In this document: in pieces, positions 1 through 64,000 of the stretch
Position numbering within the stretch: position 1 is the stretch's first letter
Layout of the letters: each line of letters opens with the position of its first letter
Origin: Corallococcus coralloides DSM 2259
Lineage (GTDB): Bacteria; Myxococcota; Myxococcia; Myxococcales; Myxococcaceae
Length of the DNA: 64,000 bases
Assembly (NCBI RefSeq): GCF_000255295.1
Contig: NC_017030.1
Coordinates: forward strand, 2,542,001-2,606,000
Reading direction: 5' to 3'
Made by a program: the position numbers and the translations under genes
The notes under the pieces: generated by a model
What the model was told of the DNA's origin: nothing
The model's input: the letters and a program-made list of their open reading frames with translations, nothing else
The model's database searches: none

Positions 1-496
1 CGGGACTTCGCGGCGTGGTGGCGATCCGCTCCAGCATCTGGAGGGTCCGCTGCATCGCTGGCGAGCGGGACTCCGCCATCCGATGCCGTCCTTCGAGGAC
101 GCTCTCGGCCTGGCGCAGCCGTTCCTGGAGCTGGAGGTCGCTGGCCGCGCGGCGCGCGCGCATCACCAGGTCGTCGATCTCGACCGGTTTGCTCAGGTAG
201 TCGCGAGCCCCCGCCCGGATGGCTTCGACGGCGCTCTCGATATCGCCGTGCGCGGTCACCATCAGCACGACGGTCGTCGGAAGCTGGGCACGCAGCTCGG
301 GCAGGAAGACGAGCCCATCTCCGTCCGGCAGTCTCCGGTCCAGCACGACGAGGTCGGGCGCCTCGGCGGCGAGCGCGACGCGGGTCTCATGCAGCGAGCG
401 CGCGACCCGGACGCGGAAACCCTCCTGGCTCAGCATGGAGGCCGCGAGCGAGGAGAAGGTCCTGTCGTCATCGACGAGCAGCAGGGAGGTGCTCAT
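1..496 (-). CDS. NtrC-type response regulator, receiver domain (C-terminus outside window)
   Basis: Read on the minus strand from ATG at 496, this gives 165 residues before the window edge. The start is a receiver domain: LLVDDDRTF holds the acidic pocket, VVLDRRLPDGDG holds the phospho-acceptor Asp (about residue 53), VTAHGD the switch Thr, and LSKPVE the conserved Lys-Pro. After it comes a linker helix and the sequence AESRSPAMQRTLQMLERIA, typical of the start of a sigma54 AAA+ domain. The ATG overlaps the TGA of the upstream sensor kinase gene (ATGA), so the two are translationally coupled and very likely form one two-component system. The output domain is not visible, so the NtrC class is inferred from the linker. 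Partial only because of the window edge. Confidence 0.88.
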   Translation of the reverse strand, partial: MSTSLLLVDDDRTFSSLAASMLSQEGFRVRVARSLHETRVALAAEAPDLVVLDRRLPDGDGLVFLPELRAQLPTTVVLMVTAHGDIESAVEAIRAGARDYLSKPVEIDDLVMRARRAASDLQLQERLRQAESVLEGRHRMAESRSPAMQRTLQMLERIATTPRSP

Positions 497-2160
497 GAAG
501 CCATTTTCTCAAGCGGAAGGCGAACCGTGAAGCGGCTGCCTCCGGGCACGCGTGTATAGGAAACGCTTCCGCCATCATGCGCGCGGATGGCCGTGCGCAC
601 CATCGGAAGCCCGAGCCCGATTCCCTTCGACCGGCCCACCGCGAAGGGCTCCCAGAGCCTGGGCTCGAAGGCCAGGGGCACTCCTCCCGCGTTGTCCTCC
701 ACGACGAGCACCACCTCCGCGCCTTCGCGAAGCAGCTGGACCTCGACGCGAGGCGTCGGTTGCTGGCCTGTGTCATGGGCCACGGCGCCGGCTTCGACGG
801 CGTTGCGGATGAGGTTGTCGACAGCGGAGACCAGCAGTGTCGGGTCCCCCTTCACGAAGAGTCCTTCCTGCAGCGTGGTCTCGATGGTGACATCCGCTGC
901 TTCCGGCAGGAGCTTCACGGCTTGAAGCGCGTCCTGGACGAGCAGGTGCATCTCGCAGCTGCGCCGCTGCGTGGACTGGGGGGAGGCAAAGCTCAGCAAT
1001 GATCGGGCGAGGTGGCCGAGCCGGTCCGCCTGGGAACGCAGCGCCTGGACGGGCAGGGTCGTTTCGCCTCCCTTCGCGCGAATCATGCTGAGCGCGGCCT
1101 GCATGCTGTTGAGCGCGTTCTTCACCTCGTGGGCGATGAGCGAGGAGGCCGTGCCGAGCGCCGCCATCGTCTCCTGGCGCCGCAGCTGTTCCTCGGCGGC
1201 CATCAGCGAACGGTAGGAGCGGCGCAGGAGCACCGTGAAGAGCAGGAGCACGCCGCCGAGCAGCGCGGTGTGGAAGCCGAGCTGTCCGAGGTAGCGGCGC
1301 TTGAGCAGCTCGCGGTCCCTCGCCTCGTCCTCGAGCACGGCGAGCAGCATCTCGGTTCCGGGAACGAGCGCCGCCGCGCCGAGCAGCCGGGTGCCTCCGA
1401 GCGTGATGGCCCCGGGCTCTTCCACCAGCGGGCGAAGGTGCGCGGCGAGCTCCGGCTGGCGCAGGAGTGGCGGGGGCGTTGCCGGGAGGAGGAGCCGGCC
1501 GCGCTCGCCGAGCAGGGCGACCAGGGACTCGTTCGTCCCGCGATGGGGCGGTAGCAGCTCGCTCGCCGTGGCGAGCTCGCCCACGAGGAGGCCCACGACA
1601 CGCTCGTCGCGCACGATGGGGACCGCGACCGCGACGAGCCCTCCGCCTTCCTCGTCCAGCAGTCCGACCGAAGCGGCCCGCCGCTCCATCATCCGCCGGA
1701 ACCACGGGCGCGAGGGGAGCGGTGTGCGCCCCAGCGGCATGTTCACCGGGTCGCTCCAGATGCGCTCTCCGTCCGCTGACAGCAGCGCGACGCCCGCCGA
1801 GAAGAGGGACGTGTGGCCGAAGGCATTCTCGAGGAGCGCCACCTCGGGTCCCGCCGCTCCATCCTCGGGTCTGAGCGCCGGGTGTTCCGCCAGCCGTTGC
1901 AGCTCCGCGCGCAGCAGGCCCAGGTGGGCGCCCAGGGCCTGGGCCTGGAGGCCCGCGCGGTCCGACAGGTGGACGAGGAGCTCGCCCTCCGCGGCCTTCA
2001 CGTCCGCCTGGTAGGTCACGAAGGGACTCACGAAGGCGGCGCCCCAGAGGAGCATCAGGCCGACCACGGCGGACCGGCCCGCTTTTCTCTGCGTGCGAAG
2101 CAGCTCGCCCGGTGGGGGCACGAGAGAGGTCAGGGACGGATGGGCCGGGGGCGGCGACAT
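493..2160 (-). CDS. Membrane sensor histidine kinase
   Basis: A 555-residue kinase that should phosphorylate the response regulator encoded immediately downstream (ATGA overlap). A first membrane helix lies at about residues 29-48, then an extracytoplasmic sensing region of some 240 residues with a Cache-like look (AVPIVRDERVVGLLVGEL), and a second helix at about 291-312. The dimerisation box SSLIAHEVKNALNSM holds the phospho-acceptor His344. The ATPase domain shows NLIRNAVEAG (N box), VVEDNAGGV (G1) and GIGLGLPMVRTA (G2). The start at 2160 was chosen because the extra upstream residues do not resemble a leader; in-frame ATGs at 2196 and 2238 also exist. The signal sensed is unknown. Confidence 0.9.
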   Translation of the reverse strand: MSPPPAHPSLTSLVPPPGELLRTQRKAGRSAVVGLMLLWGAAFVSPFVTYQADVKAAEGELLVHLSDRAGLQAQALGAHLGLLRAELQRLAEHPALRPEDGAAGPEVALLENAFGHTSLFSAGVALLSADGERIWSDPVNMPLGRTPLPSRPWFRRMMERRAASVGLLDEEGGGLVAVAVPIVRDERVVGLLVGELATASELLPPHRGTNESLVALLGERGRLLLPATPPPLLRQPELAAHLRPLVEEPGAITLGGTRLLGAAALVPGTEMLLAVLEDEARDRELLKRRYLGQLGFHTALLGGVLLLFTVLLRRSYRSLMAAEEQLRRQETMAALGTASSLIAHEVKNALNSMQAALSMIRAKGGETTLPVQALRSQADRLGHLARSLLSFASPQSTQRRSCEMHLLVQDALQAVKLLPEAADVTIETTLQEGLFVKGDPTLLVSAVDNLIRNAVEAGAVAHDTGQQPTPRVEVQLLREGAEVVLVVEDNAGGVPLAFEPRLWEPFAVGRSKGIGLGLPMVRTAIRAHDGGSVSYTRVPGGSRFTVRLPLEKMAS

Positions 2161-2246
2161 GCGCCCATCTTCAACACATTTCGACGCGCACGGCATTCGC
2201 TCGTGAAGGCCGTGTGGAAAAGCGCCTCGCTGACACATGTCCGCGA

Positions 2247-2275
2247 GTCTCGCCCTCTCACCAGGAGGGCGAGAC
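2247..2275 (-). terminator. Hairpin terminator
   Basis: A perfect 11-bp inverted repeat (GTCTCGCCCTC / GAGGGCGAGAC) with a 7-nt loop starts 15 bp beyond the stop of the minus-strand lipoprotein gene ending at 2290. No U tract follows, as is common at this GC content. Confidence 0.55.
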
Positions 2276-2289
2276 CCGGTGGTCCGGGA

Positions 2290-5154
2290 CTACTGGACGA
2301 GCACCTGGATGACCTGCTCCGAGGTGTTGCCGGCGGCGTCCGTGGCCTGAAGGAGCACGGCGTTGTAGCCGGGGCTCGAGAAGGCCACCGTGTGCGCGGC
2401 AATGTTCGTCCCCGCGCCGACGTCCGCCGTGTGGATCCAGTTGGCGGTCACCCGCACCGGGGTCAGGTCCGTGACCTCCGTGAGGATGTCCACCACCCAG
2501 GGCTGGGGGACATCGAGCGCGGGGGAGAGGACGCGGAGGACTGGCGCGGTGCGGTCCACCGTCACCTCCATGCTCCGGGTCGCGGTGCCGCCACTGGTAT
2601 CAATGACGGTGAGGGTGAGGGTGTGCTCGCCCTCTGGCAGCTCCAGCCAGGTCACGACGTGGCCGCCGCTGAGGTCCGGCGTGAGGCGCAGGGGAGCGCC
2701 ACCGTCGATGGTGAGCAGGACCGCGCTGATGGCCGAGCCACTGGAGCCGGGCGTGGCCCAACCACACGCCTTGATCACTTCCGCGGACGTGTAGCGCGGC
2801 ATGTTGCACATGGTGAGGTCAGGGGGAGCCGAGTCGTGGTTCACCACGTGGATGGCGGTGGTGCAGGAAGCGCTGAGGCCCGCTGCGTCCGTGGCGGTGT
2901 ACGTCACCGCCGTGGTCCCCAGGGGATAGGTCCCAGCGGAAGGGCCGCTGATCGTCGCGCCACACGCGTCTGAAGCGGTGGCCTCCCCGGGAATGACGAA
3001 GGCTCCCTCCGGGCCCGTGGCTTCCACGATGCGCTCGGCCGGACAGGTGATGACGGGGGCCGTGGTGTCGACGACGGTGACCGTGGCCGTGCAGGAGTCG
3101 CTCGACTGCCCGTCGGAAACCGTCAACGAGACGGAGTGGCTCCCCGGGCCGAACGGACCCGAGGGGGATTGGGTGAGGATGAGGGGCGAGGGCTGCTGAT
3201 CCGGATCATGGCTTCCGTCATCCACGCTCGCCTGGGCGCTACAGGTGATGGCGCTGGCGCTGACGGTGACGTCCTTGCAGACAGCGACAGGCGGGACGTT
3301 GGTGGAGCAGGCCAGGCTGACGGGTGCGCTGCCGCTGTTGTTGGTCTCCACGCATTCGGTTTCCCGGCCGACGCCCGTGCCATCGTTGTCCGCCACGGCC
3401 CAGATCTCCGCGGTCCCGCCCGGGGCGGAGGCGAGCAAGAGGGTTGCGACCGCGCCATGGCCGGCGGTGAGCACGGAGGGGAGGGTGGCCACGCCCAGCA
3501 GCGTGCCGCCCGCGGTGGGATTGCCCAGGTAGAAGGCGACGGGCAGCCCGGCGGAGACGGCGGCATCCCCCTGATTGTAGACATGCGCGTTGAGACTGAG
3601 GGCTCCGGTCGTCCGGTCGCACCCGGCGCTGACCTCCGTCACCGTGACATCCGCGGCGGCAAAAGGATTGGTGGAGCCGGTGCCCTGGCTGTTGGAGCGG
3701 AAGGTATTGAGCCCGGGGGTCCGCCAGTTATCGATGGGGTGCGTGGGGACGGTGCCATCGTCGTTGATGTGGGTGACGGAATACGCGTGCTGGTTCCAGA
3801 TGCGGCGGGTGTTCACCCAACCATCCGAGCGGTCGCGGAACACGCGGATGCCCGTGGCACCGGGGAAGCCGTAGTTGTTCGAGGCGACGACGATCTCCGC
3901 GTTGTCGTCACCATCCACGTCGACGATGAGCGGGTTCTCGTAGGTCGTCCCGGAGGCATGCTCCACGCTGAAGCGCACCGCGCCAGTCGCACCGTCATAG
4001 ATGCGCAGGCGGACCTCGTCGGCGTAGACCACCTCCGCCTTCCCATCCCCTTCGAAGTCGAACGTGGACGACCCCGTCATGTTCGAGCTCCCGTCCTGGA
4101 CGGGGCTGGACCACTTGATGGTGCCATTCGTTTCGAAGACGGTGTACCGCGTGGCGCCAGCCACACCGATCTCCGGCAGGCCGTCCGCGTCGAAGTCGGC
4201 GATGTTGGGCGCGCCACCGTTGCCGCCGCCGGGGAGGACCTGGGTCCAGAGCAGGGTGCAGTCGTCATCCATCAGCGAGACTCGACCGGCGGACACCACC
4301 ACGACCTCTCCGTGGGGATCGCTGTCGAAGTTGGCCACGCCGGCCAGTCCATGCCCGATGTTCGTGTTCCTGCACTTGAGCGTGCCGTCATGGCGGTAGA
4401 TGGCCCTGCCATTGACCACTTCCCGCAGGCCGTCACCGTCAATGTCCGCCGCGAACGAGATGGGACCGGTGGACTGGCCACCCATGCCATCCATCCCTGA
4501 CCACTTCAGCACGCCCGTATTGCTGAAGACCTGGTTGCCGTTGATGATCTCCACGGTGCCATCGCCGTCCAGGTCCGAGAACGAGACGCCTCCCCAGTTG
4601 TTCAGCGTTCCCTCCGTCCGGAACTTGAAGGCGCCGGTGTTCTCGAAGCAGAGGATGCCGCCGCCACTCGATGGCATGGCGCACAGCTCCACCAGGCCGT
4701 CACCGTCGATGTCCGCGCCAGCCACGCTCGCGGCTCCCCGCACGCGCAGGGCCGGGTCCGTCACGGTCCACAGTTCGCTGCCGTCCGCGCCGCTGATGGC
4801 ACGCAAGACGCCATCCGTCGTGTAGTTGGCGCCCGCGAAGGAGCTGAAGATGACGTCTGGGATTCCATCGCCGTTCACCTCCACGACGATGGGCGTCATC
4901 ATGACCTGCTTGTGCTGTGGCAGGAGGGTGCTTCCACTCCAAGCCCACTCCAGTTCCGGCTCGAAGTTGGGATTGAAGGGCGGTTGGACCACGCACTCGC
5001 CATTGGCCGCTGCTTCGGCCTGTCCCAGCGGAGGCTGTGGCTGTCCCTCCTCCCGGGTCTGGCCACAGGCATTCATCAAGAACAGAGCGACGGCGGACAA
5101 CCGGATGTCAGCCGTCAATAACGGTGATTTCCTTCGCTGCTTCACGGGGGCCAT
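2290..5154 (-). CDS. FG-GAP/VCBS repeat lipoprotein with CARDB and HYR domains
   Basis: A 954-residue surface lipoprotein. The N-terminus has a basic stretch, a hydrophobic core and lipobox FLMNAC, followed by a charged linker. Residues about 60-480 hold repeated FG-GAP/VCBS blades with Ca-binding-like motifs (DVNGDGIPDV, DIDGDGLVEL, DLDGDGTVEI, DFDADGLPEI, DVDGDDNAEI), which predict an integrin-type propeller. Then come a CARDB-like domain (HVYNQGDAAVSAGLPV), a PKD/Ig segment, a HYR domain (TAPVITCPAERIVEA, ATDAAGLSASCTT) and a final Ig-like domain. The ATG at 5154 has GAGGAAG just upstream; a GTG at 5169 is an alternative without a ribosome site. The role is probably adhesion or matrix contact; the substrate is unknown. 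Confidence 0.85.
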   Translation of the reverse strand: MAPVKQRRKSPLLTADIRLSAVALFLMNACGQTREEGQPQPPLGQAEAAANGECVVQPPFNPNFEPELEWAWSGSTLLPQHKQVMMTPIVVEVNGDGIPDVIFSSFAGANYTTDGVLRAISGADGSELWTVTDPALRVRGAASVAGADIDGDGLVELCAMPSSGGGILCFENTGAFKFRTEGTLNNWGGVSFSDLDGDGTVEIINGNQVFSNTGVLKWSGMDGMGGQSTGPISFAADIDGDGLREVVNGRAIYRHDGTLKCRNTNIGHGLAGVANFDSDPHGEVVVVSAGRVSLMDDDCTLLWTQVLPGGGNGGAPNIADFDADGLPEIGVAGATRYTVFETNGTIKWSSPVQDGSSNMTGSSTFDFEGDGKAEVVYADEVRLRIYDGATGAVRFSVEHASGTTYENPLIVDVDGDDNAEIVVASNNYGFPGATGIRVFRDRSDGWVNTRRIWNQHAYSVTHINDDGTVPTHPIDNWRTPGLNTFRSNSQGTGSTNPFAAADVTVTEVSAGCDRTTGALSLNAHVYNQGDAAVSAGLPVAFYLGNPTAGGTLLGVATLPSVLTAGHGAVATLLLASAPGGTAEIWAVADNDGTGVGRETECVETNNSGSAPVSLACSTNVPPVAVCKDVTVSASAITCSAQASVDDGSHDPDQQPSPLILTQSPSGPFGPGSHSVSLTVSDGQSSDSCTATVTVVDTTAPVITCPAERIVEATGPEGAFVIPGEATASDACGATISGPSAGTYPLGTTAVTYTATDAAGLSASCTTAIHVVNHDSAPPDLTMCNMPRYTSAEVIKACGWATPGSSGSAISAVLLTIDGGAPLRLTPDLSGGHVVTWLELPEGEHTLTLTVIDTSGGTATRSMEVTVDRTAPVLRVLSPALDVPQPWVVDILTEVTDLTPVRVTANWIHTADVGAGTNIAAHTVAFSSPGYNAVLLQATDAAGNTSEQVIQVLVQ

Positions 5155-5313
5155 GCTTCCTCGTTTCACGCTGCACGGGTTGGCAGCGCCAGGAGTTGGC
5201 CGGGGTATATTGAAAGCCCATAAATTCCAGCAACTGGGTCAAAACCGAACGTGGTGGGTCTTGGATGGCTGCGCCACGGTTTGTATGTGGTTGGAAGTCG
5301 GCGGTGGCCGGCT

Positions 5314-6498
5314 TCAGGCCGGGAGGAGCTCCACCGGGAGCGTCCGGGGCCCGTGGATGGTGAGCCCTGGGAGCCACTCGATGTCCGGGGCGCGGAGCCG
5401 CAGGGCGCGGATGCGTGGGACAAGCGCCTCCAGCGCGAGCCGGGCCTCCATGCGCGCGAGCTGCGCGCCCAGACAGAAGTGGATGCCGTGGCCGAAGGAG
5501 AGGTGCTGGCTTGCCTTCTCCCGGCCGGGAGCGAAGACGTCCGGCTGCTCGAAGATGCGCTCGTCGCGGTTGGCGCTGGCCACCAGCCCCATGACGAGGC
5601 TGCCCGCCGGAATGGGCGTCCCGGACAGCTCCACGTCCGACGTCGCGACGCGGAAGGCGAACTGGGCGGGGGGCTCGCAGCGGAGCACCTCTTCGATGAA
5701 GCGCGGGATGTGCGCGCGGTCCGCCCGAGCCTGCTCCAGTTGTTCAGGATGGCGCGCGAGCAGGATGGCCGCGTTGCCGATGAGCTGCGCCGTCGTCTCC
5801 ATGCCCGCGGGCAGCAGCAGGAAGAGGAAGGAGAGGACCTCCGCGTCGGTGAGCCGCTGTCCCTCCACCTCGGCGCGGAGCAGGTCGCTCACCATGTCCT
5901 CCCCGGGCTGGCGGCGACGCGCGGTGATGACGCCCCCGAGGTAGTCCTCCATCTCCTTCACGGTGTCGCGGATGCCCGCGTGCTGCGCCGGCACGGCGGA
6001 GGTGATGAGGCCCATGTTCACCGACCAGCGCTTGAACTCGGTGAAGGTGGACGGCTCCAGGCCGAGCATCCTCCCGATGATGTTGCGGGGCAGCACGAAG
6101 GAGAAGGCGTCCACCAGGTCCACCTCGCGCTGGGAGACGGCGGCCTCGGCCAGCGTCTGGGCCTCCTGGCGCACCTGGGCCTCCAGCCGTGCCATGCCGG
6201 TGGGGCCGAAGGCGCGGTTGATCAGGGCGCGAAGCTGCGTGTGGCGCGGCGGATCCCGGGTGACGAGCGATTGCGCCACCGGGTTGGGCCCCAGCCAGGG
6301 CGGCTCCGCCGTCGTCGCGAGCGCTTCGGAGGAGAAGCGCTGCGCGTCCTTCTGGATGGTACGCACGTCCTCGTACCGGGCGGCGGCGTAGGCGCCGAAG
6401 GGCGCGATGCGGCAGAGCCCGGACTCCGCGCGCATGCGCGCATACAGGGCGTGGCGCTCCGTCTCGGTGGTGGGAGCGAACAGGTCATACGTCTGCAA
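5314..6498 (-). CDS. Cytochrome P450
   Basis: A 394-residue soluble bacterial class P450, a haem-thiolate monooxygenase that needs separate redox partners, none of which is encoded nearby. The I-helix motif AGMETT is at 231-236, the K-helix ExxR is E270-R273 (EEVLR), and the haem loop FGHGIHFCLGAQLARME places the cysteine ligand at 342. Full length and all signature residues present, so it should be active. No biosynthetic genes adjoin it, so the substrate cannot be inferred; hydroxylation of a small secondary metabolite or lipid is a common role for such orphan enzymes. Confidence 0.95.
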   Translation of the reverse strand: MQTYDLFAPTTETERHALYARMRAESGLCRIAPFGAYAAARYEDVRTIQKDAQRFSSEALATTAEPPWLGPNPVAQSLVTRDPPRHTQLRALINRAFGPTGMARLEAQVRQEAQTLAEAAVSQREVDLVDAFSFVLPRNIIGRMLGLEPSTFTEFKRWSVNMGLITSAVPAQHAGIRDTVKEMEDYLGGVITARRRQPGEDMVSDLLRAEVEGQRLTDAEVLSFLFLLLPAGMETTAQLIGNAAILLARHPEQLEQARADRAHIPRFIEEVLRCEPPAQFAFRVATSDVELSGTPIPAGSLVMGLVASANRDERIFEQPDVFAPGREKASQHLSFGHGIHFCLGAQLARMEARLALEALVPRIRALRLRAPDIEWLPGLTIHGPRTLPVELLPA

Positions 6499-6564
6499 CG
6501 GCGTCTCCGTGGCGATGCCCCGGTGGCCCGGACGGGCAGGGGCTCTACGAAGGGATACGGACGC

Positions 6565-6600
6565 TGCCCCCGGGACTGGCTGCGCCCGGGCCCGGGGGCA
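6565..6600 (-). terminator. Hairpin terminator
   Basis: A 10-bp perfect repeat TGCCCCCGGG / CCCGGGGGCA with a 16-nt GC-rich loop sits 10 bp past the stop of the DNRLRE lipoprotein gene (minus strand). No U tract. Confidence 0.5.
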
Positions 6601-6609
6601 ACGCCTCCA

Positions 6610-9039
6610 TCAAGGCCGCAACCGGAGGAAGAGTGCGTCGTCCGTGGGGATCGTGCCGTGCCAGGAGAAGGGTTCGAAGAGGAGGCCGTCCACCTGGGTC
6701 GTGGCCGACAGGGTCGTGCCCAACAGGACCTCCCCCGTGGTGAGCGCGGTGGGCTGTCCGGTGAGGGGGAGGTAGCGGGACCAGCGGTGGGTGCCGGCCG
6801 TCGAGTAGCCCGCGTAGATGGGGCCTGCCCGCAGCGTGCCGCCCCCGAAGCTCACCGGGCCGCTCGACTGCGCCCACAGCACCACCGTGCCGCTGCGGGT
6901 GACCGTGAGCCCCCGGGCGCTCTCGCCGTACGGCGAGCCCACGTGCTTCAGCCACCCGTCGGTGCCATCCGCCTTCAGCCGCCCCAGGAACAGGTCGTCC
7001 GGCGTGCCGCTGTAATCCGTGGGCACCTGGGTGTACGTCGTGCCCGCGAAGGTGAAGGTGCCCGTGAAGGTGCCGCTGAAGTACACGTCGCCGCCGTAGG
7101 GAACGACCGCCACGGTGGCGCCGTTGGCTCCAGTCCAGGCGCGCGTCCACACCCGCTCGCCCGCGGCGGTGAGCCGCGCCACGAAGGGCGTGGGCCCGCT
7201 GCCGCTCGGGGCGAGCTCCGTGCCGCCCGGTGCCGAGCCGCTGAGATAGAGGTTGCCCGCGCTGTCCGCCGCCACCTCCAGCTGGGAGGCCACATCCGCG
7301 GCCGCGAAGCTCCGCGACCACGCGTGCGAGCCGTCCGCCGCGAGCTTCAGCAGGTACAGGGCGCTGCCATCCTGCGCCTGCGAACCGTCCGAGCGCAGAG
7401 GCCCGCCGCCGAAGTCCACTTCACCGAAGAACCGGCCCGCGATGATGGGCGCACCGTCCGGATCCGTGGTGAGGCTGGTGGACTCGAGCAGGCCCGACTG
7501 GCCACTGTACGTGGAGGCGAAGGTCCGCACCCACTCCGTGACTCCGTCCGGGGTCAGCCGCGCCACGAAGAGGCGTGCCGCGGTGGTTTGCGGCAGCGGG
7601 CCCGTGCCCAGGTCCGGTGCGCCGTAGTAGCGGCCCACCACGAGGATATGGCCCGTCGGAGCCACCGCGAGTCCCGCCGGGAGCATCTGGCCGGCATGGC
7701 CCACGCTCCAATCCACCCCGCCGTCGAGGTAACGCGTCACCGCGAAGCCCTGGATGCCCGGCAACGGGCCCCCTCCAAAGTTGGGCGGATTGGCGCTGCC
7801 ATTGGACACGTATGACCCGAGCGCCACCCAGCCCCCGTCAGAGGTCGCCGCCGTGGAGACCACCCGCTCCTCGCCCCCGTGGAACATGTGCCAGCTGGCC
7901 CCCAGGGTGCCTCCCACGCGGCTGAGCCCCCGGTACGCGCACGTCGAGGCCGTGTACGAAAGGACGAGCTGCGGCCATTGCAGGATCGGGCCCTCCATGG
8001 AGGTGAAGGTCATTCCGTCCGTGCTCTGGGGCAGAAGCCCGAAGCCGTAGCGCCCGTCTCCGGAGAGGGCCGCCCCCACGTCGTACTCCACCCAGGTTCC
8101 ACCGCTGACGCTGCCCTTGTCCGCCAGCGGGGTGGGGGCCACCGCCGGGCGGCCCGTCCAGTCGAAGTCCTCGCCGCTCCAGTTTGTCGTGGCGTGGACG
8201 GCCGGCGCGTTCGCCGTCCCTCCTCCCGTCGCGAAGACGCGCAGCCGCGCCCCCGTCAGCGTGCGCCCGCCCGTGGCCACGTCGAAGGACAGGTACGCCT
8301 CGCTCTCCGGGTCGCTGTCCGCCGTGAGCGCCTTGCTGCCGGGGTTGCGCCGCGTGGGCTCCGCCTGGGACACCCAGGTGTCGAAGCCGGGGTAGATGAC
8401 GTCCGTCTCCGGACCCGGGCAATCCTGGAGGGTGAGGACCAGGCGCGGGTTGTTGCTGCCCGGCGCGTCATTCGCCTCGATGCCCGTGCCGTCGCTCGTG
8501 GTGGAGACGAGCGTGAAGGCATAGGAGGAGTGGTTCGCCTTCACCCACGAGGACACGTCGTACTCCACCCACGTGCCCGCGGAGACCGCGCCCACGTCCG
8601 CCAGCTTCTGCGTCAGGACGGCCGGCGCCTTGTTCCAGGTGAGCGTGGAGACGCCCCAGTTCGGATTCACCCCGTAGACGGCCGGGCCGTCCTTGCTGCC
8701 ATCCACCACGTACACGCGCAGCTTCGCGGAGGTGATGACCCCCTCCACACTTGAAAGGTTGAAGCGCAGGTAGGGCTGGCGCTGTGGCGAGGCGTCCGCG
8801 TAGAGCGTCTGCGCGGAGGCGAAGCCTTTGTCCGGCTGGGTGGCGTCCGCCATCGTGTCCGCGTACGCCGTAATCGTGCGCGTGGTGGTGGTCGCCGCGA
8901 GCTCGGCGTGGCCTGGCTCGGAGGCCTCGGCGGGCGCGGCCGGTTCCGGCCCGTCCTCCAGCTCCGCCGGCTCCATCGGCCCGCACCCCACCACCCCCAG
9001 CGCCACCGCCGCTCCCAGCCACCTGCGTCTCGTGCCCAT
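6610..9039 (-). CDS. DNRLRE-domain lipoprotein with C-terminal beta-propeller
   Basis: An 809-residue exported lipoprotein: MGTRRRW, a hydrophobic core and lipobox GVVGC. Two DNRLRE-type carbohydrate-binding-like domains follow, at about residues 55-205 (PYLRFNLSSVEG, WVEYDVSSWVK) and 210-360 (AYLSFDVATGG, WVEYDVGAAL). The rest, about 370-809, has repeated strands of the kind GHILVVGRYYG, PIIAGRFFGEVDFGGGPL and NLYLSGSAPGG, typical of SBBP-like bacterial propellers. The paired WVEYDV phrases show the two N-terminal domains are internal duplicates. Probably a surface polymer-binding protein; no catalytic motif is visible. Confidence 0.82.
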   Translation of the reverse strand: MGTRRRWLGAAVALGVVGCGPMEPAELEDGPEPAAPAEASEPGHAELAATTTTRTITAYADTMADATQPDKGFASAQTLYADASPQRQPYLRFNLSSVEGVITSAKLRVYVVDGSKDGPAVYGVNPNWGVSTLTWNKAPAVLTQKLADVGAVSAGTWVEYDVSSWVKANHSSYAFTLVSTTSDGTGIEANDAPGSNNPRLVLTLQDCPGPETDVIYPGFDTWVSQAEPTRRNPGSKALTADSDPESEAYLSFDVATGGRTLTGARLRVFATGGGTANAPAVHATTNWSGEDFDWTGRPAVAPTPLADKGSVSGGTWVEYDVGAALSGDGRYGFGLLPQSTDGMTFTSMEGPILQWPQLVLSYTASTCAYRGLSRVGGTLGASWHMFHGGEERVVSTAATSDGGWVALGSYVSNGSANPPNFGGGPLPGIQGFAVTRYLDGGVDWSVGHAGQMLPAGLAVAPTGHILVVGRYYGAPDLGTGPLPQTTAARLFVARLTPDGVTEWVRTFASTYSGQSGLLESTSLTTDPDGAPIIAGRFFGEVDFGGGPLRSDGSQAQDGSALYLLKLAADGSHAWSRSFAAADVASQLEVAADSAGNLYLSGSAPGGTELAPSGSGPTPFVARLTAAGERVWTRAWTGANGATVAVVPYGGDVYFSGTFTGTFTFAGTTYTQVPTDYSGTPDDLFLGRLKADGTDGWLKHVGSPYGESARGLTVTRSGTVVLWAQSSGPVSFGGGTLRAGPIYAGYSTAGTHRWSRYLPLTGQPTALTTGEVLLGTTLSATTQVDGLLFEPFSWHGTIPTDDALFLRLRP

Positions 9040-9285
9040 CGGTCCCGGCTCCCCGTCGAGAAACTTCCAACGGGCGCCGACTGCAGGGCCGGTGCCATCC
9101 CCGGTTGCACAGGGGCGTGGCCGCGAGGCGTGGTAACGGATCGCCCCGCTCGGGAGGTCCGCTTTCCGTCCGTGAGGCGGCGCGCTTCCCTATCAATGAC
9201 AAGCGCATGGACGCTCCTCCGCTGGGCTGGCCCCATGCTCGAAGGAGGCACCGCGCGAGGGCAATCAGGGGTATGAGGAATGCCC
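9040..9285. other. Divergent intergenic region
   Basis: A 246-bp region between the divergent DNRLRE lipoprotein gene and the small gene at 9286. It must hold promoters for both, but I see no convincing -35/-10 pair, operator or hairpin. Confidence 0.4.
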
Positions 9286-9768
9286 ATGAGCCATGAACAA
9301 ACGCCCACCGAGCCCGAGGTCATGGAGCCTACGTTCTGGAGGAAGAACGGCTGGTCGGCCCGGGTCATCAAGAACGAGGAGGACGACGGCTGGGCCGTGG
9401 AAATCCGCAAGCAGGGCATCCCGGAGCCCGTCCTCATCAGTCCGTGGGTGATGGGCCGCGACAAGAAGAACCCCAAGCCCTTCGATGCGACGGCGTTCGC
9501 GACCTTCGTGAAGACGGCCTCGGAGGTCCTGGACCGCTCCGCGCGCCAGCGCGACCAGGCCATGACCAAGAAGCTCTCCATCGCCTGGGAGGGCCGCTGG
9601 TACGAGGTCCGGGTCGAACTCGTGCCCGATGAGTACGACCCCCACGCGCTGCTCTCGGCCATTGACGACGCTGGCGAGACCGTCGCGAAGCATCGCGTGC
9701 CGGCGAACTTCAAGTTCACCCGGGACATCGCCAACGCGTGGGTGCGCGGCGGCTTCAGCGAGCCCTGA
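9286..9768 (+). CDS. Conserved hypothetical protein, 160 aa
   Basis: A soluble 160-residue protein without signal peptide, membrane helix or cysteine. It looks like two halves of a mixed alpha/beta fold: WSARVIKNEEDDGWAVEIRK, then FDATAFATFVKTASEVLDRS, then KLSIAWEGRWYEVRVELVPD. The start at 9286 was preferred over the ATG at 9280 because GAGG at 9275-9278 then has a 7-nt spacing. Its 3' end overlaps the convergent gene by 14 bp. I recognise no family; the repeated Trp-rich strands could be a protein-binding surface, but no function can be given. Confidence 0.75.
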   Translation: MSHEQTPTEPEVMEPTFWRKNGWSARVIKNEEDDGWAVEIRKQGIPEPVLISPWVMGRDKKNPKPFDATAFATFVKTASEVLDRSARQRDQAMTKKLSIAWEGRWYEVRVELVPDEYDPHALLSAIDDAGETVAKHRVPANFKFTRDIANAWVRGGFSEP

Positions 9769-10621
9769 GCGCGTCCGCCACCGAGCGCGACAGCTCACGC
9801 CACTTCCGCATCGAGCGGCGGAAGTGGTCCTCCGGTGGGTCCCCGATGCCGAAGGTGTGGAGCAGCACGGGGCCCTCGTAGCCGGCCCGGCGCAAGGGGA
9901 GCAGGTACCCGGTCCCCACGTCCAGGTCGCCCCGGTCCAGCGGCTGGATGACCTCGGACCAGGTGGGGGCGTTCGGATCGAACTCGCGCGCGGCGCCGTG
10001 GATGCTCACGAGGGCGAGCTGGGGGGCGGCGGTGGCGATGAGCTCCTCCAGCCGGTCGCGGTTCCCCGCCCTGAGCTCGTGGCAGAGGTGGAGCGAGGTC
10101 TTCAACTGGGGACGGTCGACCGCGGCCATCAGGGCGAGCGACTCCTCGACGTTCTCGAGGGCCTCGCCGTCGTGCGGGTACAGAACGACGTCCACGCCGT
10201 GCGCGGTGGCCAGGTCCACCACGTCACGAACCGAGGCGACCATGGCCGTCTTCGCGTCCGGCGGCCCGCTCAGGATGAGCCAGAGCGCCGTCCGCGTGGG
10301 GGCGAGCGCCGCCAGGATGCTGTTCAGTTCCTCGCGGTCCCAGGCCGTGTCGAAGGGCAGGGCGAAGAGGACGGCGGGAAGCCGCATCCGTCCCGCCTCC
10401 ACCGCGGGCTGGCGGGCAAAGCCGTCAAAGACCTCGTGGCCGGGCCAGAACAGCGTCACCCCGGAGTAGCCGAGCGAGTCGAGCAGCTCCACCTGCGCGG
10501 CCGCCGGCCGCGACTCCAGCGTGAAGTGGAACGCACCGAGCGGAGCGTCGGGTGGCTCCGAGCGCCGTGGCTCGGCGCAGCCCGCGAAGGCCAGGAGCAG
10601 GACGGGCGCGAGCCACTTCAT
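9755..10621 (-). CDS. Lipoprotein with xylose-isomerase-like TIM barrel
   Basis: A 288-residue protein starting MKWLAPVLLLAFAGC, a short lipoprotein signal with Cys at 15. The body reads as a sugar phosphate isomerase/epimerase-type barrel (AP endonuclease 2 superfamily): LLDSLGYSGVTLFWPG, VDVVLYPHDGEALENV, LKTSLHLCHELRAGN and LALVSIHGA carry His/Glu/Asp residues at strand ends, as metal ligands do in this fold. The enzyme would act outside the cytoplasm on a sugar-like substrate. In-frame residues before 10621 were rejected because the lipobox fixes the start. Confidence 0.8.
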   Translation of the reverse strand: MKWLAPVLLLAFAGCAEPRRSEPPDAPLGAFHFTLESRPAAAQVELLDSLGYSGVTLFWPGHEVFDGFARQPAVEAGRMRLPAVLFALPFDTAWDREELNSILAALAPTRTALWLILSGPPDAKTAMVASVRDVVDLATAHGVDVVLYPHDGEALENVEESLALMAAVDRPQLKTSLHLCHELRAGNRDRLEELIATAAPQLALVSIHGAAREFDPNAPTWSEVIQPLDRGDLDVGTGYLLPLRRAGYEGPVLLHTFGIGDPPEDHFRRSMRKWRELSRSVADALRAR

Positions 10622-10789
10622 ACGCAAAGGTGCCTTGCAGTGGAGCCTGTGCAACAGCCTCCCATCGTGGGCCATTTCCGGGCCGCGAACCAGGGCGGGT
10701 TGGGGCAGGATGATCGCCGTCGCTGAAACAGTTCATTCCCCGGTGTTGTTGTTGTCCACGTGGCCGCCCGAGGTGAAGGAGAAGAAGCC

Positions 10790-11569
10790 ATGACCGCACT
10801 GCGCCGCATCACCGTCCCCACGCTGCTCGCCCTGGCCGCGGGGCTGAGCGCCTGCAGCCAGGCCTCCGCCGAGGGGGCCAAGGCCCACGTCATCCAAGGC
10901 AAGGCCGTGGATACCCAGGGCCGCCCGCTGTCCGGGGCGAAGATCATCCTGGATGTCTACAACCACAACGACTCGCTCAACGCGGACCACGCCACCGCCA
11001 CCTACGACGACACCGACAAGAAGGCGCTCACGGACGGCTCCGGCAAGTACTCGGTGTCGTGCGGCCCCGGGGGCTGGCGCGTCTTCGGGATGGTGGAGCG
11101 CAAGTACAACGGAGACACCTTCACCCTGCCGCTGCACCCGGACAATCCGAAGTTCGTTCCGGGCAACGACGGCGGCGTGCGCAACTTCTCCTGGAAGCTG
11201 TCGGGCGCCATCCCCAACGAGCAGGGCGGCGGCTTCTACGGCGGCACGCTGAAGGTGGTCACCACCTACGAGTCCAGCTTCCGCGACGACCAGTACCCGA
11301 ACCTGGAGGTGCAGCTGGAGCCGGTGGGCCCGCTCATCGACGGCAGCGCGGGCAAGAAGCTCACCCTCAAGCCCGACAAGGACGGGGCGATGAAGGACGT
11401 GCCCATCGGCCGCTACAAGGTGCAGGTGCGCCTGGGCGGCAAGCCCGTCACCCTGCGCATCGACGACAACACCAGCCCCTTCAAGGACGTCGCGGTCGTC
11501 GACTTCAAGAGCAAGGCGGACTCCAGCTGGAGCCACTGCACCAACTGCGCCCAACTGGAGCTGCGTTAG
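10790..11569 (+). CDS. Carboxypeptidase-regulatory-like lipoprotein
   Basis: A 259-residue lipoprotein: MTALRR, hydrophobic core, lipobox GLSAC. The N-terminal domain matches the carboxypeptidase regulatory-like/transthyretin fold of dioxygenase-type proteins (GKAVDTQGRPLSGAKIILDV, ALTDGSGKYSV, GGWRVFGMVERKY). The C-terminal half continues as beta strands and ends with a CTNC pair. GGAG within GAAGGAGAAG precedes the ATG at good spacing. The residue pattern HNDSLNADHATATYDD resembles catechol-dioxygenase-like beta folds, but I do not see a complete iron site. Role unknown; extracellular. Confidence 0.75.
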   Translation: MTALRRITVPTLLALAAGLSACSQASAEGAKAHVIQGKAVDTQGRPLSGAKIILDVYNHNDSLNADHATATYDDTDKKALTDGSGKYSVSCGPGGWRVFGMVERKYNGDTFTLPLHPDNPKFVPGNDGGVRNFSWKLSGAIPNEQGGGFYGGTLKVVTTYESSFRDDQYPNLEVQLEPVGPLIDGSAGKKLTLKPDKDGAMKDVPIGRYKVQVRLGGKPVTLRIDDNTSPFKDVAVVDFKSKADSSWSHCTNCAQLELR

Positions 11570-11711
11570 GCGCGGGAGGGGGGCGGAGCCTCTTCAAAAT
11601 CCGCGTGACATCCTCGAGTGACGGATTGCGCACGCGCGCGGCCGGGGGCACAAGGCGCGCGGCGGTCGCCAGGGGCACTCCCGCGCCGGGCCACCGCTCG
11701 CCGGAGGGGAA

Positions 11712-13757
11712 ATGTCCCGCAAGTGGCTCATCGCCGCGGCCGTGTGGCTCGCGGCCTGTAACACGCAGGTTTCCGTCCCAGAGGAGCTCACGGCCAACGC
11801 CACCCGAGAAGAGGTGGTCCAGGGCGAGCTCGAAGTCCGCGTCGTGGACGCGCCGTCGTTCAAGGCCTCACACGAGGAGTACTTCCTCGTCGCCGGGGGG
11901 CGGCATCTGCCGCTGGCCTTCACCGGTGGAGCACCGGAGGGGTTGCGCAGCGGTCAGCGGGTGACGCTGCGCGGAACCCAGGGCGAGCACCGCTTCATGG
12001 CCCGGAGCGTGGAGGTGGACCGCCACGCCGCGGCCGTGCAGACCCCTTCAGGCGCGTGTGGCGTCACCGGGGTGCAGCGCAGCCTCGTCATCCTCGCGGC
12101 CTTCCCCGGCATGCCCCAGCCCGCCGCCACCCCGCAGGGGATCCATGCTGCGTTCTTCTCTACCACGCAGCGCTCGCTGGCGACCTACTGGAGCGAGGTG
12201 TCCGAGGGCCGCACCACCACCACGGGCACCGTGCGGGGCTGGTACACGCTGGACCGCGCCTATTCCTGTTCGGAGACGGACGCCATGCGCGACGCGGCCG
12301 TGCGGGCGGCGGACGCGGACGTGGACTTCCGGCAGTACGACCGCATCTTCATCGTCCATCCCAATCCCACGCAGGGCTGCGCCTACGCGGGGCAGGCCAC
12401 CTTGTCCTGCGGACAGGTCGCGACGGCGGATGGCACCGTGACGGCCTCCACGGCCTGGCTCGTCGCGGACTGGATGACGAGCCACGACACCGCCGTGAAG
12501 CTGGTGACGCATGAGGCAGGTCACAACCTCTCCCTGAACCACGCGAGCTCGCGCGACTTCGGCGCGCAGCCGCTGGGCATGCCGGGCACCCTGGGCGTCA
12601 TCGACGAGTACGGGGACCTCTTCTCGTCGATGGGCGATTGGAACCTGGGCCACTACGCGGCGCCGCACAAGGCGCGCATCGGCTGGCTGGCTCCCTCCGC
12701 GGTGGCCCAGGTGGATGGCACGGGCGGCACCTTCACGCTCGCGCCGGTGGTGGCGTCCGGTGGACTCAAGGCGCTCAAGGTGCGCCGGCGCGCTGGAGCC
12801 AATGACTGGCTCTGGGTGGAGTACCGCCGGCCCGTGGGGCTCTACGAGTCGACGTTGGCGTCCCAGGTGTTCGGCGGCGCGCTCATCCACCTGGCGGACG
12901 CGGACACGCGGGACGGCACCCACCTGCTCGACTTCACGCCGGGGACGTCCTCCTGGAGTGACCCGGCCCTGTTGCCGGGCACGACGTGGAACGACCCGTA
13001 CAGCGACCTCTCCCTCACGGTGGAGGCGGCGACGGCCGCGGGGCTGACGGTGAGCATCCAGTACCGCACGACGACCTGTGTGCAGGCCGTGCCCGAGGTG
13101 CGGGTGACGCCCCTGGAGCCGAGCTTCTGGCCCGGAGCGCGGCCGGAGTTCGCGCTGGAGGTGATCAATCGGGACTCGGTGGGATGCGCGCCGAGCACCT
13201 TCCAGCTCTCCGCCATCGTTCCCCCGGGCTGGGGCGCTGACCCGCTGCCCGCGCAACGCACGATCGCCGCTTCCAGCTCCGACACGCTGGGCCTCCAGAC
13301 GTATGTGCCCTACAGCACGCTGCCCGGGCCCTACACGGCGGGCGTCACCGTCACGCGGGGCAGCCAGAGCGTGCAGGGCACGGCCACGGTGGAGGTCGTC
13401 GAGCGTTGCATCGCGACGCCGCCCACGCTGTCGCTCTCGCCGGCGACCGTGACGGCGGCCCCGGGCTCGGACGTCACGTGGACGGTGAGCGTCACCAACA
13501 ACGACTCCGCTTCGTGCAATTGGGTCTGGTACGACTTTGGGTCCAACCTGCCGGAGGGCTGGGACACGTCCTGGTCCGACTGGGGCGTCAACCTGCCCCC
13601 GGGCGGCGCGTACACCTTCACGATGACCAAGACCGTGCCTCCAGGCGCGCGCGGCACGCACACCGTGGACCTGATCATCCACCAGGAGGACTTCGGCATC
13701 GCGGCCAGCGCCACGGCCACGGTGAACGTGGCCGGCACCACCCCGAGCGCTCGCTGA
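11712..13757 (+). CDS. Secreted M11 (gametolysin)-type metallopeptidase lipoprotein
   Basis: A 681-residue exported protease. The N-terminus is a lipoprotein signal (MSRKWLIAAAVWLAAC). The zinc site HEAGHNLSLNHAS fits the metzincin pattern HExxHxxxxxH with Ser where Gly is usual, and the downstream DLFSSMGDW supplies the Met-turn; the following HYAAPHKARIGWL is characteristic of the M11 family. Residues beyond about 450 form two NEW3/Ig-like domains (EVRVTPLEPSFWPG; LSLSPATVTAAPGSDVTWTV). The ATG follows GGAGGGGA. Predicted to degrade extracellular protein, fitting a predatory lifestyle (inference). Confidence 0.85.
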   Translation: MSRKWLIAAAVWLAACNTQVSVPEELTANATREEVVQGELEVRVVDAPSFKASHEEYFLVAGGRHLPLAFTGGAPEGLRSGQRVTLRGTQGEHRFMARSVEVDRHAAAVQTPSGACGVTGVQRSLVILAAFPGMPQPAATPQGIHAAFFSTTQRSLATYWSEVSEGRTTTTGTVRGWYTLDRAYSCSETDAMRDAAVRAADADVDFRQYDRIFIVHPNPTQGCAYAGQATLSCGQVATADGTVTASTAWLVADWMTSHDTAVKLVTHEAGHNLSLNHASSRDFGAQPLGMPGTLGVIDEYGDLFSSMGDWNLGHYAAPHKARIGWLAPSAVAQVDGTGGTFTLAPVVASGGLKALKVRRRAGANDWLWVEYRRPVGLYESTLASQVFGGALIHLADADTRDGTHLLDFTPGTSSWSDPALLPGTTWNDPYSDLSLTVEAATAAGLTVSIQYRTTTCVQAVPEVRVTPLEPSFWPGARPEFALEVINRDSVGCAPSTFQLSAIVPPGWGADPLPAQRTIAASSSDTLGLQTYVPYSTLPGPYTAGVTVTRGSQSVQGTATVEVVERCIATPPTLSLSPATVTAAPGSDVTWTVSVTNNDSASCNWVWYDFGSNLPEGWDTSWSDWGVNLPPGGAYTFTMTKTVPPGARGTHTVDLIIHQEDFGIAASATATVNVAGTTPSAR

Positions 13758-13764
13758 CGGACGC

Positions 13765-13798
13765 GGCGGTCCGCGTGCTCATCCCAACGCGGACCGCC
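13765..13798. terminator. Bidirectional hairpin terminator
   Basis: A 12-bp perfect repeat GGCGGTCCGCGT / ACGCGGACCGCC with a 10-nt loop, exactly between the convergent protease gene (stop 13757) and beta-barrel gene (stop 13815). Confidence 0.65.
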
Positions 13799-13814
13799 TG
13801 CCTTTCCCCACGGC

Positions 13815-14573
13815 TCAGCGCCAGTGATACAGGAAGGTCGCTCCGGGAACGAAGGCGGGGGCGTCCTGTTGCTGCAATTGCGTTCCGGCGAGGACTCCCA
13901 GGTCCACGGACCAGCGCGGCCCCATGAATCGCGCGCCCGCCGTCGCGAAGGCGAACGCGTCCGCGATGGCCTCCACCGGCGAGATGGCGATCTCCCCCGC
14001 GAAGCCCCAGTGCTCGCTGACGCGCAGGAAGCCTCCCACCATGGGCAGCACCATCACGCTCCCATTCCTGCCCCGCTCCCAGATGTAGATGGGCTGGACC
14101 GTGAGGGAGAGGTTCGCGTCGGCCGTCCCATAGGTGAGGGTGCCGTAGGCGGCGATGGCGTTGTGGAGCCCCCCCGAGCCCGGGAAGTCGCTGTCGTAGG
14201 AGCCGCCCTGCGCGCCGAACGCCAGATGCAGCTTCTCGGTGAGCGGCGTGCTCACCTTGATGCCTCCCATCAGGCTGAAGGACGTGTCGGTGTACACCAG
14301 CTGGAACGGGGCGGCCGTGGCCAGGTGCACGGACACGCGCTCGCTCACGCCCACCTCCGCGACGGTGAAGAAGAACGCCTGCTGTCCGATGAAGCCCTCT
14401 CCCGCATGCAGCGGCAGCGCCGTTGAACCGAGCAGTCCGCGCGTGCGGGCGGGATTCTCGAACCAACCCGGGGCCGATTCCGGAGGCGGCTCGTAAGCCG
14501 GCTCCTCGGCGCTGGCGGAAGCGCCAGGGAGGGCCAGCGACAACATGAGCAAGCAGATGAAACGTGGTGCCAT
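13815..14573 (-). CDS. Outer-membrane beta-barrel-like protein, paralogue B
   Basis: A 252-residue protein with signal peptide MAPRFICLLMLSLALPGASASA. The mature part consists of alternating strands with aromatic girdles (VSVHLATAAPFQLV, LHLAFGAQGGSYD, NLSLTVQPIYIW, WGFAGEIAISPVEA) and ends in the aromatic-terminated strand FLYHWR, all typical of a small outer-membrane barrel. It is 25 bp downstream of a close paralogue sharing the signal peptide, the sequence TRGLLGSTALPLHAGEGF and the C-terminal strand, so the pair arose by tandem duplication and is probably co-transcribed. Pore or structural role unknown. Confidence 0.75.
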   Translation of the reverse strand: MAPRFICLLMLSLALPGASASAEEPAYEPPPESAPGWFENPARTRGLLGSTALPLHAGEGFIGQQAFFFTVAEVGVSERVSVHLATAAPFQLVYTDTSFSLMGGIKVSTPLTEKLHLAFGAQGGSYDSDFPGSGGLHNAIAAYGTLTYGTADANLSLTVQPIYIWERGRNGSVMVLPMVGGFLRVSEHWGFAGEIAISPVEAIADAFAFATAGARFMGPRWSVDLGVLAGTQLQQQDAPAFVPGATFLYHWR

Positions 14574-14598
14574 GATTTCCCCTCAGTGCGCTGCTGGC

Positions 14599-15363
14599 TC
14601 AGCGCCAGTGAAACAGGAACGAGAACCCGGGGAGCACGGAGGGCTTGTCCGTGTCCTTCCATTGCTGCTCGCCGAGGAGCCCCAGGTCCAGGGACCACTG
14701 GCGCCCCATGAACCGCGCGCCTGCCGTCGCGAAGCCGAACGTGCCGCTGATGCCCGAGACCGGTGAGAGCGCGACCTCCCCCGCGAGGCCCCACCGCTCT
14801 CCCAGCCGGATGAAGCCGCCCAGCATGGGCAGGACCATCAGGCTTCCGGAGTGGTAGGTCCCCCAGGCGAGGAAGGGCCGGACCGTGAGCGACAGATGGG
14901 CGTCGGGCGTCCCATAGGTGAGGATGCCGTAGACCGAGACGGCGTTGAGCGTGTCCACCAGATATTGGCCGGTGTCGAAGCTGCCGCCCTCGACGCCGAA
15001 CGCCAGGTGCAGCCGCTCTGACAGCGGTTGCGCGACCTTGATGCCCCCGATGAGGCTGAAGGGGACGTCGTCGAAGGCCCGGCCCATCGAGTAGACGAAG
15101 GCGGCCGTGGCCACGTTCACGGACACGCGCTCGCTCAGGCCCACCTCCGCGACGGTGGCGAGGAGCGCCTGTTGTCCGACGAAGCCCTCTCCCGCATGCA
15201 GCGGCAGCGCCGTTGAGCCGAGCAGTCCGCGCGTGCGGGTGGGGTTCTCGAACCACCCCCGAGCCGAGGCCGGAGGAGGCTCGGAAGCCGGCTCCCCGGC
15301 GCTGGCGGAAGCGCCAGGGAGGACCAGCGACAACATGAGCAGGCAGATGAAACGTGGCGTCAT
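14599..15363 (-). CDS. Outer-membrane beta-barrel-like protein, paralogue A
   Basis: A 254-residue paralogue of the downstream gene. It starts MTPRFICLLMLSLVLPGAS (signal peptide) and keeps the same block order: TRGLLGSTALPLHAGEGF, VAEVGLSERVSVNVATA, SLIGGIKVAQPLSERLHLAF, LTYGTPDAHLSLTV, ATAGARFMG, and final strand FLFHWR. The ATG at 15363 was chosen because it matches the paralogue start; a longer frame upstream lacks a leader. First gene of the two-gene unit; its promoter should lie in the long gap upstream. Confidence 0.75.
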   Translation of the reverse strand: MTPRFICLLMLSLVLPGASASAGEPASEPPPASARGWFENPTRTRGLLGSTALPLHAGEGFVGQQALLATVAEVGLSERVSVNVATAAFVYSMGRAFDDVPFSLIGGIKVAQPLSERLHLAFGVEGGSFDTGQYLVDTLNAVSVYGILTYGTPDAHLSLTVRPFLAWGTYHSGSLMVLPMLGGFIRLGERWGLAGEVALSPVSGISGTFGFATAGARFMGRQWSLDLGLLGEQQWKDTDKPSVLPGFSFLFHWR

Positions 15364-15707
15364 GGGTTCCCCGTCATGGAGGCACACCCCATACGCAACC
15401 ACCATGCCAGGATGGTTGTGCTCAGGACGCGGGGAGGCAGTGCGCCACCGCGGTCAGCGGATGGCTGACAGGCGCGTCATGCCGCCACGGATTCCCAGCG
15501 AGGACACCCGGCCCGTGAGCCGGTCGACCTGCCCGCCCCTCTCCGGCCGCGGTGTCACCGGAAGCGGAAAGTCTCCCAGGACCTCCAATGCGTTCGCGCA
15601 GCGCTCGGGGGCTCGCATCCGGTGTCATCGGGCATGGGGACGGGAGCCGCCAACCCAAGGCCACACGGCTCAGGCCCCTGGGCGCTGGACGCTTCGTGTC
15701 TGGCGAA
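15364..15707. other. Gene-poor gap
   Basis: 344 bp between the beta-barrel gene start and the ridA stop. A 103-codon open frame exists on the minus strand (15422-15733) but overlaps ridA, lacks a ribosome site and has no recognisable sequence, so I do not call it. The inverted repeat CAACCA/TGGTTG lies near 15397-15420. Otherwise nothing is seen. Confidence 0.4.
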
Positions 15708-16100
15708 TCATGGCACGTAGGCGATGCAATCAATCTCCACGCGCAGGCCCGCGTCTGGCAGCGCGGACACCTGCACGGTGGTGCGCGCGGGCCGGTGTCC
15801 GGCGAAGACGCGCTCGTAGACGGCGTTCATCCGGGCGAACTCCTGCATGTCCACCAGGAAGACGCCGCAGCGCAGGACATGCTGGAGGCTGGAGCCGCCG
15901 GCCACGAGGATGCGCTCCAGGTTGCGCAGCACCTGCTCCGTCTGCGCTTCGATTCCCTCCGCCTGCACGCCGGTCGCAGGGTCCGTGGCGGCCTGTCCGG
16001 AGATGAAGAGCAGCCGGTCCAACTGCATGCCGGGAGAGTACGGGCCCGCGGGCTTGGGCAGTCCAGGCGCGACGATGGGTTGATGCTTCGCTGACGTCAT
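15708..16100 (-). CDS. ridA: RidA-family enamine/imine deaminase
   Basis: A 130-residue protein matching the YjgF/YER057c/UK114 family at its usual length. RidA hydrolyses reactive 2-aminoacrylate and related enamines made by PLP enzymes, protecting the cytosol. Family blocks are PKPAGPYSPGMQ at the start, LLFISGQAATDPATG, EAQTEQVLRNLERIL and the end block RTTVQVSALP...VEIDCIA, including the conserved Arg105-type residue before the TTVQV strand and the final acidic residue. The gene lies 44 bp after an alpha/beta hydrolase gene on the same strand, so both are probably one transcript. Confidence 0.92.
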   Translation of the reverse strand: MTSAKHQPIVAPGLPKPAGPYSPGMQLDRLLFISGQAATDPATGVQAEGIEAQTEQVLRNLERILVAGGSSLQHVLRCGVFLVDMQEFARMNAVYERVFAGHRPARTTVQVSALPDAGLRVEIDCIAYVP

Positions 16101-16144
16101 GGGATTGCTCCTTGAAAGGCCTGATTGCCTCCGGACCCTGCACT

Positions 16145-16870
16145 TCAGGGCAGGAGGAAGCGTGACAGCCAGTCCGCCGCGTCGCGGGTCGCCTCGTGCC
16201 AGTCCGCTTCTCGCATCATGTGGCCGGACTCCGGGAACTCGCGGTGGCGCAGCCGCTCCGGAGCCTGGGCGTAGAGGGGCTCCAGCTGTGCGTGGAGCGC
16301 CTTCGCGGGGCCGGGAGGCACCACGTCGTCCTGCCCTCCGGTCTGGCTGAAGAGGGCCGTGGGGAAGAAGCGCTCCAGGTGGCGGTGCGGGCTGGCCGGC
16401 CTGGGCAGCCCCCACTCCGGTGAGCCGAGGAACGGCACGGCGGCGCGCAGCCGCTGCTCCCGCACGAGCGCCGCGTAGGTGATGTAGCCGCCCAGGGAGA
16501 CACCGCCGATTCCCAGGCGAGCCGGGTCGGCGCCGTGCTCCCCCACCAGCGCATCGAGCAGGGCGGACACCTCGCTCGCGGTGGACTCGACCACGTCGAG
16601 GAACTCCTCCATCCAGCGAGGATTCCCCTCGGCGAAGCGCGCGTCGAAGTCCGGGAAGCGGCGCTCGCCGTGTCCCACGGCGTCCACCCCCACCGCGAAG
16701 AGTCCCTGGTCCGCGAAGAGCCGCAGCTCGCGCTCGTGGACCTCCTTGCCCCCGCCCAGGCCGTGGAAGAAGAGGACCACGCCCCGGCGGAGCGCTTCGG
16801 TCCTCGACCCCTGGTGGACGCCCAGCACCGGGGCCCGGGCCAGGACGAAGCGTGACGTGTGGAGGCTCAT
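16145..16870 (-). CDS. Alpha/beta hydrolase (dienelactone/prolyl-oligopeptidase type)
   Basis: A 241-residue cytosolic serine hydrolase. VVLFFHGLGGGKE is the oxyanion strand, GIGGVSLGGYI holds the nucleophile elbow GVSLG, SQTGGQDDVVPP the acid and FPESGHMMRE the catalytic His, so the triad is complete. The substrate is not predictable; size and motifs resemble YitV-like esterases. It is first in an operon with ridA (44 bp) and starts only 32 bp from the divergent macrodomain gene, so the two promoters must overlap or lie inside coding sequence. Confidence 0.88.
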   Translation of the reverse strand: MSLHTSRFVLARAPVLGVHQGSRTEALRRGVVLFFHGLGGGKEVHERELRLFADQGLFAVGVDAVGHGERRFPDFDARFAEGNPRWMEEFLDVVESTASEVSALLDALVGEHGADPARLGIGGVSLGGYITYAALVREQRLRAAVPFLGSPEWGLPRPASPHRHLERFFPTALFSQTGGQDDVVPPGPAKALHAQLEPLYAQAPERLRHREFPESGHMMREADWHEATRDAADWLSRFLLP

Positions 16871-16902
16871 GGTCGACTCCTTCCAGTGTTAAACCCCAGG
16901 CC

Positions 16903-17499
16903 ATGCTCCTCGAGAAGCTCTACCTCATCGACCGTTCACCACAGTTGGTGCGGGCCTGGACGGAAGCCTTCGAGCCATTCGACTTCGTCGCTGTGCGGGA
17001 GGAGGACTTCTTCGCCATTCCGGCGGACGCCATGGTCAGTCCGGCCAACAGCTTCGGCATCATGGACGGCGGACTGGACCTGGCGATCCGCGACACCCTG
17101 GGCCTCCAGGTCCAGGAGGCCGTGCAGCGCGCCATCCTGGCGGAGCACCACGGCGAGCTTCCCGTCGGCGCCGCGGTGGTCGTCCCCTCCGGTGACACGC
17201 GCTGGCCGTTTCTCGTGGCCGCGCCGACCATGCGCATCCCGGAGAGCGTAGCGCAGACGGTCCACGCCTACCTCGCGTTCCGCGCCGTCCTGCTCGCCGT
17301 GAAGCGCCACAACCAGGCCGCGGGCGCTCCGGTCATCCGCACCCTGGTCTGCCCGGGGCTCGGCACCGGCATTGGCGGGATGGATGTCCGGCGCTGCGCC
17401 GTCCAGATGCGGATGGCGTTGATGCACGTCCTCGACCCCGCGCGCATCCCGTCCTTCCGGGACATCCACCTCGTGCACCGGGCGATGCGCTCCGTATAG
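16903..17499 (+). CDS. Macrodomain protein (ADP-ribose binding)
   Basis: A 198-residue single-domain protein. The macro fold is shown by the ADP-ribose loop DAMVSPANSFGIMDGGLDLAIRD (Asn-containing phosphate loop 1) and LVCPGLGTGIGGM (loop 2). Such proteins bind or hydrolyse ADP-ribose derivatives. The internal ATG at 16903 was chosen because it opens the predicted first strand (LEKLYLIDRS); no good ribosome site precedes it, and a start at 16852 would run into the divergent hydrolase. The neighbouring hydrolase and RidA suggest metabolite damage control, which is inference. Confidence 0.85.
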   Translation: MLLEKLYLIDRSPQLVRAWTEAFEPFDFVAVREEDFFAIPADAMVSPANSFGIMDGGLDLAIRDTLGLQVQEAVQRAILAEHHGELPVGAAVVVPSGDTRWPFLVAAPTMRIPESVAQTVHAYLAFRAVLLAVKRHNQAAGAPVIRTLVCPGLGTGIGGMDVRRCAVQMRMALMHVLDPARIPSFRDIHLVHRAMRSV

Positions 17500-17832
17500 A
17501 CATGCGCTCAACGCGCAACACGTGAATCCATGGCTTGAGTCGCTTGAGACACCGTGAGGCCAGACGGACCGTGATTCCTGGGGCTATTGACCGTCTGTGA
17601 TGGCTTGCTAGAACGCGCGCCGTGGGTGTGGGGTGAACGCGTGGCCTTCGGGACCTCGCCGCCTCCGCCAGAGGGGGAACCATGCATCGTGGCATCGTAT
17701 GGAGACGCAGGGTCCGCACCCGCGTGAACATGCTGTTCGACCCATGCAACGGGTTGGCTTGTTTCAATGACGAAAGCTTCGCCTGTCTGGATTGAAGGCT
17801 TCGCGGGACTTCCTCTTCACCCCTCCTCATCC
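17500..17832. other. Long upstream region of Ig-like lipoprotein gene
   Basis: 333 bp without a gene. It holds a candidate promoter (17587-17614) overlapped by an inverted repeat CAGACGG / CCGTCTG at 17561-17567 and 17591-17597. Downstream to 17832 I see no further hairpin; the leader would be about 210 nt. Confidence 0.4.
17587..17614 (+). promoter_or_regulatory. Candidate housekeeping promoter
   Basis: TTGACC, 16-bp spacer, TAGAAC, with an extended -10 TG two bases upstream of the -10 hexamer. It would drive the lipoprotein gene starting at 17833. Confidence 0.4.
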
Positions 17833-20583
17833 ATGTCATCTCAAATGCCATTTCCGGCTCCGGCTCCCGCATGGGGGCGGTTCCTGGTCGTCGTGTCCGC
17901 GGTGTTCACCCTGGCCGCCTGTCAGAAGGCGGCCACTCCCTCCGAGCCCCAACCCGAGGACGTGGGCGCCGCGCGCCTCGTCGTCGCCGTGCACCAGGGG
18001 GTGACCGCCTCCGACGTGCAGCGGGTGGACCTCACGGTGGATGGCCCGGGCCAGCCGGAGCTCACCGTGCAACTGGCGCAGGACGGTTCGGTGTGGACCG
18101 TCCTCATGAGCCAGCTTCCCGCCGGCACCGGGCGCCGCTTCCGGGCCTTCGCGTATGACGCGAGCGCGCGGCTCCTCTACCGGGGCGAGGCGGCGGACGT
18201 CACCATCACCGCCAACCAGACGGTCCAGGTGAACATCCTGCTGCAGCAGGTGGACCCGCCTCCCGACTTCGAGAACGCCGGCCCCGTCATCACCTCGCTG
18301 GTGGTGTCCCGCTCGTCCGTGGAGCGGGGCGGCTTCGTGGACATGCGGGCGACCGCCGCCGACCCGAACACCGGGGACGTGCTCACGTACGCGTGGACCG
18401 CGACGGCAGGCACCTTCAGCACCCCCTCCGCGCTGTCCTCGCGTTGGACGGCCCCCATGGTGGAGGGCTCGCAGACGGTGACGCTGACGGTGGCGGATCC
18501 GCTGGGCGCGTCCACCGCGGTGAGCTTCCCCATCGTCGTGGAGGGCGAGGACACGGGTGGGGCCGTGGTGTCCGGGCAGTTCAACTCCTGGCCGCAGGTG
18601 GTGTCCCTGACCGGCTTCCCGACGCAGGTGGTTCCCCACCAGTCCCTGGGCGTGAGCGCCCAGGGCGTGGACAGCGACGACGCCGCGGCGAACCTCCACT
18701 ACGCCTGGACCGCGAGCTGCGCGGGCACCTGGACGGACGAGGGCACCGCGAACGCGCGCTTCACCCCCACGGCGCTGCCCGCGCAGAGCACCTGCGCCAA
18801 CTGCCAGCTCACCGTGCGCGTGACGGACGGCCGCGGCGGCGAGGGCCTGGGACACCTGGGCATCTGCGTGGGCGCGCCGGTGTCACCCAACGCGCTGCCG
18901 CGCATCACCGACGCGTCCCAGTCGACCACCACCGTGGGCCCGGGGAGCACGGTGCATTTCACCGTCCGCGCCATGGACCCGGAAGGCACCGCCCTGGGCT
19001 TCGCCTGGGAGGCGCCGGTGGGCACCCTGGGCACGCCGGTCTCCACCGCTGATGGCAGCGAGGTCACCTGGACGGCCCCCGCGTGCCTCGACGCGCAGGC
19101 GACGCCGGTGGTGCGCGCCCGCGTGACGGACGCGGAAGGCCTGGAGGCGCTGCGGACCTTCTCCCTGACCTGGACGGGCCCCGCGTGCGCCACGGCGCTG
19201 CAGGGCGTGGTGAACCACCGCTACTTCACCACCGGGAACGCGTCCGTGACGCGGGGACAGGACCTGGCCGGCGTGGCGGTGGAGGCCCTGGTGGAGCAGG
19301 GTGACGGCACGTTCCTCCTCTATCCCGGCACGGGCGCGGCGGATGGCACGTTCACGGTCGCGGGCGTCCCCCAGGGGCCCTACACCCTGCGGCTGGGCAA
19401 TGCGTACGTGGTGACGTCCTCGCGCGCTCCGAACCTGGGCAGTGACATCCAGGGGCGTCCGGACGTGGTGGCCGCGAACACGAGCACCTTCCTCTCCGTG
19501 GACCTCCAGGGCCTGGCTTCGTGGCAGGGCAGTGACTTCATGGAGATCTACTCCCCGGGCACGGCGCTCTACGCCGCGGGCACGAACGGGCTCGTGCAGT
19601 CGGGGACGCCGCTCGCCGCGGGGGCCCAGCGGTGGACCCAGACGCTGAGGTATTCGGGCATGGAGAACGCGGTCCTGGTGGACGCCAGCGCGGGAGACCC
19701 GGTGACCTTCCATCAGCTCTCCGCGAAGACCGATTCGTCGTATGGCGCGCCCATCACCTACAACGCGGCCACCCGTGCCTTCACGGCGCCGCTGGTGGTC
19801 ACCCAGGGGAGCACGGCGAGCTTCACGGGCACGATGACCGCGCTGCAGGACCAGTCCCTCACGCTGGACCTGCGCTCCCCGGCCTTCGAGGCGCTGCGCA
19901 CCGAGGTGCACCCCACCGCCAGCGTGGTCCGTCACGACCTGTACTTCATCGCGGTGCCCGACGGCACGCGGGCAGGCTACGCGCTGGCGCCGGACCTGCT
20001 GACCTGCTCGCTGCCGGCGGGGAGCCCGAATCGCGTCTATTCATTCGTCTACGGCAATCCCTATCCGTCGTTCACGCAAGCGGGGATGGTCCAGACGAAT
20101 TTCAACATGGCGCTGATGGCACCGGGCGCGACCCAGCCGCTGACCTTGCGCCTATCGGTGGGGTTCAACGACGTCATGCCCGCGTTCGCGGTGAACGCGG
20201 TCGCGCCCCGGCTGAGCCCGCCTCGCGGGGCGACGCTGGCGGGGCAGGCCGCGTCCGGGAACCTGACGGGCGTGGGGCTGATGCCGCGCCTTTCCTGGGG
20301 GGCGCCCACCGTGGGCACCGCGACCCACTACGGGGTCTACCTCTACGAGGTCTTCGTGAACGCCCAGGGGCGCACGTCACAGGTCGCGGGCGGGCCGGTG
20401 GCGAAGTTGTACACGGCGGGCACGTCGCTGCGGCTGCCCCCCGGGGTCCTGATGTCGGGCAAGTCCTACTTCGCCATCATCGAGGCCCGCTCCTCCGGTA
20501 ACGCCGACTTCCAGGGCCACCCCTTCCGGTCCACCTACCCGGAGGCGAAGGCGATGACCGTGACGGGTGTCTTCACCCCGTGA
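17833..20583 (+). CDS. Large PKD/Ig-like lipoprotein with Cna-B-like domain
   Basis: A 916-residue exported lipoprotein; lipobox FTLAAC follows a hydrophobic core. The front half (to about residue 430) shows an N-terminal beta domain (DVTITANQTVQVNILLQQV), then PKD/Ig-type repeats (LTYAWTATAGTFSTPS, LHYAWTASCAGTW, LGFAWEAPVGTLGTP). It is related block by block to the next gene. The second half differs: a carboxypeptidase-regulatory or Cna-B-like region (LAGVAVEALVEQGDGTFLLYP, FTVAGVPQGPYTLRLGN) and a long beta region ending TVTGVFTP. Start choice between 17833, 17845 and 17767 is uncertain; no ribosome site is clear. Probable adhesin or surface structural protein. Confidence 0.78.
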   Translation: MSSQMPFPAPAPAWGRFLVVVSAVFTLAACQKAATPSEPQPEDVGAARLVVAVHQGVTASDVQRVDLTVDGPGQPELTVQLAQDGSVWTVLMSQLPAGTGRRFRAFAYDASARLLYRGEAADVTITANQTVQVNILLQQVDPPPDFENAGPVITSLVVSRSSVERGGFVDMRATAADPNTGDVLTYAWTATAGTFSTPSALSSRWTAPMVEGSQTVTLTVADPLGASTAVSFPIVVEGEDTGGAVVSGQFNSWPQVVSLTGFPTQVVPHQSLGVSAQGVDSDDAAANLHYAWTASCAGTWTDEGTANARFTPTALPAQSTCANCQLTVRVTDGRGGEGLGHLGICVGAPVSPNALPRITDASQSTTTVGPGSTVHFTVRAMDPEGTALGFAWEAPVGTLGTPVSTADGSEVTWTAPACLDAQATPVVRARVTDAEGLEALRTFSLTWTGPACATALQGVVNHRYFTTGNASVTRGQDLAGVAVEALVEQGDGTFLLYPGTGAADGTFTVAGVPQGPYTLRLGNAYVVTSSRAPNLGSDIQGRPDVVAANTSTFLSVDLQGLASWQGSDFMEIYSPGTALYAAGTNGLVQSGTPLAAGAQRWTQTLRYSGMENAVLVDASAGDPVTFHQLSAKTDSSYGAPITYNAATRAFTAPLVVTQGSTASFTGTMTALQDQSLTLDLRSPAFEALRTEVHPTASVVRHDLYFIAVPDGTRAGYALAPDLLTCSLPAGSPNRVYSFVYGNPYPSFTQAGMVQTNFNMALMAPGATQPLTLRLSVGFNDVMPAFAVNAVAPRLSPPRGATLAGQAASGNLTGVGLMPRLSWGAPTVGTATHYGVYLYEVFVNAQGRTSQVAGGPVAKLYTAGTSLRLPPGVLMSGKSYFAIIEARSSGNADFQGHPFRSTYPEAKAMTVTGVFTP

Positions 20584-20612
20584 GCGTCGCGCCCCGCTGA
20601 ATCCTGCTTCTT

Positions 20613-20643
20613 GGAGCCCCCATGGCGCGTTCGTGGGGGCTCC
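20613..20643 (+). terminator. Hairpin terminator
   Basis: A 10-bp perfect repeat GGAGCCCCCA / TGGGGGCTCC with an 11-nt loop, 30 bp past the preceding lipoprotein stop. No U tract. Confidence 0.55.
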
Positions 20644-20778
20644 TCGTCGTCTGACGACCAACGGCGCCTGCGCTGCCGGGGTGATGTCCAAGGCCGTCTC
20701 CCTTTGCCAATACTCCGCGGCCTCATCCCTTGGGCTTCAGTCTGGCTGAGAGGGATTGAGAACAGGGGGAGGCGCCTC

Positions 20779-23079
20779 ATGAAGAAAGCATTCACTCCGT
20801 TGTTGCTCGCGCTCGCCGTGGCGCTGCTGGCGGGCTGCTCTGATTCCTCTGGCGAGGTCGGCTCGGTCCGGTTCGCGGTCTCCGCCAGTCAGGCCCTTGC
20901 CTCGGACATCGCTCGCGTTTCGGTCACCTCGAGCGCCGCGGATATCCCCGCGGTGACCGTGGACCTGGCTGCGACCAACGGCGTGTGGGGTGGCATCATT
21001 GGCAACATTCCCGCAGGCTCCAATCGCTCCTTCGTGGCCCAGGCCTTCGACTCCTCCGGCACCCTGCGCTTCGAAGGCTCCGCCACGGGCGTCACCATCA
21101 CCGCCAACCAGGCGACCCTGGTCGCCATCACCCTTCAGCAGCTCAATCCTCCGCCTCCCTTCGACAACGAGGCGCCCTTCATTGACGCCCTGGTGGCCTC
21201 CTCCACCTCCGTGGCCGCGGGGGGCTCCATTTCCCTGATGGCCATCGCGCATGATGCCAATCCGGGCGATACCCTCACCTACGCCTGGACCGCCACCGCG
21301 GGCTCCTTCTCCACTCCCTCGGAGGCCGCGACGTCGTGGACCGCGCCTGCCACCGCGGGCATTCAAAGCCTGACGCTGACCGTGACGGATTCGCGCGGCC
21401 TGGCCTCCAGCGCCGTGCTGGCGATCAGCGTCGCTCCTGGCCCGGAGGGAGATGCGGAGCTGTCTATCTGCTTCAACAGCTTCCCCGTGGTGGCCGCTGT
21501 CAGTGCCAGCCCCACGCAACTGGCCGTGGGGCAGACGACGTCCGTCTCCGCCTCGGCTTCCGACCCGGACGGCGACAGCCTCTCCTACTCCTGGAGCGCA
21601 TCCTGTGACGGCACCTGGGCCAACGCCTCCTCCAGTTCGGCTCAGTTCACTCCGTCGGTCCTGCCCGGCAGTGCCTGCAACAATTGCCGTCTGACTGTCG
21701 CTGTTTCGGATGGGCGCGGCGGACAGACCACGGGCACCGTCGCGCTGTGCGTCAGCGACATGACCCCGGCCAACCAATTCCCCCCCGTCATCATCCGCTC
21801 CTACCGCTCGTCGGACACGGCCTCCCCGGGACAGGTTCTCACCTACGAGGTGGTGGCCAGCGACCTGGAGGGCTCCCCGCTCACCTTCTCCTGGGCGTTC
21901 ACTGGCGGCACGCTGGGCACGCCGGTCAGCGACGCCACCCGCAGCCGCGTCACCTGGACGGCTCCCGCCTGCGGCCCAACGCCCCTTTCCATCACCGCCA
22001 TCGTTACCAACGAGTTCCAACTGACCACCACCCGCACCTTCACCGTGACGGGGTTGCCGGCCTGTGAGGGGCGTTGGGCCTCGACGGGAAGCATGCTCGA
22101 ACCTCGCTGGGGCTTCACGCTGACGCTGCTGCCCAACGGCAAGGTGCTCGCCGCGGGCGGATACAACCAGGAGACCGGCACCATCCTCGCGACGGCGGAG
22201 CTGTACGACCCGGCCTCGGGCACCTGGAGCCCTACCGGCTCGATGCCCGCGGAGCGCTGGCTGCAAACGGCGACCCTGCTGCCGGATGGAAAGGTTCTCG
22301 TTGCAGGGGGATTCGGCGAAAATGCCGGCTTCATTTCGTCGGCGTTGCTGTACGACCCGGCCTCGGGCACCTGGAGCCCGACCGGTTCCATGAACCAGTC
22401 CCACGTCGAACAGACGGCGACACTGCTGCCCGACGGCAGGGTCCTCGCGGTGGGGGGCAGCATCAACCCGGAGGCGGAGTTGTACGACCCGGCCTCGGGC
22501 ACCTGGAGCCCTACCGGATCCATGGCCGCACCTTGCCGCTATTGCTCGGCGACGCTGCTGCCCGATGGCAAGGTGCTCGTGGCGGCAGGACAAGACCCCT
22601 TTTTTGGTGTCCTCGCGACGGCGGAGCTCTACGACCCGGCGTCGGGCACCTGGAGTCCGACGGGGTCCCTGGCCGAAGCGCGATTTGCCTATTCGTCGGC
22701 ACTGCTCCCCAACGGCCAGGTGCTCGTCACGGGGGGAGGCAACGACACCAGCGTCTTCGCGACGTCGGAGGTGTACGACCCGGCGTCTGGCATCTGGAGC
22801 CCTACCGGAGCCATGGCCGAAGCGCGCTCGTTTGCGTCGTCAGCGCTGCTGCCGGATGGCAGGGTTGTCGTCGCAGGGGGATACGGTTCCATCGGTGGCA
22901 GCGGCCTCGTGACGTCGGAGGTGTACGACCCGGCGTCGGGCACCTGGAGTGGAACCAGCTCCTTGCTTGAACCGCGGGCGCGCGCGCCGGCGGTACTGCT
23001 GCCCAATGGCAAGGTCCTCATCGTGGGGGGCCTCTTCGGTTTCACGTCCCTCGCGACGGCGGAGCTGTACACGCCCTGA
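20779..23079 (+). CDS. Ig-like and kelch-repeat lipoprotein
   Basis: A 766-residue lipoprotein (MKKAFTPLLLALAVALLAGC; ribosome site GGGGGAGG). Residues to about 430 are homologous to the preceding gene: GVTITANQATLVAITLQQLN, LTYAWTATAGSFSTPS, LSYSWSASCDGTW, LTFSWAFTGGTLGTP. From about 435 it becomes a kelch propeller, with six blades marked by YDPASGTWSPTGS and intervening LLPNGKVL/LLPDGRVL strands, closing with ELYTP. Blade length is 44-50 residues. Kelch propellers in such proteins bind polymers or act like galactose-oxidase folds; no oxidase copper ligands are evident. Surface adhesin is the likeliest role. Confidence 0.85.
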   Translation: MKKAFTPLLLALAVALLAGCSDSSGEVGSVRFAVSASQALASDIARVSVTSSAADIPAVTVDLAATNGVWGGIIGNIPAGSNRSFVAQAFDSSGTLRFEGSATGVTITANQATLVAITLQQLNPPPPFDNEAPFIDALVASSTSVAAGGSISLMAIAHDANPGDTLTYAWTATAGSFSTPSEAATSWTAPATAGIQSLTLTVTDSRGLASSAVLAISVAPGPEGDAELSICFNSFPVVAAVSASPTQLAVGQTTSVSASASDPDGDSLSYSWSASCDGTWANASSSSAQFTPSVLPGSACNNCRLTVAVSDGRGGQTTGTVALCVSDMTPANQFPPVIIRSYRSSDTASPGQVLTYEVVASDLEGSPLTFSWAFTGGTLGTPVSDATRSRVTWTAPACGPTPLSITAIVTNEFQLTTTRTFTVTGLPACEGRWASTGSMLEPRWGFTLTLLPNGKVLAAGGYNQETGTILATAELYDPASGTWSPTGSMPAERWLQTATLLPDGKVLVAGGFGENAGFISSALLYDPASGTWSPTGSMNQSHVEQTATLLPDGRVLAVGGSINPEAELYDPASGTWSPTGSMAAPCRYCSATLLPDGKVLVAAGQDPFFGVLATAELYDPASGTWSPTGSLAEARFAYSSALLPNGQVLVTGGGNDTSVFATSEVYDPASGIWSPTGAMAEARSFASSALLPDGRVVVAGGYGSIGGSGLVTSEVYDPASGTWSGTSSLLEPRARAPAVLLPNGKVLIVGGLFGFTSLATAELYTP
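22204..22951 (+). repeat. Six near-identical kelch-unit DNA repeats
   Basis: The 28-bp block starting TACGACCCGGCCTCGGGCAC and continuing through the TGGAGC triplets recurs at 22204, 22351, 22483, 22630, 22774 and 22924, spaced 132-150 bp, with only one or two base changes. Conservation at synonymous sites implies recent duplication or gene conversion among blades. Confidence 0.85.
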
Positions 23080-23405
23080 ACGCCGGGGACCGCTCAGCCG
23101 TATCGCTCGCTGAGCGGTCCGGGCGCGATGCGAGTGCTGAACGGCTCTCGGGGGCATGGGCGCCGCGGTGTCCGTCATTCGAAGGCGGGACCGCTGGGCG
23201 TTCGACACCGCCGGGGCCTTCAGCGACGGCGTGCGCAGGGCGTCGAGCGAGTCGAGCGGCATGTTTCATCATGTAAAGGCTCGCATCCGCGGGGGGATGA
23301 CGCCCTCCGTCATGGAAGGAATTGGCGGCCACTGGATTCCGTCATCGCCGGGGCCTGCGATGCGGGTTTTTCTGGCAGAGTGTGTGCCTTCACTGGGGGC
23401 CCGCC
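23080..23405. other. Intergenic gap
   Basis: 326 bp between the kelch gene and the BASS transporter gene. Its first 41 bp hold a terminator hairpin. The remainder shows no repeat or clear promoter; short open frames here have no ribosome site or recognisable sequence. Confidence 0.4.
23087..23120 (+). terminator. Hairpin terminator
   Basis: A 12-bp perfect repeat GGACCGCTCAGC / GCTGAGCGGTCC with a 10-nt loop, 8 bp past the kelch gene stop. Confidence 0.65.
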
Positions 23406-24311
23406 ATGCAGAGCAGTGCCATCACCGAGGTGTTCCTGCCGATTGCCCTGGGGGTGATCATGCTCGGCCTGGGGCTGAGCCTCACCCTCGCGGACTTCCG
23501 CCGCGTGGCGGTGTATCCGCGCGCGGCGCTGGTGGGCCTGGGCTGTCAGACGCTGCTCATGCCTGGGGTCTGTTACGCCATCGCGACCGGCTTCGGGCTG
23601 CCTCCCCAGCTGGCCGTGGGGTTGATGCTGCTCTCCGCCACGCCGGGCGGCGCGACCGCGAACCTCTTCAGCCACCTGGCCAAGGGTGATGTCGCGCTGA
23701 ACGTGAGCCTGACGGCGGTCAACAGCGTGCTGTCGCTGTTCACGCTGCCGCTCATCGTGAACTTCTCCCTGGCGCACTTCATGGGGGAGGAGCGCGCCAT
23801 TCCGTTGCAGTTCGCCAAGATCGTCCAGGTGTTCGGCATCGTCCTGGTGCCCATCTCGCTGGGAATGTGGGTGCGCGCGAAGCGGCCGGCGCTCGCGAGT
23901 GGCCTGGACCGGCCCGTGCGCATCATCTCGGCGCTGTTCCTGGTGCTCGTGGTGCTGGCGGCGACGCTCAAGGAGCGGGACCAACTGGTCACGTACTTCC
24001 AGGGCGTGGGGCTCGCGGCGCTGGCCTTCAACCTGGCCAGCATGGCGGTGGGGTTCGTGGTGCCCGTCCTGCTGCGTATCGAGCGCAAGCAGGCGGTGGC
24101 GATCGCGATGGAGGTGGGCATCCACAACGGCACGCTCGCCATCGCCATCGCCTCCAGCCCCCGGTTGCTCAATGACGGCGTGATGGCCATTCCCGCGGCC
24201 ATCTACAGCGTCATCATGTTCTTCACCGCCGGAGTCTTCGGCGCCCTGGTCGCCCGGAGGCAGGCCGCGAGCGCGGCAGCGGAGGACCTTCAGCCGCGCC
24301 GGGCTCCGTGA
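23406..24311 (+). CDS. Bile acid:sodium symporter (BASS) family transporter
   Basis: A 301-residue inner-membrane protein with nine or ten hydrophobic helices. LGLGLSLTLADFRRV near the N-terminus, the unwound-helix motif LLSATPGGATANLFSHLAKGDVALN and EVGIHNGTLAIAIA are the typical conserved blocks of the SBF/BASS family, which use Na+ to take up bile acids, pantoate or other organic anions. The start at 23406 (MQSSAITEVFLP) matches family N-termini; upstream codons in frame do not. Substrate unknown. It stands alone between a terminator and a convergent gene. Confidence 0.92.
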   Translation: MQSSAITEVFLPIALGVIMLGLGLSLTLADFRRVAVYPRAALVGLGCQTLLMPGVCYAIATGFGLPPQLAVGLMLLSATPGGATANLFSHLAKGDVALNVSLTAVNSVLSLFTLPLIVNFSLAHFMGEERAIPLQFAKIVQVFGIVLVPISLGMWVRAKRPALASGLDRPVRIISALFLVLVVLAATLKERDQLVTYFQGVGLAALAFNLASMAVGFVVPVLLRIERKQAVAIAMEVGIHNGTLAIAIASSPRLLNDGVMAIPAAIYSVIMFFTAGVFGALVARRQAASAAAEDLQPRRAP

Positions 24312-24446
24312 AACGCTTCGGCCATGCCCGGAGCACCCTCGCGAGCGCCCTGAGCGCCGGAAAGCGATGTCGCCCACGACCGACGCAAGGCTTCGCCGGA
24401 CCTCCGGGGGGCCGGCCCCCGGTGCCCAGGAGCGGGTCGTGTGAAC

Positions 24447-24824
24447 CTAGAGGTCCTTCAGGTTCCAGTCGATCTTCACGAGCCCGGTCGTCCTGCACTT
24501 CACCGTGTGGTCCTCGAGCGACGTGCTCGCGATGGTGAGCGTGACGGCCTCGCCGCTCGCCATGGTGAAGGTGAAGTCGGAGCGGTGGCCCATGCCGGTC
24601 GGGCCGCGGCCCGTGACGACGATCTTGTTGTTGTAGACGACGCCATCGTAGCTCTCGATGGAGATCTTCTGCACGTACGAGCCTCCGTCGCCCTTGATGC
24701 ACTGCGAGAGGTCCGTGTTGCCGTTGATGGACACCAGGGCGGAGCCGGGGAGCATCGGGCCACCCGTGGCCGTGCCAATCGAGGAGCCGCAGTTGGTGGA
24801 GCTGAAGGCATTGGTGCTGGACAT
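24447..24824 (-). CDS. Small orphan beta-rich protein, 125 aa
   Basis: A 125-residue protein with no signal peptide or membrane helix. AGGAG lies just before the ATG. Predicted beta strands alternate with Gly-rich turns: SALVSINGNTDLSQCI, SYVQKISIESYDGVVYNNKI, DFTFTMASGEAVTLTI, GLVKIDWNLKDL. Two cysteines occur early and a third (VKCRTTG) late. The layout resembles a compact beta-sandwich such as a lectin or inclusion-body protein, but I recognise no family. The upstream region carries striking palindromes (24962-25008), suggesting tight regulation. Confidence 0.7.
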   Translation of the reverse strand: MSSTNAFSSTNCGSSIGTATGGPMLPGSALVSINGNTDLSQCIKGDGGSYVQKISIESYDGVVYNNKIVVTGRGPTGMGHRSDFTFTMASGEAVTLTIASTSLEDHTVKCRTTGLVKIDWNLKDL

Positions 24825-24961
24825 GGTCGTTCTCTCCTGAGCGTGAGGTGGGATTGGGCCGGAGCGGCTTCGTGCCGCTCGCGACGCATCCCCTCAGTAC
24901 ACAGGGCGTGCCAGCACGCGGACGCCTCGGGACACACGCGCGGCGCCTGGAATGGCCCTCC

Positions 24962-25008
24962 TTCGACGCGTCGAAAACGCCCGTTCGACGTCGATTCGAC
25001 GCGTCGAA
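24962..25008. promoter_or_regulatory. Triple palindrome, candidate operator
   Basis: Two exact copies of the 14-bp palindrome TTCGACGCGTCGAA, at 24962-24975 and 24995-25008 (33 bp apart, about three helical turns), with a 10-bp palindrome TCGACGTCGA at 24985-24994 directly adjoining the second. The array is about 140 bp upstream of the orphan gene at 24824 and just past the lipoprotein stop at 25035. Confidence 0.6.
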
Positions 25009-25034
25009 GTCAGGTTACACCTGCCGCGGGTCGC

Positions 25035-25925
25035 TCAGTACGTGCAGCGCAGGACCTGGCGGTAGGTGCCGCACTGGCTGAAGTCCGTCGTGCCCGCGGG
25101 CTGCGAGTGATAGCAGGCGGAGACGGCGGGGTCGCAGGGCGCGCTGGGCCAGACGTCGTAGGCGTCGCCGTCGGTGAGCGCGAACTCCGTCACGCGCGCC
25201 ACCAGCCGGGCGGTCTTCTGCATCGTCGCGCCGTTGTCGCCGCCCGCGCTGAAGGCGAGCGGGACTGTGTGCGGGTCGATGGCCTGGTGCAGCTTCGTGT
25301 ACGTCCAGTCGAGCTTGTAGTTGGGCCGGCCGTAGACGGACGGGATGCCGTCGGGCGCCGTGACGGAGAGCCAGTCGGTGTACCCGGAGACCGAGGCGTG
25401 GCCCCGGTAGAGGAGGTTGTCGTTGCCCTGGACGACGTAGCGGGGGGTGACCGCCTCGTCGATCCAGATGCCCGAGGAGCCGCGGAAGTCGAAGAAGCGC
25501 GGGGCCACCACGATGCGCGCGGTGTACGAGCGCGGCGTGCCCGTGTTCGTGGTGACCTTGACGAAGAGCGGCAGGCCCGAGAGCACCGTGTTGAGCTCGT
25601 GCCCCTCGTGGAGGACGATCTCGAACCGGCGCTCGCTGATGACGTTCGCGTCCCCGAAGGCGTCGTCCGGAACGAAGCTGAGGACGTCCGCGAGGTAGCG
25701 GTTCGCGGTGGCGCGGATGACGAGCGCGCGGACGCCGTCACGCTGCTCGAAGGTGCCGAGCGTCTCGAAGCTCAGCTCGTTGTCACCCACCGTGGCGTAG
25801 AGGCGGGTCGCCGTCTCCGCGGCGGTGCTGACACCCAGCTCCTCTGGGGACTCGGCTTCGATGGGGGTGTTGTCACAGGCCGCGAGCGCGGTGAAGCAGG
25901 TCAAGGCAAGGGCACGCAGATGCAT
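25035..25925 (-). CDS. Lipoprotein of unknown function, 296 aa
   Basis: A 296-residue exported lipoprotein: MHLRALALTCFTALAAC, ribosome site GGAGAG 8 bases upstream. The mature part is beta-rich and contains VISERRFEIVLHEGHELNTV, SGIWIDEAVTPRYVVQG and, at the end, paired cysteines (APCDPAVSACYHSQ, QCGTYRQVLRCTY) likely to form disulfides. No catalytic motif is convincing; HEGHE resembles but does not equal a zinc HExxH site. It is transcribed toward the orphan gene at 24824 and divergent from the gene at 26108. Confidence 0.72.
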   Translation of the reverse strand: MHLRALALTCFTALAACDNTPIEAESPEELGVSTAAETATRLYATVGDNELSFETLGTFEQRDGVRALVIRATANRYLADVLSFVPDDAFGDANVISERRFEIVLHEGHELNTVLSGLPLFVKVTTNTGTPRSYTARIVVAPRFFDFRGSSGIWIDEAVTPRYVVQGNDNLLYRGHASVSGYTDWLSVTAPDGIPSVYGRPNYKLDWTYTKLHQAIDPHTVPLAFSAGGDNGATMQKTARLVARVTEFALTDGDAYDVWPSAPCDPAVSACYHSQPAGTTDFSQCGTYRQVLRCTY

Positions 25926-26107
25926 GGGGGGCTCTCCAGGTGAGGCGTTATCTGTATCACGCGCCCCTGACACCGCTCCGGGCTGGGATTGTGTCAGCCT
26001 TGTCACGACAGGCCCACTCACTTGCCTTTCCGGCCCGGACCACCCGGTTCGCGTGCCCGTGCCGTATGTGGGGGGCCGCGATGCCGCGCGGAAGGGAGAC
26101 CGACACG

Positions 26108-26563
26108 ATGGGCGGCGATGGACTCTGGCTGAGGCTTCTCCCGGGCGCTGGGGGAGATGGGACGGTGGACCTCCAGGCGCGGGTCCGCTCGGGGGCATTC
26201 TCGGGGCAGGGAAGTGACGAGTTCGACGTGGAGACGCTCCGCGGCTTCGCTTCAGCACTGACCGCCTTCCCCCTGGGAGCGGAGGCGCGGCGGGGCATCG
26301 TCGCCGCGTCCTGGCAGGTGTCCGACAGGGGCCGGCGCGAGCAGGTCCACGTCGCGCTCTCCGCGTACCCCATCAACAGCCGGGGGGAACTGGGCGTCCG
26401 CGTGCGGGTCGCCACCCGCGCGAACACCCACGACCGTCCCGAGGCCACCCACGTCGCGGAGGTGGAGCTCACGACGGGCTACAGCGCGCCTGGCCGCTTC
26501 GCGGAGCAGCTCACCTCGCTGCTCGACGGAAGGGTTGAAGAGGCTTCGCTGCTCCCGGACTGA
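26108..26563 (+). CDS. Small soluble protein, possible immunity-like fold
   Basis: A 151-residue protein with no signal or membrane segment. The start at 26108 (MGGDGLWLRLLPG) follows AAGGGAG; an ATG at 26081 is an alternative. The sequence has a strand-rich N-terminus (DLQARVRSGAFSGQGSDEFD), a helix (VETLRGFASALTAFPL), further strands (EQVHVALSAYPINSRGELGV, THVAEVELTTGY) and a C-terminal helix (FAEQLTSLLDG). This order resembles WapI-type immunity proteins, but no toxin gene is adjacent, so the comparison is weak. Function unknown. Confidence 0.65.
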   Translation: MGGDGLWLRLLPGAGGDGTVDLQARVRSGAFSGQGSDEFDVETLRGFASALTAFPLGAEARRGIVAASWQVSDRGRREQVHVALSAYPINSRGELGVRVRVATRANTHDRPEATHVAEVELTTGYSAPGRFAEQLTSLLDGRVEEASLLPD

Positions 26564-26906
26564 AGCTGGAGCCCCGCCGCGCATGGGAGTTCACCCGGAC
26601 ACGCTGCCTGGGACTCACTGAGAGTCATTGCTTCTAGGACTTCCGGACCATTCTTCATCTGTCCGTGTGTCCAGGGCAGACCCCGAGAGGGAAATTGTAA
26701 TCCCTGATTCCCGATATCTACTGTCAAGCATGTCTTTCGAATTGACGGTTGTTCAAGGGCTCGTGCACAGTCCGCGTCGTTGATTGTCTTCATGCGCGAT
26801 GGCGCGTTGGCTGGATTCGAGACACATCCCGGCCTGCGCCTCGCTCCAGGGAGACAGCAACATCCTGCTTGGACATCGGGTTCGAGTACATCCTGGAAAG
26901 CAAATC
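26564..26906. other. AT-richer leader region of lectin gene
   Basis: 343 bp with lower GC than its surroundings, especially 26690-26760. A short hairpin AGGGA/TCCCT lies near 26690. TTGACG occurs at 26742 but lacks a matching -10 at 16-18 bp. No open frame here has a recognisable sequence; an in-frame ATG at 26784 would only add an unlikely extension to the lectin. Confidence 0.4.
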
Positions 26907-28031
26907 GTGAATAGAACAAGTGCAGTGATGCTCTGTCTGGTGGCGGCACTGGTGTCGGTCGGCGCATCCGCGGCCTCGTACTCCGGGTCGATCAGCAACG
27001 ATGGTGGCCTGCGAATGGGCGACACGCTCATTTCGTCCAACGGCAATTACCGGTTGCTGCTCCAGCACGATGGAAACCTCGTGGTCTCCCGCATCGCTGA
27101 CAACGGGTTGATCTGGGCGAACTACAAGCTCGGCGCCACGGTCGTCGTCGTGCAAGGCGACACCAACTTCGTCGCGTATGACGACCGGACCAGTCCGGCG
27201 ACGGTCATCTGGCACACCGGGACGGGCGTCTCGCCGTTCACGGGGGCGACCCTGCGGCTCCATGATGATGGGGCGCTGAGGCTCTACAACGGCCTGGGCA
27301 CCCAGGTCTGGAGCACCCCCGTCGACCCGCAGACCGTCCCGGTCACACCTCCTCCTGCTCCCACGGGCGGGTGGTCCTGTTCGGGAGCGTCCATCCCGAG
27401 CGGATGGGTCCTCACCTCGTACCTTGCCAGTGGATGCGCCGGCGCGGGCTCCTGGTACCAGGAGCCCGCTCGCGATGGCATCTGGACCTGCGCGGGCTCG
27501 CCGATCGTGGCCGGGTACGTCGTCACCGGCCACAATCGCACCGGCTGCAGCGGCCTCGGCTCCTGGTATCACCAGCTCGTCAAGGATGGCCTCTATGTCT
27601 GCCCGGAGTCCCCCGTTCCCTCCGGCTACTTCATCTCCGGCAACGACCTGACCGGATGCAGTGGCCTTGGCGCGTGGCGCATCTCGAAGATCTCGACCAC
27701 CCCCGGCTGGTACTGCGCGGGGGCGCCCATTCCGGACGGCTACGTTCTCACGGGGTTCATGTCCACGGGCTGCAACGGCGCGGGAGCCTGGTACCAGCAG
27801 CCCGCAAAGGACGGACTCTGGACCTGCTCAGGCTCACCGACCCCGTATGGGTACGTCAGCACCAACTGGATGCGCACCGGCTGCAACGGCGTGGGCGCCT
27901 GGTACCATCAACTCATGCGCGCGGGCCTCTGGGTCTGCCCGTACACGAACATTCCCTCCGGTTACTCCCTCACCACCTATGACGCGACCCGATGTGGCGG
28001 CATTGGTGGGTGGTTCAGCGTGAAGAACTGA
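26907..28031 (+). CDS. Secreted bulb-type mannose lectin with six Cys repeats
   Basis: A 374-residue exported protein read from GTG at 26907, preceded by GGAAAG; this start gives a clean signal peptide ending SVGASA. Residues 29-138 are a B-lectin domain with three mannose-site motifs of the QxDxNxVxY kind: LQHDGNLVV (52-60), VQGDTNFVAY (82-91, nearly canonical) and a decayed LHDDGALRLY. A TPPPAPTGG linker leads to six tandem repeats of 33-39 residues (155-374), each W-x-C, then IPxGY, then GCxGxGxWY, giving two cysteines per repeat, probably one disulfide each. Likely an extracellular glycan-binding protein; the repeat family is unknown to me. Confidence 0.85.
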   Translation: MNRTSAVMLCLVAALVSVGASAASYSGSISNDGGLRMGDTLISSNGNYRLLLQHDGNLVVSRIADNGLIWANYKLGATVVVVQGDTNFVAYDDRTSPATVIWHTGTGVSPFTGATLRLHDDGALRLYNGLGTQVWSTPVDPQTVPVTPPPAPTGGWSCSGASIPSGWVLTSYLASGCAGAGSWYQEPARDGIWTCAGSPIVAGYVVTGHNRTGCSGLGSWYHQLVKDGLYVCPESPVPSGYFISGNDLTGCSGLGAWRISKISTTPGWYCAGAPIPDGYVLTGFMSTGCNGAGAWYQQPAKDGLWTCSGSPTPYGYVSTNWMRTGCNGVGAWYHQLMRAGLWVCPYTNIPSGYSLTTYDATRCGGIGGWFSVKN

Positions 28032-28057
28032 CCGGGGGCTCACGGCAACTCCACCGC

Positions 28058-28089
28058 GTGGCAGCGCTTGTTTTGATTGGCGCTGCCAC
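28058..28089 (+). terminator. Hairpin terminator after lectin gene
   Basis: A 10-bp perfect repeat GTGGCAGCGC / GCGCTGCCAC with a 12-nt T-rich loop, 26 bp beyond the lectin stop. Confidence 0.55.
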
Positions 28090-28155
28090 GGCTTGTTTCG
28101 TCCCGGAAAAATCCTCCAGGGCCGCAAGCCAGGAGGGGGGCTCCTTCCAAGAAAT

Positions 28156-28197
28156 CCTGGGGTGTGAGATTTCACCCCGGGTTTTTCCCCCAAGGAG
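28156..28197 (+). promoter_or_regulatory. Leader hairpin with T tract next to ribosome site
   Basis: CCTGGGGTG / CACCCCGGG (9 bp, one G-T pair, 8-nt loop) is followed at once by TTTTT at 28182-28186 and, 6 nt later, by the ribosome site AAGGAG (28192-28197). CTCCTT at 28141-28146 is complementary to that AAGGAG, so the leader could also hide the ribosome site. This looks like an attenuator or a second terminator. Confidence 0.5.
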
Positions 28198-28204
28198 TCC
28201 AACA

Positions 28205-30409
28205 GTGCTTCGACATGCATCACGATGGGTCACGACGTGCGTCGTGGGTTTCACCTGGGTCCAGCTGGGCTGTGGTCCCTCTCAGCCGGCGGCTCCGGAG
28301 ACACCGCGCACCGAGGAGGCCGCGCAGCCGCTGCTGGCGGGTGAGCGCTCCCTCTTCGGCGCCTCCGCGGTCCCGGCCGTGGCGGCCGCGAATGACAGCG
28401 CCGCGGTGGAGCTGGGTGTGCGCTTCCGCAGCGACGCGCCCGGGCAGATCAAGGGCGTGCGCTTCTACAAGGGCGCGGGCAACACGGGCACGCACACCGG
28501 CAGCCTGTGGACGGCGTCCGGCTCGCTGATGGCCACCGCCACCTTCCAGAACGAGACGGCCTCCGGCTGGCAGGAGGTGCGCTTCACCACGCCGGTGTCC
28601 ATCAACGCGAACACGGACTACGTCGTCTCGTATCACGCGCCCGCGGGACACTACGCGGTGACGAGCAATGGCTTCGCGTCCGCGCTGTCCGCTCCGCCCC
28701 TGCATGCGCCCGCGAGCGGGACGGGGGGCGGCAACGGCCTCTACCGCTACGGCACGAGCGGCTTCCCCACCGACAGCTTCCAGGCCAGCAACTACTGGGT
28801 GGACGTGGCCTTCCAGCCCAATGACACCACGCCTCCGACGGCGCCCACGAACGTGGTGGCGACGCCCAACTCGTCCACCGCCATCGACCTGACCTGGTAT
28901 GCGTCCGTGGACGGCAACGGCGAGATGCAGGGCAACGCGCGCTGGCACCTGGTGTACCGGGCCGGCCAGCTCATCGCGGAGCTGCCGGGCACCACCACGA
29001 GCTACCGCGACACCGGCCTCACGCCCGACACCGCGTATTCCTACACCGTGCGCGGCCGTGACGCCGCCGGCAACGTGGGGCCCGATTCCGCCACCGTCAC
29101 CGCCACCACGCTCGCGGGCAGCAGCTGCAATCCCTGTAGCTTCTGGAACGTGGTGACGGGCGATCCGCATGGCATCAACGGGGACTCCACGCCGGCCGAG
29201 GTGGGCCTGAAGTTCCACTCGGACGTCGCGGGCACGGTGACCAAGGTCCGCTACTACAAGAGCGGCATGGACACCCCCCCGGCCGTGGGCCACCTGTGGA
29301 GCGCCACCGGTACGCTGCTGGGCACCACCGTCACGGCGCCCGTGGAGAGCGGCTTCGGCTGGCGTGAGCTGGCGTTCCCGACGCCGGTGAGCATCGCCGC
29401 GAATACGACGTATGTCGTTTCGTACTTCGCGCCCGGGGGCTACTACGGCATCACGGCCAGCTACTTCGCCAGCGCGGGCGTGGACATGCCGCCCCTGCAC
29501 GCCCTGTCCTCGCCCGCGGCCGGCGGCAACGGCGTGCGCCATCTCAATGGCAGCGCCTTCCCCACGGACACGTATTACAACGCCAACTTCTGGGTGGACG
29601 TCGCCTTCGTGCCCGCGACGGGCAACGCGTCCCCGGTCGACGTGTCCGTGCAGCATGCCTTCCCCGCCGGGTCGGGCGTCCGGGGCGAAGCGCTCTTCTA
29701 TGACATCACGGTGACGAACCACGGCACGCGGACGGCCACCAACCTCACGCTCGATGTCCCCGTTCCCACGGGACTCGCGCCCTTCGCCTTCACTCCGTCC
29801 GCGTCGGTGGGCTCGTGTGGCTACCGCACCAACGACGTCATGCATTGCGACATCACGAGCCTGCCGGCCGGGCAGGACGCCGTCGTCCGCATGACGCTGG
29901 TGCCTTCGCTCGCCGGGACGTTCCAGTTCCAGGCGATCGTCACGGCCTCCGAGACGGACAACGTGCCGGGCAACAACACGAGCACGCTGACCATCCCCGT
30001 GGGCCCCTCGACGAACCTGGTCACCTTCGATGGCTTCGACGGTGCGGACGAGGCCATCGCCGGCCCCCACGGCCCCTTCTACTTCGTGCAGAACAAGTGG
30101 TACCTGGGGTCGCCCTGGGGCGGGTTCTCCACGAAGAGCATCTCGTTCAACGGCGGAGGGGTGAACCAGGGGCAGCTGAACCTGTACGGGGCGCGGACCA
30201 TCGTCGGCCTCGACGCCTTCACCTGGGACGCGGGCGCGACGCTGACCCTGAGCTGCTTCAACCAGCCCACGCGCACCTTCAACCTGACGGCGGGGCAGGT
30301 GACCCACGTGGTGACGAACTGGCAGGGCACCTGCTCGTCCGTCACCTTCGCGACGTCTAACGGCTGGGACACGAACTTCGACAACATCGAGCTGTCGCCG
30401 CTGCCCTGA
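28205..30409 (+). CDS. DUF4082/FN3/DUF11 multidomain lipoprotein
   Basis: A 734-residue surface lipoprotein. GTG at 28205 sits 8 nt from AAGGAG; the signal ends at lipobox VQLGC. Domains in order: DUF4082 (AAVELGVRFRSDAPGQIKGV to NYWVDVAFQPN, about 50-200), fibronectin type III (APTNVVATPNSS to YTVRGRDAAGN), second DUF4082 (PAEVGLKFHSDVAGTV to NFWVDVAFVPA), a DUF11-like repeat (VTNHGTRTATNLTLDVPVP) and a C-terminal carbohydrate-binding-like beta domain (FDGFDGADEAIAGPHGPF). DUF4082 and FN3 often accompany extracellular glycan enzymes, but no catalytic domain is present. Likely an adhesin or matrix protein. Confidence 0.85.
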   Translation: MLRHASRWVTTCVVGFTWVQLGCGPSQPAAPETPRTEEAAQPLLAGERSLFGASAVPAVAAANDSAAVELGVRFRSDAPGQIKGVRFYKGAGNTGTHTGSLWTASGSLMATATFQNETASGWQEVRFTTPVSINANTDYVVSYHAPAGHYAVTSNGFASALSAPPLHAPASGTGGGNGLYRYGTSGFPTDSFQASNYWVDVAFQPNDTTPPTAPTNVVATPNSSTAIDLTWYASVDGNGEMQGNARWHLVYRAGQLIAELPGTTTSYRDTGLTPDTAYSYTVRGRDAAGNVGPDSATVTATTLAGSSCNPCSFWNVVTGDPHGINGDSTPAEVGLKFHSDVAGTVTKVRYYKSGMDTPPAVGHLWSATGTLLGTTVTAPVESGFGWRELAFPTPVSIAANTTYVVSYFAPGGYYGITASYFASAGVDMPPLHALSSPAAGGNGVRHLNGSAFPTDTYYNANFWVDVAFVPATGNASPVDVSVQHAFPAGSGVRGEALFYDITVTNHGTRTATNLTLDVPVPTGLAPFAFTPSASVGSCGYRTNDVMHCDITSLPAGQDAVVRMTLVPSLAGTFQFQAIVTASETDNVPGNNTSTLTIPVGPSTNLVTFDGFDGADEAIAGPHGPFYFVQNKWYLGSPWGGFSTKSISFNGGGVNQGQLNLYGARTIVGLDAFTWDAGATLTLSCFNQPTRTFNLTAGQVTHVVTNWQGTCSSVTFATSNGWDTNFDNIELSPLP

Positions 30410-30423
30410 GCCGTTGAGGGAGG

Positions 30424-30900
30424 CTACTTCCGCGGGGGCTTCGGTGCCTCCGCGGGAGGCGCCTTGGGGAAGGCGAGGTAGCCCTTCTCGGTGTACCAGG
30501 CGAGCACCTCCACCTGGAGCCGGCCCGCCTTGACCATCGGGTCCTGCTCGGCGAGCTGCCGCGCCTCCTGCTTCGTGGCCGTGCGGTAGATGCACGCGCC
30601 GCGCATGCCCACGTCGTCCTGCTCGTCGAAGGGGCCCGCGAGCACCATCTTTCCGCTCTCCCCCATGCGGGTGAGGTGCGCGAGGTGCTCGCCCTGCAGC
30701 TTCTGGAGGGCGTCGGGCTCCATCTTGGGAGCGTTGGGCGCCCGCTTGAGCAGGACGAGGTAGTGCTTGTCGAACTCGAGCTTCTTCTCGGCCGCCGCCG
30801 CGGGCTTCGTGGCCGGCGCGGCAGGGGCGGAGGAGAGGGTGAGCAGCAGCAGCGTGGTGGTGAGCATGATGTCAGGCACGCTAGGGTGCGTGCCCGACAT
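30424..30900 (-). CDS. Exported YciI-like protein
   Basis: 158 residues. After a signal-peptide-like N-terminus (hydrophobic LTTTLLLLTLSSAPAAPA) comes a YciI-type ferredoxin-like domain: FDKHYLVLLKRAPNAP, LQGEHLAHLTRMGESGKMVLAGPF, the GACIYRTATKQEARQLAEQDPMVKAG block and a final strand VEVLAWY. In YciI the His-Asp pair is thought functional; here HLAHL and DP are retained. Most YciI proteins are about 100 residues and cytosolic, so export is unusual. ATG at 30867 is an alternative start that keeps the signal. Confidence 0.8.
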   Translation of the reverse strand: MSGTHPSVPDIMLTTTLLLLTLSSAPAAPATKPAAAAEKKLEFDKHYLVLLKRAPNAPKMEPDALQKLQGEHLAHLTRMGESGKMVLAGPFDEQDDVGMRGACIYRTATKQEARQLAEQDPMVKAGRLQVEVLAWYTEKGYLAFPKAPPAEAPKPPRK

Positions 30901-30932
30901 CGCGCCAGCTTCCCACGGTGAGCGCCAGCGCT

Positions 30933-32693
30933 CTACGGGTGCGCGGAGTGCGCGGTGCGGGCGACAGGCTCCAGGGCCGCGGCGTGCGCGGGGTGGGCGA
31001 GCGGCTCCTCGATGGGCGCGGGCTGCATGAGGCCTGCTCCCAGGAGCGCACCCTCGAGCGAGCCGTGCATCCGCTTCTCGAGCAGGTGCTGCGTGAGCGG
31101 CTCGAGCGCGGCCTCCAGATGGGGCGGCACCTTCACCAGCGCCAGGTGCGAGCCGCGCACGGCGAGGAACTCCGCCAGGTACTGGAGCGTCGCCACACCG
31201 GCGGCGTCCACGAGCGACACCCGCGCCAGGTCGATGACGACGAGCTTCGCCCAGGGCGGGCCTTCGACGAGGTCGTAGAGCTTGAGGTGGTTGATGAAGA
31301 GGATGGGCCCGTCCACGCGCGCGACCAGGAGGTCCAGCGCCTCGGGGGCGTTGGGCGCTTCCGGGGCCTGCATGTGCAGGCCGCGCTGCAGCTGCGACGC
31401 ATCCTCTACCCGCTGCACCTCCAGCCGCAGGGCGCCATGGCGCCGCACGTAGAGGAGGCTGGCCAGCGCGAGCCCGGCCCCGATGCCGACAAACACGTTG
31501 AACATAGCGATCCCCAGCGCGGTGACGAGCACCACGCCCAACGTCGACTTGGACTGATTCCACATGGCAACAAGGCCCTCCAGATTGAGCAGGCGCACCC
31601 CCACGACCAGCAGGATGGCGGTAAGTGCGGCAATGGGGATGCGCGCCACCAGCGGCGCGAGCAGCGCCATGGCCACGAAGAGCCACAGGGCATGCAGGAC
31701 AGAAGCAGCGCGGGTGCGCGCGCCCGCTTGAATGGAGGCGCTGGCGCGCACGATGGCGCCCATCACCGGGAAGCCGCCAAACACGCCGGCCGCGATGTTG
31801 GCCAGGCCCTGCGCAACCAGGTCCTGGTCCAGGTCACTGTGGGTGGTCGCACCCGTGAGCGTATCGAGCGAGCTCGTCGCGAGCAGCGAGCCGAGCGACG
31901 CGAGCAGCGCGAGTCCGAAGGCCGCCGGCAGGAGGCTCGCGAAGTGCACGCCCTCGAAGGACGGCAGCGTCGGCATGGGCAGCGAGCGCGGCAGGGCGCC
32001 CACCGCGTCGTAGCCCGCGCCGAGCGAGACCATGAGCACGGTGCCGATCGTCAGGCCCACGAGCACCGCGGGGATGCGCTTGTGCACCCGGGGCAGGCCC
32101 ACCATGGCCAGCGCCGTGAGGGCTCCGGCGGCGACCCCGAGCCAGCCAATGCGCTCGCCCCAGGTGCGCTGCAGCACGAGCGCCACGGCGTTCGTGTGCG
32201 TGTCCTCCACCGCGAACAGCCGCGGCAATTGCGTGTTGAGCAGCAGGAGCCCGATGCCCACCGTGAAGCCCATCACCACCGGCCGGGGAATGAGCCGCGC
32301 GAACCGTCCGGCGCGCACGAGCCCCAACGCAACCTGCATGGCGCCCGCGAGCACCGTAGCGATGGCGAGGCCCGCGGCCCCATGGACCGCCACGATGGCC
32401 GCGGCCATGGGCAGCAGCGCTGCTTCGGGGCCCGTGACCTGGTAGCGGCTGCCACTGAGCAGCCCGCCCACGATGCCCGCCACCACGCCGGAGACGAGTC
32501 CCACGCTCGCGGGCAGCCCCGCGGCGGTCGCGAGCGCGACGTTGAGAGGAAGTGCGACACAGGCCACGCTCAAGCCCGCGGCCGCGTCGGCTGGCAGGCT
32601 GCTGGGCTTTACCATCTCGCGCCAGCTGTGGATGAGCTCGCCCGCACGCCGGGTCGAGAAGGGTCGCTTGGAGAGAGCGGTCGTCGAACGCAT
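30933..32693 (-). CDS. SulP family anion transporter with STAS domain
   Basis: A 586-residue inner-membrane permease. The membrane part (about 25-410) carries the SulP blocks: DAAAGLSVACVALPLNVALA, GLVSGVVAGIVGGLLSGSRY, VTGPEAALLPMAAAIV and VFGGFPVMGAIVRASASIQAG with about ten to twelve helices. The C-terminal STAS domain (about 440-560) includes GPILFINHLKLYDL and VVIDLARVSLVDAAGVATL. SulP proteins move sulfate, bicarbonate or dicarboxylates. Start at 32693; the frame is open to 32867, but that would cross the divergent promoter region. Divergent from a kinase/regulator pair that may control it. Confidence 0.92.
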   Translation of the reverse strand: MRSTTALSKRPFSTRRAGELIHSWREMVKPSSLPADAAAGLSVACVALPLNVALATAAGLPASVGLVSGVVAGIVGGLLSGSRYQVTGPEAALLPMAAAIVAVHGAAGLAIATVLAGAMQVALGLVRAGRFARLIPRPVVMGFTVGIGLLLLNTQLPRLFAVEDTHTNAVALVLQRTWGERIGWLGVAAGALTALAMVGLPRVHKRIPAVLVGLTIGTVLMVSLGAGYDAVGALPRSLPMPTLPSFEGVHFASLLPAAFGLALLASLGSLLATSSLDTLTGATTHSDLDQDLVAQGLANIAAGVFGGFPVMGAIVRASASIQAGARTRAASVLHALWLFVAMALLAPLVARIPIAALTAILLVVGVRLLNLEGLVAMWNQSKSTLGVVLVTALGIAMFNVFVGIGAGLALASLLYVRRHGALRLEVQRVEDASQLQRGLHMQAPEAPNAPEALDLLVARVDGPILFINHLKLYDLVEGPPWAKLVVIDLARVSLVDAAGVATLQYLAEFLAVRGSHLALVKVPPHLEAALEPLTQHLLEKRMHGSLEGALLGAGLMQPAPIEEPLAHPAHAAALEPVARTAHSAHP

Positions 32694-32777
32694 GGTCGAC
32701 GCGTCTTTCAGATGCCGTGCCAGACGCCGTGTCAGAGGGGAGGGCGCCTCCGCTGTCGGTCCACCCCAGCAACCCCC

Positions 32778-32812
32778 CTGTCGGCTGGGACCAACACTGT
32801 TGGGAGCGACAG
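32778..32812. promoter_or_regulatory. Nested inverted repeats between divergent genes
   Basis: CCAAC-ACT-GTTGG (32791-32803) is a perfect 13-bp dyad, itself flanked by CTGTCG (32778-32783) and CGACAG (32807-32812). It lies 85 bp from the SulP start and 54 bp from the kinase start, a good position for an operator of the adjacent response regulator. Confidence 0.5.
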
Positions 32813-32865
32813 ACGGCGTGCGAAGTGACGGGCCGTGCGCACGGACGCGCGTTAGATTGCGCGCC

Positions 32866-34362
32866 ATGTTGGTGCTTCGACTGCGCGCCCGGCTCCTGTT
32901 GTCCTACGCGGTGGTCACCGCGCTGCTGGTGGCGGCGTTCTCACAGATGGCCGTGGGCCTCATGCGCACCCACGAGGTGGTGGCGAGCGTGGGCCAGGAG
33001 GAGCTTGCCTCCTTCGAGCGCGAGCAGCGGGTGTACGTCGCGGCCTGGGCGCTCGAGCTGGCGGTGCGGCGCGGAGTGGTGGCCTGCGAGCAGCACGACA
33101 GCAGCGCGGCTGACGTGCACCGCGCTGTCGCCAACGCACGCAAGGAGCTCCAGACCGCGCTCGGCGCCGGGACGGTGCAGCTCGATGCGGGCATCCGCGC
33201 GAGCGCCCAGGACTATGTGCAGTACGCCCTGCAGCTGGAGCAGGCCGGCACCTGTGAGTCGATGCTGTCGTTTCCCCTGAGGGAGCGGCGGCTCCAACTG
33301 GATGAGGTCCTCACCACCGTGTGGTCCGAGCGCACGCGGGACATGCGCCTGGCCATCCAGGCGAAGGAGGACCAGGCGCGTGGCATCGGCTCGACGGCGC
33401 TGCGCACCGGCGGACTCTTCGGCCTGCTGGGCATCCTCGCCGCGGGAGCGCTCGCCTTGTCGCAGGCGCGCGCGGTGTCGAACTCGGTGGCGCTGCTCTC
33501 CACGCATGCGCGCCGCATCGGCCAGGGGGACTTCAGCCCGCTGCCCCCCTTGCGCGGGCCCGAGGAGCTGCGCGCGCTCTCGCTGGACCTGGACCGCATG
33601 CGTGGGCGCCTGGCGGAGCTGGATCAGCTCAAGAGCGCGTTCGTGGCCTCGGTGTCCCACGACCTGCGCACGCCGCTGGCCCGGGTGCGCGAGGCCCTCT
33701 CGCTCCTGGCGGATGGCAGCACGGGCCCCCTGACGCAGCAGCAGGCCCGCGTGGTGAAGCTCGCCCAGGCGGCGTGCGAGCGTGAGATTCGCATGGTGAC
33801 CTCCGTGCTGGACCTGTCGCGCGTGCAGTCCGGCCAGCCGCTGCAGCGCAATGCCGGCGCCTCGGTGGACCAGATCGTCCAGAACGTCCTCCGGGACCTC
33901 GCCTTCGAAGCGGATGAGCGCAAGGTCCAGCTGGTGTACGACGCCGCCCCCAAGCCCGTGCGCGCACCCATCGATGACCCTCTGGTCGAGCGTGCCCTGT
34001 CCAACCTGGTGAGCAACGCCATCTCCGTCTCCAGCGCGGGCAAGACGGTGCGCATCACGTGTGAGCTGGTGAGCCGCAAGCGCCCTGGCGCCGCCAGCCC
34101 CGTGCCCGCGGTCCAGCTGTCCGTCGCGGACCAGGGCCCGGGCGTGCCCGCGCACGCGCGCGAGTGGATCTTCCGGCCCTTCGCGAGCCTGGAGGTGGGC
34201 GGGCGCCGCAGCACGGGGCTGGGCCTGACCATCGCGCGTGAGATGATCACCGCGCACGGAGGGGAGCTGTCGCTCGAGGAGACGTCCGGGCCTGGCGCCA
34301 CCTTCACCTTCTGGATTCCCCTTGAAGACCCCGCCTCCCCTGGAGTCCGCCTTGACGCCTGA
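32866..34362 (+). CDS. Sensor histidine kinase
   Basis: A 498-residue membrane kinase. First helix at about 10-33, an extracytoplasmic helical domain of roughly 145 residues (four-helix-bundle type, no PAS features), second helix at 182-200, then a HAMP region (VALLSTHARRIGQGDFSPLP). H265 sits in the box FVASVSHDLRTPLARVREAL. The ATPase domain has NLVSNAISVSSAGKTV, SVADQGPGVPAH and STGLGLTIAREMI. Its TGA overlaps the start of the response regulator gene by 11 bases. Divergent from the SulP gene; the signal may relate to anion supply (inference). Confidence 0.92.
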   Translation: MLVLRLRARLLLSYAVVTALLVAAFSQMAVGLMRTHEVVASVGQEELASFEREQRVYVAAWALELAVRRGVVACEQHDSSAADVHRAVANARKELQTALGAGTVQLDAGIRASAQDYVQYALQLEQAGTCESMLSFPLRERRLQLDEVLTTVWSERTRDMRLAIQAKEDQARGIGSTALRTGGLFGLLGILAAGALALSQARAVSNSVALLSTHARRIGQGDFSPLPPLRGPEELRALSLDLDRMRGRLAELDQLKSAFVASVSHDLRTPLARVREALSLLADGSTGPLTQQQARVVKLAQAACEREIRMVTSVLDLSRVQSGQPLQRNAGASVDQIVQNVLRDLAFEADERKVQLVYDAAPKPVRAPIDDPLVERALSNLVSNAISVSSAGKTVRITCELVSRKRPGAASPVPAVQLSVADQGPGVPAHAREWIFRPFASLEVGGRRSTGLGLTIAREMITAHGGELSLEETSGPGATFTFWIPLEDPASPGVRLDA

Positions 34363-35779
34363 GCCCACCGCCCAGCAGCCCCATGTGCTCCTGGTGGACG
34401 ATGACCTCCAGCTCGCGGAGCTCATGTCCATGCGGATGACTTCACGCGGCTACCGCGTGACCGTGGAGGGCGAGGGCAGGAGCGCCCTGCGCAGACTCGC
34501 GCAGGAGCGCGTGGACGCGATGGTGTTGGACCTGCGTCTGGAGGACATGGATGGCATGGACGTGCTCCGGGCCGCGCGGCAGCGTGCCCCCGAGCTGTCC
34601 GTCATCATGCTCACCGCGCACGGCTCCATCGAAACCGCGGTGCAGGCCATGCAGGAGGGGGCCTACGGCTTTCTCACCAAGCCGTTCCACGACCACGAGC
34701 TCATGCAGAAGCTCACGCACGCGCTCGAGCGCTCGCTGCTGCGCCGGGAGGTGGCCGAGCTGCGGCGTCGCATGGGGGAAGAGGGCGAGCCCCTGCTCCT
34801 GGGCATCAGCGACGCCATCTCGCGCGTGCGCGAGGTGATTGCCCGCATTGCCCCCACGGACGCCACCGTCCTGCTCACCGGCGAGAGTGGCACAGGCAAG
34901 GAGCTGGCGGCGCGGATGCTCCACGTGCTGTCGCGCCGCAACGCGGGGCGCTTCGTCGCCGTCAACTGCGGCGCCCTTCCGCCGGAGTTGCTGGAGAGCG
35001 AGCTGTTCGGACACGTGAAGGGCGCGTTCTCCGGGGCCGTGCGCGAGCGCGAAGGCCTGTTTGGCGCGGCCAATGGCGGCACGCTGTTCCTGGATGAGAT
35101 TGGCGAGGCGTCCCCGTCCGTGCAGGTGAAGCTCTTGCGCGTGCTACAGGAGCAGCGGCTCACGCGCGTGGGCGCGGACGTGGAGGAGTCCGTGGACGTG
35201 CGGGTGGTCGCCGCCACCAACCGGGACCTCTCGGAAGAGGTGGCCGCGAAGCGCTTCCGTCAGGACCTCTACTTCCGCCTGCACGTGGTGCCCATCGAGC
35301 TGCCGCCCCTGCGCGAGCGGCTCGAGGACATCCCGTTGCTCGCGCAGCTCTTCCTGGAGCGCACGGCGAACCGCTATGGCCTGCGTCCGCCGCGCCTCGC
35401 GCCCGCGACGGTGGAACTCATGCAGCGCTACAACTGGCCGGGCAACGTCCGGGAGCTCATCCACGAGATGGAGGCCGCGGTGCTCCTGGCCGGCGCGGAC
35501 GAGCTTCAGCCTCGACATGTGCCTCGCCTGGGGCAGGCGCTGGAGCGGCCCCCGGCCGAAAGCTCGCAGCTGCCTGGCGTTCCAGGCGGGACCGCGGACC
35601 TGCCCTCGCTGCGCGAAGCCCGTGATGCCTTCGAGCGCGCCTACCTCGCGGAGGCCATGCGCCGCTGCAGCGGCAGTGTCAGTGCCGCGGCTCGAATGGC
35701 CGGGCGCAACCGGAGCGACTTCTACGACCTGCTCAAGCGGCACGGGCTGTCCGCCGCTGACTTCAAGGGAACAGAGTAG
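34352..35779 (+). CDS. NtrC-family enhancer-binding response regulator (GAFSGA variant)
   Basis: A 475-residue protein with three parts. The receiver domain has LLVDDDLQL, the phospho-Asp in MVLDLRLEDMDG (about residue 60) and LTKPFHDHEL. The AAA+ sigma54-activator domain has Walker A GESGTGKE (about 168), ESELFGHVKGAFSGA, Walker B GGTLFLDEIGE and arginine-finger region FRQDLYFRL. The C-terminal Fis-type helix-turn-helix is CSGSVSAAARMAGRNRSDFY. The usual sigma54-contact loop GAFTGA reads GAFSGA. TTG at 34352 follows TGGAG at 7 nt and is my preferred start; TTG at 34322 is the alternative. Partner of the preceding kinase. Confidence 0.92.
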   Translation: MTPEPTAQQPHVLLVDDDLQLAELMSMRMTSRGYRVTVEGEGRSALRRLAQERVDAMVLDLRLEDMDGMDVLRAARQRAPELSVIMLTAHGSIETAVQAMQEGAYGFLTKPFHDHELMQKLTHALERSLLRREVAELRRRMGEEGEPLLLGISDAISRVREVIARIAPTDATVLLTGESGTGKELAARMLHVLSRRNAGRFVAVNCGALPPELLESELFGHVKGAFSGAVREREGLFGAANGGTLFLDEIGEASPSVQVKLLRVLQEQRLTRVGADVEESVDVRVVAATNRDLSEEVAAKRFRQDLYFRLHVVPIELPPLRERLEDIPLLAQLFLERTANRYGLRPPRLAPATVELMQRYNWPGNVRELIHEMEAAVLLAGADELQPRHVPRLGQALERPPAESSQLPGVPGGTADLPSLREARDAFERAYLAEAMRRCSGSVSAAARMAGRNRSDFYDLLKRHGLSAADFKGTE

Positions 35780-36629
35780 GGCGGCCCACCCGCTGAGCCC
35801 GCCTGTCGGACGCGGAGCTTCCGCGCGGGGGCGCTGACTCACGCGTGCCCTGGCCCTGGCGGCCGAGCAGTCTTGCGATGAGCGCCGTCCGGGACTGCAC
35901 GCCGAAGCGCCGGTAGAGGGTCTTCGTGTACTGATTCACGGTGAAGCGGCTGATGCCAAGCCGGGCCGCGATCTGCTTGTCACCGAACCCCTGCAGGAGC
36001 AGCTCCAGCGTCTGGCGTTCGCGAGGCGTGAGCCGCACGCCCAGGGCCGCCTCCTCCGTGGGCTCCGGCAGGCAGAGCAAGGCCTCGCATTCAGCGTGGA
36101 ACAGGTGCAGCAGCTCGCGGTCCGCTTCATCGAAGGGGCGCTCGCTCCGCCCCCGGTAGATGCCAATGCCTCGCACCGCTCCCGGCACCTCGGACCACCG
36201 GATTGAATACACCGAGTCGTCGAGCTGGGTTGGCCGCAGGTAGTGCTCCACGTAGGGCGCGCCGTACCAGGCCCGGTCTCCGACGAGCTCCCGCCGCAGC
36301 GCGGTGACAACGGCGCCGGGAACCGGAGGCCGATCCATCAGCGAACGGATGCCCGGGTTGCAGGCGCTGCCCATGCTCTGGAGCGCCTCGAGCGCGGGCC
36401 GCGCGGCGCCGTCCCACCCCTCCAGGACGGCGGCGGTGAAGCCTCCGCGACCTCCCGGTCTGAAGTCGCACTCCAGCACGCAGGCCCCCGCATCGGCGCC
36501 CAGGATGCGGCACATGCCGGAGAGCAGATGCCGCGTCCGCGCCCCCCGCCACTCAGGCAGTTCGTGCGCCTCGTTGACCAGTCGAACCAGGACACGGACT
36601 TGAGAACTTCGAAGGCTGTCTGCGGCCAT
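35763..36629 (-). CDS. LuxR-type transcriptional regulator
   Basis: A 288-residue regulator. The N-terminal 190 residues form a GAF/PAS-like sensing region (SGMCRILGADAGACVLECDF, RWSEVPGAVRGIGIYRGRSE) and the C-terminus is a GerE/LuxR helix-turn-helix: LTPRERQTLELLLQGFGDKQIAARLGIS and TVNQYTKTLYRRFGVQSR. ATG at 36629 follows GGAGG at 5 nt. Its 3' end overlaps the enhancer-binding regulator gene by 17 bp (tail to tail). A perfect 16-bp palindrome lies directly after its -10 element, so autoregulation is likely. No receiver domain and no acyl-homoserine-lactone-binding signature. Confidence 0.9.
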   Translation of the reverse strand: MAADSLRSSQVRVLVRLVNEAHELPEWRGARTRHLLSGMCRILGADAGACVLECDFRPGGRGGFTAAVLEGWDGAARPALEALQSMGSACNPGIRSLMDRPPVPGAVVTALRRELVGDRAWYGAPYVEHYLRPTQLDDSVYSIRWSEVPGAVRGIGIYRGRSERPFDEADRELLHLFHAECEALLCLPEPTEEAALGVRLTPRERQTLELLLQGFGDKQIAARLGISRFTVNQYTKTLYRRFGVQSRTALIARLLGRQGQGTRESAPPRGSSASDRRAQRVGRPTLFP

Positions 36630-36650
36630 CGGACCTCCAGAGTCGCTCCC

Positions 36651-36673
36651 AGGGAGCATGCTCCCTAATTTTA
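36651..36673 (-). promoter_or_regulatory. LuxR-gene -10 element and 16-bp palindrome
   Basis: AGGGAGCATGCTCCCT (36651-36666) is a perfect palindrome 21 bp upstream of the regulator ATG. Next to it, on the minus strand, TAAAAT (36668-36673) is a near-consensus -10, though no good -35 is found. The palindrome would span the transcription start, as a repressor site does. Confidence 0.55.
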
Positions 36674-36741
36674 GCGAATTGCTGGTTCGTCTGCTTGCAA
36701 TCACAGTTTGCGCGAAACACCCCACTCAAGGAGCGAAGCGC

Positions 36742-37188
36742 ATGACGAGGCAACTCAAGCAGGCAATTCTCACGGTGGTGGTCCTCCTTCCGCTCGCGGC
36801 GATGGCCCGCGCCGTGCCCGCGAGCATTGGCAGGCCTGTCATCTGGAGCGACGGCTCCTGTTTCCTCATGTCATACAGCACCATGCGCAATGGCTGCTCG
36901 ACCCAGAGGAGCTTCGAGATTCCCCTGGTGGCCGACACCGCCGGCTCCAAGACGGTGGTCGTCACCGCCCTGGGCGCCACGCCCTCGAACAACGTGGGCT
37001 GCATGGCGATTGGGATGAACCGTGAGGCCACGCTCGTCTGGGGCGGCACCCGCAAGTGGCTCCCCGCCTTCGGTCCGGCGCAGTACATCGTGCTGACCGA
37101 CGCCTACATTCCCAACAGTGGCTACCTGTACGCCAACTGCCTCGTCGACCCGGGCGGTCAGATCAACGCCGTTGACCACACGGCCTGA
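36742..37188 (+). CDS. Small exported Cys-containing protein
   Basis: A 148-residue protein with signal peptide (MTRQLKQAILTVVVLLPLAAMARA) after AAGGAGCG. The mature part of about 120 residues is beta-rich with four cysteines in FLMSYS-type, NGCST, NVGCMAIG and YANCLVD contexts, so two disulfides are plausible. The family is not recognised. It is divergent from the LuxR-type regulator, whose operator region they share, so it is a good candidate target gene (inference). Confidence 0.75.
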   Translation: MTRQLKQAILTVVVLLPLAAMARAVPASIGRPVIWSDGSCFLMSYSTMRNGCSTQRSFEIPLVADTAGSKTVVVTALGATPSNNVGCMAIGMNREATLVWGGTRKWLPAFGPAQYIVLTDAYIPNSGYLYANCLVDPGGQINAVDHTA

Positions 37189-37219
37189 CAGAAGCCGGCT
37201 GCATCCATGATTCTCGGAG

Positions 37220-37249
37220 CGGGGTGCCCGCGTATTCGTGGGCACCCCG
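37220..37249 (+). terminator. Hairpin terminator
   Basis: A 10-bp perfect repeat CGGGGTGCCC / GGGCACCCCG with a 10-nt loop, 32 bp past the small exported protein gene. No U tract. Confidence 0.55.
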
Positions 37250-37260
37250 GTTCATACGGC

Positions 37261-37932
37261 ATGACAAGGAATCAGGTATGGGTGGGCGCGGTCCTGTTCG
37301 TGGGGCTGCTTTCCTACGGCGTGTCCCGGCTCGGCGGCGCGAGCGACGTGAATGCACGGGAGCCCGGCGCGAGCGACACCCCCGAGCTGCAGCGGTTGAA
37401 GGCGCAGGTCCGCGAGCTCGAGGCTTCGGTTGCCCATTCCGAGCGACTGGCGCGAGAGGCCCACGTGGCGGCCCGGGCCCAGGGGCCGCGCCTGGACACG
37501 CCCATGGCTCCAGCGCCGGCCTCCGTGGCCATGAGGCCGCCTGACGCGGGCCTCGCCACGGAGGGCATGGCAGCGCCCCCCCCGGAGCCGACGCCGGACG
37601 AGGCGGTCGCGCGGATGGACGCGCGCTTCTTCGGTGAAGGCGTGGACACCGCCTGGAGCCATGACGCCACACGGCGCGCGGAGCGGCTTGGCGAGGCGCT
37701 GCCTCAGGGCGCGCGCATCGTGTCCCTGGAGTGCCGCAGCTCCATGTGCCGGCTCCAGATGTCCCATCCGAGCCAGGACGCCTTCCAGAAATTCCTTCGC
37801 GAAGGCCTGATTGATGACGCGAACGCGTGGGAGGGGCCGTTCATGGCCGCGCTCACGGGTACACCGGGACGGCCAGGAGAAGTCGAGGCGGTGGCCTACC
37901 TTGCACGCGCGGGAGTGGAGCTGGCGCCTTGA
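37261..37932 (+). CDS. Membrane-anchored coiled-coil protein
   Basis: A 223-residue protein with an N-terminal membrane helix (VWVGAVLFVGLLSYGVS), a coiled coil (PELQRLKAQVRELEASVAHSERLAREAH, about 45-75), a Pro/Ala-rich linker and a C-terminal domain containing a CRSSMCRLQMSH pair of cysteines. Proteins of this plan are common in myxobacteria and have no assigned role. The start at 37261 was chosen because the upstream frame runs through a terminator hairpin. Confidence 0.72.
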   Translation: MTRNQVWVGAVLFVGLLSYGVSRLGGASDVNAREPGASDTPELQRLKAQVRELEASVAHSERLAREAHVAARAQGPRLDTPMAPAPASVAMRPPDAGLATEGMAAPPPEPTPDEAVARMDARFFGEGVDTAWSHDATRRAERLGEALPQGARIVSLECRSSMCRLQMSHPSQDAFQKFLREGLIDDANAWEGPFMAALTGTPGRPGEVEAVAYLARAGVELAP

Positions 37933-37933
37933 C

Positions 37934-39316
37934 TCACTTCTCTTGAGCGCGGGCGTCCAGGACCACCTGCCCGTCCTTCATCACGAACCGGACCTGCCTC
38001 AGCGCCCGGATGTCCTTCAGCGGATCCCCCTCCACCGCGAGCAGGTCCGCGAGCTTGTCCGGCCCCAGCGAGCCAAGCTGGTCCTGCATGCGCAGCAGCT
38101 CCGCCGCGTTCACGGTCGCTGCTCGCAGGATGTCCACGGGTTTGAGACCCGCCTCGGCATAGGCGATGAACACGTTCACGCTGGCCTGGCCTCGCGTCTG
38201 CCCCGGCATCACGAGGTACATGTCCGAGCCGGCGGCGAGCCGAACACCCGCGGCCACCGCACGGCGGAGGCGCTCCTGGGCCCTGGCGATGGCCTTCTTG
38301 CAGCGCTCCTTCATCTGACGCTGGCGCTCCGCATTGCCGCCCTGGGCCTCGAAGGAATCACACACGTCCATCGGGCCATCCGTCGGGACCAGGAAGATGC
38401 GCTTGCGGACCATGGGCGCCAGCACGTCATCGGGGAGGGAATACCCATGCTCGATGGAGTCGACGCCCGCCTGGACCGCGATGCGGATGCTCTCGTCGGT
38501 GGTGGTGTGCGTCGCCACCGGGCGCTTCTTGCGGTGGGCCTCCTCGACGATGACCTTCAGCTCCTCCAAGGAGAGGAGGTTGTGCCCGTTGTCGACGATG
38601 ACCTTGATGCAGTCCGCGCCGTCCATGAGGGCCTGCCGCACGGCGCGCCGGGCCTCCTCCACACCGGAGAGGGTGACGTACTCCTGCTCGATGAGGGACT
38701 GAGCCGGAGGTTGGAGCGTGGGGAACTGCCCGCCCTGGGGCGCGAGCGCGCGGGTGCAGGCGGAGATGCGCGGGCCCTGCACCCAGCCACGCTGGATGGC
38801 GTTGCGCAGCGCCACGTCGCCGTTGACCCCCGAGTTGCCGACGTCGCGCACCGTGGTGACACCCGCCTCGAGCAGCTCGCGGCCCAGCTTCGCGCCCAGG
38901 AGCGCGCGCTCGGCCGTGCTGCTCTGGGCGACGGAGGTGAGGAGGCTGTCGCCTCCGTTCTCCGGGTCGACGTCCAGCAGCAGGTGCGAGTGCGCGTCGA
39001 TCAACCCGGGCAGCAGGGTGACGTCGCCCAGGTCGATGACCCGTGTTCCCGAGGGGATGGAGAGGCCGGTGCCCACGGCCTGGATGCGCGAGCCTTCGAT
39101 GAGCACGACCGCATCCGGAAGGATGCGCTCACTCTTCCCGTCGAAGAGCCGGGCGGCACGGAGGGCGGTGCGCGTGGGCTTCGCGGAGGAGGGCGTCTGG
39201 CCCCATGCCGGCAGGCAAACGCAGCACAGGAGGAGCGTGCCAATGACAGCCGTCGACAGGCTTCGGGAACGGGAGGGCAAGGCGTGGCTCCTGGGCATCC
39301 GGAGGCGGGCCCCCAT
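37934..39316 (-). CDS. Exported metal-dependent amidohydrolase
   Basis: A 460-residue protein with a signal peptide (VIGTLLLCCVCLPAWGQ) and the PF01979 amidohydrolase barrel. Metal sites: DAHSHLLLD (HxH), the likely carboxylated Lys in DCIKVIVD, ATHTTTDES, SIEHGYSLP and the Asp in LAAGSDMYLV. The C-terminal subdomain ends in the usual VIVxLDA form (DKLADLLAVEGDPLKDI). It resembles periplasmic imidazolonepropionase- or prolidase-like hydrolases of Gram-negative predators. The substrate could be a dipeptide or a cyclic amide. Start 39316; 39298 is the alternative. Stop lies 2 bp from the convergent gene. Confidence 0.9.
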   Translation of the reverse strand: MGARLRMPRSHALPSRSRSLSTAVIGTLLLCCVCLPAWGQTPSSAKPTRTALRAARLFDGKSERILPDAVVLIEGSRIQAVGTGLSIPSGTRVIDLGDVTLLPGLIDAHSHLLLDVDPENGGDSLLTSVAQSSTAERALLGAKLGRELLEAGVTTVRDVGNSGVNGDVALRNAIQRGWVQGPRISACTRALAPQGGQFPTLQPPAQSLIEQEYVTLSGVEEARRAVRQALMDGADCIKVIVDNGHNLLSLEELKVIVEEAHRKKRPVATHTTTDESIRIAVQAGVDSIEHGYSLPDDVLAPMVRKRIFLVPTDGPMDVCDSFEAQGGNAERQRQMKERCKKAIARAQERLRRAVAAGVRLAAGSDMYLVMPGQTRGQASVNVFIAYAEAGLKPVDILRAATVNAAELLRMQDQLGSLGPDKLADLLAVEGDPLKDIRALRQVRFVMKDGQVVLDARAQEK

Positions 39317-39348
39317 GCGGAGCCCGCCCGCCGGCTTTCGTGGGGGCG

Positions 39349-40326
39349 CTATCGGGGGGAGAAGGTGCCCTCGATGATCGAGCCGTGGATGCTGTTTCCG
39401 TAGAACGTCGGATTGCCCGGCAGCACCATGCCCACGGAGCCTTCGACCGACGTGGCGCGCGGAAACTGCGGGTAGCCGTCCAGGTCCAATCCCAGCAGCT
39501 CGGTGATGTACAAATCCATCTGGAGCGCGAGCTCGCCCGACAGGCTCGTCAGCTCGACGGGCCTCATGTGGACGTAGGAAATGGGCTGTGAGGACTCCGC
39601 TTCCAGGATGAACTTCATGGGGAGGCCCCGAAACGCCGGGATGACCTGGTGTTGCAGGATATCCGAGTGCTCGCCGCCGAACTGGAGGGTGATGGGGCTC
39701 GTCTGGATGATGAGCAGCTTGCGGGAATCCTCTTCGGCCCGGGTCGTCGTCACCGACTCGAAGCTGATGACGAAGGGAACGGTCTTCTCCCACAGCTCAT
39801 TGAAGAAGCCGAGGTATTCGGGGGGGAAGTAGGGGGGCGGCGGAGGGCGAGCGCCGAACTTGAAGGATCCGGAAATCCACCCACCGTCATCCACGCTGAA
39901 CCCCACGTCCGTGTTGAGCTCTCCGGGGACCTTGAAGAGGAACCGCACCGGGCGCATCTCCCCCTCCGCCAGCGTGAACCGCATGGGGTTCGGAGACACC
40001 AACGTGGCCTGCACCGTCTGGCCGGGCGCGTCCGTGCGCTCGATGTGCCACGAGCCATTCATGCTGATCGAATAGTCGCCAGCGATGAGCGGGACGCTCA
40101 CCGTGTCCGCCGACGTGTCGGTGAGGGTCACGGACTGTGCCCCCGTGATGACGAACGTCGCCCCCACGAGCTTGTAGCTCCGCCCCGACGCTGTCGTGGA
40201 GACCAGGGGCAACTCCAGCACCCCCTCACCCTGGCGCATGATGGGCGTGGGCTGCTCGGACGAGCCACCGCATGCGACCGCCAGCAGCGCAATCGCTGCC
40301 ATGAAACACTTCTTCAAGCCTTGCAT
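39349..40326 (-). CDS. Lipoprotein of unknown function, 325 aa
   Basis: A lipoprotein with MQGLKKCFMAAIALLAVAC. The ATG at 40326 has GAGGGGGAAG upstream. The mature region is beta-rich (SYKLVGATFVITGAQSVTL, GDYSISMNGSWHIER) with a Pro-rich loop (PPPPPYFPPEYLGFF) and a C-terminal region (ELALQMDLYITELLGLDLDG). No enzyme motif is visible. It lies 32 bp upstream of the amidohydrolase on the same strand, so the two probably form an operon driven by the promoter at 40352-40381. Confidence 0.75.
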   Translation of the reverse strand: MQGLKKCFMAAIALLAVACGGSSEQPTPIMRQGEGVLELPLVSTTASGRSYKLVGATFVITGAQSVTLTDTSADTVSVPLIAGDYSISMNGSWHIERTDAPGQTVQATLVSPNPMRFTLAEGEMRPVRFLFKVPGELNTDVGFSVDDGGWISGSFKFGARPPPPPYFPPEYLGFFNELWEKTVPFVISFESVTTTRAEEDSRKLLIIQTSPITLQFGGEHSDILQHQVIPAFRGLPMKFILEAESSQPISYVHMRPVELTSLSGELALQMDLYITELLGLDLDGYPQFPRATSVEGSVGMVLPGNPTFYGNSIHGSIIEGTFSPR

Positions 40327-40351
40327 GGACTTCCCCCTCATGAGGGAGGGG

Positions 40352-40381
40352 ACGATAGGGTTTTGGATATTTCAGCGTCAA
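40352..40381 (-). promoter_or_regulatory. Candidate housekeeping promoter
   Basis: On the minus strand TTGACG (40381-40376), 18-bp spacer, TATCGT (40357-40352), about 25 bp before the lipoprotein ATG. The adjacent TATAAA at 40402-40407 on the plus strand may be the -10 of the divergent glycosyltransferase gene, but its -35 is weak. Confidence 0.45.
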
Positions 40382-40469
40382 GTCAGGCGGGGACGGTGAG
40401 ATATAAAGCCGCGGCCCGTGCCGGTATTCGCGGGCCATCCACCCGAAACGACTCAAGGAGCTTCAGCCC

Positions 40470-42773
40470 GTGGCGAGCGAAGGCGAACAGCAGCCGGAGC
40501 AGACCTTCACCGAGGCCATTCTCGGCAAGGAAACCCTCTCCGCGAGTTGGATGAAGCGGTGGCTTCAGCTGCCCTTCAGTACGCGCGTCGTGGTGGCCAC
40601 CGCCGGCTTCGCGGCCCTCCTGTTCCTCCCGTACCTGGGCGCGGTGGGGCTGTGGGATTGCTGGGAGACGCACTACGGCGAGGTGGCTCGGATGATGATC
40701 GAGCGCCGCGACTACGTGTACCCCTTCTGGGAAGGCTCCCACTTCTTCTCCAAGCCTCCGCTCACCATGTGGATGCAGGCGCTGGGCATGCAGGTGGTGG
40801 GCACCGTGCGTACCCACGGTGCGGTGGCCCTCTACACCGAGTGGGGCATGCGCATCCCCTTCGCGCTCCTCAGCATCACCGCGGTGGCGCTCCTGTCGCT
40901 CGCGGTGTCGCGCGTGGTGAGCCGCCGCGCGGGCCTGGCGACCGGCTTCATCCTGGCCACCATGCCGCTGTACTTCCTGCTCACGCGGCAGACGGTGACG
41001 GACACGCCCTTCGTCACGACCTTCATCTGCGCCATGGCGTGCGCGCTCATCGGTCAGCTGGATGAGACGACGAAGCACCGCGCCGCGTGGTGGTACGGCT
41101 TCTACTTCTTCGCCGGCCTGGCCACGCTGGCCAAGGGCCTGCTCGGCGTGGGGCTGCCCGCCGTCATCCTGGTGCTGTACGCGGTGCTGGCCGTCATTCC
41201 CTGGGATGGCGCCAGCGTGGAGCAGCACCTGCGCTGGCTGTCGGACACGAACTTCCGCAAGGACGTGCGCGAGGGGCGCCTGCCCATGCCCGTGCTGTGG
41301 GGGCAGATGTACCGGATGCACCTGGGCACGGGCATCCTCGTCTTCCTCGCGGTGGCGGTGCCCTGGTACCTCGCCCTGTCTCTCTTCAAGGAGGTGGACG
41401 ATGAGGGCAAGCTCTTCTGGTACCGCTTCTTCATCCACGACCACCTGAACCGCCTCACGGCGGGCGTCTACACCACGACGCCGGGCGGCACCTTCATCTA
41501 CTTCATCGAGCAGGGCGGCTTCGCCATCTTCCCCTGGGTGGCGCTCTTGCCCGGCGCCTTCGCCGTCGTGTCGCGGCTGCGCCTGCGCTCGGCGCGCAAG
41601 GCGGACCACCTGGCCCTCATCGCCGTGCTGTGGGTGGCCTTCTCGTTCTGGCTGCTGTCCTCCAGCGCCACGAAGTTCCACCACTACGTCTTCCCCGTGC
41701 TGCCGGGCCTGGCCATCCTGCTGGCCCTCTTCGCGGACCGGCTGTGGGAGGAGGGCATCTCCGCGCACGCGGTGAGCCTCATCTTCGGGCTCGTGCTCTT
41801 CCTCCTCGTGGGCAAGGACCTGGCGGAGAACCCGAAGAACTTCACCGACCTGTTCGTCTTCAACTACGACCGCCCGTACCCGCAGGACCTGGTGACGAAG
41901 CCCATCGCCTTCTTCGCCTCGCGCCCGTTGTGGATGGGGGACCTGGTGACGCTGGTGCTGCTGACCTTCGGCGTGTACCTCGCGTTCGACGCGTTCGCTC
42001 CCCGCGCGAAGCAGAAGGCGTCACCGGGGGCTCGCGCGGTGGCGCTGCTGCTGGTGCTGTCTGGCGTGGCCACGCTGGGCGCGGTGGCGTCGCGGGCGCA
42101 GGTGTCCGCGGAGGCGCTGCTGGGGCTGGCGTTCCTGGCGGTCGCCGGCTTCCTGGGCTGGCAGTCCTCGCGCCCGGACACGGGGGGCCGCTCGTCGCCG
42201 CGGACGGTGGCGGGGCTCCTCGCGGTGGCGGGCGTGGCGCTCGCGGTGCATGGCTTCCGCCAGCCGGTGGCGGGGGACTCGCTGCTCAAGGCGCTGTCCG
42301 AGCCCGTCAACATCAAGAGCACCCTGGGCTTCACCTTCGCGGTGGCCGGGACGCTGGCGGTGGTGGCGGCGCTCCTGCGCGCGCGGGTGATGCTGTTCGG
42401 CACCTTCTGGGTGCTCGCCGCGGGCGTGGCGCTCTGGTTCAACTGGAGCCACTGGGTGGACCTCGCCCACCACTGGACGCAGCGTGACCTCTTCTGGCGC
42501 TACTACGCGCAGCGCCAGGCGGACGAGCCCATCGTCGCGTACATGATGAACTGGCGCGGTGAGACGTTCTACTCGCAGAACACGGTGGAGCAGTACCGCG
42601 CCCGCGACGCCAACACGCGCATGCGCAACCTGGCGGCGCGGCCGGGCCGGGTGTGGGTGCTGGTGGAGCACAACCGCCTCAACCTGCTGCGCAGCGCGGT
42701 GGGGCCGGACCAGGTGGTGACGCCCGTGGACCGGGACCTCAACAACAAGTTCGTGCTGGTGACGGTCGATTGA
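40470..42773 (+). CDS. GT39/ArnT-like glycosyltransferase
   Basis: A 767-residue inner-membrane enzyme with about twelve helices, of the PMT/ArnT (GT-C) class that transfers a sugar from a lipid-linked donor on the periplasmic side. The first outer loop holds LWDCWETHYGEVARMM, equivalent to the catalytic acidic loop of ArnT, followed by SKPPLTMWMQ (KPPL is a family signature). GTG at 40470 lies after AAGGAG. The C-terminal soluble part ends in LLRSAVGPDQVVTPVDRDLNN. Acceptor could be lipid A, O-antigen or a protein. Followed by a strong hairpin. Confidence 0.9.
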   Translation: MASEGEQQPEQTFTEAILGKETLSASWMKRWLQLPFSTRVVVATAGFAALLFLPYLGAVGLWDCWETHYGEVARMMIERRDYVYPFWEGSHFFSKPPLTMWMQALGMQVVGTVRTHGAVALYTEWGMRIPFALLSITAVALLSLAVSRVVSRRAGLATGFILATMPLYFLLTRQTVTDTPFVTTFICAMACALIGQLDETTKHRAAWWYGFYFFAGLATLAKGLLGVGLPAVILVLYAVLAVIPWDGASVEQHLRWLSDTNFRKDVREGRLPMPVLWGQMYRMHLGTGILVFLAVAVPWYLALSLFKEVDDEGKLFWYRFFIHDHLNRLTAGVYTTTPGGTFIYFIEQGGFAIFPWVALLPGAFAVVSRLRLRSARKADHLALIAVLWVAFSFWLLSSSATKFHHYVFPVLPGLAILLALFADRLWEEGISAHAVSLIFGLVLFLLVGKDLAENPKNFTDLFVFNYDRPYPQDLVTKPIAFFASRPLWMGDLVTLVLLTFGVYLAFDAFAPRAKQKASPGARAVALLLVLSGVATLGAVASRAQVSAEALLGLAFLAVAGFLGWQSSRPDTGGRSSPRTVAGLLAVAGVALAVHGFRQPVAGDSLLKALSEPVNIKSTLGFTFAVAGTLAVVAALLRARVMLFGTFWVLAAGVALWFNWSHWVDLAHHWTQRDLFWRYYAQRQADEPIVAYMMNWRGETFYSQNTVEQYRARDANTRMRNLAARPGRVWVLVEHNRLNLLRSAVGPDQVVTPVDRDLNNKFVLVTVD

Positions 42774-42808
42774 GTGGTGCCGCCGGTTCGACCGGCCGAA
42801 AAAGCGAA

Positions 42809-42836
42809 AGGCCCGGAACCTTTCGGTTCCGGGCCT
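42809..42836 (-). terminator. tRNA operon terminator
   Basis: AGGCCCGGAACC / GGTTCCGGGCCT, 12 bp perfect, 4-nt loop. On the minus strand the hairpin is followed by TTCGCTTTTTC. It starts 7 bp past tRNA-Asp and may also stop the glycosyltransferase transcript from the other side. Confidence 0.85.
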
Positions 42837-42842
42837 CTCTAG

Positions 42843-42919
<77 letters not shown>

Positions 42920-42932
42920 ACAAAACTCTATA

Positions 42933-43004
42933 TGGGCGGAACAGGGATTGAACCTGTGACCATCGCCTTGTAAGGGCGCCGCTCTACCGCTGAGCTATCC
43001 GCCC
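42933..43004 (-). tRNA. tRNA-Val (TAC)
   Basis: 72 nt, minus strand. Acceptor GGGCGGA/TCCGCCC, D arm GCTC/GAGC, anticodon loop CTTACAA with anticodon TAC, T arm ACAGG-TTCAATC-CCTGT, discriminator A, no encoded CCA. The anticodon stem GCGCC/GGCGA has a G-A mismatch at 27-43. First gene of the unit. Confidence 0.96.
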
Positions 43005-43036
43005 CTGCGCGGCCCCGCCGTGATTCAGTGAGGCGG

Positions 43037-43065
43037 CTTGTACCGTCCTCGTTCCGCTCCGTCAA
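43037..43065 (-). promoter_or_regulatory. tRNA promoter
   Basis: On the minus strand TTGACG (43065-43060), 17-bp spacer, TACAAG (43042-43037), 33 bp upstream of the tRNA-Val 5' end. Both hexamers are near consensus. Confidence 0.75.
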
Positions 43066-43113
43066 GCATCTGTTTTCGAGCCCCCTTCGACACGTTCCGC
43101 TCCCTCGGAAGGG

Positions 43114-43140
43114 AGCGGATCCGGCGGGCGCGGATCCGCT
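43114..43140 (-). terminator. Hairpin after small membrane ORF
   Basis: AGCGGATCCG / CGGATCCGCT, 10 bp perfect, 7-nt loop, starting 2 bp past the small ORF stop at 43143. No U tract. Confidence 0.5.
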
Positions 43141-43142
43141 TG

Positions 43143-43292
43143 CTACCCGGCCCGCACCTTCCACCGCCGCACGCGGCGGCGGGAGCGGGGAATCATCACC
43201 ACGGCGCCCACCAGCAGGGCCACCGGCACGAACACCAACATCGTCTGCATCATCGCCTCCATGCCCGACAACATACGGAGGCCCTCTGACAT
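43143..43292 (-). CDS. Candidate small membrane protein, 49 aa
   Basis: A short frame from ATG at 43292 giving a hydrophobic helix (TMLVFVPVALLVGAVVMIP) followed by a strongly basic tail (RSRRRVRRWKVRAG), a normal inside-positive single-span protein. A weak GTCAGG precedes the ATG, and a hairpin follows 2 bp after its stop, which supports a real gene. Nothing else is known; it could equally be chance. Confidence 0.4.
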   Translation of the reverse strand: MSEGLRMLSGMEAMMQTMLVFVPVALLVGAVVMIPRSRRRVRRWKVRAG

Positions 43293-43388
43293 CCTGACGG
43301 GGAGTTCGTGACTTTCAGGAAACGACACTCCAAGCCGCCGGGTTTCCGGCCGTCCTGGCGGGCAGGGGGCCGGACTGGCGGTGAGTCG

Positions 43389-43883
43389 CTATTCGCCTCG
43401 GGGAGGGCCGCCCCGGCCGCCGTGGCCCGGTCCGTGCGAGCGGCGCTCCGATTCCAGGAGGGTGCGGGCCTGGGACTTCTGGGCATCCGTCAGGACCTGC
43501 TCGGCCTCCTGCCAGGCCGCCAGGTCGTTGGCGCGGAGTTGTTCGAACAGGCCGCGGGCCTCCTCATGGACGGCCGGGTCCTGGGCGGACGGTGTGCCCT
43601 GGGCGCGGTCCGGCGGCGCGGGCGGGCGGAGGGCCTCCAGGGACTGCTTCACGGGCGCGTTCTTCGCGTCGAGCGCCGTTTGAATCCGGGTCAGGCTCGC
43701 GGCCTGGGCGTCGGTGAGGGCCAGGTCCTGGCGGTGGTCGATGAGCACCTGGACGGGCGACTTGCGCTCGAACGGGGGCGGGCGGCGCGCGCCCTGGGAC
43801 GCGTCCTGCGTCGTGGTGGTGGTGGATCCGGCGAAGGTGGGAGCGGCGAACAGCAGGCCCAGCATGAACAGATGGCGCTTCAT
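43389..43883 (-). CDS. Spy/LTXXQ-like periplasmic protein
   Basis: A 164-residue exported protein: MKRHLFMLGLLFAAPTFAG, then a helical region with LTDAQAASLTRIQTALDAK and VLTDAQKSQARTLL, both LTxxQ-type motifs of the Spy/CpxP/zinc-resistance family, and a His/Gly/Arg-rich tail (GPGHGGRGGPPRG) that could bind metal. Spy-type proteins act as periplasmic chaperones or metal buffers. The family is usually about 140-170 residues. Monocistronic as seen here; no regulator adjoins. Confidence 0.78.
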   Translation of the reverse strand: MKRHLFMLGLLFAAPTFAGSTTTTTQDASQGARRPPPFERKSPVQVLIDHRQDLALTDAQAASLTRIQTALDAKNAPVKQSLEALRPPAPPDRAQGTPSAQDPAVHEEARGLFEQLRANDLAAWQEAEQVLTDAQKSQARTLLESERRSHGPGHGGRGGPPRGE

Positions 43884-44098
43884 GGTGATGGGTGCCTCCA
43901 GATTGCGCGTGATGACCGCACCCGGAAAGCCCATGGCCTGATGGCACGGGGGACACCGCGAGGGGCCAGTGGGAGGGGTTTGTCCCCCCACGGCGTCCCG
44001 TGCCGTCCAGGCCCGGGCTCCCGGGCTGACACGGTGCAAGGTGCTCCCGCCATGTGCCGCGAAAATGTCCCGCGCGTTACCGAATGTGTTCGCCGCCG

Positions 44099-47000
44099 CT
44101 ATTCAGCCGCGGTCTGGAGTTCCTGCGCCGGGACTGGCTTGTCCGCCGAGGCAGGGACCTTGCCGTCGAGCGCGAGGTAGATGTTGAACCACGCGAGGTA
44201 CGCGCGCCAGGCCGGGTCGCGCTGCTCGATGAGCGTCCGCCGCGCTTGTTCCATCCGCTGGGGCACGTCGAAAGGCATCCGCGTCTTGTCCTCGGATTGC
44301 AGCTGCGCCGCGAACCAGAGCACGTCCAACTGGCCCGCATCGACCGGCGCGTGCGTGCGCGCCATCAGCGAGTCGGCGTGCTCCAGCGCCTTGCCCAGCC
44401 ACTGCGCCGCCTGCGCAGGGTCGCGGCGGTCCACGGCGTTCTCCGCCAGGCGCAGCTCCGCCAGCGTCACCGCGCGGATGTCCTCGTCGCGATCCAGCTC
44501 GTCGAACTGCTCCAGGAACAGCGCGCGCCGCTGCTCCAGCGCCCGGGCGGCGGCGTCCATGCGCCCCAGCCGCGTCTCCGCGTTGGCGCGCAGCCCCGCG
44601 GCGATGATGCGATACGCGCGCTGCACGAACTTGGGCGTGGCGTGCGCCTGCCTCAGCGTGGCCTTCACGGCGGGCGTCGCCAGGTCCCGGTCCACCTGGT
44701 CCAGGTCCTCCAGCGCGCGCTGGGGCTGGTCCGCGCCCAGCGCCGCGCCGCAGCGGGCCAGCCGCACCACCAGCCGGTTGCGCAGGCCCTCCTCGTCACG
44801 GGGGCCGGCTTCGATGCCGGGCAGCGCGCGGTCGTAGAGCGTCAGGGCCCGTTCGAACCGGCCCGCGGCCAGGTTGTAGAGCGCCGCGCGGTCCGTCACC
44901 AACGGGAGGAACCGCTCCATCTTCGGCGTGGCCTCCACCGTGGCCAGGGCCTTGTCCGCCGCCTGCGCGGCCTCCGCCTCGCGATTGACGTGCAGGAGCG
45001 CCCGGGCCCGGGCCAGGGAGACCGACAGTCCCGCGCCGTTGTCCGTGTAGGGCAGCTTGTCGCGCTCGTCCAGGTAGCCCAGGGCGATGTGGTAGTTGCC
45101 CACCTGCGTGTGCAGCAGCCCCAGCGCGCCGAGGATCATGGCCTTGTAGCGCGCGTTGTTGCGAACCAGGTCCAGGGCGACCAGGTAGTGCCGGTTGGCG
45201 CGCTCGGCGGCGGCGGGGTTGCGGCCTCGCAGGAAGTCCTCGTGGTGGATGGCCCCCATGAGGGCCTGCACCTCGCGCTGGTTCTTGAGCTCCTGCCACG
45301 CCGCGCGCAGCTCCGCGAGGCCGGTCTTCACCGCCTGGGCATGGGCGTCGTCATCCAGCTTGGACAGCCGGCGCGTCGTCACGTAGGCCTTCACGAAGTG
45401 CGAGAGTGATTTGGCCTTGCCCGGCACCTCCGTGGTGACCTCCTTGATCACCACCTCGGGAGCGACGCCCGCGCGCAGGCGCAGGCTCATGGATTCCACC
45501 GCGCTCTCCAGCGAGCCCGTCCTGCGCGTCACGAGGTCGAAGTCCGCGCGCGCCTCGTCCATCCGGTCTCGCGCCATGCGGCGGTAGGCGCGGCCCATCA
45601 GCGCGCGGCGGAACAGCCGCTCCGCCCGGCGCCGCTCCTCGGTGCCTGCTGGTGCGTCGTCGACGTAGAGCGTCGCCAAAGCTTCCATCACGCCATCGGC
45701 GCCCAGGCTCGCCGCGCGCTCGGCGGCGTCCTGCACCACCATTCGGCGGCGGAGCGGATCCGTCTGCTGTTTGTAGAACGCGACCAGGGCGTCCCGGACG
45801 GGGCGGGGAGGGCGCTCCTCGTTCAATGCATTGACGTGGCGGCCCAGCTCCAGGGCGAACGCGTACGGCGTCCCCGGGGGCTCCGCCGCGAGCGCCTGGG
45901 CCATGGCGGCGTCCGCCTCCGCGTAGGGGCGTCCCCGGTACAGGGCGCGGACCGCGCCGCGCGCGAAGTCGAGCTGGTCGTCCTGCTTGAAGACCTTGTT
46001 CTGGGAGAGCTTGATGCCGGCGGCGACCAGCGCCTGCCGGTCATCGAGCTCGCGGTACAGCGCGTCCGCCTGTTCGTACCAGCCCTCCAGCACCGCGCGC
46101 GGCGTGGTGTCCGTCAGCTGGGCCGCCTCCAGCTCCTGGCGGGCGAGCGTGAAGTCGCCGGACGACTGCGCCAGCTCGCTGCGCACGACGTGCCGGTAGA
46201 CGGCGGAGGGCGGGCTGGGCGCGGCGGCGGGGTCCAGGGCCGCCATGCGTTGGCGTTCGGCCTCCTGCAGCTCGTCCACCATGCGGCCCCGGTCGCGCTC
46301 CCTCAGGGCCTTCCGGTGGGCGATGAGGATGCGCAGCGGCTCCGACAGTCCGGCGGTGACGGGGTCGTCCACCTTCGGCATCTGGCGGGCGTAGAAGTCC
46401 GCGGCGTCGAAGTCGCCGTAGGCCAGGTGCAGCTGGCTCAGGCGCATCATCAACAACCGGCGGAGCTTGGGCCGGGTCTCGAGCAGCAGGCGCTGGCGGT
46501 AGAGGATGAGCTGATCCGCGCGCCGGCCCACCATGCCCAGCTCCTCGCTGAGGCGCTTCACGTCCCAGTCGCCGGGCACCTGTCCATCCAGCGGCAGTCG
46601 ATACACGTCCAGCGACTGACCCCGGGAGCAGGTCGTGATGAGCGACGTGGCGGTGGGGGACGGGTACTCGCAGTTCCACGCCTCGCTGGTGAGCTGGTCC
46701 GGGCTGGCCGCGGCGGCCAGGGCGGGCGCGTCGTCGCGGTCGGAGGCGAAGGGCACGCGGAACAGCACCCCGCTGTCGCTCGCGTCAATCACCCCGTCCC
46801 CGTTGGAGTCGGTGAAGAACTGCACCACGTACAGCGAGCGTCCATCGCGCGCGAACACCGGCTGGCCCGTCTGCCCCGGGATGTCCAGCGTCAGCGGGAC
46901 GGGGGCCGCGCCGGGCACATCCAACCGGACGGCCTCCAGGTGCGGCGCAGCTCGCGCGGCGAAGCCCGGCCCCACCTCCTGCACGGAGCGTTGGACCGGG

Positions 47001-47569
47001 ACGTACACCAGCCAGCGCCCATCCGGGGAGAAGGTGGGGCTGGTCAGGTTGCGGTCGAGCAGCGGCGTCACGTGCCACCCGGACCCCAGCGCCACCTTCG
47101 ACAGCCGCAGGTCGCCCTGGATGGTCGCGCGGCTCACCAACGCGATGTGCGTGTCGTCGATCCACTCCGCCTGCAGCGCGCTGAGCTCCTCCTCCAGACA
47201 GTGGCGCTCCTTGGCCTCGGGCAGATCCCGCACGCAGAGCTGTCCGCCGGCCTGGGTGCGGAACGAGATGTAGAGCAGCTGCTTGCCATTGGGGCTGATG
47301 CGCGGCCACGTCACGTCCGCGCCTTCGTCGAAGAGGCGGCGCTCGCGGCCCTTCTCCAGGTCCTGGACGAAGATCTCCGTCGCGATGTCCCGGTTGGACA
47401 CGAACAGCAGCGAGTTCTCGTCGGGCCCCAGCTGCCCCAGGAACTGGTCGCCCATGCCCACGGTGAGCCGCTCGGGCAGGACCATGCCTCCGTCGTTCTC
47501 GTCGTCCTGGGCCCAGGCTCCGCCCGCGACGAGCACGGCCAGGGCCAGGACCCATCGGCCAGGGCGCAT
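44099..47569 (-). CDS. TolB-like propeller and TPR protein, third gene of YdbH-type operon
   Basis: A 1156-residue exported protein (signal MRPGRWVLALAVLVAGGAWA). Residues about 35-340 are a WD40-like PD40/TolB propeller: PRISPNGKQLLYISF, SPTFSPDGRWLVYV, GQPVFARDGRSLYVVQF. The remaining 750 residues are helical TPR-like repeats (YGDFDAADFYARQMPKV, QSSGDFTLARQELEAAQL, GNYHIALGYLDERDKL, LYNLAAGRFERALTLYDRAL). The ATG overlaps the stop of the DUF1318 lipoprotein gene by one base (TGATG), so they are co-translated. No exact counterpart in the E. coli ydbH operon is known to me. A scaffold in the periplasm is the likeliest role. Confidence 0.82.
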   Translation of the reverse strand: MRPGRWVLALAVLVAGGAWAQDDENDGGMVLPERLTVGMGDQFLGQLGPDENSLLFVSNRDIATEIFVQDLEKGRERRLFDEGADVTWPRISPNGKQLLYISFRTQAGGQLCVRDLPEAKERHCLEEELSALQAEWIDDTHIALVSRATIQGDLRLSKVALGSGWHVTPLLDRNLTSPTFSPDGRWLVYVPVQRSVQEVGPGFAARAAPHLEAVRLDVPGAAPVPLTLDIPGQTGQPVFARDGRSLYVVQFFTDSNGDGVIDASDSGVLFRVPFASDRDDAPALAAAASPDQLTSEAWNCEYPSPTATSLITTCSRGQSLDVYRLPLDGQVPGDWDVKRLSEELGMVGRRADQLILYRQRLLLETRPKLRRLLMMRLSQLHLAYGDFDAADFYARQMPKVDDPVTAGLSEPLRILIAHRKALRERDRGRMVDELQEAERQRMAALDPAAAPSPPSAVYRHVVRSELAQSSGDFTLARQELEAAQLTDTTPRAVLEGWYEQADALYRELDDRQALVAAGIKLSQNKVFKQDDQLDFARGAVRALYRGRPYAEADAAMAQALAAEPPGTPYAFALELGRHVNALNEERPPRPVRDALVAFYKQQTDPLRRRMVVQDAAERAASLGADGVMEALATLYVDDAPAGTEERRRAERLFRRALMGRAYRRMARDRMDEARADFDLVTRRTGSLESAVESMSLRLRAGVAPEVVIKEVTTEVPGKAKSLSHFVKAYVTTRRLSKLDDDAHAQAVKTGLAELRAAWQELKNQREVQALMGAIHHEDFLRGRNPAAAERANRHYLVALDLVRNNARYKAMILGALGLLHTQVGNYHIALGYLDERDKLPYTDNGAGLSVSLARARALLHVNREAEAAQAADKALATVEATPKMERFLPLVTDRAALYNLAAGRFERALTLYDRALPGIEAGPRDEEGLRNRLVVRLARCGAALGADQPQRALEDLDQVDRDLATPAVKATLRQAHATPKFVQRAYRIIAAGLRANAETRLGRMDAAARALEQRRALFLEQFDELDRDEDIRAVTLAELRLAENAVDRRDPAQAAQWLGKALEHADSLMARTHAPVDAGQLDVLWFAAQLQSEDKTRMPFDVPQRMEQARRTLIEQRDPAWRAYLAWFNIYLALDGKVPASADKPVPAQELQTAAE

Positions 47570-48108
47570 CAGCACTTCTTCTCTCCCCAGGTGCCGTCCT
47601 CGGCCTCCACCCAGCCGCCGCAGACGACGCCTTCCGCGTGCGCCTGGCGCCAGTTCTCGCGCAGCGTCGCCTCCGGCACGCCGGGGCGCACGGTCTTCAT
47701 CCACTGCCACAGCTGGCGCCGGGCCCGGTTCACCCGCTCCACCAGGGCGGTGTCATCCGCGGACACGCGCCCGGCCGTGCACTGGCGCCGGGTGACCACC
47801 AGGAGCCCGTCCTTGCCCTCGCCCACGCAGTGGCGCCGCACCAGGTCGTCCATGCGGTCCGCCTGCGTCTTGCCCAGGTTCTCCACCAGCGGCGGAGGCT
47901 GGATGCCCAGGTCCTCCAGCTGGTTGGGCGTGAGCGGCACCGGCGTGGGGTTCATGCCCGCGCGCGCCAGCCGCTGCTCCACGTCCTTGTACGAGCCCGC
48001 GGCCTGCTCCTCGAGCGCGGTCGCCCGGTCCACCATGACGATCTCCGGCGCGCTGATGCACCCGGAAGCGGCGAGGGCGGCCACGAGCAGCAACCCACGG
48101 TGTCTCAT
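47569..48108 (-). CDS. DUF1318 (YdbL-like) lipoprotein
   Basis: A 179-residue lipoprotein: MRHRGLLLVAALAASGC then ISAPEIVMVDRATALEEQAAG. The C-terminal 75 residues match the DUF1318/YdbL pattern: LVERVNRARRQLWQWM, VPEATLRENWRQAHAEG and the final GWVEAEDGTWGEK. In E. coli, YnbE (a small lipoprotein) and YdbL (soluble) are separate partners of YdbH; here a lipoprotein N-terminus and a YdbL-like C-terminus are one chain. ATG overlaps the TGA of the AsmA/YdbH-like gene (ATGA), and its own stop overlaps the next gene. Confidence 0.82.
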   Translation of the reverse strand: MRHRGLLLVAALAASGCISAPEIVMVDRATALEEQAAGSYKDVEQRLARAGMNPTPVPLTPNQLEDLGIQPPPLVENLGKTQADRMDDLVRRHCVGEGKDGLLVVTRRQCTAGRVSADDTALVERVNRARRQLWQWMKTVRPGVPEATLRENWRQAHAEGVVCGGWVEAEDGTWGEKKC

Positions 48109-51100
48109 TGCAGGGCCTCTGGAGGGGTCATGGAGGTGATGAGGCGGTCGACGATGGGGCCCAGGGGGATGCCCCGGATCTCGTTGATGCTGATCAGCCG
48201 GGCCAGGCCGCCCATGGTGATGAGCAGGCTGCCGAAGCCCTGCTTGAAACTGACGCGCACGTGCTCCGGATACCCCAGGCCCAGCGCGTAGCGGACGCGG
48301 TTGGTGGCGGGGTCGGTGTGGTGCGGGTCCTCCAGGTCCAGCAGGTCCAGCAGGTGCCGGTTGCCGATGCGCAGAATCTCCGCGCGCCCGTTGATGCTGC
48401 GGTCCCTGGCGGAGATGACCATGGCGGCGTTGCCGTCGAAGGGCTCACCCCGGGAGGACTTCACGCCCGTCACCCGCACGTGGGTCTCCAGCGTGGAGTT
48501 CTTGCCCTGCCAGTCCAGCATGCACTGGCCGGTGATGCGTCCTCCCCGGACGCCCATCTCCAGCTGGCTCATGGAGAACACGTTCTGGTTGATGGCCAGG
48601 TTGCCCGCCAGCGGCGCGATGGTCACCCACGGCGTGGTGATGCGGTCCGCGGACATGAAGCCGCTGCGCGTGAGCAGCGGGTGCTGATCCGCGAAGCGCA
48701 GCATCGAGTACGGATTCACGTCCAGGTCGTTCAGGAGTCGCACGCCGTCCTGGGAGACCTCCACGTTCTCCGTCAGCGGCACGTCGCCGTTGAGGGCCTC
48801 CACCACGATGCCGGACTCGGGCATCCGCACGTTCACGTCCTGGAGCTTGAGGTTGGAGGAGGTGCGGAAGACCACCAGGTCCGGCGACGCCACCCGGAAG
48901 TCCACCGTGACCTTGCCGCTGCCTTCGACCTGGCCGGGCCGCGCGAGGTGGGCCAGGTCCTGCTCCAGCGAGCCCCGGAGCCCCATGCGCTGCTGCTCGT
49001 TGCTCAGGTCGAGCCGTCCCCGGACCTTCAGCAGCGTCTGGGTGCCACCATTGGACAGCTTCAGGTCCGGGATGCGGATGACGCCGGTGGGCTTGCGCAC
49101 GACGGAGAACGACGCCTCCACATCCTGGACGGGGTAGGGCAGCGCCGGCTTCTGTTCCATCGAGCGGACCTTCACGAGCTGCTTCAGCTCGATGTCCCCC
49201 TTCTCCCATTGGTCGGTGAAGGTGGCGGTGCTGTCGCTGGACAGGTCCGCGAAGGTGAACCGGCGGTCGTTCATGTTGACGGTGAGCTTCTCCACCGCCA
49301 GGGTCGTGCGGACGGTGCGCTGGGAGCCTTCGGCGTGGGACTCGCCCTGCCAGCGCAGCGCGGGGACGTTGATGGTCTGGTCCGCCTGCTTCCAGCGCAC
49401 GCCGCGCAGGTCCATGTGGGCCTTGCCCTCGAAGCTGGCGGCGCGCGGAGGCATGGGGGCCAGGCGGAAGCTTCCGTCGGAGCCCAGGTGCGTGATGAGC
49501 CCGGTCAGGGTGCCGTGCAGCTCGCCGGTCATCGCGAGCTTGGAGGGGTCTACTTCCGGGGGTACCCGCGCCTTCGCCAGCAGCGGCGACAAGGGGCCCA
49601 GCGGCGGGAAGTCGCCCTTCACGTCCATGCGGAGCGCGCGGGCCTTCGGGTTGAACGCCAGCGCCGCGTCGGCGGCGACCTTCAGGCCCTCACGGCCGTT
49701 GAGCCCCAGCTTGAGCGAGAGCTTGCGGCGGTCGACGTCGAACGTCAGCGTCTGGTGCTGGGTGCCCGCGTCGGTCTCTCCGAGGCGCAGCCCTTCGACC
49801 TTCAGGTCCAGGTCTCCCTTGTGCTTCCACGCGTCGCCCTGTGAGCGCAGCGCGACGGTGGTGCTGGCGGCCGAGATGTCGTCCCAGCCGGGCTTCCCCA
49901 GGCGCAGCTCCGTCCGGTGGTCCACGCGCGGCGAGGGCGCGAAGAGGGCCGTCAGTCTGCCCTTGGAGGTCAGCGCCACGGCGAGCTGCTTCCAGGGGAA
50001 GCGTGCGGCGACGTCATCCGGGATGAAGGGCCGGGCCATGACGAGGTCCGGCAGTTGGGCATCCAGCGTGTACGCCACGTCGTCGGTGCCCTTCGTGGCG
50101 TCCAGCGATGCGTGCAGCGTGCCCACGTCCAGCTCCAGCTTTGCGCGGGCCTTGCTCAGCCGTGGCTCCTCCATCGTGGGGAAGGCGTCCGTCACGTGGA
50201 GCTGCACGCGCGCGGGACCCTTCAGCACCTCGCGGCCCTCGGCGGTGACCCGCAGTGCCTCCACGGGCAGGTCCGCCTTCAGCGCGAAGGGGGGCTTCGC
50301 CGTCAGGGGCAGCTGGAGGTTGAAGCCCAGGCGCTCCGCCAGCGCTCGGTATCCGGAGGCACGGACATCCAAGGCTTCCACCCTGGCAGCCAGGGCCGCG
50401 TCCCCCGCGACCCTGAAGGGCGAGGCGAGGTCGGGCCGCAGCTGATGCCCCGTCAGCTCGCCGGAGGCCTTCGGAACGCGGATCGGCGTGGCCCCTCCGA
50501 CGTCGAGCCCCTGGAGCGCGAACGCGAGCCGTGCGGCCAGTCCCTGGGGTGCATCCGGGGTCGCCGTCAGCGAGATGCGTCCCTCGCCAAGCTCCACCTT
50601 GAGCGCCTCCTGCACGAGGAGGAGCTTCGCCACGTCCACGTCCAGCCCGAGCCGGCCCTGGGCTCCCAGCTGGGGCATGTCGCTGAGCGTGACCTCCCGG
50701 GCCTCCAGGTGCACCTTGCCGCGCTCCAGGGAGAACGGACGCAGGTCCTCGGGGATCCACCGCAGCAGCCGCCCCAGGTCCACGTCCGCCAGGGCTTGGG
50801 TCAGGAGGGGAGGAACTTCCGTCGCATCCGGGAGCACCACTTGGGCCTGGACCTCGGCGCTGTCGGTCAGCTGCGTGCGCGCCAGCTCGATGGTGGTGTG
50901 TTGCTTGCCAGCGTCGAACTTCGCCGTCACCGCGCCGTGCAGCAGCGAGCGGAGCGTGAAGCGCGGATCGAAGTTCTGCTTCGCGACGTCCAGGTCCACC
51001 TTCACGTGCGCGGCGTCCGTGCTGGCTTCCACCGACAGGGCCAGCTCCAGCAGGGCCTCGGCGGCGGGCGCTTCACGGTTCAACGTCAGGGCCAGGGGCT

Positions 51101-51776
51101 TCTCGGCCTTGCCGAGGTCCACGAGGAGCTTCCAGCTCTTGTCCTGCGGCTTCGCTTCGATTCCGGCTTCGAGGCCGCGCAGCGACCAGCGGTCCACCAC
51201 CGCGCCGCCCTGGACGCGGACATGCGTCAGCGCCACGTTGGACAGCTGGATGCTCGAGACGGGGAACGGGGAGGCGAAGAGGTCCGCGACCTGCCGGGAG
51301 GTTCCGGGGGACACTTCCTCCACCGGTTCGGGCTCCGGCGGTCCGGTCAGGTTCGTGAGCGAGGTGGTCCCTTGGTCATCCGCCACCAGGACGACGGTCG
51401 CGTCGCGCACCGCCACCCGCTCCACCCGGACCGGTCCCTTCACCAGGGCCCCGAACGACCACGCGGCCTCCAGCGTGCCGACGCGCACGAACTCGGGCGC
51501 GACGTCCTGGAACGGCGGTGGGGTCCACACCACCAGGCCTTCCATGCGCAGCCCGGAGAGCACGTCGATCCGCGCGGTCTGGTAGTCCAGCCGCACGCCC
51601 GAGGCCGCTTCCACCTGCGAGACGACGTGCGGCTTCAGCCAGGGGTGGTCGAGGTGGTGGAGCGCGGTCACGACCGCGATGAGGAGGAGGACGAACGTCG
51701 CGAGGAGGATCAGGGCCGCGCCCGCGATGATTCGCGTCAACCGCCGACGAGGCCGCTCAGCACCGGGGGAGTCCAT
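48105..51776 (-). CDS. AsmA/YdbH-like intermembrane lipid-transport protein
   Basis: A 1223-residue protein with one N-terminal membrane helix (IIAGAALILLATFVLLLIAV, about 16-36) and a very long beta-rich periplasmic region. N-terminal AsmA-type features: ALHHLDHPWLKPHVVSQVEA, SGVRLDYQTARIDVLSGLRM. The C-terminal 300 residues (VRMPESGIVVEALNGDVPL to GGLARLISINEIRGIPLGPIVDRL) look like the YdbH dicarboxylate-transport/AsmA C-terminal module. Such proteins form a hydrophobic groove carrying phospholipids between inner and outer membranes (established for E. coli TamB, YhdP and YdbH). The YdbL-like gene follows by overlap, which strengthens the YdbH assignment over TamB. Confidence 0.85.
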   Translation of the reverse strand: MDSPGAERPRRRLTRIIAGAALILLATFVLLLIAVVTALHHLDHPWLKPHVVSQVEAASGVRLDYQTARIDVLSGLRMEGLVVWTPPPFQDVAPEFVRVGTLEAAWSFGALVKGPVRVERVAVRDATVVLVADDQGTTSLTNLTGPPEPEPVEEVSPGTSRQVADLFASPFPVSSIQLSNVALTHVRVQGGAVVDRWSLRGLEAGIEAKPQDKSWKLLVDLGKAEKPLALTLNREAPAAEALLELALSVEASTDAAHVKVDLDVAKQNFDPRFTLRSLLHGAVTAKFDAGKQHTTIELARTQLTDSAEVQAQVVLPDATEVPPLLTQALADVDLGRLLRWIPEDLRPFSLERGKVHLEAREVTLSDMPQLGAQGRLGLDVDVAKLLLVQEALKVELGEGRISLTATPDAPQGLAARLAFALQGLDVGGATPIRVPKASGELTGHQLRPDLASPFRVAGDAALAARVEALDVRASGYRALAERLGFNLQLPLTAKPPFALKADLPVEALRVTAEGREVLKGPARVQLHVTDAFPTMEEPRLSKARAKLELDVGTLHASLDATKGTDDVAYTLDAQLPDLVMARPFIPDDVAARFPWKQLAVALTSKGRLTALFAPSPRVDHRTELRLGKPGWDDISAASTTVALRSQGDAWKHKGDLDLKVEGLRLGETDAGTQHQTLTFDVDRRKLSLKLGLNGREGLKVAADAALAFNPKARALRMDVKGDFPPLGPLSPLLAKARVPPEVDPSKLAMTGELHGTLTGLITHLGSDGSFRLAPMPPRAASFEGKAHMDLRGVRWKQADQTINVPALRWQGESHAEGSQRTVRTTLAVEKLTVNMNDRRFTFADLSSDSTATFTDQWEKGDIELKQLVKVRSMEQKPALPYPVQDVEASFSVVRKPTGVIRIPDLKLSNGGTQTLLKVRGRLDLSNEQQRMGLRGSLEQDLAHLARPGQVEGSGKVTVDFRVASPDLVVFRTSSNLKLQDVNVRMPESGIVVEALNGDVPLTENVEVSQDGVRLLNDLDVNPYSMLRFADQHPLLTRSGFMSADRITTPWVTIAPLAGNLAINQNVFSMSQLEMGVRGGRITGQCMLDWQGKNSTLETHVRVTGVKSSRGEPFDGNAAMVISARDRSINGRAEILRIGNRHLLDLLDLEDPHHTDPATNRVRYALGLGYPEHVRVSFKQGFGSLLITMGGLARLISINEIRGIPLGPIVDRLITSMTPPEALQ

Positions 51777-51888
51777 GATGTTCCGTCGAGGCGACCGGCC
51801 CGCCTCCTCCTACCATGCGGCGGAATCGGGCTTCAATCCGCGCGCATGCCTCGCGAGCCGGACGGCGTCGTGCACCCGGGAAAACGCT

Positions 51889-52665
51889 TCAACCGAAGCT
51901 GGACGGAGTCATTCCCGCCGTGCCGCCCGCGAGGGGTTTGTAGGGGAAATAGAGGTTTCGCACGAAGCGGGTGAACAGGTGCTCCTCGTTCCACCGCTGG
52001 CGGGCCATGCCGTACACGCCGGGGGCGCGCAGGTCGTGCGCGGAGACGCCGGTGACGAACTCGCGCTCGCTGTAGATGGCGAAGACCTCGTCCACCGCCG
52101 CGCGGCTGCGGTACGTGCGGAGCATCGTGCGGTAGATGAGCTCGCTCTCCTTCTGGGTGAAGGCCAGCCCCTGGATGGCGTGCGCCATCTCGTGGAAGAC
52201 CAGGTACTGCTCCGACTCCAGCCGGTCCTGCCGCAGCGCGATTCGAGCCCGGGGCCAGTCCGGGTGGTCCCAGAACAGGCCCGCGGCCTGGGGGGACACG
52301 GCCCGCGGATAGCCGTACTTCGCCAGCGTGTGCCCGGGGGGAATCAGCTCCAGCGTCAGGGGCCTCGCGGCCTCCAGGCGGGCGATGAGCTGGAGGTTCC
52401 CGGCGAGCTGCCGGATGAGCTCCTCCTGCACCCGCTTCACCTGCGCAGCCGGGGCGCCGTACGGCTTGAGCTCCAGCTTCGCGCTCACATAGGCGCGGGC
52501 CCGCGCGGGGCCTTCCGCGGGGGGACGGCCTGCGCGCGACTCGAAGACGTCGCCTCCCTCCAGCAGGGTGAAGGCGCTCAACGGTTGCTTGAGCCCGACC
52601 TCCGCCGCCAGTGGGGTGACGTCCGGCGTGGAGCCGTCCAGCGTCTCGTAGCGCTCCGGGGTCAT
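51889..52665 (-). CDS. HEMAH zinc metallopeptidase-like protein
   Basis: A 258-residue protein with a zinc-peptidase core: YLVFHEMAHAIQGLA (HExxH) followed about 25-40 residues later by acidic residues in RAAVDEVFAIYSEREF that could supply the third ligand. No signal peptide follows from the ATG at 52665, which lies 5 bp after the stop of a Cys-rich lipoprotein gene. A longer frame upstream exists but overlaps that gene and does not give a leader. Family not identified beyond gluzincin-like; substrate unknown. Possibly co-transcribed with the AsmA-like gene 112 bp downstream. Confidence 0.75.
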   Translation of the reverse strand: MTPERYETLDGSTPDVTPLAAEVGLKQPLSAFTLLEGGDVFESRAGRPPAEGPARARAYVSAKLELKPYGAPAAQVKRVQEELIRQLAGNLQLIARLEAARPLTLELIPPGHTLAKYGYPRAVSPQAAGLFWDHPDWPRARIALRQDRLESEQYLVFHEMAHAIQGLAFTQKESELIYRTMLRTYRSRAAVDEVFAIYSEREFVTGVSAHDLRAPGVYGMARQRWNEEHLFTRFVRNLYFPYKPLAGGTAGMTPSSFG

Positions 52666-52670
52666 GGGCT

Positions 52671-52931
52671 TCAGGAGCAGGTCTTCGCCTGCTGCTTGCA
52701 GGAGTCGGTACAGGCTGGCGTCTGCGTATCGAGGGTGAGCCGCTCCGCGTAGCCCTGCGCGGAGTCCGGCGGCTGCCTCGAGGCGGGCCGGCCGCGCGGC
52801 TGGCAACTGTCGAGACAGGCGTCGTACTGGTCGCGGCAGGAGGGCGACATGTTCGACGTGTCGAGCGTCGCGCAGCCGGACAGCAGGGACAGGGCGGCCG
52901 CGAAGAGGAGGAGGCCACGGACGAGGTTCAT
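52671..52931 (-). CDS. Small Cys-rich lipoprotein, 86 aa
   Basis: A lipoprotein: MNLVRGLLLFAAALSLLSGC. The mature 65 residues hold SCRDQYDACLDSC and, near the end, ACTDSCKQQAKTCS: seven cysteines beyond the lipobox Cys, arranged as two CxxxCxxxC-type clusters that probably form disulfides. The metallopeptidase gene follows after 5 bp. Such small Cys-cluster lipoproteins are frequent in myxobacteria without assigned roles; an inhibitor or partner of the peptidase is a guess. Confidence 0.8.
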   Translation of the reverse strand: MNLVRGLLLFAAALSLLSGCATLDTSNMSPSCRDQYDACLDSCQPRGRPASRQPPDSAQGYAERLTLDTQTPACTDSCKQQAKTCS

Positions 52932-52985
52932 GCGGGGAGTCTAGACTGGGAGCCCCGGATGGGCATCCGGTGGAGGAGCATGCCG

Positions 52986-53825
52986 ATGGAAAGAACCCAG
53001 GACCGGAGCCTCGTCCCGACGTCGCTGTTCGCGGCGCTCCTGGGGATGGTGCTGGTTGCCTTCTCCTCGAATGCCGAGCCCCCCGCGTCCGTGCCATCTC
53101 CCGACGCGGGCGTGACTCCGGCCACCACCGTCAAGCGCCGTTCCGACGTCTGGTGCGAGGGCCTTCCGCCAGAGCGGTGTGGCGAATTTCCCGAGCACTG
53201 CATCCGGCTGACGTACTGCGATGGTCAGCCGTTCTGTGCCTCCCGCATGAACCGCCCGAGGGACCGCCAGTGTGGCTCGGTGAGTGTCTATGGCCTGGGC
53301 GAGCCGTGCTGCCCCGGGCTGGTGAGCCGCTGCGGCGAGCTGACCCCGGACGACACCTGTAAGCCCCAGCGCGACCCGATGGACATGCCCAGTTGCCTGG
53401 CGTGTGGCGACGGCGTTTGTGATGTCTTTGAGCAGCGCTGCAACTGCCCCGAGGACTGCGCCGTCACCGCGAAGCGGCCCGGCGTCCGCTATCGCGGCAG
53501 CGAGCCTGAAGGGCCGTCCGGCCATCGCAGCACCGATGGCGTTACCCGCCCCGGACAGTGCCTGGATGTGCTGGAGAAGCCAGACGCCGTTCGACACTGC
53601 TTGAGGCAATGGGTGCAGGCGCTCCTGGGACGCAGGTCCTCCAAGGAGCTGCGGCAGGCCGTGGACATCGCGCCGTTCACTCGCTTCGACCTCGACCTGC
53701 TGGAGTGCCTGGACGAGGACGAGGACCGGGGGCCGTTTGGAGACCGCTCCCGTCGCGAGCTCTGTCTTGATGCACTCCAGCAGCGGACGAAGGACGCGCG
53801 TCTGCGAAAGGTGCTGGGCCCCTAG
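52986..53825 (+). CDS. Exported Cys-rich protein with EF/EGF-like CNC motif
   Basis: A 279-residue exported protein (signal PTSLFAALLGMVLVAFSSNA). GGAGG at 52972 is 9 nt before ATG 52986. The mature region has many cysteines (WCEGLPPERCGEFPEHCIRL, CCPGLVSRCGELTPDDTC, MPSCLACGDGVCDVFEQRC-NCPEDC). The CGDGVCDxxE-xCxCPEDC block is a myxobacterial calcium/Cys-rich repeat found in many secreted proteins of this group. C-terminal helices follow (CLRQWVQALLGRRSSKEL). The ankyrin gene starts 2 bp after its stop, so both are one transcript. Confidence 0.78.
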   Translation: MERTQDRSLVPTSLFAALLGMVLVAFSSNAEPPASVPSPDAGVTPATTVKRRSDVWCEGLPPERCGEFPEHCIRLTYCDGQPFCASRMNRPRDRQCGSVSVYGLGEPCCPGLVSRCGELTPDDTCKPQRDPMDMPSCLACGDGVCDVFEQRCNCPEDCAVTAKRPGVRYRGSEPEGPSGHRSTDGVTRPGQCLDVLEKPDAVRHCLRQWVQALLGRRSSKELRQAVDIAPFTRFDLDLLECLDEDEDRGPFGDRSRRELCLDALQQRTKDARLRKVLGP

Positions 53826-53827
53826 CC

Positions 53828-55162
53828 ATGTCCCCCGAGCACCTCATGTCCCCATGTTCCGCCCGCCGTGCGACCCTTCTCGCCACGCTCGGGGTGCTGC
53901 TCCTGGGCGGGCGTGCCGCGCAAGCGACGTCCCCGCTTCCCCAGTCGCCGCCGGTGATGCGCGCCATCACCCGGGACGATGCCGGGGCGTTGCGTGCGTT
54001 GCTGGCCGAGGGCGCGTCCCCCAACGACACCGGCGAGCTGGTTCATCCCCGCCTGTATTCCCTCCTCATGGTGGCGTGTGAGTCCGGGAGCGAGAAGGCC
54101 GCCAACGTCTTGCTGGACGCGGGCGCGGATCCGCACCTCGTCGTGCCCCGGCACCCGCGGTACTGGCCTCCACCCGGGTGGAACGCGCTGTGCTTCGCGC
54201 GCCTCAGCGGCTTGAAGCGCATCGAGCAGCGCCTGCTGGCCTCGGGGGCCTCCGCCCGGTCCGCGTGTCTGCCGGAAGCGGACTTCCTCGCCGCCGTCAA
54301 AGCGCGCCAGGCTCCCCGGGTGAAGCGACTGGCCCTGCAGCGGCGGGATGGGTTTTCCCCTTCCGTCATGCAGGACGCCATGGGGGAGGCCTTCGCCCAC
54401 TGGGACCTCGCGCTGATGCGCGCCGTGCTGGCCGGGGGCGTGCCTTCACCGTCGCCCGAGGTGGACGACGTCGTCAGGCGTTGGCTCCGCGACGTCGACG
54501 ACAAGGGCCCGGCGATGGTGGACGTCCTGTTGGAGGGTGGGGTGCGGCCTCCACTGTCGATGCTGGCGGAGTCCGGCCTCACCGCGCAGGTGGCGCGAGT
54601 CCTCAAGCTGGGCGCTTCGCCCGATGGCCAGCCGGGGGACGCAAGCACGCCGTTGCGGCTGGCCACGGAGAAGGGACATGTGGAGGTCGTCCGGCTCCTG
54701 CTGAAGGCGGGCGCGAATCCGAACGCGACGAGGTTCTCGACTCCCGTCCCGCTGCTGGAGGCGGTGCGGCGGCTCCAGGAGGACAAGGGGGACCCCACGC
54801 TGGTGAAGCTGTTGCTGGAGGCCGGCGCACGCGTGGACATCCAACGCACCGCCGGTTCGCCCATCGCGCTTGCCGCGAACGGCTGTAGCGCTCAGGCCGT
54901 CTCCCTGCTGCTGGGCCGGATGTCTCGTGGCGCCATCGCGGAGGAGCCGGGCACCTATCTGTATGCCCAGGCCCTGCGCTCGGGGGACTTCTGCACGGAG
55001 GCCAGGGCCGTGCAGGTCCTTCAGGCCCTTTTCGCGGGCGGGGTCCGCGTCCAGGAGCAACGGGACCTGCACGCGGACTTCCTCCGGCGGTGGGCCCGGG
55101 AGTCCCGCGCCATCAGGGCGGAGTTGGTGAAGGCGGGCCTTCAGCTGCCCGAGACGCCGTGA
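53828..55162 (+). CDS. Exported ankyrin-repeat protein
   Basis: A 444-residue protein with a signal-like N-terminus (ATLLATLGVLLLGGRAAQA) and ankyrin repeats: DAGALRALLAEGASPNDTGE, KAANVLLDAGADPHLV, LTAQVARVLKLGASPDGQ, HVEVVRLLLKAGANPNAT, TLVKLLLEAGARVDIQRT, AQAVSLLLG. About eight repeats are visible, some degenerate. Probably binds other envelope proteins. It follows the Cys-rich exported protein by 2 bp, and its 3' end overlaps the convergent DUF4091 gene by 22 bp. Confidence 0.85.
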   Translation: MSPEHLMSPCSARRATLLATLGVLLLGGRAAQATSPLPQSPPVMRAITRDDAGALRALLAEGASPNDTGELVHPRLYSLLMVACESGSEKAANVLLDAGADPHLVVPRHPRYWPPPGWNALCFARLSGLKRIEQRLLASGASARSACLPEADFLAAVKARQAPRVKRLALQRRDGFSPSVMQDAMGEAFAHWDLALMRAVLAGGVPSPSPEVDDVVRRWLRDVDDKGPAMVDVLLEGGVRPPLSMLAESGLTAQVARVLKLGASPDGQPGDASTPLRLATEKGHVEVVRLLLKAGANPNATRFSTPVPLLEAVRRLQEDKGDPTLVKLLLEAGARVDIQRTAGSPIALAANGCSAQAVSLLLGRMSRGAIAEEPGTYLYAQALRSGDFCTEARAVQVLQALFAGGVRVQEQRDLHADFLRRWARESRAIRAELVKAGLQLPETP

Positions 55163-57036
55163 GGAGGCCGCCGCCCCCGCGCCCGGCGTGTCCTGCCCAG
55201 CGCCCAGGCCGCCCATAGCAGGACTCCCGCCATGGAGACGCCAGGGGCCGCGCCGCAGCCGTCCGTGTTGCCTTGCCCGCCCGGCTGTCCCGGCCCGCCG
55301 GGAACCTGCGGCTCCAGGGGCATGGAGACAGGATCCCCGCCCATGCGCGGGGCGGAGGGGTTGCCCGTGGTCAGTTCCTGATAGCGCTGGATGAGCCGCA
55401 GCCGCGCCGCATCGAACATGGCGCCGTCATCCGGCACCTGCCAGGCATTGGGAATCAGCTCCCGCGCCACCTGGCGCGCGAAGGCTGGGTCTCCCGCGTC
55501 GCTCACCGCCTTGAGCCATTCATAGTCCTGCAGGCCCTGGCGGATGAGCTTCAGGCGCAGGGAGGCCACCGGCACGTCCGTCTGCCCGCCAATCACCGCG
55601 GGCGTGCCCGGGTAGAACAGCGTCCCGTCCCCGTTGCCACCGAAGTGGTACTGGTCCGTCCACGCGGTGGGGAGCATGGCCCCTGCCTCGTAGTACAGCT
55701 CGCCCTTGGCGCCGAAGCGGAAGGCCAGCCACTCCATCGCGCGGGCCTTCGCCGAGGAGCGGTCCACCATGTAGGACGGCCAGCCCGACCCTGGCTGGTT
55801 CTCCGGCATGAGGCTTCCGGGCGCGCAGCCGTGGCTCGCGCAACTCTGATACATCCACAACTCCGTTCCAGGACGTGAGAGGAAGCCCGCGTACGTCGGG
55901 CTCTGGTCTCCCACGAAGTCCGGAGTCGTGCCCTCCAGGTGGTTCACCAGCGGCACCGCGATGTCCACGAGGGGCTCCAGGCCGTTGAGCTTCAACTGCA
56001 TGGAGTTCACTGTCAGCATGGTGCGAAGACCGGGCGCGGCCTGCCGCACCAGGGTCCCGGTGGCTTGCACCTGCTGGAAGGTGGTCGCGTCGAACGGCTC
56101 GTCGCCAATCTTCGCATGGGCGCGAGCCAGCCAGCCGCGCTCGCTCATGTGTCCGGCGAAGTCCGCCAGGCCGCCCGCGGTGAAGGGGCCCGTGTATTCC
56201 ACGCTCGTCATCCGCGCGCCGGACAGTCGCGAGGGCGCGGTGCCATCCAGACTGGGCCCCCACGTCGCGTAGAAATCGCTCCATGCCTGGGCTCCGGACC
56301 CGCTCAGGAAGAGCCGGGGCTGCGTGAGGCGGTGCTCCAACGACAGCTGCTGGTAGCGCACGAGCAGCGGCTGCAGCTCCGCGGGCGTGCAGTCATTCCG
56401 GCCCAGGTGCGCGCGGCACACCTGCGTCGGCAACAGCGGGAACGCCGAGGCCAGCGAGGACGTGCTCGGCATCACCGCGTCCACCACCGTCAGCCGCGCG
56501 GTCACCTGCCGCTGGAAGCCGCCCTCGGCCTCCACCGTCACCGTGCCTGTGTATTCGCCCGGCGGCGCGTCCGCGGGCACGTGCACGTCCACCCAGACGG
56601 CTCGCGCCTCGCGCGCGGGCACGTCGAAGGGGAAGGCGTTGCGCGGCTCCCTGACGATCTCGTCCATGTCCGGCACCAGCCCGTCCGGCCATCGCCCCGC
56701 CGGCTGCCCGGGCCCGGAGGACTGCTGGATGGTGAGGTACGCCTGCCGGTACAGCGTCACGTCCGGCCCCGTCAGCGTCACGGGCCCCTCCAGCCCGGGC
56801 AGGCGGGCGCGCACGCCCCGCAGGCCCTGGTCGCCGCCGTGCAATGCCACCTGGAAGGAGACGAACTCATTGCGCGCGGCGGTGAGTCGTACCTCGGTGC
56901 TGCTTCCTGGCGCGGTCTCGTCGGGGCGGACCTTCGCCATCATCCCTTCGCCCCACACCGCGGGGTCCGCCGCGTACACCGGCCAGGCCACGGACAACGC
57001 CAGCCAACCGAGCCCACACTGTCGAAGAGCCACCAT
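55141..57036 (-). CDS. DUF4091 protein with MYXO-CTERM anchor
   Basis: A 631-residue exported protein. Signal: LGWLALSVAWPVYA. An N-terminal beta domain (STEVRLTAARNEFVSFQVAL, PPGEYTGTVTVEAEGGFQ) precedes a TIM-barrel-like region (about 200-480) and the DUF4091 module with RLKLIRQGLQDYEWLKAV near 500-520; such proteins are glycoside-hydrolase-like. The C-terminus reads GNTDGCGAAPGVSMAG, then a hydrophobic helix, then GRTRRARGRR: Cys after Gly, one helix and a basic tail, the MYXO-CTERM sorting signal processed by a myxobacterial rhombosortase-type enzyme. That would attach it to the surface. Confidence 0.88.
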   Translation of the reverse strand: MVALRQCGLGWLALSVAWPVYAADPAVWGEGMMAKVRPDETAPGSSTEVRLTAARNEFVSFQVALHGGDQGLRGVRARLPGLEGPVTLTGPDVTLYRQAYLTIQQSSGPGQPAGRWPDGLVPDMDEIVREPRNAFPFDVPAREARAVWVDVHVPADAPPGEYTGTVTVEAEGGFQRQVTARLTVVDAVMPSTSSLASAFPLLPTQVCRAHLGRNDCTPAELQPLLVRYQQLSLEHRLTQPRLFLSGSGAQAWSDFYATWGPSLDGTAPSRLSGARMTSVEYTGPFTAGGLADFAGHMSERGWLARAHAKIGDEPFDATTFQQVQATGTLVRQAAPGLRTMLTVNSMQLKLNGLEPLVDIAVPLVNHLEGTTPDFVGDQSPTYAGFLSRPGTELWMYQSCASHGCAPGSLMPENQPGSGWPSYMVDRSSAKARAMEWLAFRFGAKGELYYEAGAMLPTAWTDQYHFGGNGDGTLFYPGTPAVIGGQTDVPVASLRLKLIRQGLQDYEWLKAVSDAGDPAFARQVARELIPNAWQVPDDGAMFDAARLRLIQRYQELTTGNPSAPRMGGDPVSMPLEPQVPGGPGQPGGQGNTDGCGAAPGVSMAGVLLWAAWALGRTRRARGRRPPHGVSGS

Positions 57037-57235
57037 GGGGAATGGATGCGCACGGGCCGTGCACGGCTCCAGCCTCCCGGCTGTCCCGTCATCCGAGCCA
57101 ACCAGCGCTCACCGGCTCGTATGTCGGAGGACAACACCAGACCCAGACAGGAGCCGCCACCGATGGCCTGCTTCCACGTCTGGTCGAGTAAGGTGCGCGC
57201 TTCGCATGCGGGCGTGAAACCTGGGGAGACTTCCG

Positions 57236-59356
57236 GTGGATGGCAGGGAATGGCGGGTGCGGGTCCTGGGGCTGGCGCAACTGTGCGGCCCCGACGGTCA
57301 ACGCGTGAGGTTGGAGCGGCGCACCGCGGCGCTGCTGGCGTGGCTGGCACTGCAGGGCCCCTCGCCCAAGTTCGCGCTCGCATCCCTCCTGTGGCCGGAT
57401 TCATCCCCGACGACGGTGCGAAGCAACCTGCGGCAGTTGCTGCGCCGCCTGCGGGTCGCCACGGAGGAGGCCCCCCTGGTGGAGGGCGACACCGACCGGC
57501 TGGCATTGGTCTCGCCTGTGTCCGTGGACGCCGCGTGCCTCAAGGCCGCCGCGGAAGCCCGCGCCCACGCGGAGGCCCTGGCGTGTATCGATGCCGAAGG
57601 CAGCACGTTGCTGGCCGGCTTCGACTTCGATGACTGCCCGGAGCTTGCGCGCTGGCTGGATGGCGCCCGCGCGGGCATCGAGGGGTGGGTGCGCGAGGCG
57701 CGCGAGGCCCGCATCGCCCAGCTCACCGTCGCGGGGGACTGGACCGCCGCCCTGGGGCTCGCGCAGACGTGGGCGCGGCAGGAGCCCGAATCCGAGCAGG
57801 CCGGCCGCCACCTCATCCGGCTGCACTACCTGCGAGGCGACCGGGGCGCCGCGCTCGCGACCTTCGAGCACCTGCGTGATGTGCTGGACCGGGAGCTGGG
57901 CGTCACCCCCATGCCGGAGACGCTCGCGCTGGTGCGGGAGGTGGAGCAGGCCCCGCGGCATCGTCGCTCACCGCAGGGGGCTCGGCCCTCGCTGCCCCTG
58001 TCCGTGCTGCGTCCTCCGGTGCTGGTGGGCCGGGACGCGGCGTGGCGGCAGCTGGAAGCCGGCTGGGAGGCGGGCCAGTTGCTGTTCATCTCCGGTGAGC
58101 CCGGCAGCGGAAAGACGCGGCTCGCGGAGGAGTTCGCGGCCACGCAGGGCCGCTGGGGACGCATCGACGCGCGAGCGGGGGACCGGGACGTGCCGTTCGC
58201 GTCCCAGGCGCGCGCCTTCCGCACGCAGCTGCGGCGCTGGCCGGACGTGAAGCTGCCGGACCGGGTGCGCACCGAGCTGTCGCGCATCCTGCCCGAGCTG
58301 GGAGATGCGCGGCTCCTGCCGCCCCTGGACTCCGAGGCCGGCATGCTGCGCTTCTACGACGCCATCGTGGCGGCGCTCCAGCTGCTTCACGAGCACGAGG
58401 ACATCAGCGTCGCGGACGACGTGCAGTACTGGGACGCGGCCAGCGCCCGGGCCTTCACCTTCGCGCTCTCCCGGCTGGCCGACGCAGCCCCTCCGGGCGC
58501 CCGCAGCCTGCGCTTCATCGACTGCTACCGCCGGGGAGAGCTGTCGCCCGAGACGCGGATGCACGTGGCAGGGCTCGTGGAGGCGGGGCTGGCGCGCGTC
58601 GTGGAAGTGGACGCGCTGACGGACGAGGACGTGAAGCGCATGGTGACGGGCATGGGGCTGCCGGGCGCGGAGGCGCACCTGGAGGCCTTGGCCCGCTACA
58701 CGGGCGGCAATCCGCTGTACGTCGTGGAGACGCTGAAGCACCTGCTGGAGACGGACTCGCTGCACCGCGAGTGGCCCCAGCGGCTGCCTCCGCCGGGGCG
58801 CGTGGGCCCGCTCATCCAGCGGCGTCTGGAAGGGCTGTCTCCGCTGGCCCTCCAGTGCGCGCGGGTCGCGGCGCTGGCGGGGGCCTTCTTCCGGACCTCG
58901 CTCGTGCCCGGGGTGCTCCAGGTGAAGCCGGGGGAAGCGCACGAGGCGCTCGCGGAGCTGGAGGCGGCGCAGGTCCTCCTGGGCGAGCGCTTCAGCCACG
59001 ACCTGGTGATGGAGGCGGTCCTGGCGGGAATGGGGCCGGGCGAGGAGCGCGTGCTGCACGCCCGGCTCGCCACGGTGTTCGAGGAGGACGGCGCTCCCTC
59101 CATCCTCCTGGCGCACCACTGGCTGGGGGCTGGGCGGACGGCGCAGGCACTGCCGCATCTGATGGCGTCCGCGCGCTCCGACGAACAGGTCCTTCCGCCC
59201 GAGCTGGCGGCGGAGCACTACGCGCGGGCCGCGGCCCTCATGCTGTCGCTGGGACAACACGAGGACGCTGTGCAGGCGCGGGCCGCCGAGGCGCGCTGCC
59301 GGCTCCAGGCCACGTCGGCGCGAGTCCTCGCTCCCGGGCCCGCTCAGGCGCAGTAG
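57236..59356 (+). CDS. BTAD-type transcriptional regulator with AAA ATPase
   Basis: A 706-residue protein from GTG at 57236 (GGGGAG 7 nt upstream). N-terminal winged-helix DNA-binding part (WRVRVLGLAQLCGPDGQRV, FALASLLWPDSSPTTVRSNLRQLLRRL) followed by a bacterial transcriptional-activation (BTAD) TPR region with ALATFEHLRDVLDRELGVTP (to about 240), then an ATPase: Walker A GEPGSGKT at about 285 and Walker-B-like DISVADDVQYWDA. Helical C-terminus. This is the AfsR/SARP plan without the sensor part. Possible target: the convergent diiron gene (3' ends overlap by 13 bp), though targets are not proven by position. Confidence 0.88.
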   Translation: MDGREWRVRVLGLAQLCGPDGQRVRLERRTAALLAWLALQGPSPKFALASLLWPDSSPTTVRSNLRQLLRRLRVATEEAPLVEGDTDRLALVSPVSVDAACLKAAAEARAHAEALACIDAEGSTLLAGFDFDDCPELARWLDGARAGIEGWVREAREARIAQLTVAGDWTAALGLAQTWARQEPESEQAGRHLIRLHYLRGDRGAALATFEHLRDVLDRELGVTPMPETLALVREVEQAPRHRRSPQGARPSLPLSVLRPPVLVGRDAAWRQLEAGWEAGQLLFISGEPGSGKTRLAEEFAATQGRWGRIDARAGDRDVPFASQARAFRTQLRRWPDVKLPDRVRTELSRILPELGDARLLPPLDSEAGMLRFYDAIVAALQLLHEHEDISVADDVQYWDAASARAFTFALSRLADAAPPGARSLRFIDCYRRGELSPETRMHVAGLVEAGLARVVEVDALTDEDVKRMVTGMGLPGAEAHLEALARYTGGNPLYVVETLKHLLETDSLHREWPQRLPPPGRVGPLIQRRLEGLSPLALQCARVAALAGAFFRTSLVPGVLQVKPGEAHEALAELEAAQVLLGERFSHDLVMEAVLAGMGPGEERVLHARLATVFEEDGAPSILLAHHWLGAGRTAQALPHLMASARSDEQVLPPELAAEHYARAAALMLSLGQHEDAVQARAAEARCRLQATSARVLAPGPAQAQ

Positions 59357-60267
59357 TACGTCGGGGCCAGCTCCAGCACGCGCTGCTCCGCGAGGGGGGA
59401 GAGCGCGCGCAAGCGGGAGAGGAAGAGGGGCGCCTTCATTCCCATCCCGATGAAACCCCAGACATATGAACGCTCCTGGGACTCGGACAACTGCTGACGT
59501 TCAGCGGGCGTGAACGTGCGCCCCACCGCCTTCTCCAGCGTCTGGAGATCCAACGCGAGCTGTGCGTTCAGGGTGCCTCGCAGCGCCTGGAGCAGCTCCG
59601 CGTACTCGGTCAGGGCCGCGTCCAGGGCTTCGGGCGCCTGGGCGAGGATCTTCTGGGCCTCCAGGAAGTCCAGCCGCGTGTGCTGCGCCTCTTCCAGCCA
59701 GTGGTGCTTGAGCAGGTTGCAGAACAGCGGATCCAACGTCTCGTCTTTGTTTCCGCGAACCGTTTCCTGGTAGTGCTGCTGCGTCATCAGCTCCATGTGC
59801 AGGTTGAAGATCAGCACGCCCAGGTTCGACTTCGACATGATGGCCCGGGCCACCTCCACCTGGTTGTCGAGCAGGGCAGGGGCGACCTTGAAGCCCTTCG
59901 CGAACGCGCCGGTGAAGCGCGCGAAGAGCTGCTGGTGCTTCAGCTCCTCCTCGGTGAAGCGCAAGAGCGCCCGCATGTGTGTCCCGTTCCCGTGAAGCTC
60001 CAGGCCGGCGCGCTGGGCGGCCAGGGCGACGGCGTACTCCTCCAGGAACAGGAACAGGTGCGCGTAGCTGTTGGAGCGGATGTGATTCAACATCAGCCGC
60101 TCCTCCGCGCTCAGGAAGGGGATGTCTTCCGTCCCGGTCAGCGCATCCGAAAGGAAGCGGTGGCTGAAGTCGAGCACGGTGTCCTTTGGCAACAGCTCAT
60201 CCAGACGCCAGGACACCCGTTCGGAACTCTGGATACAGGACTGGTACTCCGGGGTTTGATTGAGCAT
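59344..60267 (-). CDS. AurF-like diiron oxygenase
   Basis: A 307-residue helical protein with all seven ligands of the AurF-type diiron site in order: Glu in FLFLEEYAVAL (76/77), E108xxH111 in FTEEELKHQQL, Glu159 in FNLHMELMT, and H189xxxE193xxH196 in KHHWLEEAQHTRLD. AurF and CmlI oxidise arylamines to nitro groups, and other members are hydroxylases, so N-oxygenation or hydroxylation of an unknown substrate is predicted. The start at 60267 gives the family length; no strong ribosome site is seen. No arylamine biosynthesis genes are adjacent, so it is an orphan. Confidence 0.88.
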   Translation of the reverse strand: MLNQTPEYQSCIQSSERVSWRLDELLPKDTVLDFSHRFLSDALTGTEDIPFLSAEERLMLNHIRSNSYAHLFLFLEEYAVALAAQRAGLELHGNGTHMRALLRFTEEELKHQQLFARFTGAFAKGFKVAPALLDNQVEVARAIMSKSNLGVLIFNLHMELMTQQHYQETVRGNKDETLDPLFCNLLKHHWLEEAQHTRLDFLEAQKILAQAPEALDAALTEYAELLQALRGTLNAQLALDLQTLEKAVGRTFTPAERQQLSESQERSYVWGFIGMGMKAPLFLSRLRALSPLAEQRVLELAPTYYCA

Positions 60268-60388
60268 GGATGAATCAAACGAGTTTTCCCTGCTTTGGGT
60301 CAATGGGGGGCCCTCGCCCCTACTCATCGCGGCGGGTCATTCCTGCCTGGGATTGGGTGGGAAGGGAGGGGTGGGCTATGAAGTCACC

Positions 60389-60994
60389 ATGCCCAGAAAC
60401 CTTGTTCTGCCTTTGTTCGCGCTGCTCGCGTTCGTCGGCTGTACCCACCAGGTGCGGCCGAGCCCCGCGCCCATGTCCAACGCGGGGACGCCGCTGGCGC
60501 TCCGCGCGCGCTACTTCATCTCCCCCGAGCAGAAGGCGCGCATCGACTCGGACAGCTACTTCGTCCTGGGCGCCGGGCACACCTGGAACATCACCATTGG
60601 CGAAGGGCTCACGCGCAGCTTCCCGCAGATGCTGGGCACGGTCTTCCAGTCCGTCCAGGAGGCTTCGGGCCCTGATGACATGGGCGACGCGGACGTGCTC
60701 ATCGTCCCGGAGATCAATTACTTCGACGTCAACGGCGGTGGCTTCGTGTCGCAGTTGAAGCTGACGGTGCGCTCCCGGGGGAGCCAGGACGCCGTCCAGG
60801 TGAATGACCTGATTGAAGGCGAGTCCCAGAAGAGCAAGGCGGCCTCGGCGTGGCTCGGTGGGGCGATGGCGGGGCAGGAGGCCCTGCGGCAGTCCACCGA
60901 GATGGCCTTCGAGGACGTGATGCCCAAGGTCGCCACCCGCCTGCGTGAAATCTTCGCCAAGGCTCAGGCAAAGACATCCCCAGGCATGCTCTGA
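60389..60994 (+). CDS. YajG-like lipoprotein
   Basis: A 201-residue lipoprotein: MPRNLVLPLFALLAFVGC. The body resembles YajG-type outer-membrane lipoproteins: a strand-helix-strand ferredoxin-like core with FSFPQMLGTVFQSV-type helix, DADVLIVPEINYFDV, and a long C-terminal amphipathic helix (MAFEDVMPKVATRLREIFAK). ATG at 60389; the nearest purine-rich stretch GGGAGGGG is rather far upstream. Ends before a textbook terminator. Function unknown. Confidence 0.78.
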   Translation: MPRNLVLPLFALLAFVGCTHQVRPSPAPMSNAGTPLALRARYFISPEQKARIDSDSYFVLGAGHTWNITIGEGLTRSFPQMLGTVFQSVQEASGPDDMGDADVLIVPEINYFDVNGGGFVSQLKLTVRSRGSQDAVQVNDLIEGESQKSKAASAWLGGAMAGQEALRQSTEMAFEDVMPKVATRLREIFAKAQAKTSPGML

Positions 60995-61023
60995 CCCCAA
61001 ACTGCAACATCCACGAACACGCG

Positions 61024-61062
61024 AGGGCCCGGGACACAAACGTTCCGGGCCCTTTGTTTTTT
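61024..61062 (+). terminator. Rho-independent terminator
   Basis: AGGGCCCGGGAC / GTTCCGGGCCCT (12 bp, one G-T), 6-nt loop, then TTGTTTTTT. The strongest classical terminator in the window; ends the YajG-like lipoprotein transcript. Confidence 0.9.
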
Positions 61063-61086
61063 CCAGACGCGCTAACGCGCTGCGTA

Positions 61087-61115
61087 TTGAGGACCTGGAA
61101 TCCGGGGCCTACAAG
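61087..61115 (+). promoter_or_regulatory. Candidate promoter of the RoxA-like gene
   Basis: TTGAGG, 17-bp spacer, TACAAG; start of transcription near 61122, about 36 bp before the ATG. The -10 is identical to that of the tRNA promoter. Confidence 0.5.
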
Positions 61116-61157
61116 ACTCCTTGTTGTCAAAGTGCCAATAGGCGTCGGAGGCCGTGC

Positions 61158-63179
61158 ATGAGACTGCGATGGAGCCGTACGTGGGCGTGTCCGAGTTCCC
61201 TGGTCCTCTTCCTGCTCAGTGCCGCGGCTGCCGCCGACCCGCTGCCGCTCCTGGAGACCACGGCGGTGCGGTCGCCGTTCGTGGCGGCCTGCAATGGGAA
61301 GCCGGACTCCACGCCGCTGCCGGTGGACCCGCGCACGCTGGTGGTGCCGGGCGTCAACAAGCCCGGGGCGGCGGTGCAGTTCAACGCGTACTGGGTGGAC
61401 CTGCACAATCCGCCGCCGCCGTTCGTCTCCACGCTGCCGCCCAACCCCACGACGTGCGGCGAGTTCCGCGCGAGCGTGGCCCGGGGGCGAAACAACATCG
61501 AGACGCGCGCCTACTTCCAGCCGTTCACCACCTCGCTGGCCTACTACAACATGTACACGCTGTGGGGTTACCTCATCCGCCCCTCGGACTTCGACGAGCA
61601 GGTCATCAAGCGCTACGGCCTGGCGAAGGCGCCGTTCCGCAATCCCTATCCGCTGCCGTGGGAGAACCCCAACCTCACCAATGGCGGCAGCGGCCAGCTC
61701 CCCTTGGGGCTCGTGCAGGAGCGGGACGCGAACGGGCGCTTCACGGGCGCCATCGCCTCCAGCTGCTCCGGGTGCCATGACTCGCGGCTGGGGACCGAGC
61801 AGGAGTCCGGCTTCGTGTGGGGGCGCTCGAACGACGCGCTGGACGCGGGGTTGATCCAATCCGACTTCTTCCGCTCGACGGGCGTGGGCACCGTGCTGCA
61901 GCTGGCGCCCGTGCCGTGGAGCGTGGGCCGCGGCGCCAGTGACGCCATCGGCATCGTGGACCTGCTGCCCGCGCTCTTCGACATGGACTCGCTCGCGCTG
62001 GCGCCCAGCCTGCTCGAGTATTTCCCCACCCACGCGGGCGGCCAGTCGCGCGCGCCCAGCTGGTGGCACCGCGCCTTCAAGACGCGGCAGTTCTGGGATG
62101 GCGCCCTCACGTCGGACAACGTCCGCTCGGAGATGGCCTTCGGCATCGCCAACCTGGGCCGCTCGCCCGCGCAGCGCCGGGCGCTGACCGTCGAGTTCGA
62201 GGACAACGACAACTTCTTCATCTCGATGTCGCCCCCCACGTATCCGAAGACGGTCAACACCGCGCTCGCCGAGCAGGGCGCGGTGCTCTTCCACGAGAGG
62301 GACCTGTGGGCCAACGGCGCCAACGCCAACATCCCCAAGGCGCCGGGCAATGGCTCCTGCGCGTCCTGCCACGGCGTCTATTCGCCGCGCCATGCCGCGG
62401 ACCCGGCGTACCTGCCGGACCCGCGCCTCAAGGGCGTGGCGGGCGTGATTACCCCCATCGAGACCATCCGCACGGATCCGGCGCGCAAGGACCTGATGGC
62501 GGACATCCGCAAGCGCAGGGCCTGGAACACGTCGTACCTGGCCTACAACGACGAGCACCCCGACCACGGCCCCTTCTACGACGACATCATCATGAGCGCC
62601 CTGCGGCGCGTGCCGCGCAGCGCGTATGACAACGGCCTGGGCCCCGTCTATTCACCCGAGGGTCCCAACGTGTGGCTCAGCCCGTTCGGCTACATCGCGC
62701 CGCCGCTCTATGGCGCGTGGGCCTCCGCGCCGTTCTTCCACAATGGCAGCGTGCCCTCCCTCTGGGACGTGCTGAAGCCGTCGGACCGGCCGGCGGTGTG
62801 GAAGCGCCAGCAGACCTCCGCCAACATCCTGGGCACCAACGCGGGCTACGACTCCAGCTATGCGTCCTATGACTTCGCGAAGCTGGGGTGGAAGGTGACG
62901 GCGCTGGCCTGCGCCGACAAGCCGACCAATGATCCGTTCATCCCGTGCAGCGAGGAGATGGCGACGGCCGACGTGCTCTTCGCGAACATCGCGAACCTGG
63001 CCGCCAACTACAACTCGCTCGCCTACCAGTCGCCGCCGCCCATCACGCAGAAGCAGATCCGCTCCCGCATGATCTTCAACAGCCACTTCTACGGCATGGG
63101 CAACGAGGGGCATGACTTCACCCAGTCGCTCACCGACCCCGAGCGCTGGGCCATCATCGAGTACATGAAGACGCTGTAG
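61158..63179 (+). CDS. roxA: RoxA-like dihaem rubber oxygenase
   Basis: A 673-residue exported c-type cytochrome: signal MRLRWSRTWACPSSLVLFLLS. Two haem-c motifs, CSGCH at 203-207 and CASCH at 401-405, are 198 residues apart; in RoxA of Xanthomonas sp. 35Y they are at 191 and 390 (recalled). RoxA active-site residues F301, W302 and F317 correspond, at a constant offset of 11, to F312, W313 and F328 here. Total length also fits. RoxA cleaves poly(cis-1,4-isoprene) outside the cell into oligo-isoprenoids using O2; RoxB is a close relative and cannot be excluded. ATG follows GGAGG at 6 nt. Confidence 0.87.
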   Translation: MRLRWSRTWACPSSLVLFLLSAAAAADPLPLLETTAVRSPFVAACNGKPDSTPLPVDPRTLVVPGVNKPGAAVQFNAYWVDLHNPPPPFVSTLPPNPTTCGEFRASVARGRNNIETRAYFQPFTTSLAYYNMYTLWGYLIRPSDFDEQVIKRYGLAKAPFRNPYPLPWENPNLTNGGSGQLPLGLVQERDANGRFTGAIASSCSGCHDSRLGTEQESGFVWGRSNDALDAGLIQSDFFRSTGVGTVLQLAPVPWSVGRGASDAIGIVDLLPALFDMDSLALAPSLLEYFPTHAGGQSRAPSWWHRAFKTRQFWDGALTSDNVRSEMAFGIANLGRSPAQRRALTVEFEDNDNFFISMSPPTYPKTVNTALAEQGAVLFHERDLWANGANANIPKAPGNGSCASCHGVYSPRHAADPAYLPDPRLKGVAGVITPIETIRTDPARKDLMADIRKRRAWNTSYLAYNDEHPDHGPFYDDIIMSALRRVPRSAYDNGLGPVYSPEGPNVWLSPFGYIAPPLYGAWASAPFFHNGSVPSLWDVLKPSDRPAVWKRQQTSANILGTNAGYDSSYASYDFAKLGWKVTALACADKPTNDPFIPCSEEMATADVLFANIANLAANYNSLAYQSPPPITQKQIRSRMIFNSHFYGMGNEGHDFTQSLTDPERWAIIEYMKTL

Positions 63180-63190
63180 TCAGCAGGGGA

Positions 63191-63219
63191 GGGGGCGCGG
63201 AAGAAGGGTCCGCGCCCCC
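63191..63219. terminator. Bidirectional hairpin
   Basis: GGGGGCGCGGA / TCCGCGCCCCC, 11 bp perfect, 7-nt loop, between the convergent RoxA-like gene (stop 63179) and the aldehyde dehydrogenase gene (stop 63226). No U tract. Confidence 0.6.
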
Positions 63220-63225
63220 GGCCCG

Positions 63226-64000
63226 TCACAGGAAGCGGCGAAAGAGGCCCAGCTTCCCCGTGTAGGGCGGATAGCGCAGCTTCATGTCCAGCGCGAAGGG
63301 CCGCTTCACCACGCTCTTCTTGTGGCTGAAGGCGTCGAAGCTGGACTGGCCGTGGTAGCCGCCCAGGCCGGACTCGCCCACGCCGCCGAAGGGCATCCCC
63401 TCCGCGGCGAAGTGGACGCACACGTCGTTGGTGACGGCGCCGCCGCTGGAGGTTTCCGAAAGCACGCGCTCGTTCACCGCGGCGTCCCGCGCGAAGGTGT
63501 AGAGGGCGAGCGGCTTGGGGCGGGCGCGCACGAAGCGGATGGCGTCGTCCACGTTCTCGCAGTCCACCAGCGGGAGCAGGGGGCCGAAGATCTCCTCCTG
63601 CATCAGCGGGCTCGTCAGGGGCGCGTCGGTGATGACGGTGGGGGAGAAGTAGCGGCTTCGCGCGTCGCGCTCTCCGCCGAAGGCAATCCTGCCGTGGTCC
63701 GCGAGCGCGCTGACGCGCTCGAAGTGGCGGTCATTGACGATGCGGCCGTAGTCGGCGCTCGTGCTCGCGTCGTCGCCGTAGAAGCTCCGGACGGCCTTCT
63801 GGACCAGCGCCGTGAAGCGCTCCTGGAGGTCGGAAGGGATGAGCACGTAGTCCGGCGCGATGCAGGTCTGCCCGGCGTTGACGTACTTGCCCCAGGCGAT
63901 GCGGCGCGCGGTGACCTCCAGGTCCGCGCTCCGGTCGACGATGCAGGGGCTCTTTCCGCCCAGCTCCAGGACGGTGGGCGTCAGGTGCCGGGCCGCTGCT
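63226..64000 (-). CDS. Aldehyde dehydrogenase (N-terminus outside window)
   Basis: 258 C-terminal residues of an NAD(P)-dependent aldehyde dehydrogenase, open through the window end. Visible are the catalytic Glu in VLELGGKSP, the catalytic Cys in NAGQTCIAPDY, QEEIFGPLLPL, and the C-terminal block MPFGGVGESGLGGYHG. The short form and the SFDAFSHKKSV tail point to the class 3 (fatty aldehyde) type. Convergent with the RoxA-like gene; RoxA products carry aldehyde ends, so a metabolic link is possible but rests only on adjacency. Confidence 0.92.
   Translation of the reverse strand, partial: AAARHLTPTVLELGGKSPCIVDRSADLEVTARRIAWGKYVNAGQTCIAPDYVLIPSDLQERFTALVQKAVRSFYGDDASTSADYGRIVNDRHFERVSALADHGRIAFGGERDARSRYFSPTVITDAPLTSPLMQEEIFGPLLPLVDCENVDDAIRFVRARPKPLALYTFARDAAVNERVLSETSSGGAVTNDVCVHFAAEGMPFGGVGESGLGGYHGQSSFDAFSHKKSVVKRPFALDMKLRYPPYTGKLGLFRRFL

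Follow-up and report, generated by a model that had tools for sequence, protein, structure and literature searches.

The locus studied here raises the question of whether an AsmA-type gene of Corallococcus coralloides DSM 2259, together with the lipoprotein gene that follows it, encodes a lipid bridge comparable to the YdbH-YnbE-YdbL system of Escherichia coli, with YnbE and YdbL functions fused in one protein. The window is the whole stretch of 64,000 nucleotides that was analysed, and coordinates refer to it.

Operon organization and the lipoprotein

The features considered are the following:

48105..51776, minus strand: AsmA-family bridge-type protein of 1223 aa, with an N-terminal membrane helix and a long beta-rich part (ORF, PF05170, adjacency, co-occurrence)
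51231..51713, minus strand: AsmA N-terminal domain, residues 22-182 (Pfam; aligned to the AsmA and YdbH N-termini)
48198..48920, minus strand: C-terminal part of the bridge protein, residues 953-1193, distantly alignable to the YdbH C-terminus 593-823 (hhalign)
48105..48108, minus strand: stop/start overlap ATGA of the bridge and lipoprotein genes (sequence)
47569..48108, minus strand: lipoprotein of 179 aa with lipid-bearing Cys17 and a C-terminal DUF1318/YdbL domain (ORF, Pfam, lipobox)
47989..48060, minus strand: mature N-terminal segment of the lipoprotein, residues 17-40, a candidate bridge contact (conservation)
47578..47862, minus strand: DUF1318/YdbL domain, lipoprotein residues 83-177 (Pfam profile and Foldseek)
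44099..47569, minus strand: third operon gene, 1156 aa, with a signal peptide, PD40/TolB-like repeats and a TPR-like region (Pfam, ORF)

As the sequence-only reading had described, the AsmA-type gene is followed by the lipoprotein gene with a 4-bp overlap. The shared ATGA is no isolated accident: of 28 further codirectional loci in Myxococcota for which starts were called, all but one (27) have it. The operon also has a third coupled gene, absent from that reading, whose start codon shares one base with the stop codon of the lipoprotein gene (TGATG); of the 40 other Myxococcota loci that were retrieved, 32 have a homologue downstream on the same strand.

The lipoprotein has a signal peptide and the lipobox ASG-C17. 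Its C-terminus scored 30.3 bits with the PF07027 (DUF1318) profile (cut-off 27; E=6e-7), which bears out the domain claimed earlier, with limits slightly wider (83-177) than the residues 95-179 first given. A Foldseek search with the lipoprotein model returned E. coli YdbL (28oj) as the top match (E 1e-3, prob 1.00, TM 0.82 by target, rmsd 2.1). Cys17, G96, E97, N127, R130 and W174 are invariant in 21/21 aligned sequences, and the protein is the sole DUF1318 match at E<=0.001 across the 10.08-Mb genome. These data support a true YdbL domain carried on one lipoprotein and tied to an AsmA-type gene.

The PF13617 (YnbE) profile had no match in the lipoprotein, and comparison of its N-terminus with YnbE in hhalign gave no detectable similarity (E 0.43). 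The proposed fusion of YnbE and YdbL functions is thus supported in one part, the joining of a lipoprotein and YdbL in a single chain, which the fused and split forms across bacteria favour, and not supported in the other, YnbE homology of the N-terminus. Because that homology is undetectable, a YnbE function is suggested by position only: like YnbE, the lipoprotein is encoded directly after the bridge gene, with a lipobox and the ATGA overlap, but it is larger than YnbE (61 aa). No YnbE match exceeded the cut-off elsewhere in the genome (best E 0.75), and PF13617 was found at E<=0.001 in 0/195 Myxococcota genomes.

The E. coli operon presents the same order of bridge, lipoprotein and DUF1318, and its bridge and lipoprotein genes also overlap by 4 bp (NC_000913: ydbH end 1445690, ynbE start 1445687). 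The DUF1318 domain is predicted to share the fold of E. coli YdbL. On the other hand, E. coli divides these functions between a lipoprotein and a separate soluble periplasmic YdbL, whereas here DUF1318 sits on the single lipoprotein chain with its lipobox Cys17. In addition, PF11739 does not recognize the bridge, nor PF13617 the lipoprotein N-terminus, and a PD40/TPR gene comes after the lipoprotein here.

Fused and split forms across bacteria

The lipoprotein family was found in 88 of 195 Myxococcota genomes, the very ones that also have the AsmA C-terminus (E<1e-20). The weakest lipoprotein kept among them is that of G016 (E 1e-5, 62/183 positions), and six genomes with weak AsmA matches only were left out (G110, G163, G034, G184, G033 and G035; E 5e-8 to 7e-6). 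At the 91 lipoprotein places, one of which (G008:C585) is a fragment of 27 residues where a contig ends, the AsmA match is codirectional, upstream and within 300 bp in 77, convergent within 300 bp in eight and 5.9 kb away in one; the other five have no AsmA match on the same contig.

A motif scan recovered 118 DUF1318 loci. Non-lipoprotein DUF1318 is accompanied by a separate gene recognized by the YnbE HMM in 58 of them, whereas lipoprotein-DUF1318 has such a gene beside it in 0/50. The ten loci set aside from this count comprise five whose frames, on inspection by eye, were considered short, broken or due to chance (L097, L099, L141, L181, L189), four with truncated or open frames (L108, L186, L188, L191) and L140, whose non-lipoprotein DUF1318 is accompanied by a small lipoprotein not recognized as YnbE by the HMM. 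The lipobox rule was overridden by eye for L101, L120, L121, L129 and L162, called lipoproteins, and for L163, called non-lipoprotein; L162, counted among the 50, and the Myxococcota locus L035 encode an identical protein. Confirmation of DUF1318 in 118/118 loci was discounted as circular, since the sequences had been picked by motif beforehand.

Locus L140, from a Comamonadaceae MAG, represents a natural split version, with separate genes for the lipoprotein (CVTINIYFP...) and for DUF1318. Its AsmA protein groups with the AsmA proteins that partner the fused lipoproteins of L085, L148, L170, L086 and L112; a tblastn search for its lipoprotein in plasmids gave no match. The fusion of lipoprotein and YdbL partnering an AsmA bridge is therefore well supported as a real and widespread architecture, given the shared 88 genomes, the contrast between 58 and 0/50 loci with a separate ynbE, and the split L140 locus.

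This architecture is not a local oddity and is present in other phyla. By their record titles, loci L146, L087, L076, L086, L112, L148 and L104 belong to Geobacteraceae and other Deltaproteobacteria, Methylomirabilota, Acidobacteria, Nitrospiraceae and Dadabacteria. They were reached by iteration from the Myxococcota profile or linked via the L140 profile, and likewise encode one lipoprotein with a C-terminal DUF1318 and an AsmA-type gene upstream. Their lipoproteins differ in an N-terminus of the type C..TVNVYFPE and in a longer linker, and these loci yielded nothing homologous to the third gene. The Myxococcota and Geobacter-type N-termini aligned in hhalign with E 0.004 over 18 columns, too weak for a claim of relatedness.

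Affinity of the bridge protein

Membership of the bridge protein in the YdbH family, as implied by the sequence-only reading, is not supported. The PF11739 (YdbH) profile had no match in the protein and none at E<=1 in the genome, and the AsmA profile outscored YdbH overall. No separate ynbE-like gene paired with another ydbH, which would have counted against the fusion, was found, neither PF13617 nor PF11739 exceeding its cut-off in the genome. Among the 195 Myxococcota genomes, 19 have PF11739 matches at E<=0.01, two of them over the cut-off, and the Corallococcus genome is not one of the 19.

The PF05170 (AsmA) profile matched with E=2.6e-9 and 36.9 bits against a cut-off of 29.8; the single stretch listed scored 25.7, under that cut-off. 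DUF748 (PF05359) remained under its own (E=1.5e-6). Unlike the AsmA/DUF748 family, the protein has a dedicated lipoprotein-YdbL partner gene. In full-length profile comparisons, the E-values were 3.5e-16 for AsmA, 3.9e-12 for YdbH (Prob 97.6) and 1.7e-7 for TamB, while a reversed-YdbH control reached a score of 58.1 (E 2.7e-5). The E. coli paralogues scored weakly as single sequences, so AsmA and TamB were compared as profiles, and YhdP as a single sequence only.

Compared by parts, the bridge and YdbH matched N to N with E 4e-8 and C to C with 1.8e-6, against about 0.01 for crossed pairs. For the C-terminal part cut out alone, the scores were alike, 51.9 against AsmA and 52.7-58.8 against YdbH, and did not surpass the reversed control; the middle part scored 60.4 with YdbH and 68.4 with TamB. 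With YdbH as query, the best local match falls at the bridge N-terminus (E 7.7e-11). A structure prediction from 22 sequences (mean pLDDT 42.1) is usable for approximately the first 120 residues only.

These results bear on an unlikely competitor, according to which the protein is an ordinary AsmA/DUF748 member that does something other than move phospholipids in bulk, has the lipoprotein as its dedicated accessory and is not functionally equivalent to YdbH. Its best profile score and its match over cut-off are indeed those of AsmA, PF11739 is absent, and the genome holds further AsmA-family genes and two TamB genes that could handle transport. However, of the 58 loci with a non-lipoprotein DUF1318, 53 have a bridge that falls in the YdbH profile. 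Moreover, a profile started from L140 reaches L161 (1.6e-7), itself inside the YdbH profile (1.6e-27), which links the L140-type and YdbH-profile groups.

Proposed bridge and docking segment

We propose, with a probability of roughly two in three, that the locus is a three-gene envelope operon whose first two products would form an inner-to-outer-membrane lipid bridge working like E. coli YdbH-YnbE-YdbL. The observed basis comprises the two parts in one lipoprotein, the YdbL homology in sequence and predicted fold, the gene coupling, the co-inheritance, the lack of any classical ynbE or ydbH above cut-off, and the natural split version elsewhere. The YnbE-like N-terminus of some fused lipoproteins (the Verrucomicrobia-type loci below) also favours it. 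Weighing against it are the missing YnbE similarity of the Corallococcus lipoprotein, the closer profile match of the bridge to AsmA than to YdbH, and the C-terminal part of the bridge, which by itself stays within the reversed-YdbH control. The AsmA-family protein, anchored in the inner membrane and with a putative beta-groove across the periplasm, probably carries lipids between the two membranes. The lipoprotein would be lipidated at Cys17 and presumably sent to the outer membrane, where its short conserved N-terminal segment may dock on the C-terminal end of the groove. The YdbL domain in the same chain could then act as a built-in chaperone or gate, and the third product may also have a role in the bridge.

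Alternatively, the lipoprotein may be no substitute for YnbE and instead serve the AsmA protein, or some other client, as a tethered chaperone of the YdbL type, outer-membrane contact being made by something else, such as the third operon product. The lack of YnbE similarity at its N-terminus, the presence of the third coupled gene, and the YdbL-like part as sole recognisable domain, which the 28oj entry names 'Probable chaperone-like protein YdbL', agree with such a role. We consider it improbable, as conservation peaks not in the YdbL domain but in the mature segment 17-40 (mean identity 0.70, against 0.43-0.56 in later segments), although residues 18-26 have pLDDT <50 in the monomer model and align poorly. 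The distribution also argues against it: a small lipoprotein gene accompanies DUF1318 in the 58 non-lipoprotein loci and in L140, and a separate YnbE in none of the 50 lipoprotein loci. An incidental gene pairing with a chance DUF1318 similarity, to which the Pfam score only about 3 bits above cut-off might point, is negligible in view of the 88 shared genomes, the 28oj fold match and the five invariant domain residues.

As to the role of YdbL in the YdbH-YnbE bridge, the fusions seen in nature suggest that the lipoprotein and YdbL are able to function within one chain, in equal numbers and at the outer-membrane end. This opens the chaperone idea to direct tests, either in M. xanthus mutants or with an E. 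coli YnbE-YdbL fusion. In phyla distant from E. coli, the fused form may also flag lipid bridges of the AsmA type whose partners at the outer membrane can be identified, and its presence in several other bacterial phyla offers a handle on how such bridges work.

More tentatively, and at somewhat below even odds, lipid bridges that depend on DUF1318 may come in a second kind, used by many phyla. Here a single lipoprotein would cap the AsmA-type protein at the outer membrane, and its own YdbL domain would act in cis as chaperone of the docking segment. This segment would have been swapped more than once, into a YnbE-like type, a TVNVYFP type and, in Myxococcota, a PEIVMVD-TALEEQ type. A dedicated periplasmic PD40/TPR subunit would be a further addition in Myxococcota, where the machine across the envelope would then have three parts. 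The YnbE-like type occurs in loci for which we use the working label Verrucomicrobia-type (L110, L159, L183, L101, L184, L185; L110 is titled Methylacidiphilaceae and L101 Bacteroidetes), with lipoprotein and DUF1318 likewise in one chain. The upstream frames of L101, L110, L183 and L184 are shorter (558-653 aa), and those of L101 and L110, scanned against Pfam, presented no family over cut-off. In all six loci, the lipoprotein N-terminus resembles YnbE by sequence (HMM E 1.5e-4 to 4e-3), and the mature part matched YnbE in hhalign with E 6.4e-5 (Prob 64).

Gene organization of the locus

The AsmA-family bridge gene and the lipoprotein gene belong to an operon of three genes, all on the reverse strand:

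48105-51776, reverse strand: gene 1 of 3, AsmA-family protein (the bridge), 1223 aa; ORF and PF05170 match
47569-48108, reverse strand: gene 2 of 3, lipoprotein, 179 aa; ORF and DUF1318 match
44099-47569, reverse strand: gene 3 of 3, protein of 1156 aa carrying a signal peptide, repeats of the PD40/TolB type and a region that weakly matches TPR; ORF and domain matches

The first two genes share the bases ATGA, and the lipoprotein gene overlaps the PD40/TPR gene by one base (TGATG). The sequence-only reading had the first two genes right; its operon was incomplete, the coupled third gene having been overlooked. Of the 40 other Myxococcota loci fetched, 32 carry a codirectional homologue of this gene downstream, four of them (L044-L047) from other families. 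No homologue turned up in six loci whose genes are convergent (L036-L038, L040, L041, L043), nor in two located at contig ends (L035, L042). The only match in the loci fetched from outside Myxococcota is in Methylacidimicrobium (L137; 1.4e-59), on the strand opposite the DUF1318 gene. Elsewhere in the window, an 86-aa ORF (52671-52931, reverse strand) encodes a signal peptide, a lipobox-like SGC and several cysteines, with no Pfam family over the cut-off.

No account of a lipoprotein fused to YdbL was found in the portions available of the literature searched (PMC8593681, PMC11784454, PMC12977461, PMC12045153, PMC12800296 and PMC12802150 among it), Kumar et al. 2024 lying outside that search.

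The lipoprotein and its YdbL domain

The DUF1318 domain claimed for the lipoprotein C-terminus was borne out by the Pfam profile search (PF07027, residues 83-177, E=6e-7), and it is the sole DUF1318 match at E<=0.001 in this 10.08 Mb, single-contig genome. The AlphaFold2 model (32 sequences) has a mean pLDDT of 77.5; beyond roughly residue 78 the block means lie at 84-94. Its single convincing Foldseek match in the PDB is the E. coli YdbL crystal structure, 28oj, entitled 'Probable chaperone-like protein YdbL' (E 1e-3, prob 1.00, TM 0.82 by target and 0.47 by query, rmsd 2.1). Besides Cys17, the lipoprotein has cysteines at 94, 110, 163 and 179, which could form disulfides in the YdbL domain; Cys94 and Cys110 are invariant in 21/21 aligned sequences.

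At the N-terminus, Cys17, D27, L32, E33 and G38 are invariant in all 21 aligned family members, and segment 17-40 has a conservation of 0.70 versus 0.43-0.56 in later parts. The nine residues following Cys17 have pLDDT <50 in the monomer model, which is weak evidence, as the input alignment is poor at that end. The +2 residue is I, V or L in 21/21 aligned sequences; under the '+2' rule of E. coli, the protein would be an outer-membrane lipoprotein. The proposed YnbE-like N-terminus did not hold on comparison with YnbE: similarity was undetectable, with no PF13617 match in the protein and an hhalign E of 0.43.

PMC12045153 proposes that the YdbH C-terminus touches the outer-membrane lipoprotein, and PMC11784454 has YnbE working with YdbH in lipid transport. 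By analogy with YdbH-YnbE, the N-terminal segment of the lipoprotein would fasten the end of the bridge to the outer membrane, the YdbL domain would stay next to it, and the two proteins together may transport lipids.

Relationships of the bridge protein

The gene had been called AsmA/YdbH-like. The AsmA part stands (PF05170, 2.6e-9; a DUF748 match fell below cut-off), and similarity to YdbH is distant and seen by profile, with no PF11739 match in the protein or, at E<=1, in the whole genome. Profile-profile alignment of the Myxococcota bridge and YdbH families gave Prob 97.6 and E=3.9e-12, located C-terminally; when YdbH served as the query, the top local alignment fell at the N-terminus instead (E 7.7e-11). 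When both were cut into parts, N-N gave 4e-8, C-C 1.8e-6 and crossed pairs about 0.01, while the middle part scored 60.4 with YdbH and 68.4 with TamB. In full-length controls, shuffled columns of the bridge profile gave 0.85-1 and reversed YdbH 2.7e-5 (score 58.1 versus 118.1); the full-length bridge gave 1.7e-7 against the TamB profile and 3.5e-16 against AsmA. From these scores and controls, the sequence profiles place the bridge in the AsmA superfamily, overall nearest AsmA and distantly similar to YdbH. The C-terminal part taken singly is no proof of kinship, since its YdbH (52.7-58.8) and AsmA (51.9) scores are alike and neither is above the reversed-YdbH control.

Geobacter-type bridge proteins are matched directly by the Myxococcota bridge profile (best 7.3e-25), and more through iteration. 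Two genes resembling TamB and additional members of the AsmA family are present in the same genome (G000:C1:7875217, 8874717, 9790560, 2279837), possibly redundant transporters.

Distribution of the fused lipoprotein

The lipoprotein profile matched 88/195 Myxococcota genomes at E<=0.001, and the bridge C-terminus profile 94/195 at E<=1e-5, 88 of them <1e-20. With the six weak matches excluded, both sets are the same 88 genomes, which are not independent: they are related to one another, and part of them supplied the seeds of both profiles. Even so, several genera within the same family have neither protein. PF13617 (YnbE) matched 0/195 at E<=0.001. Among 91 lipoprotein places, 77 have a codirectional upstream bridge match within 300 bp and one at 5.9 kb; eight are convergent with a bridge within 300 bp, and five have no bridge match on that contig. 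In L036-L038, L040, L041 and L043, from one other Myxococcota family, the two genes are convergent neighbours and form no operon. The bridge gene of L057 (G062) is split between two frames, through either a frameshift or an error of sequencing.

A single scan with a pattern for the C-terminal motif of DUF1318 found at least 118 loci. Among the 118 matches listed, we classed 58 as non-lipoprotein and 50 as lipoprotein-DUF1318, with six other and four truncated loci excluded; a separate YnbE-HMM gene is present in the 58 and in 0/50. Among the same matches, a YdbH-profile protein occurs in 53/58 versus 0/50, and a bridge gene from the broad family to which the window's bridge belongs in 0/58 versus 30/50. 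A profile started from the bridge of L140, a Comamonadaceae MAG locus, adds eight loci (38/50), yet also matches 1/58 (L161, weakly, 1.6e-7), whose bridge is itself within the YdbH profile (1.6e-27). The loci in all these counts are not independent, Enterobacteriaceae being heavily represented in the sample.

Among the bacterial loci, L140 and the Verrucomicrobia-type loci are especially telling. In L140 a bridge (733-aa frame), a small lipoprotein (CVTINIYFPAAAAEKAAD...) and a soluble DUF1318 protein are three separate genes, and both joints are 4-bp overlaps provided that starts 4697 and 4915 are taken:

L140:4697-5319: split lipoprotein and DUF1318 genes, following the AsmA gene

Relatives of its bridge, matched by the L140 profile along with others, occur in L085, L086, L112, L148 and L170, where they are paired with a one-chain lipoprotein and DUF1318 whose start is of the L140-lipoprotein kind. 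In the Verrucomicrobia-type loci (L110, L159, L183, L101, L184, L185), the fused lipoprotein N-terminus is YnbE-like (HMM E 1.5e-4 to 4e-3, the signal peptide contributing), and the mature part only gave an hhalign E of 6.4e-5 (Prob 64) against YnbE; by sequence, these proteins look like YnbE-YdbL fusions. The proteins encoded upstream in these six loci are short.
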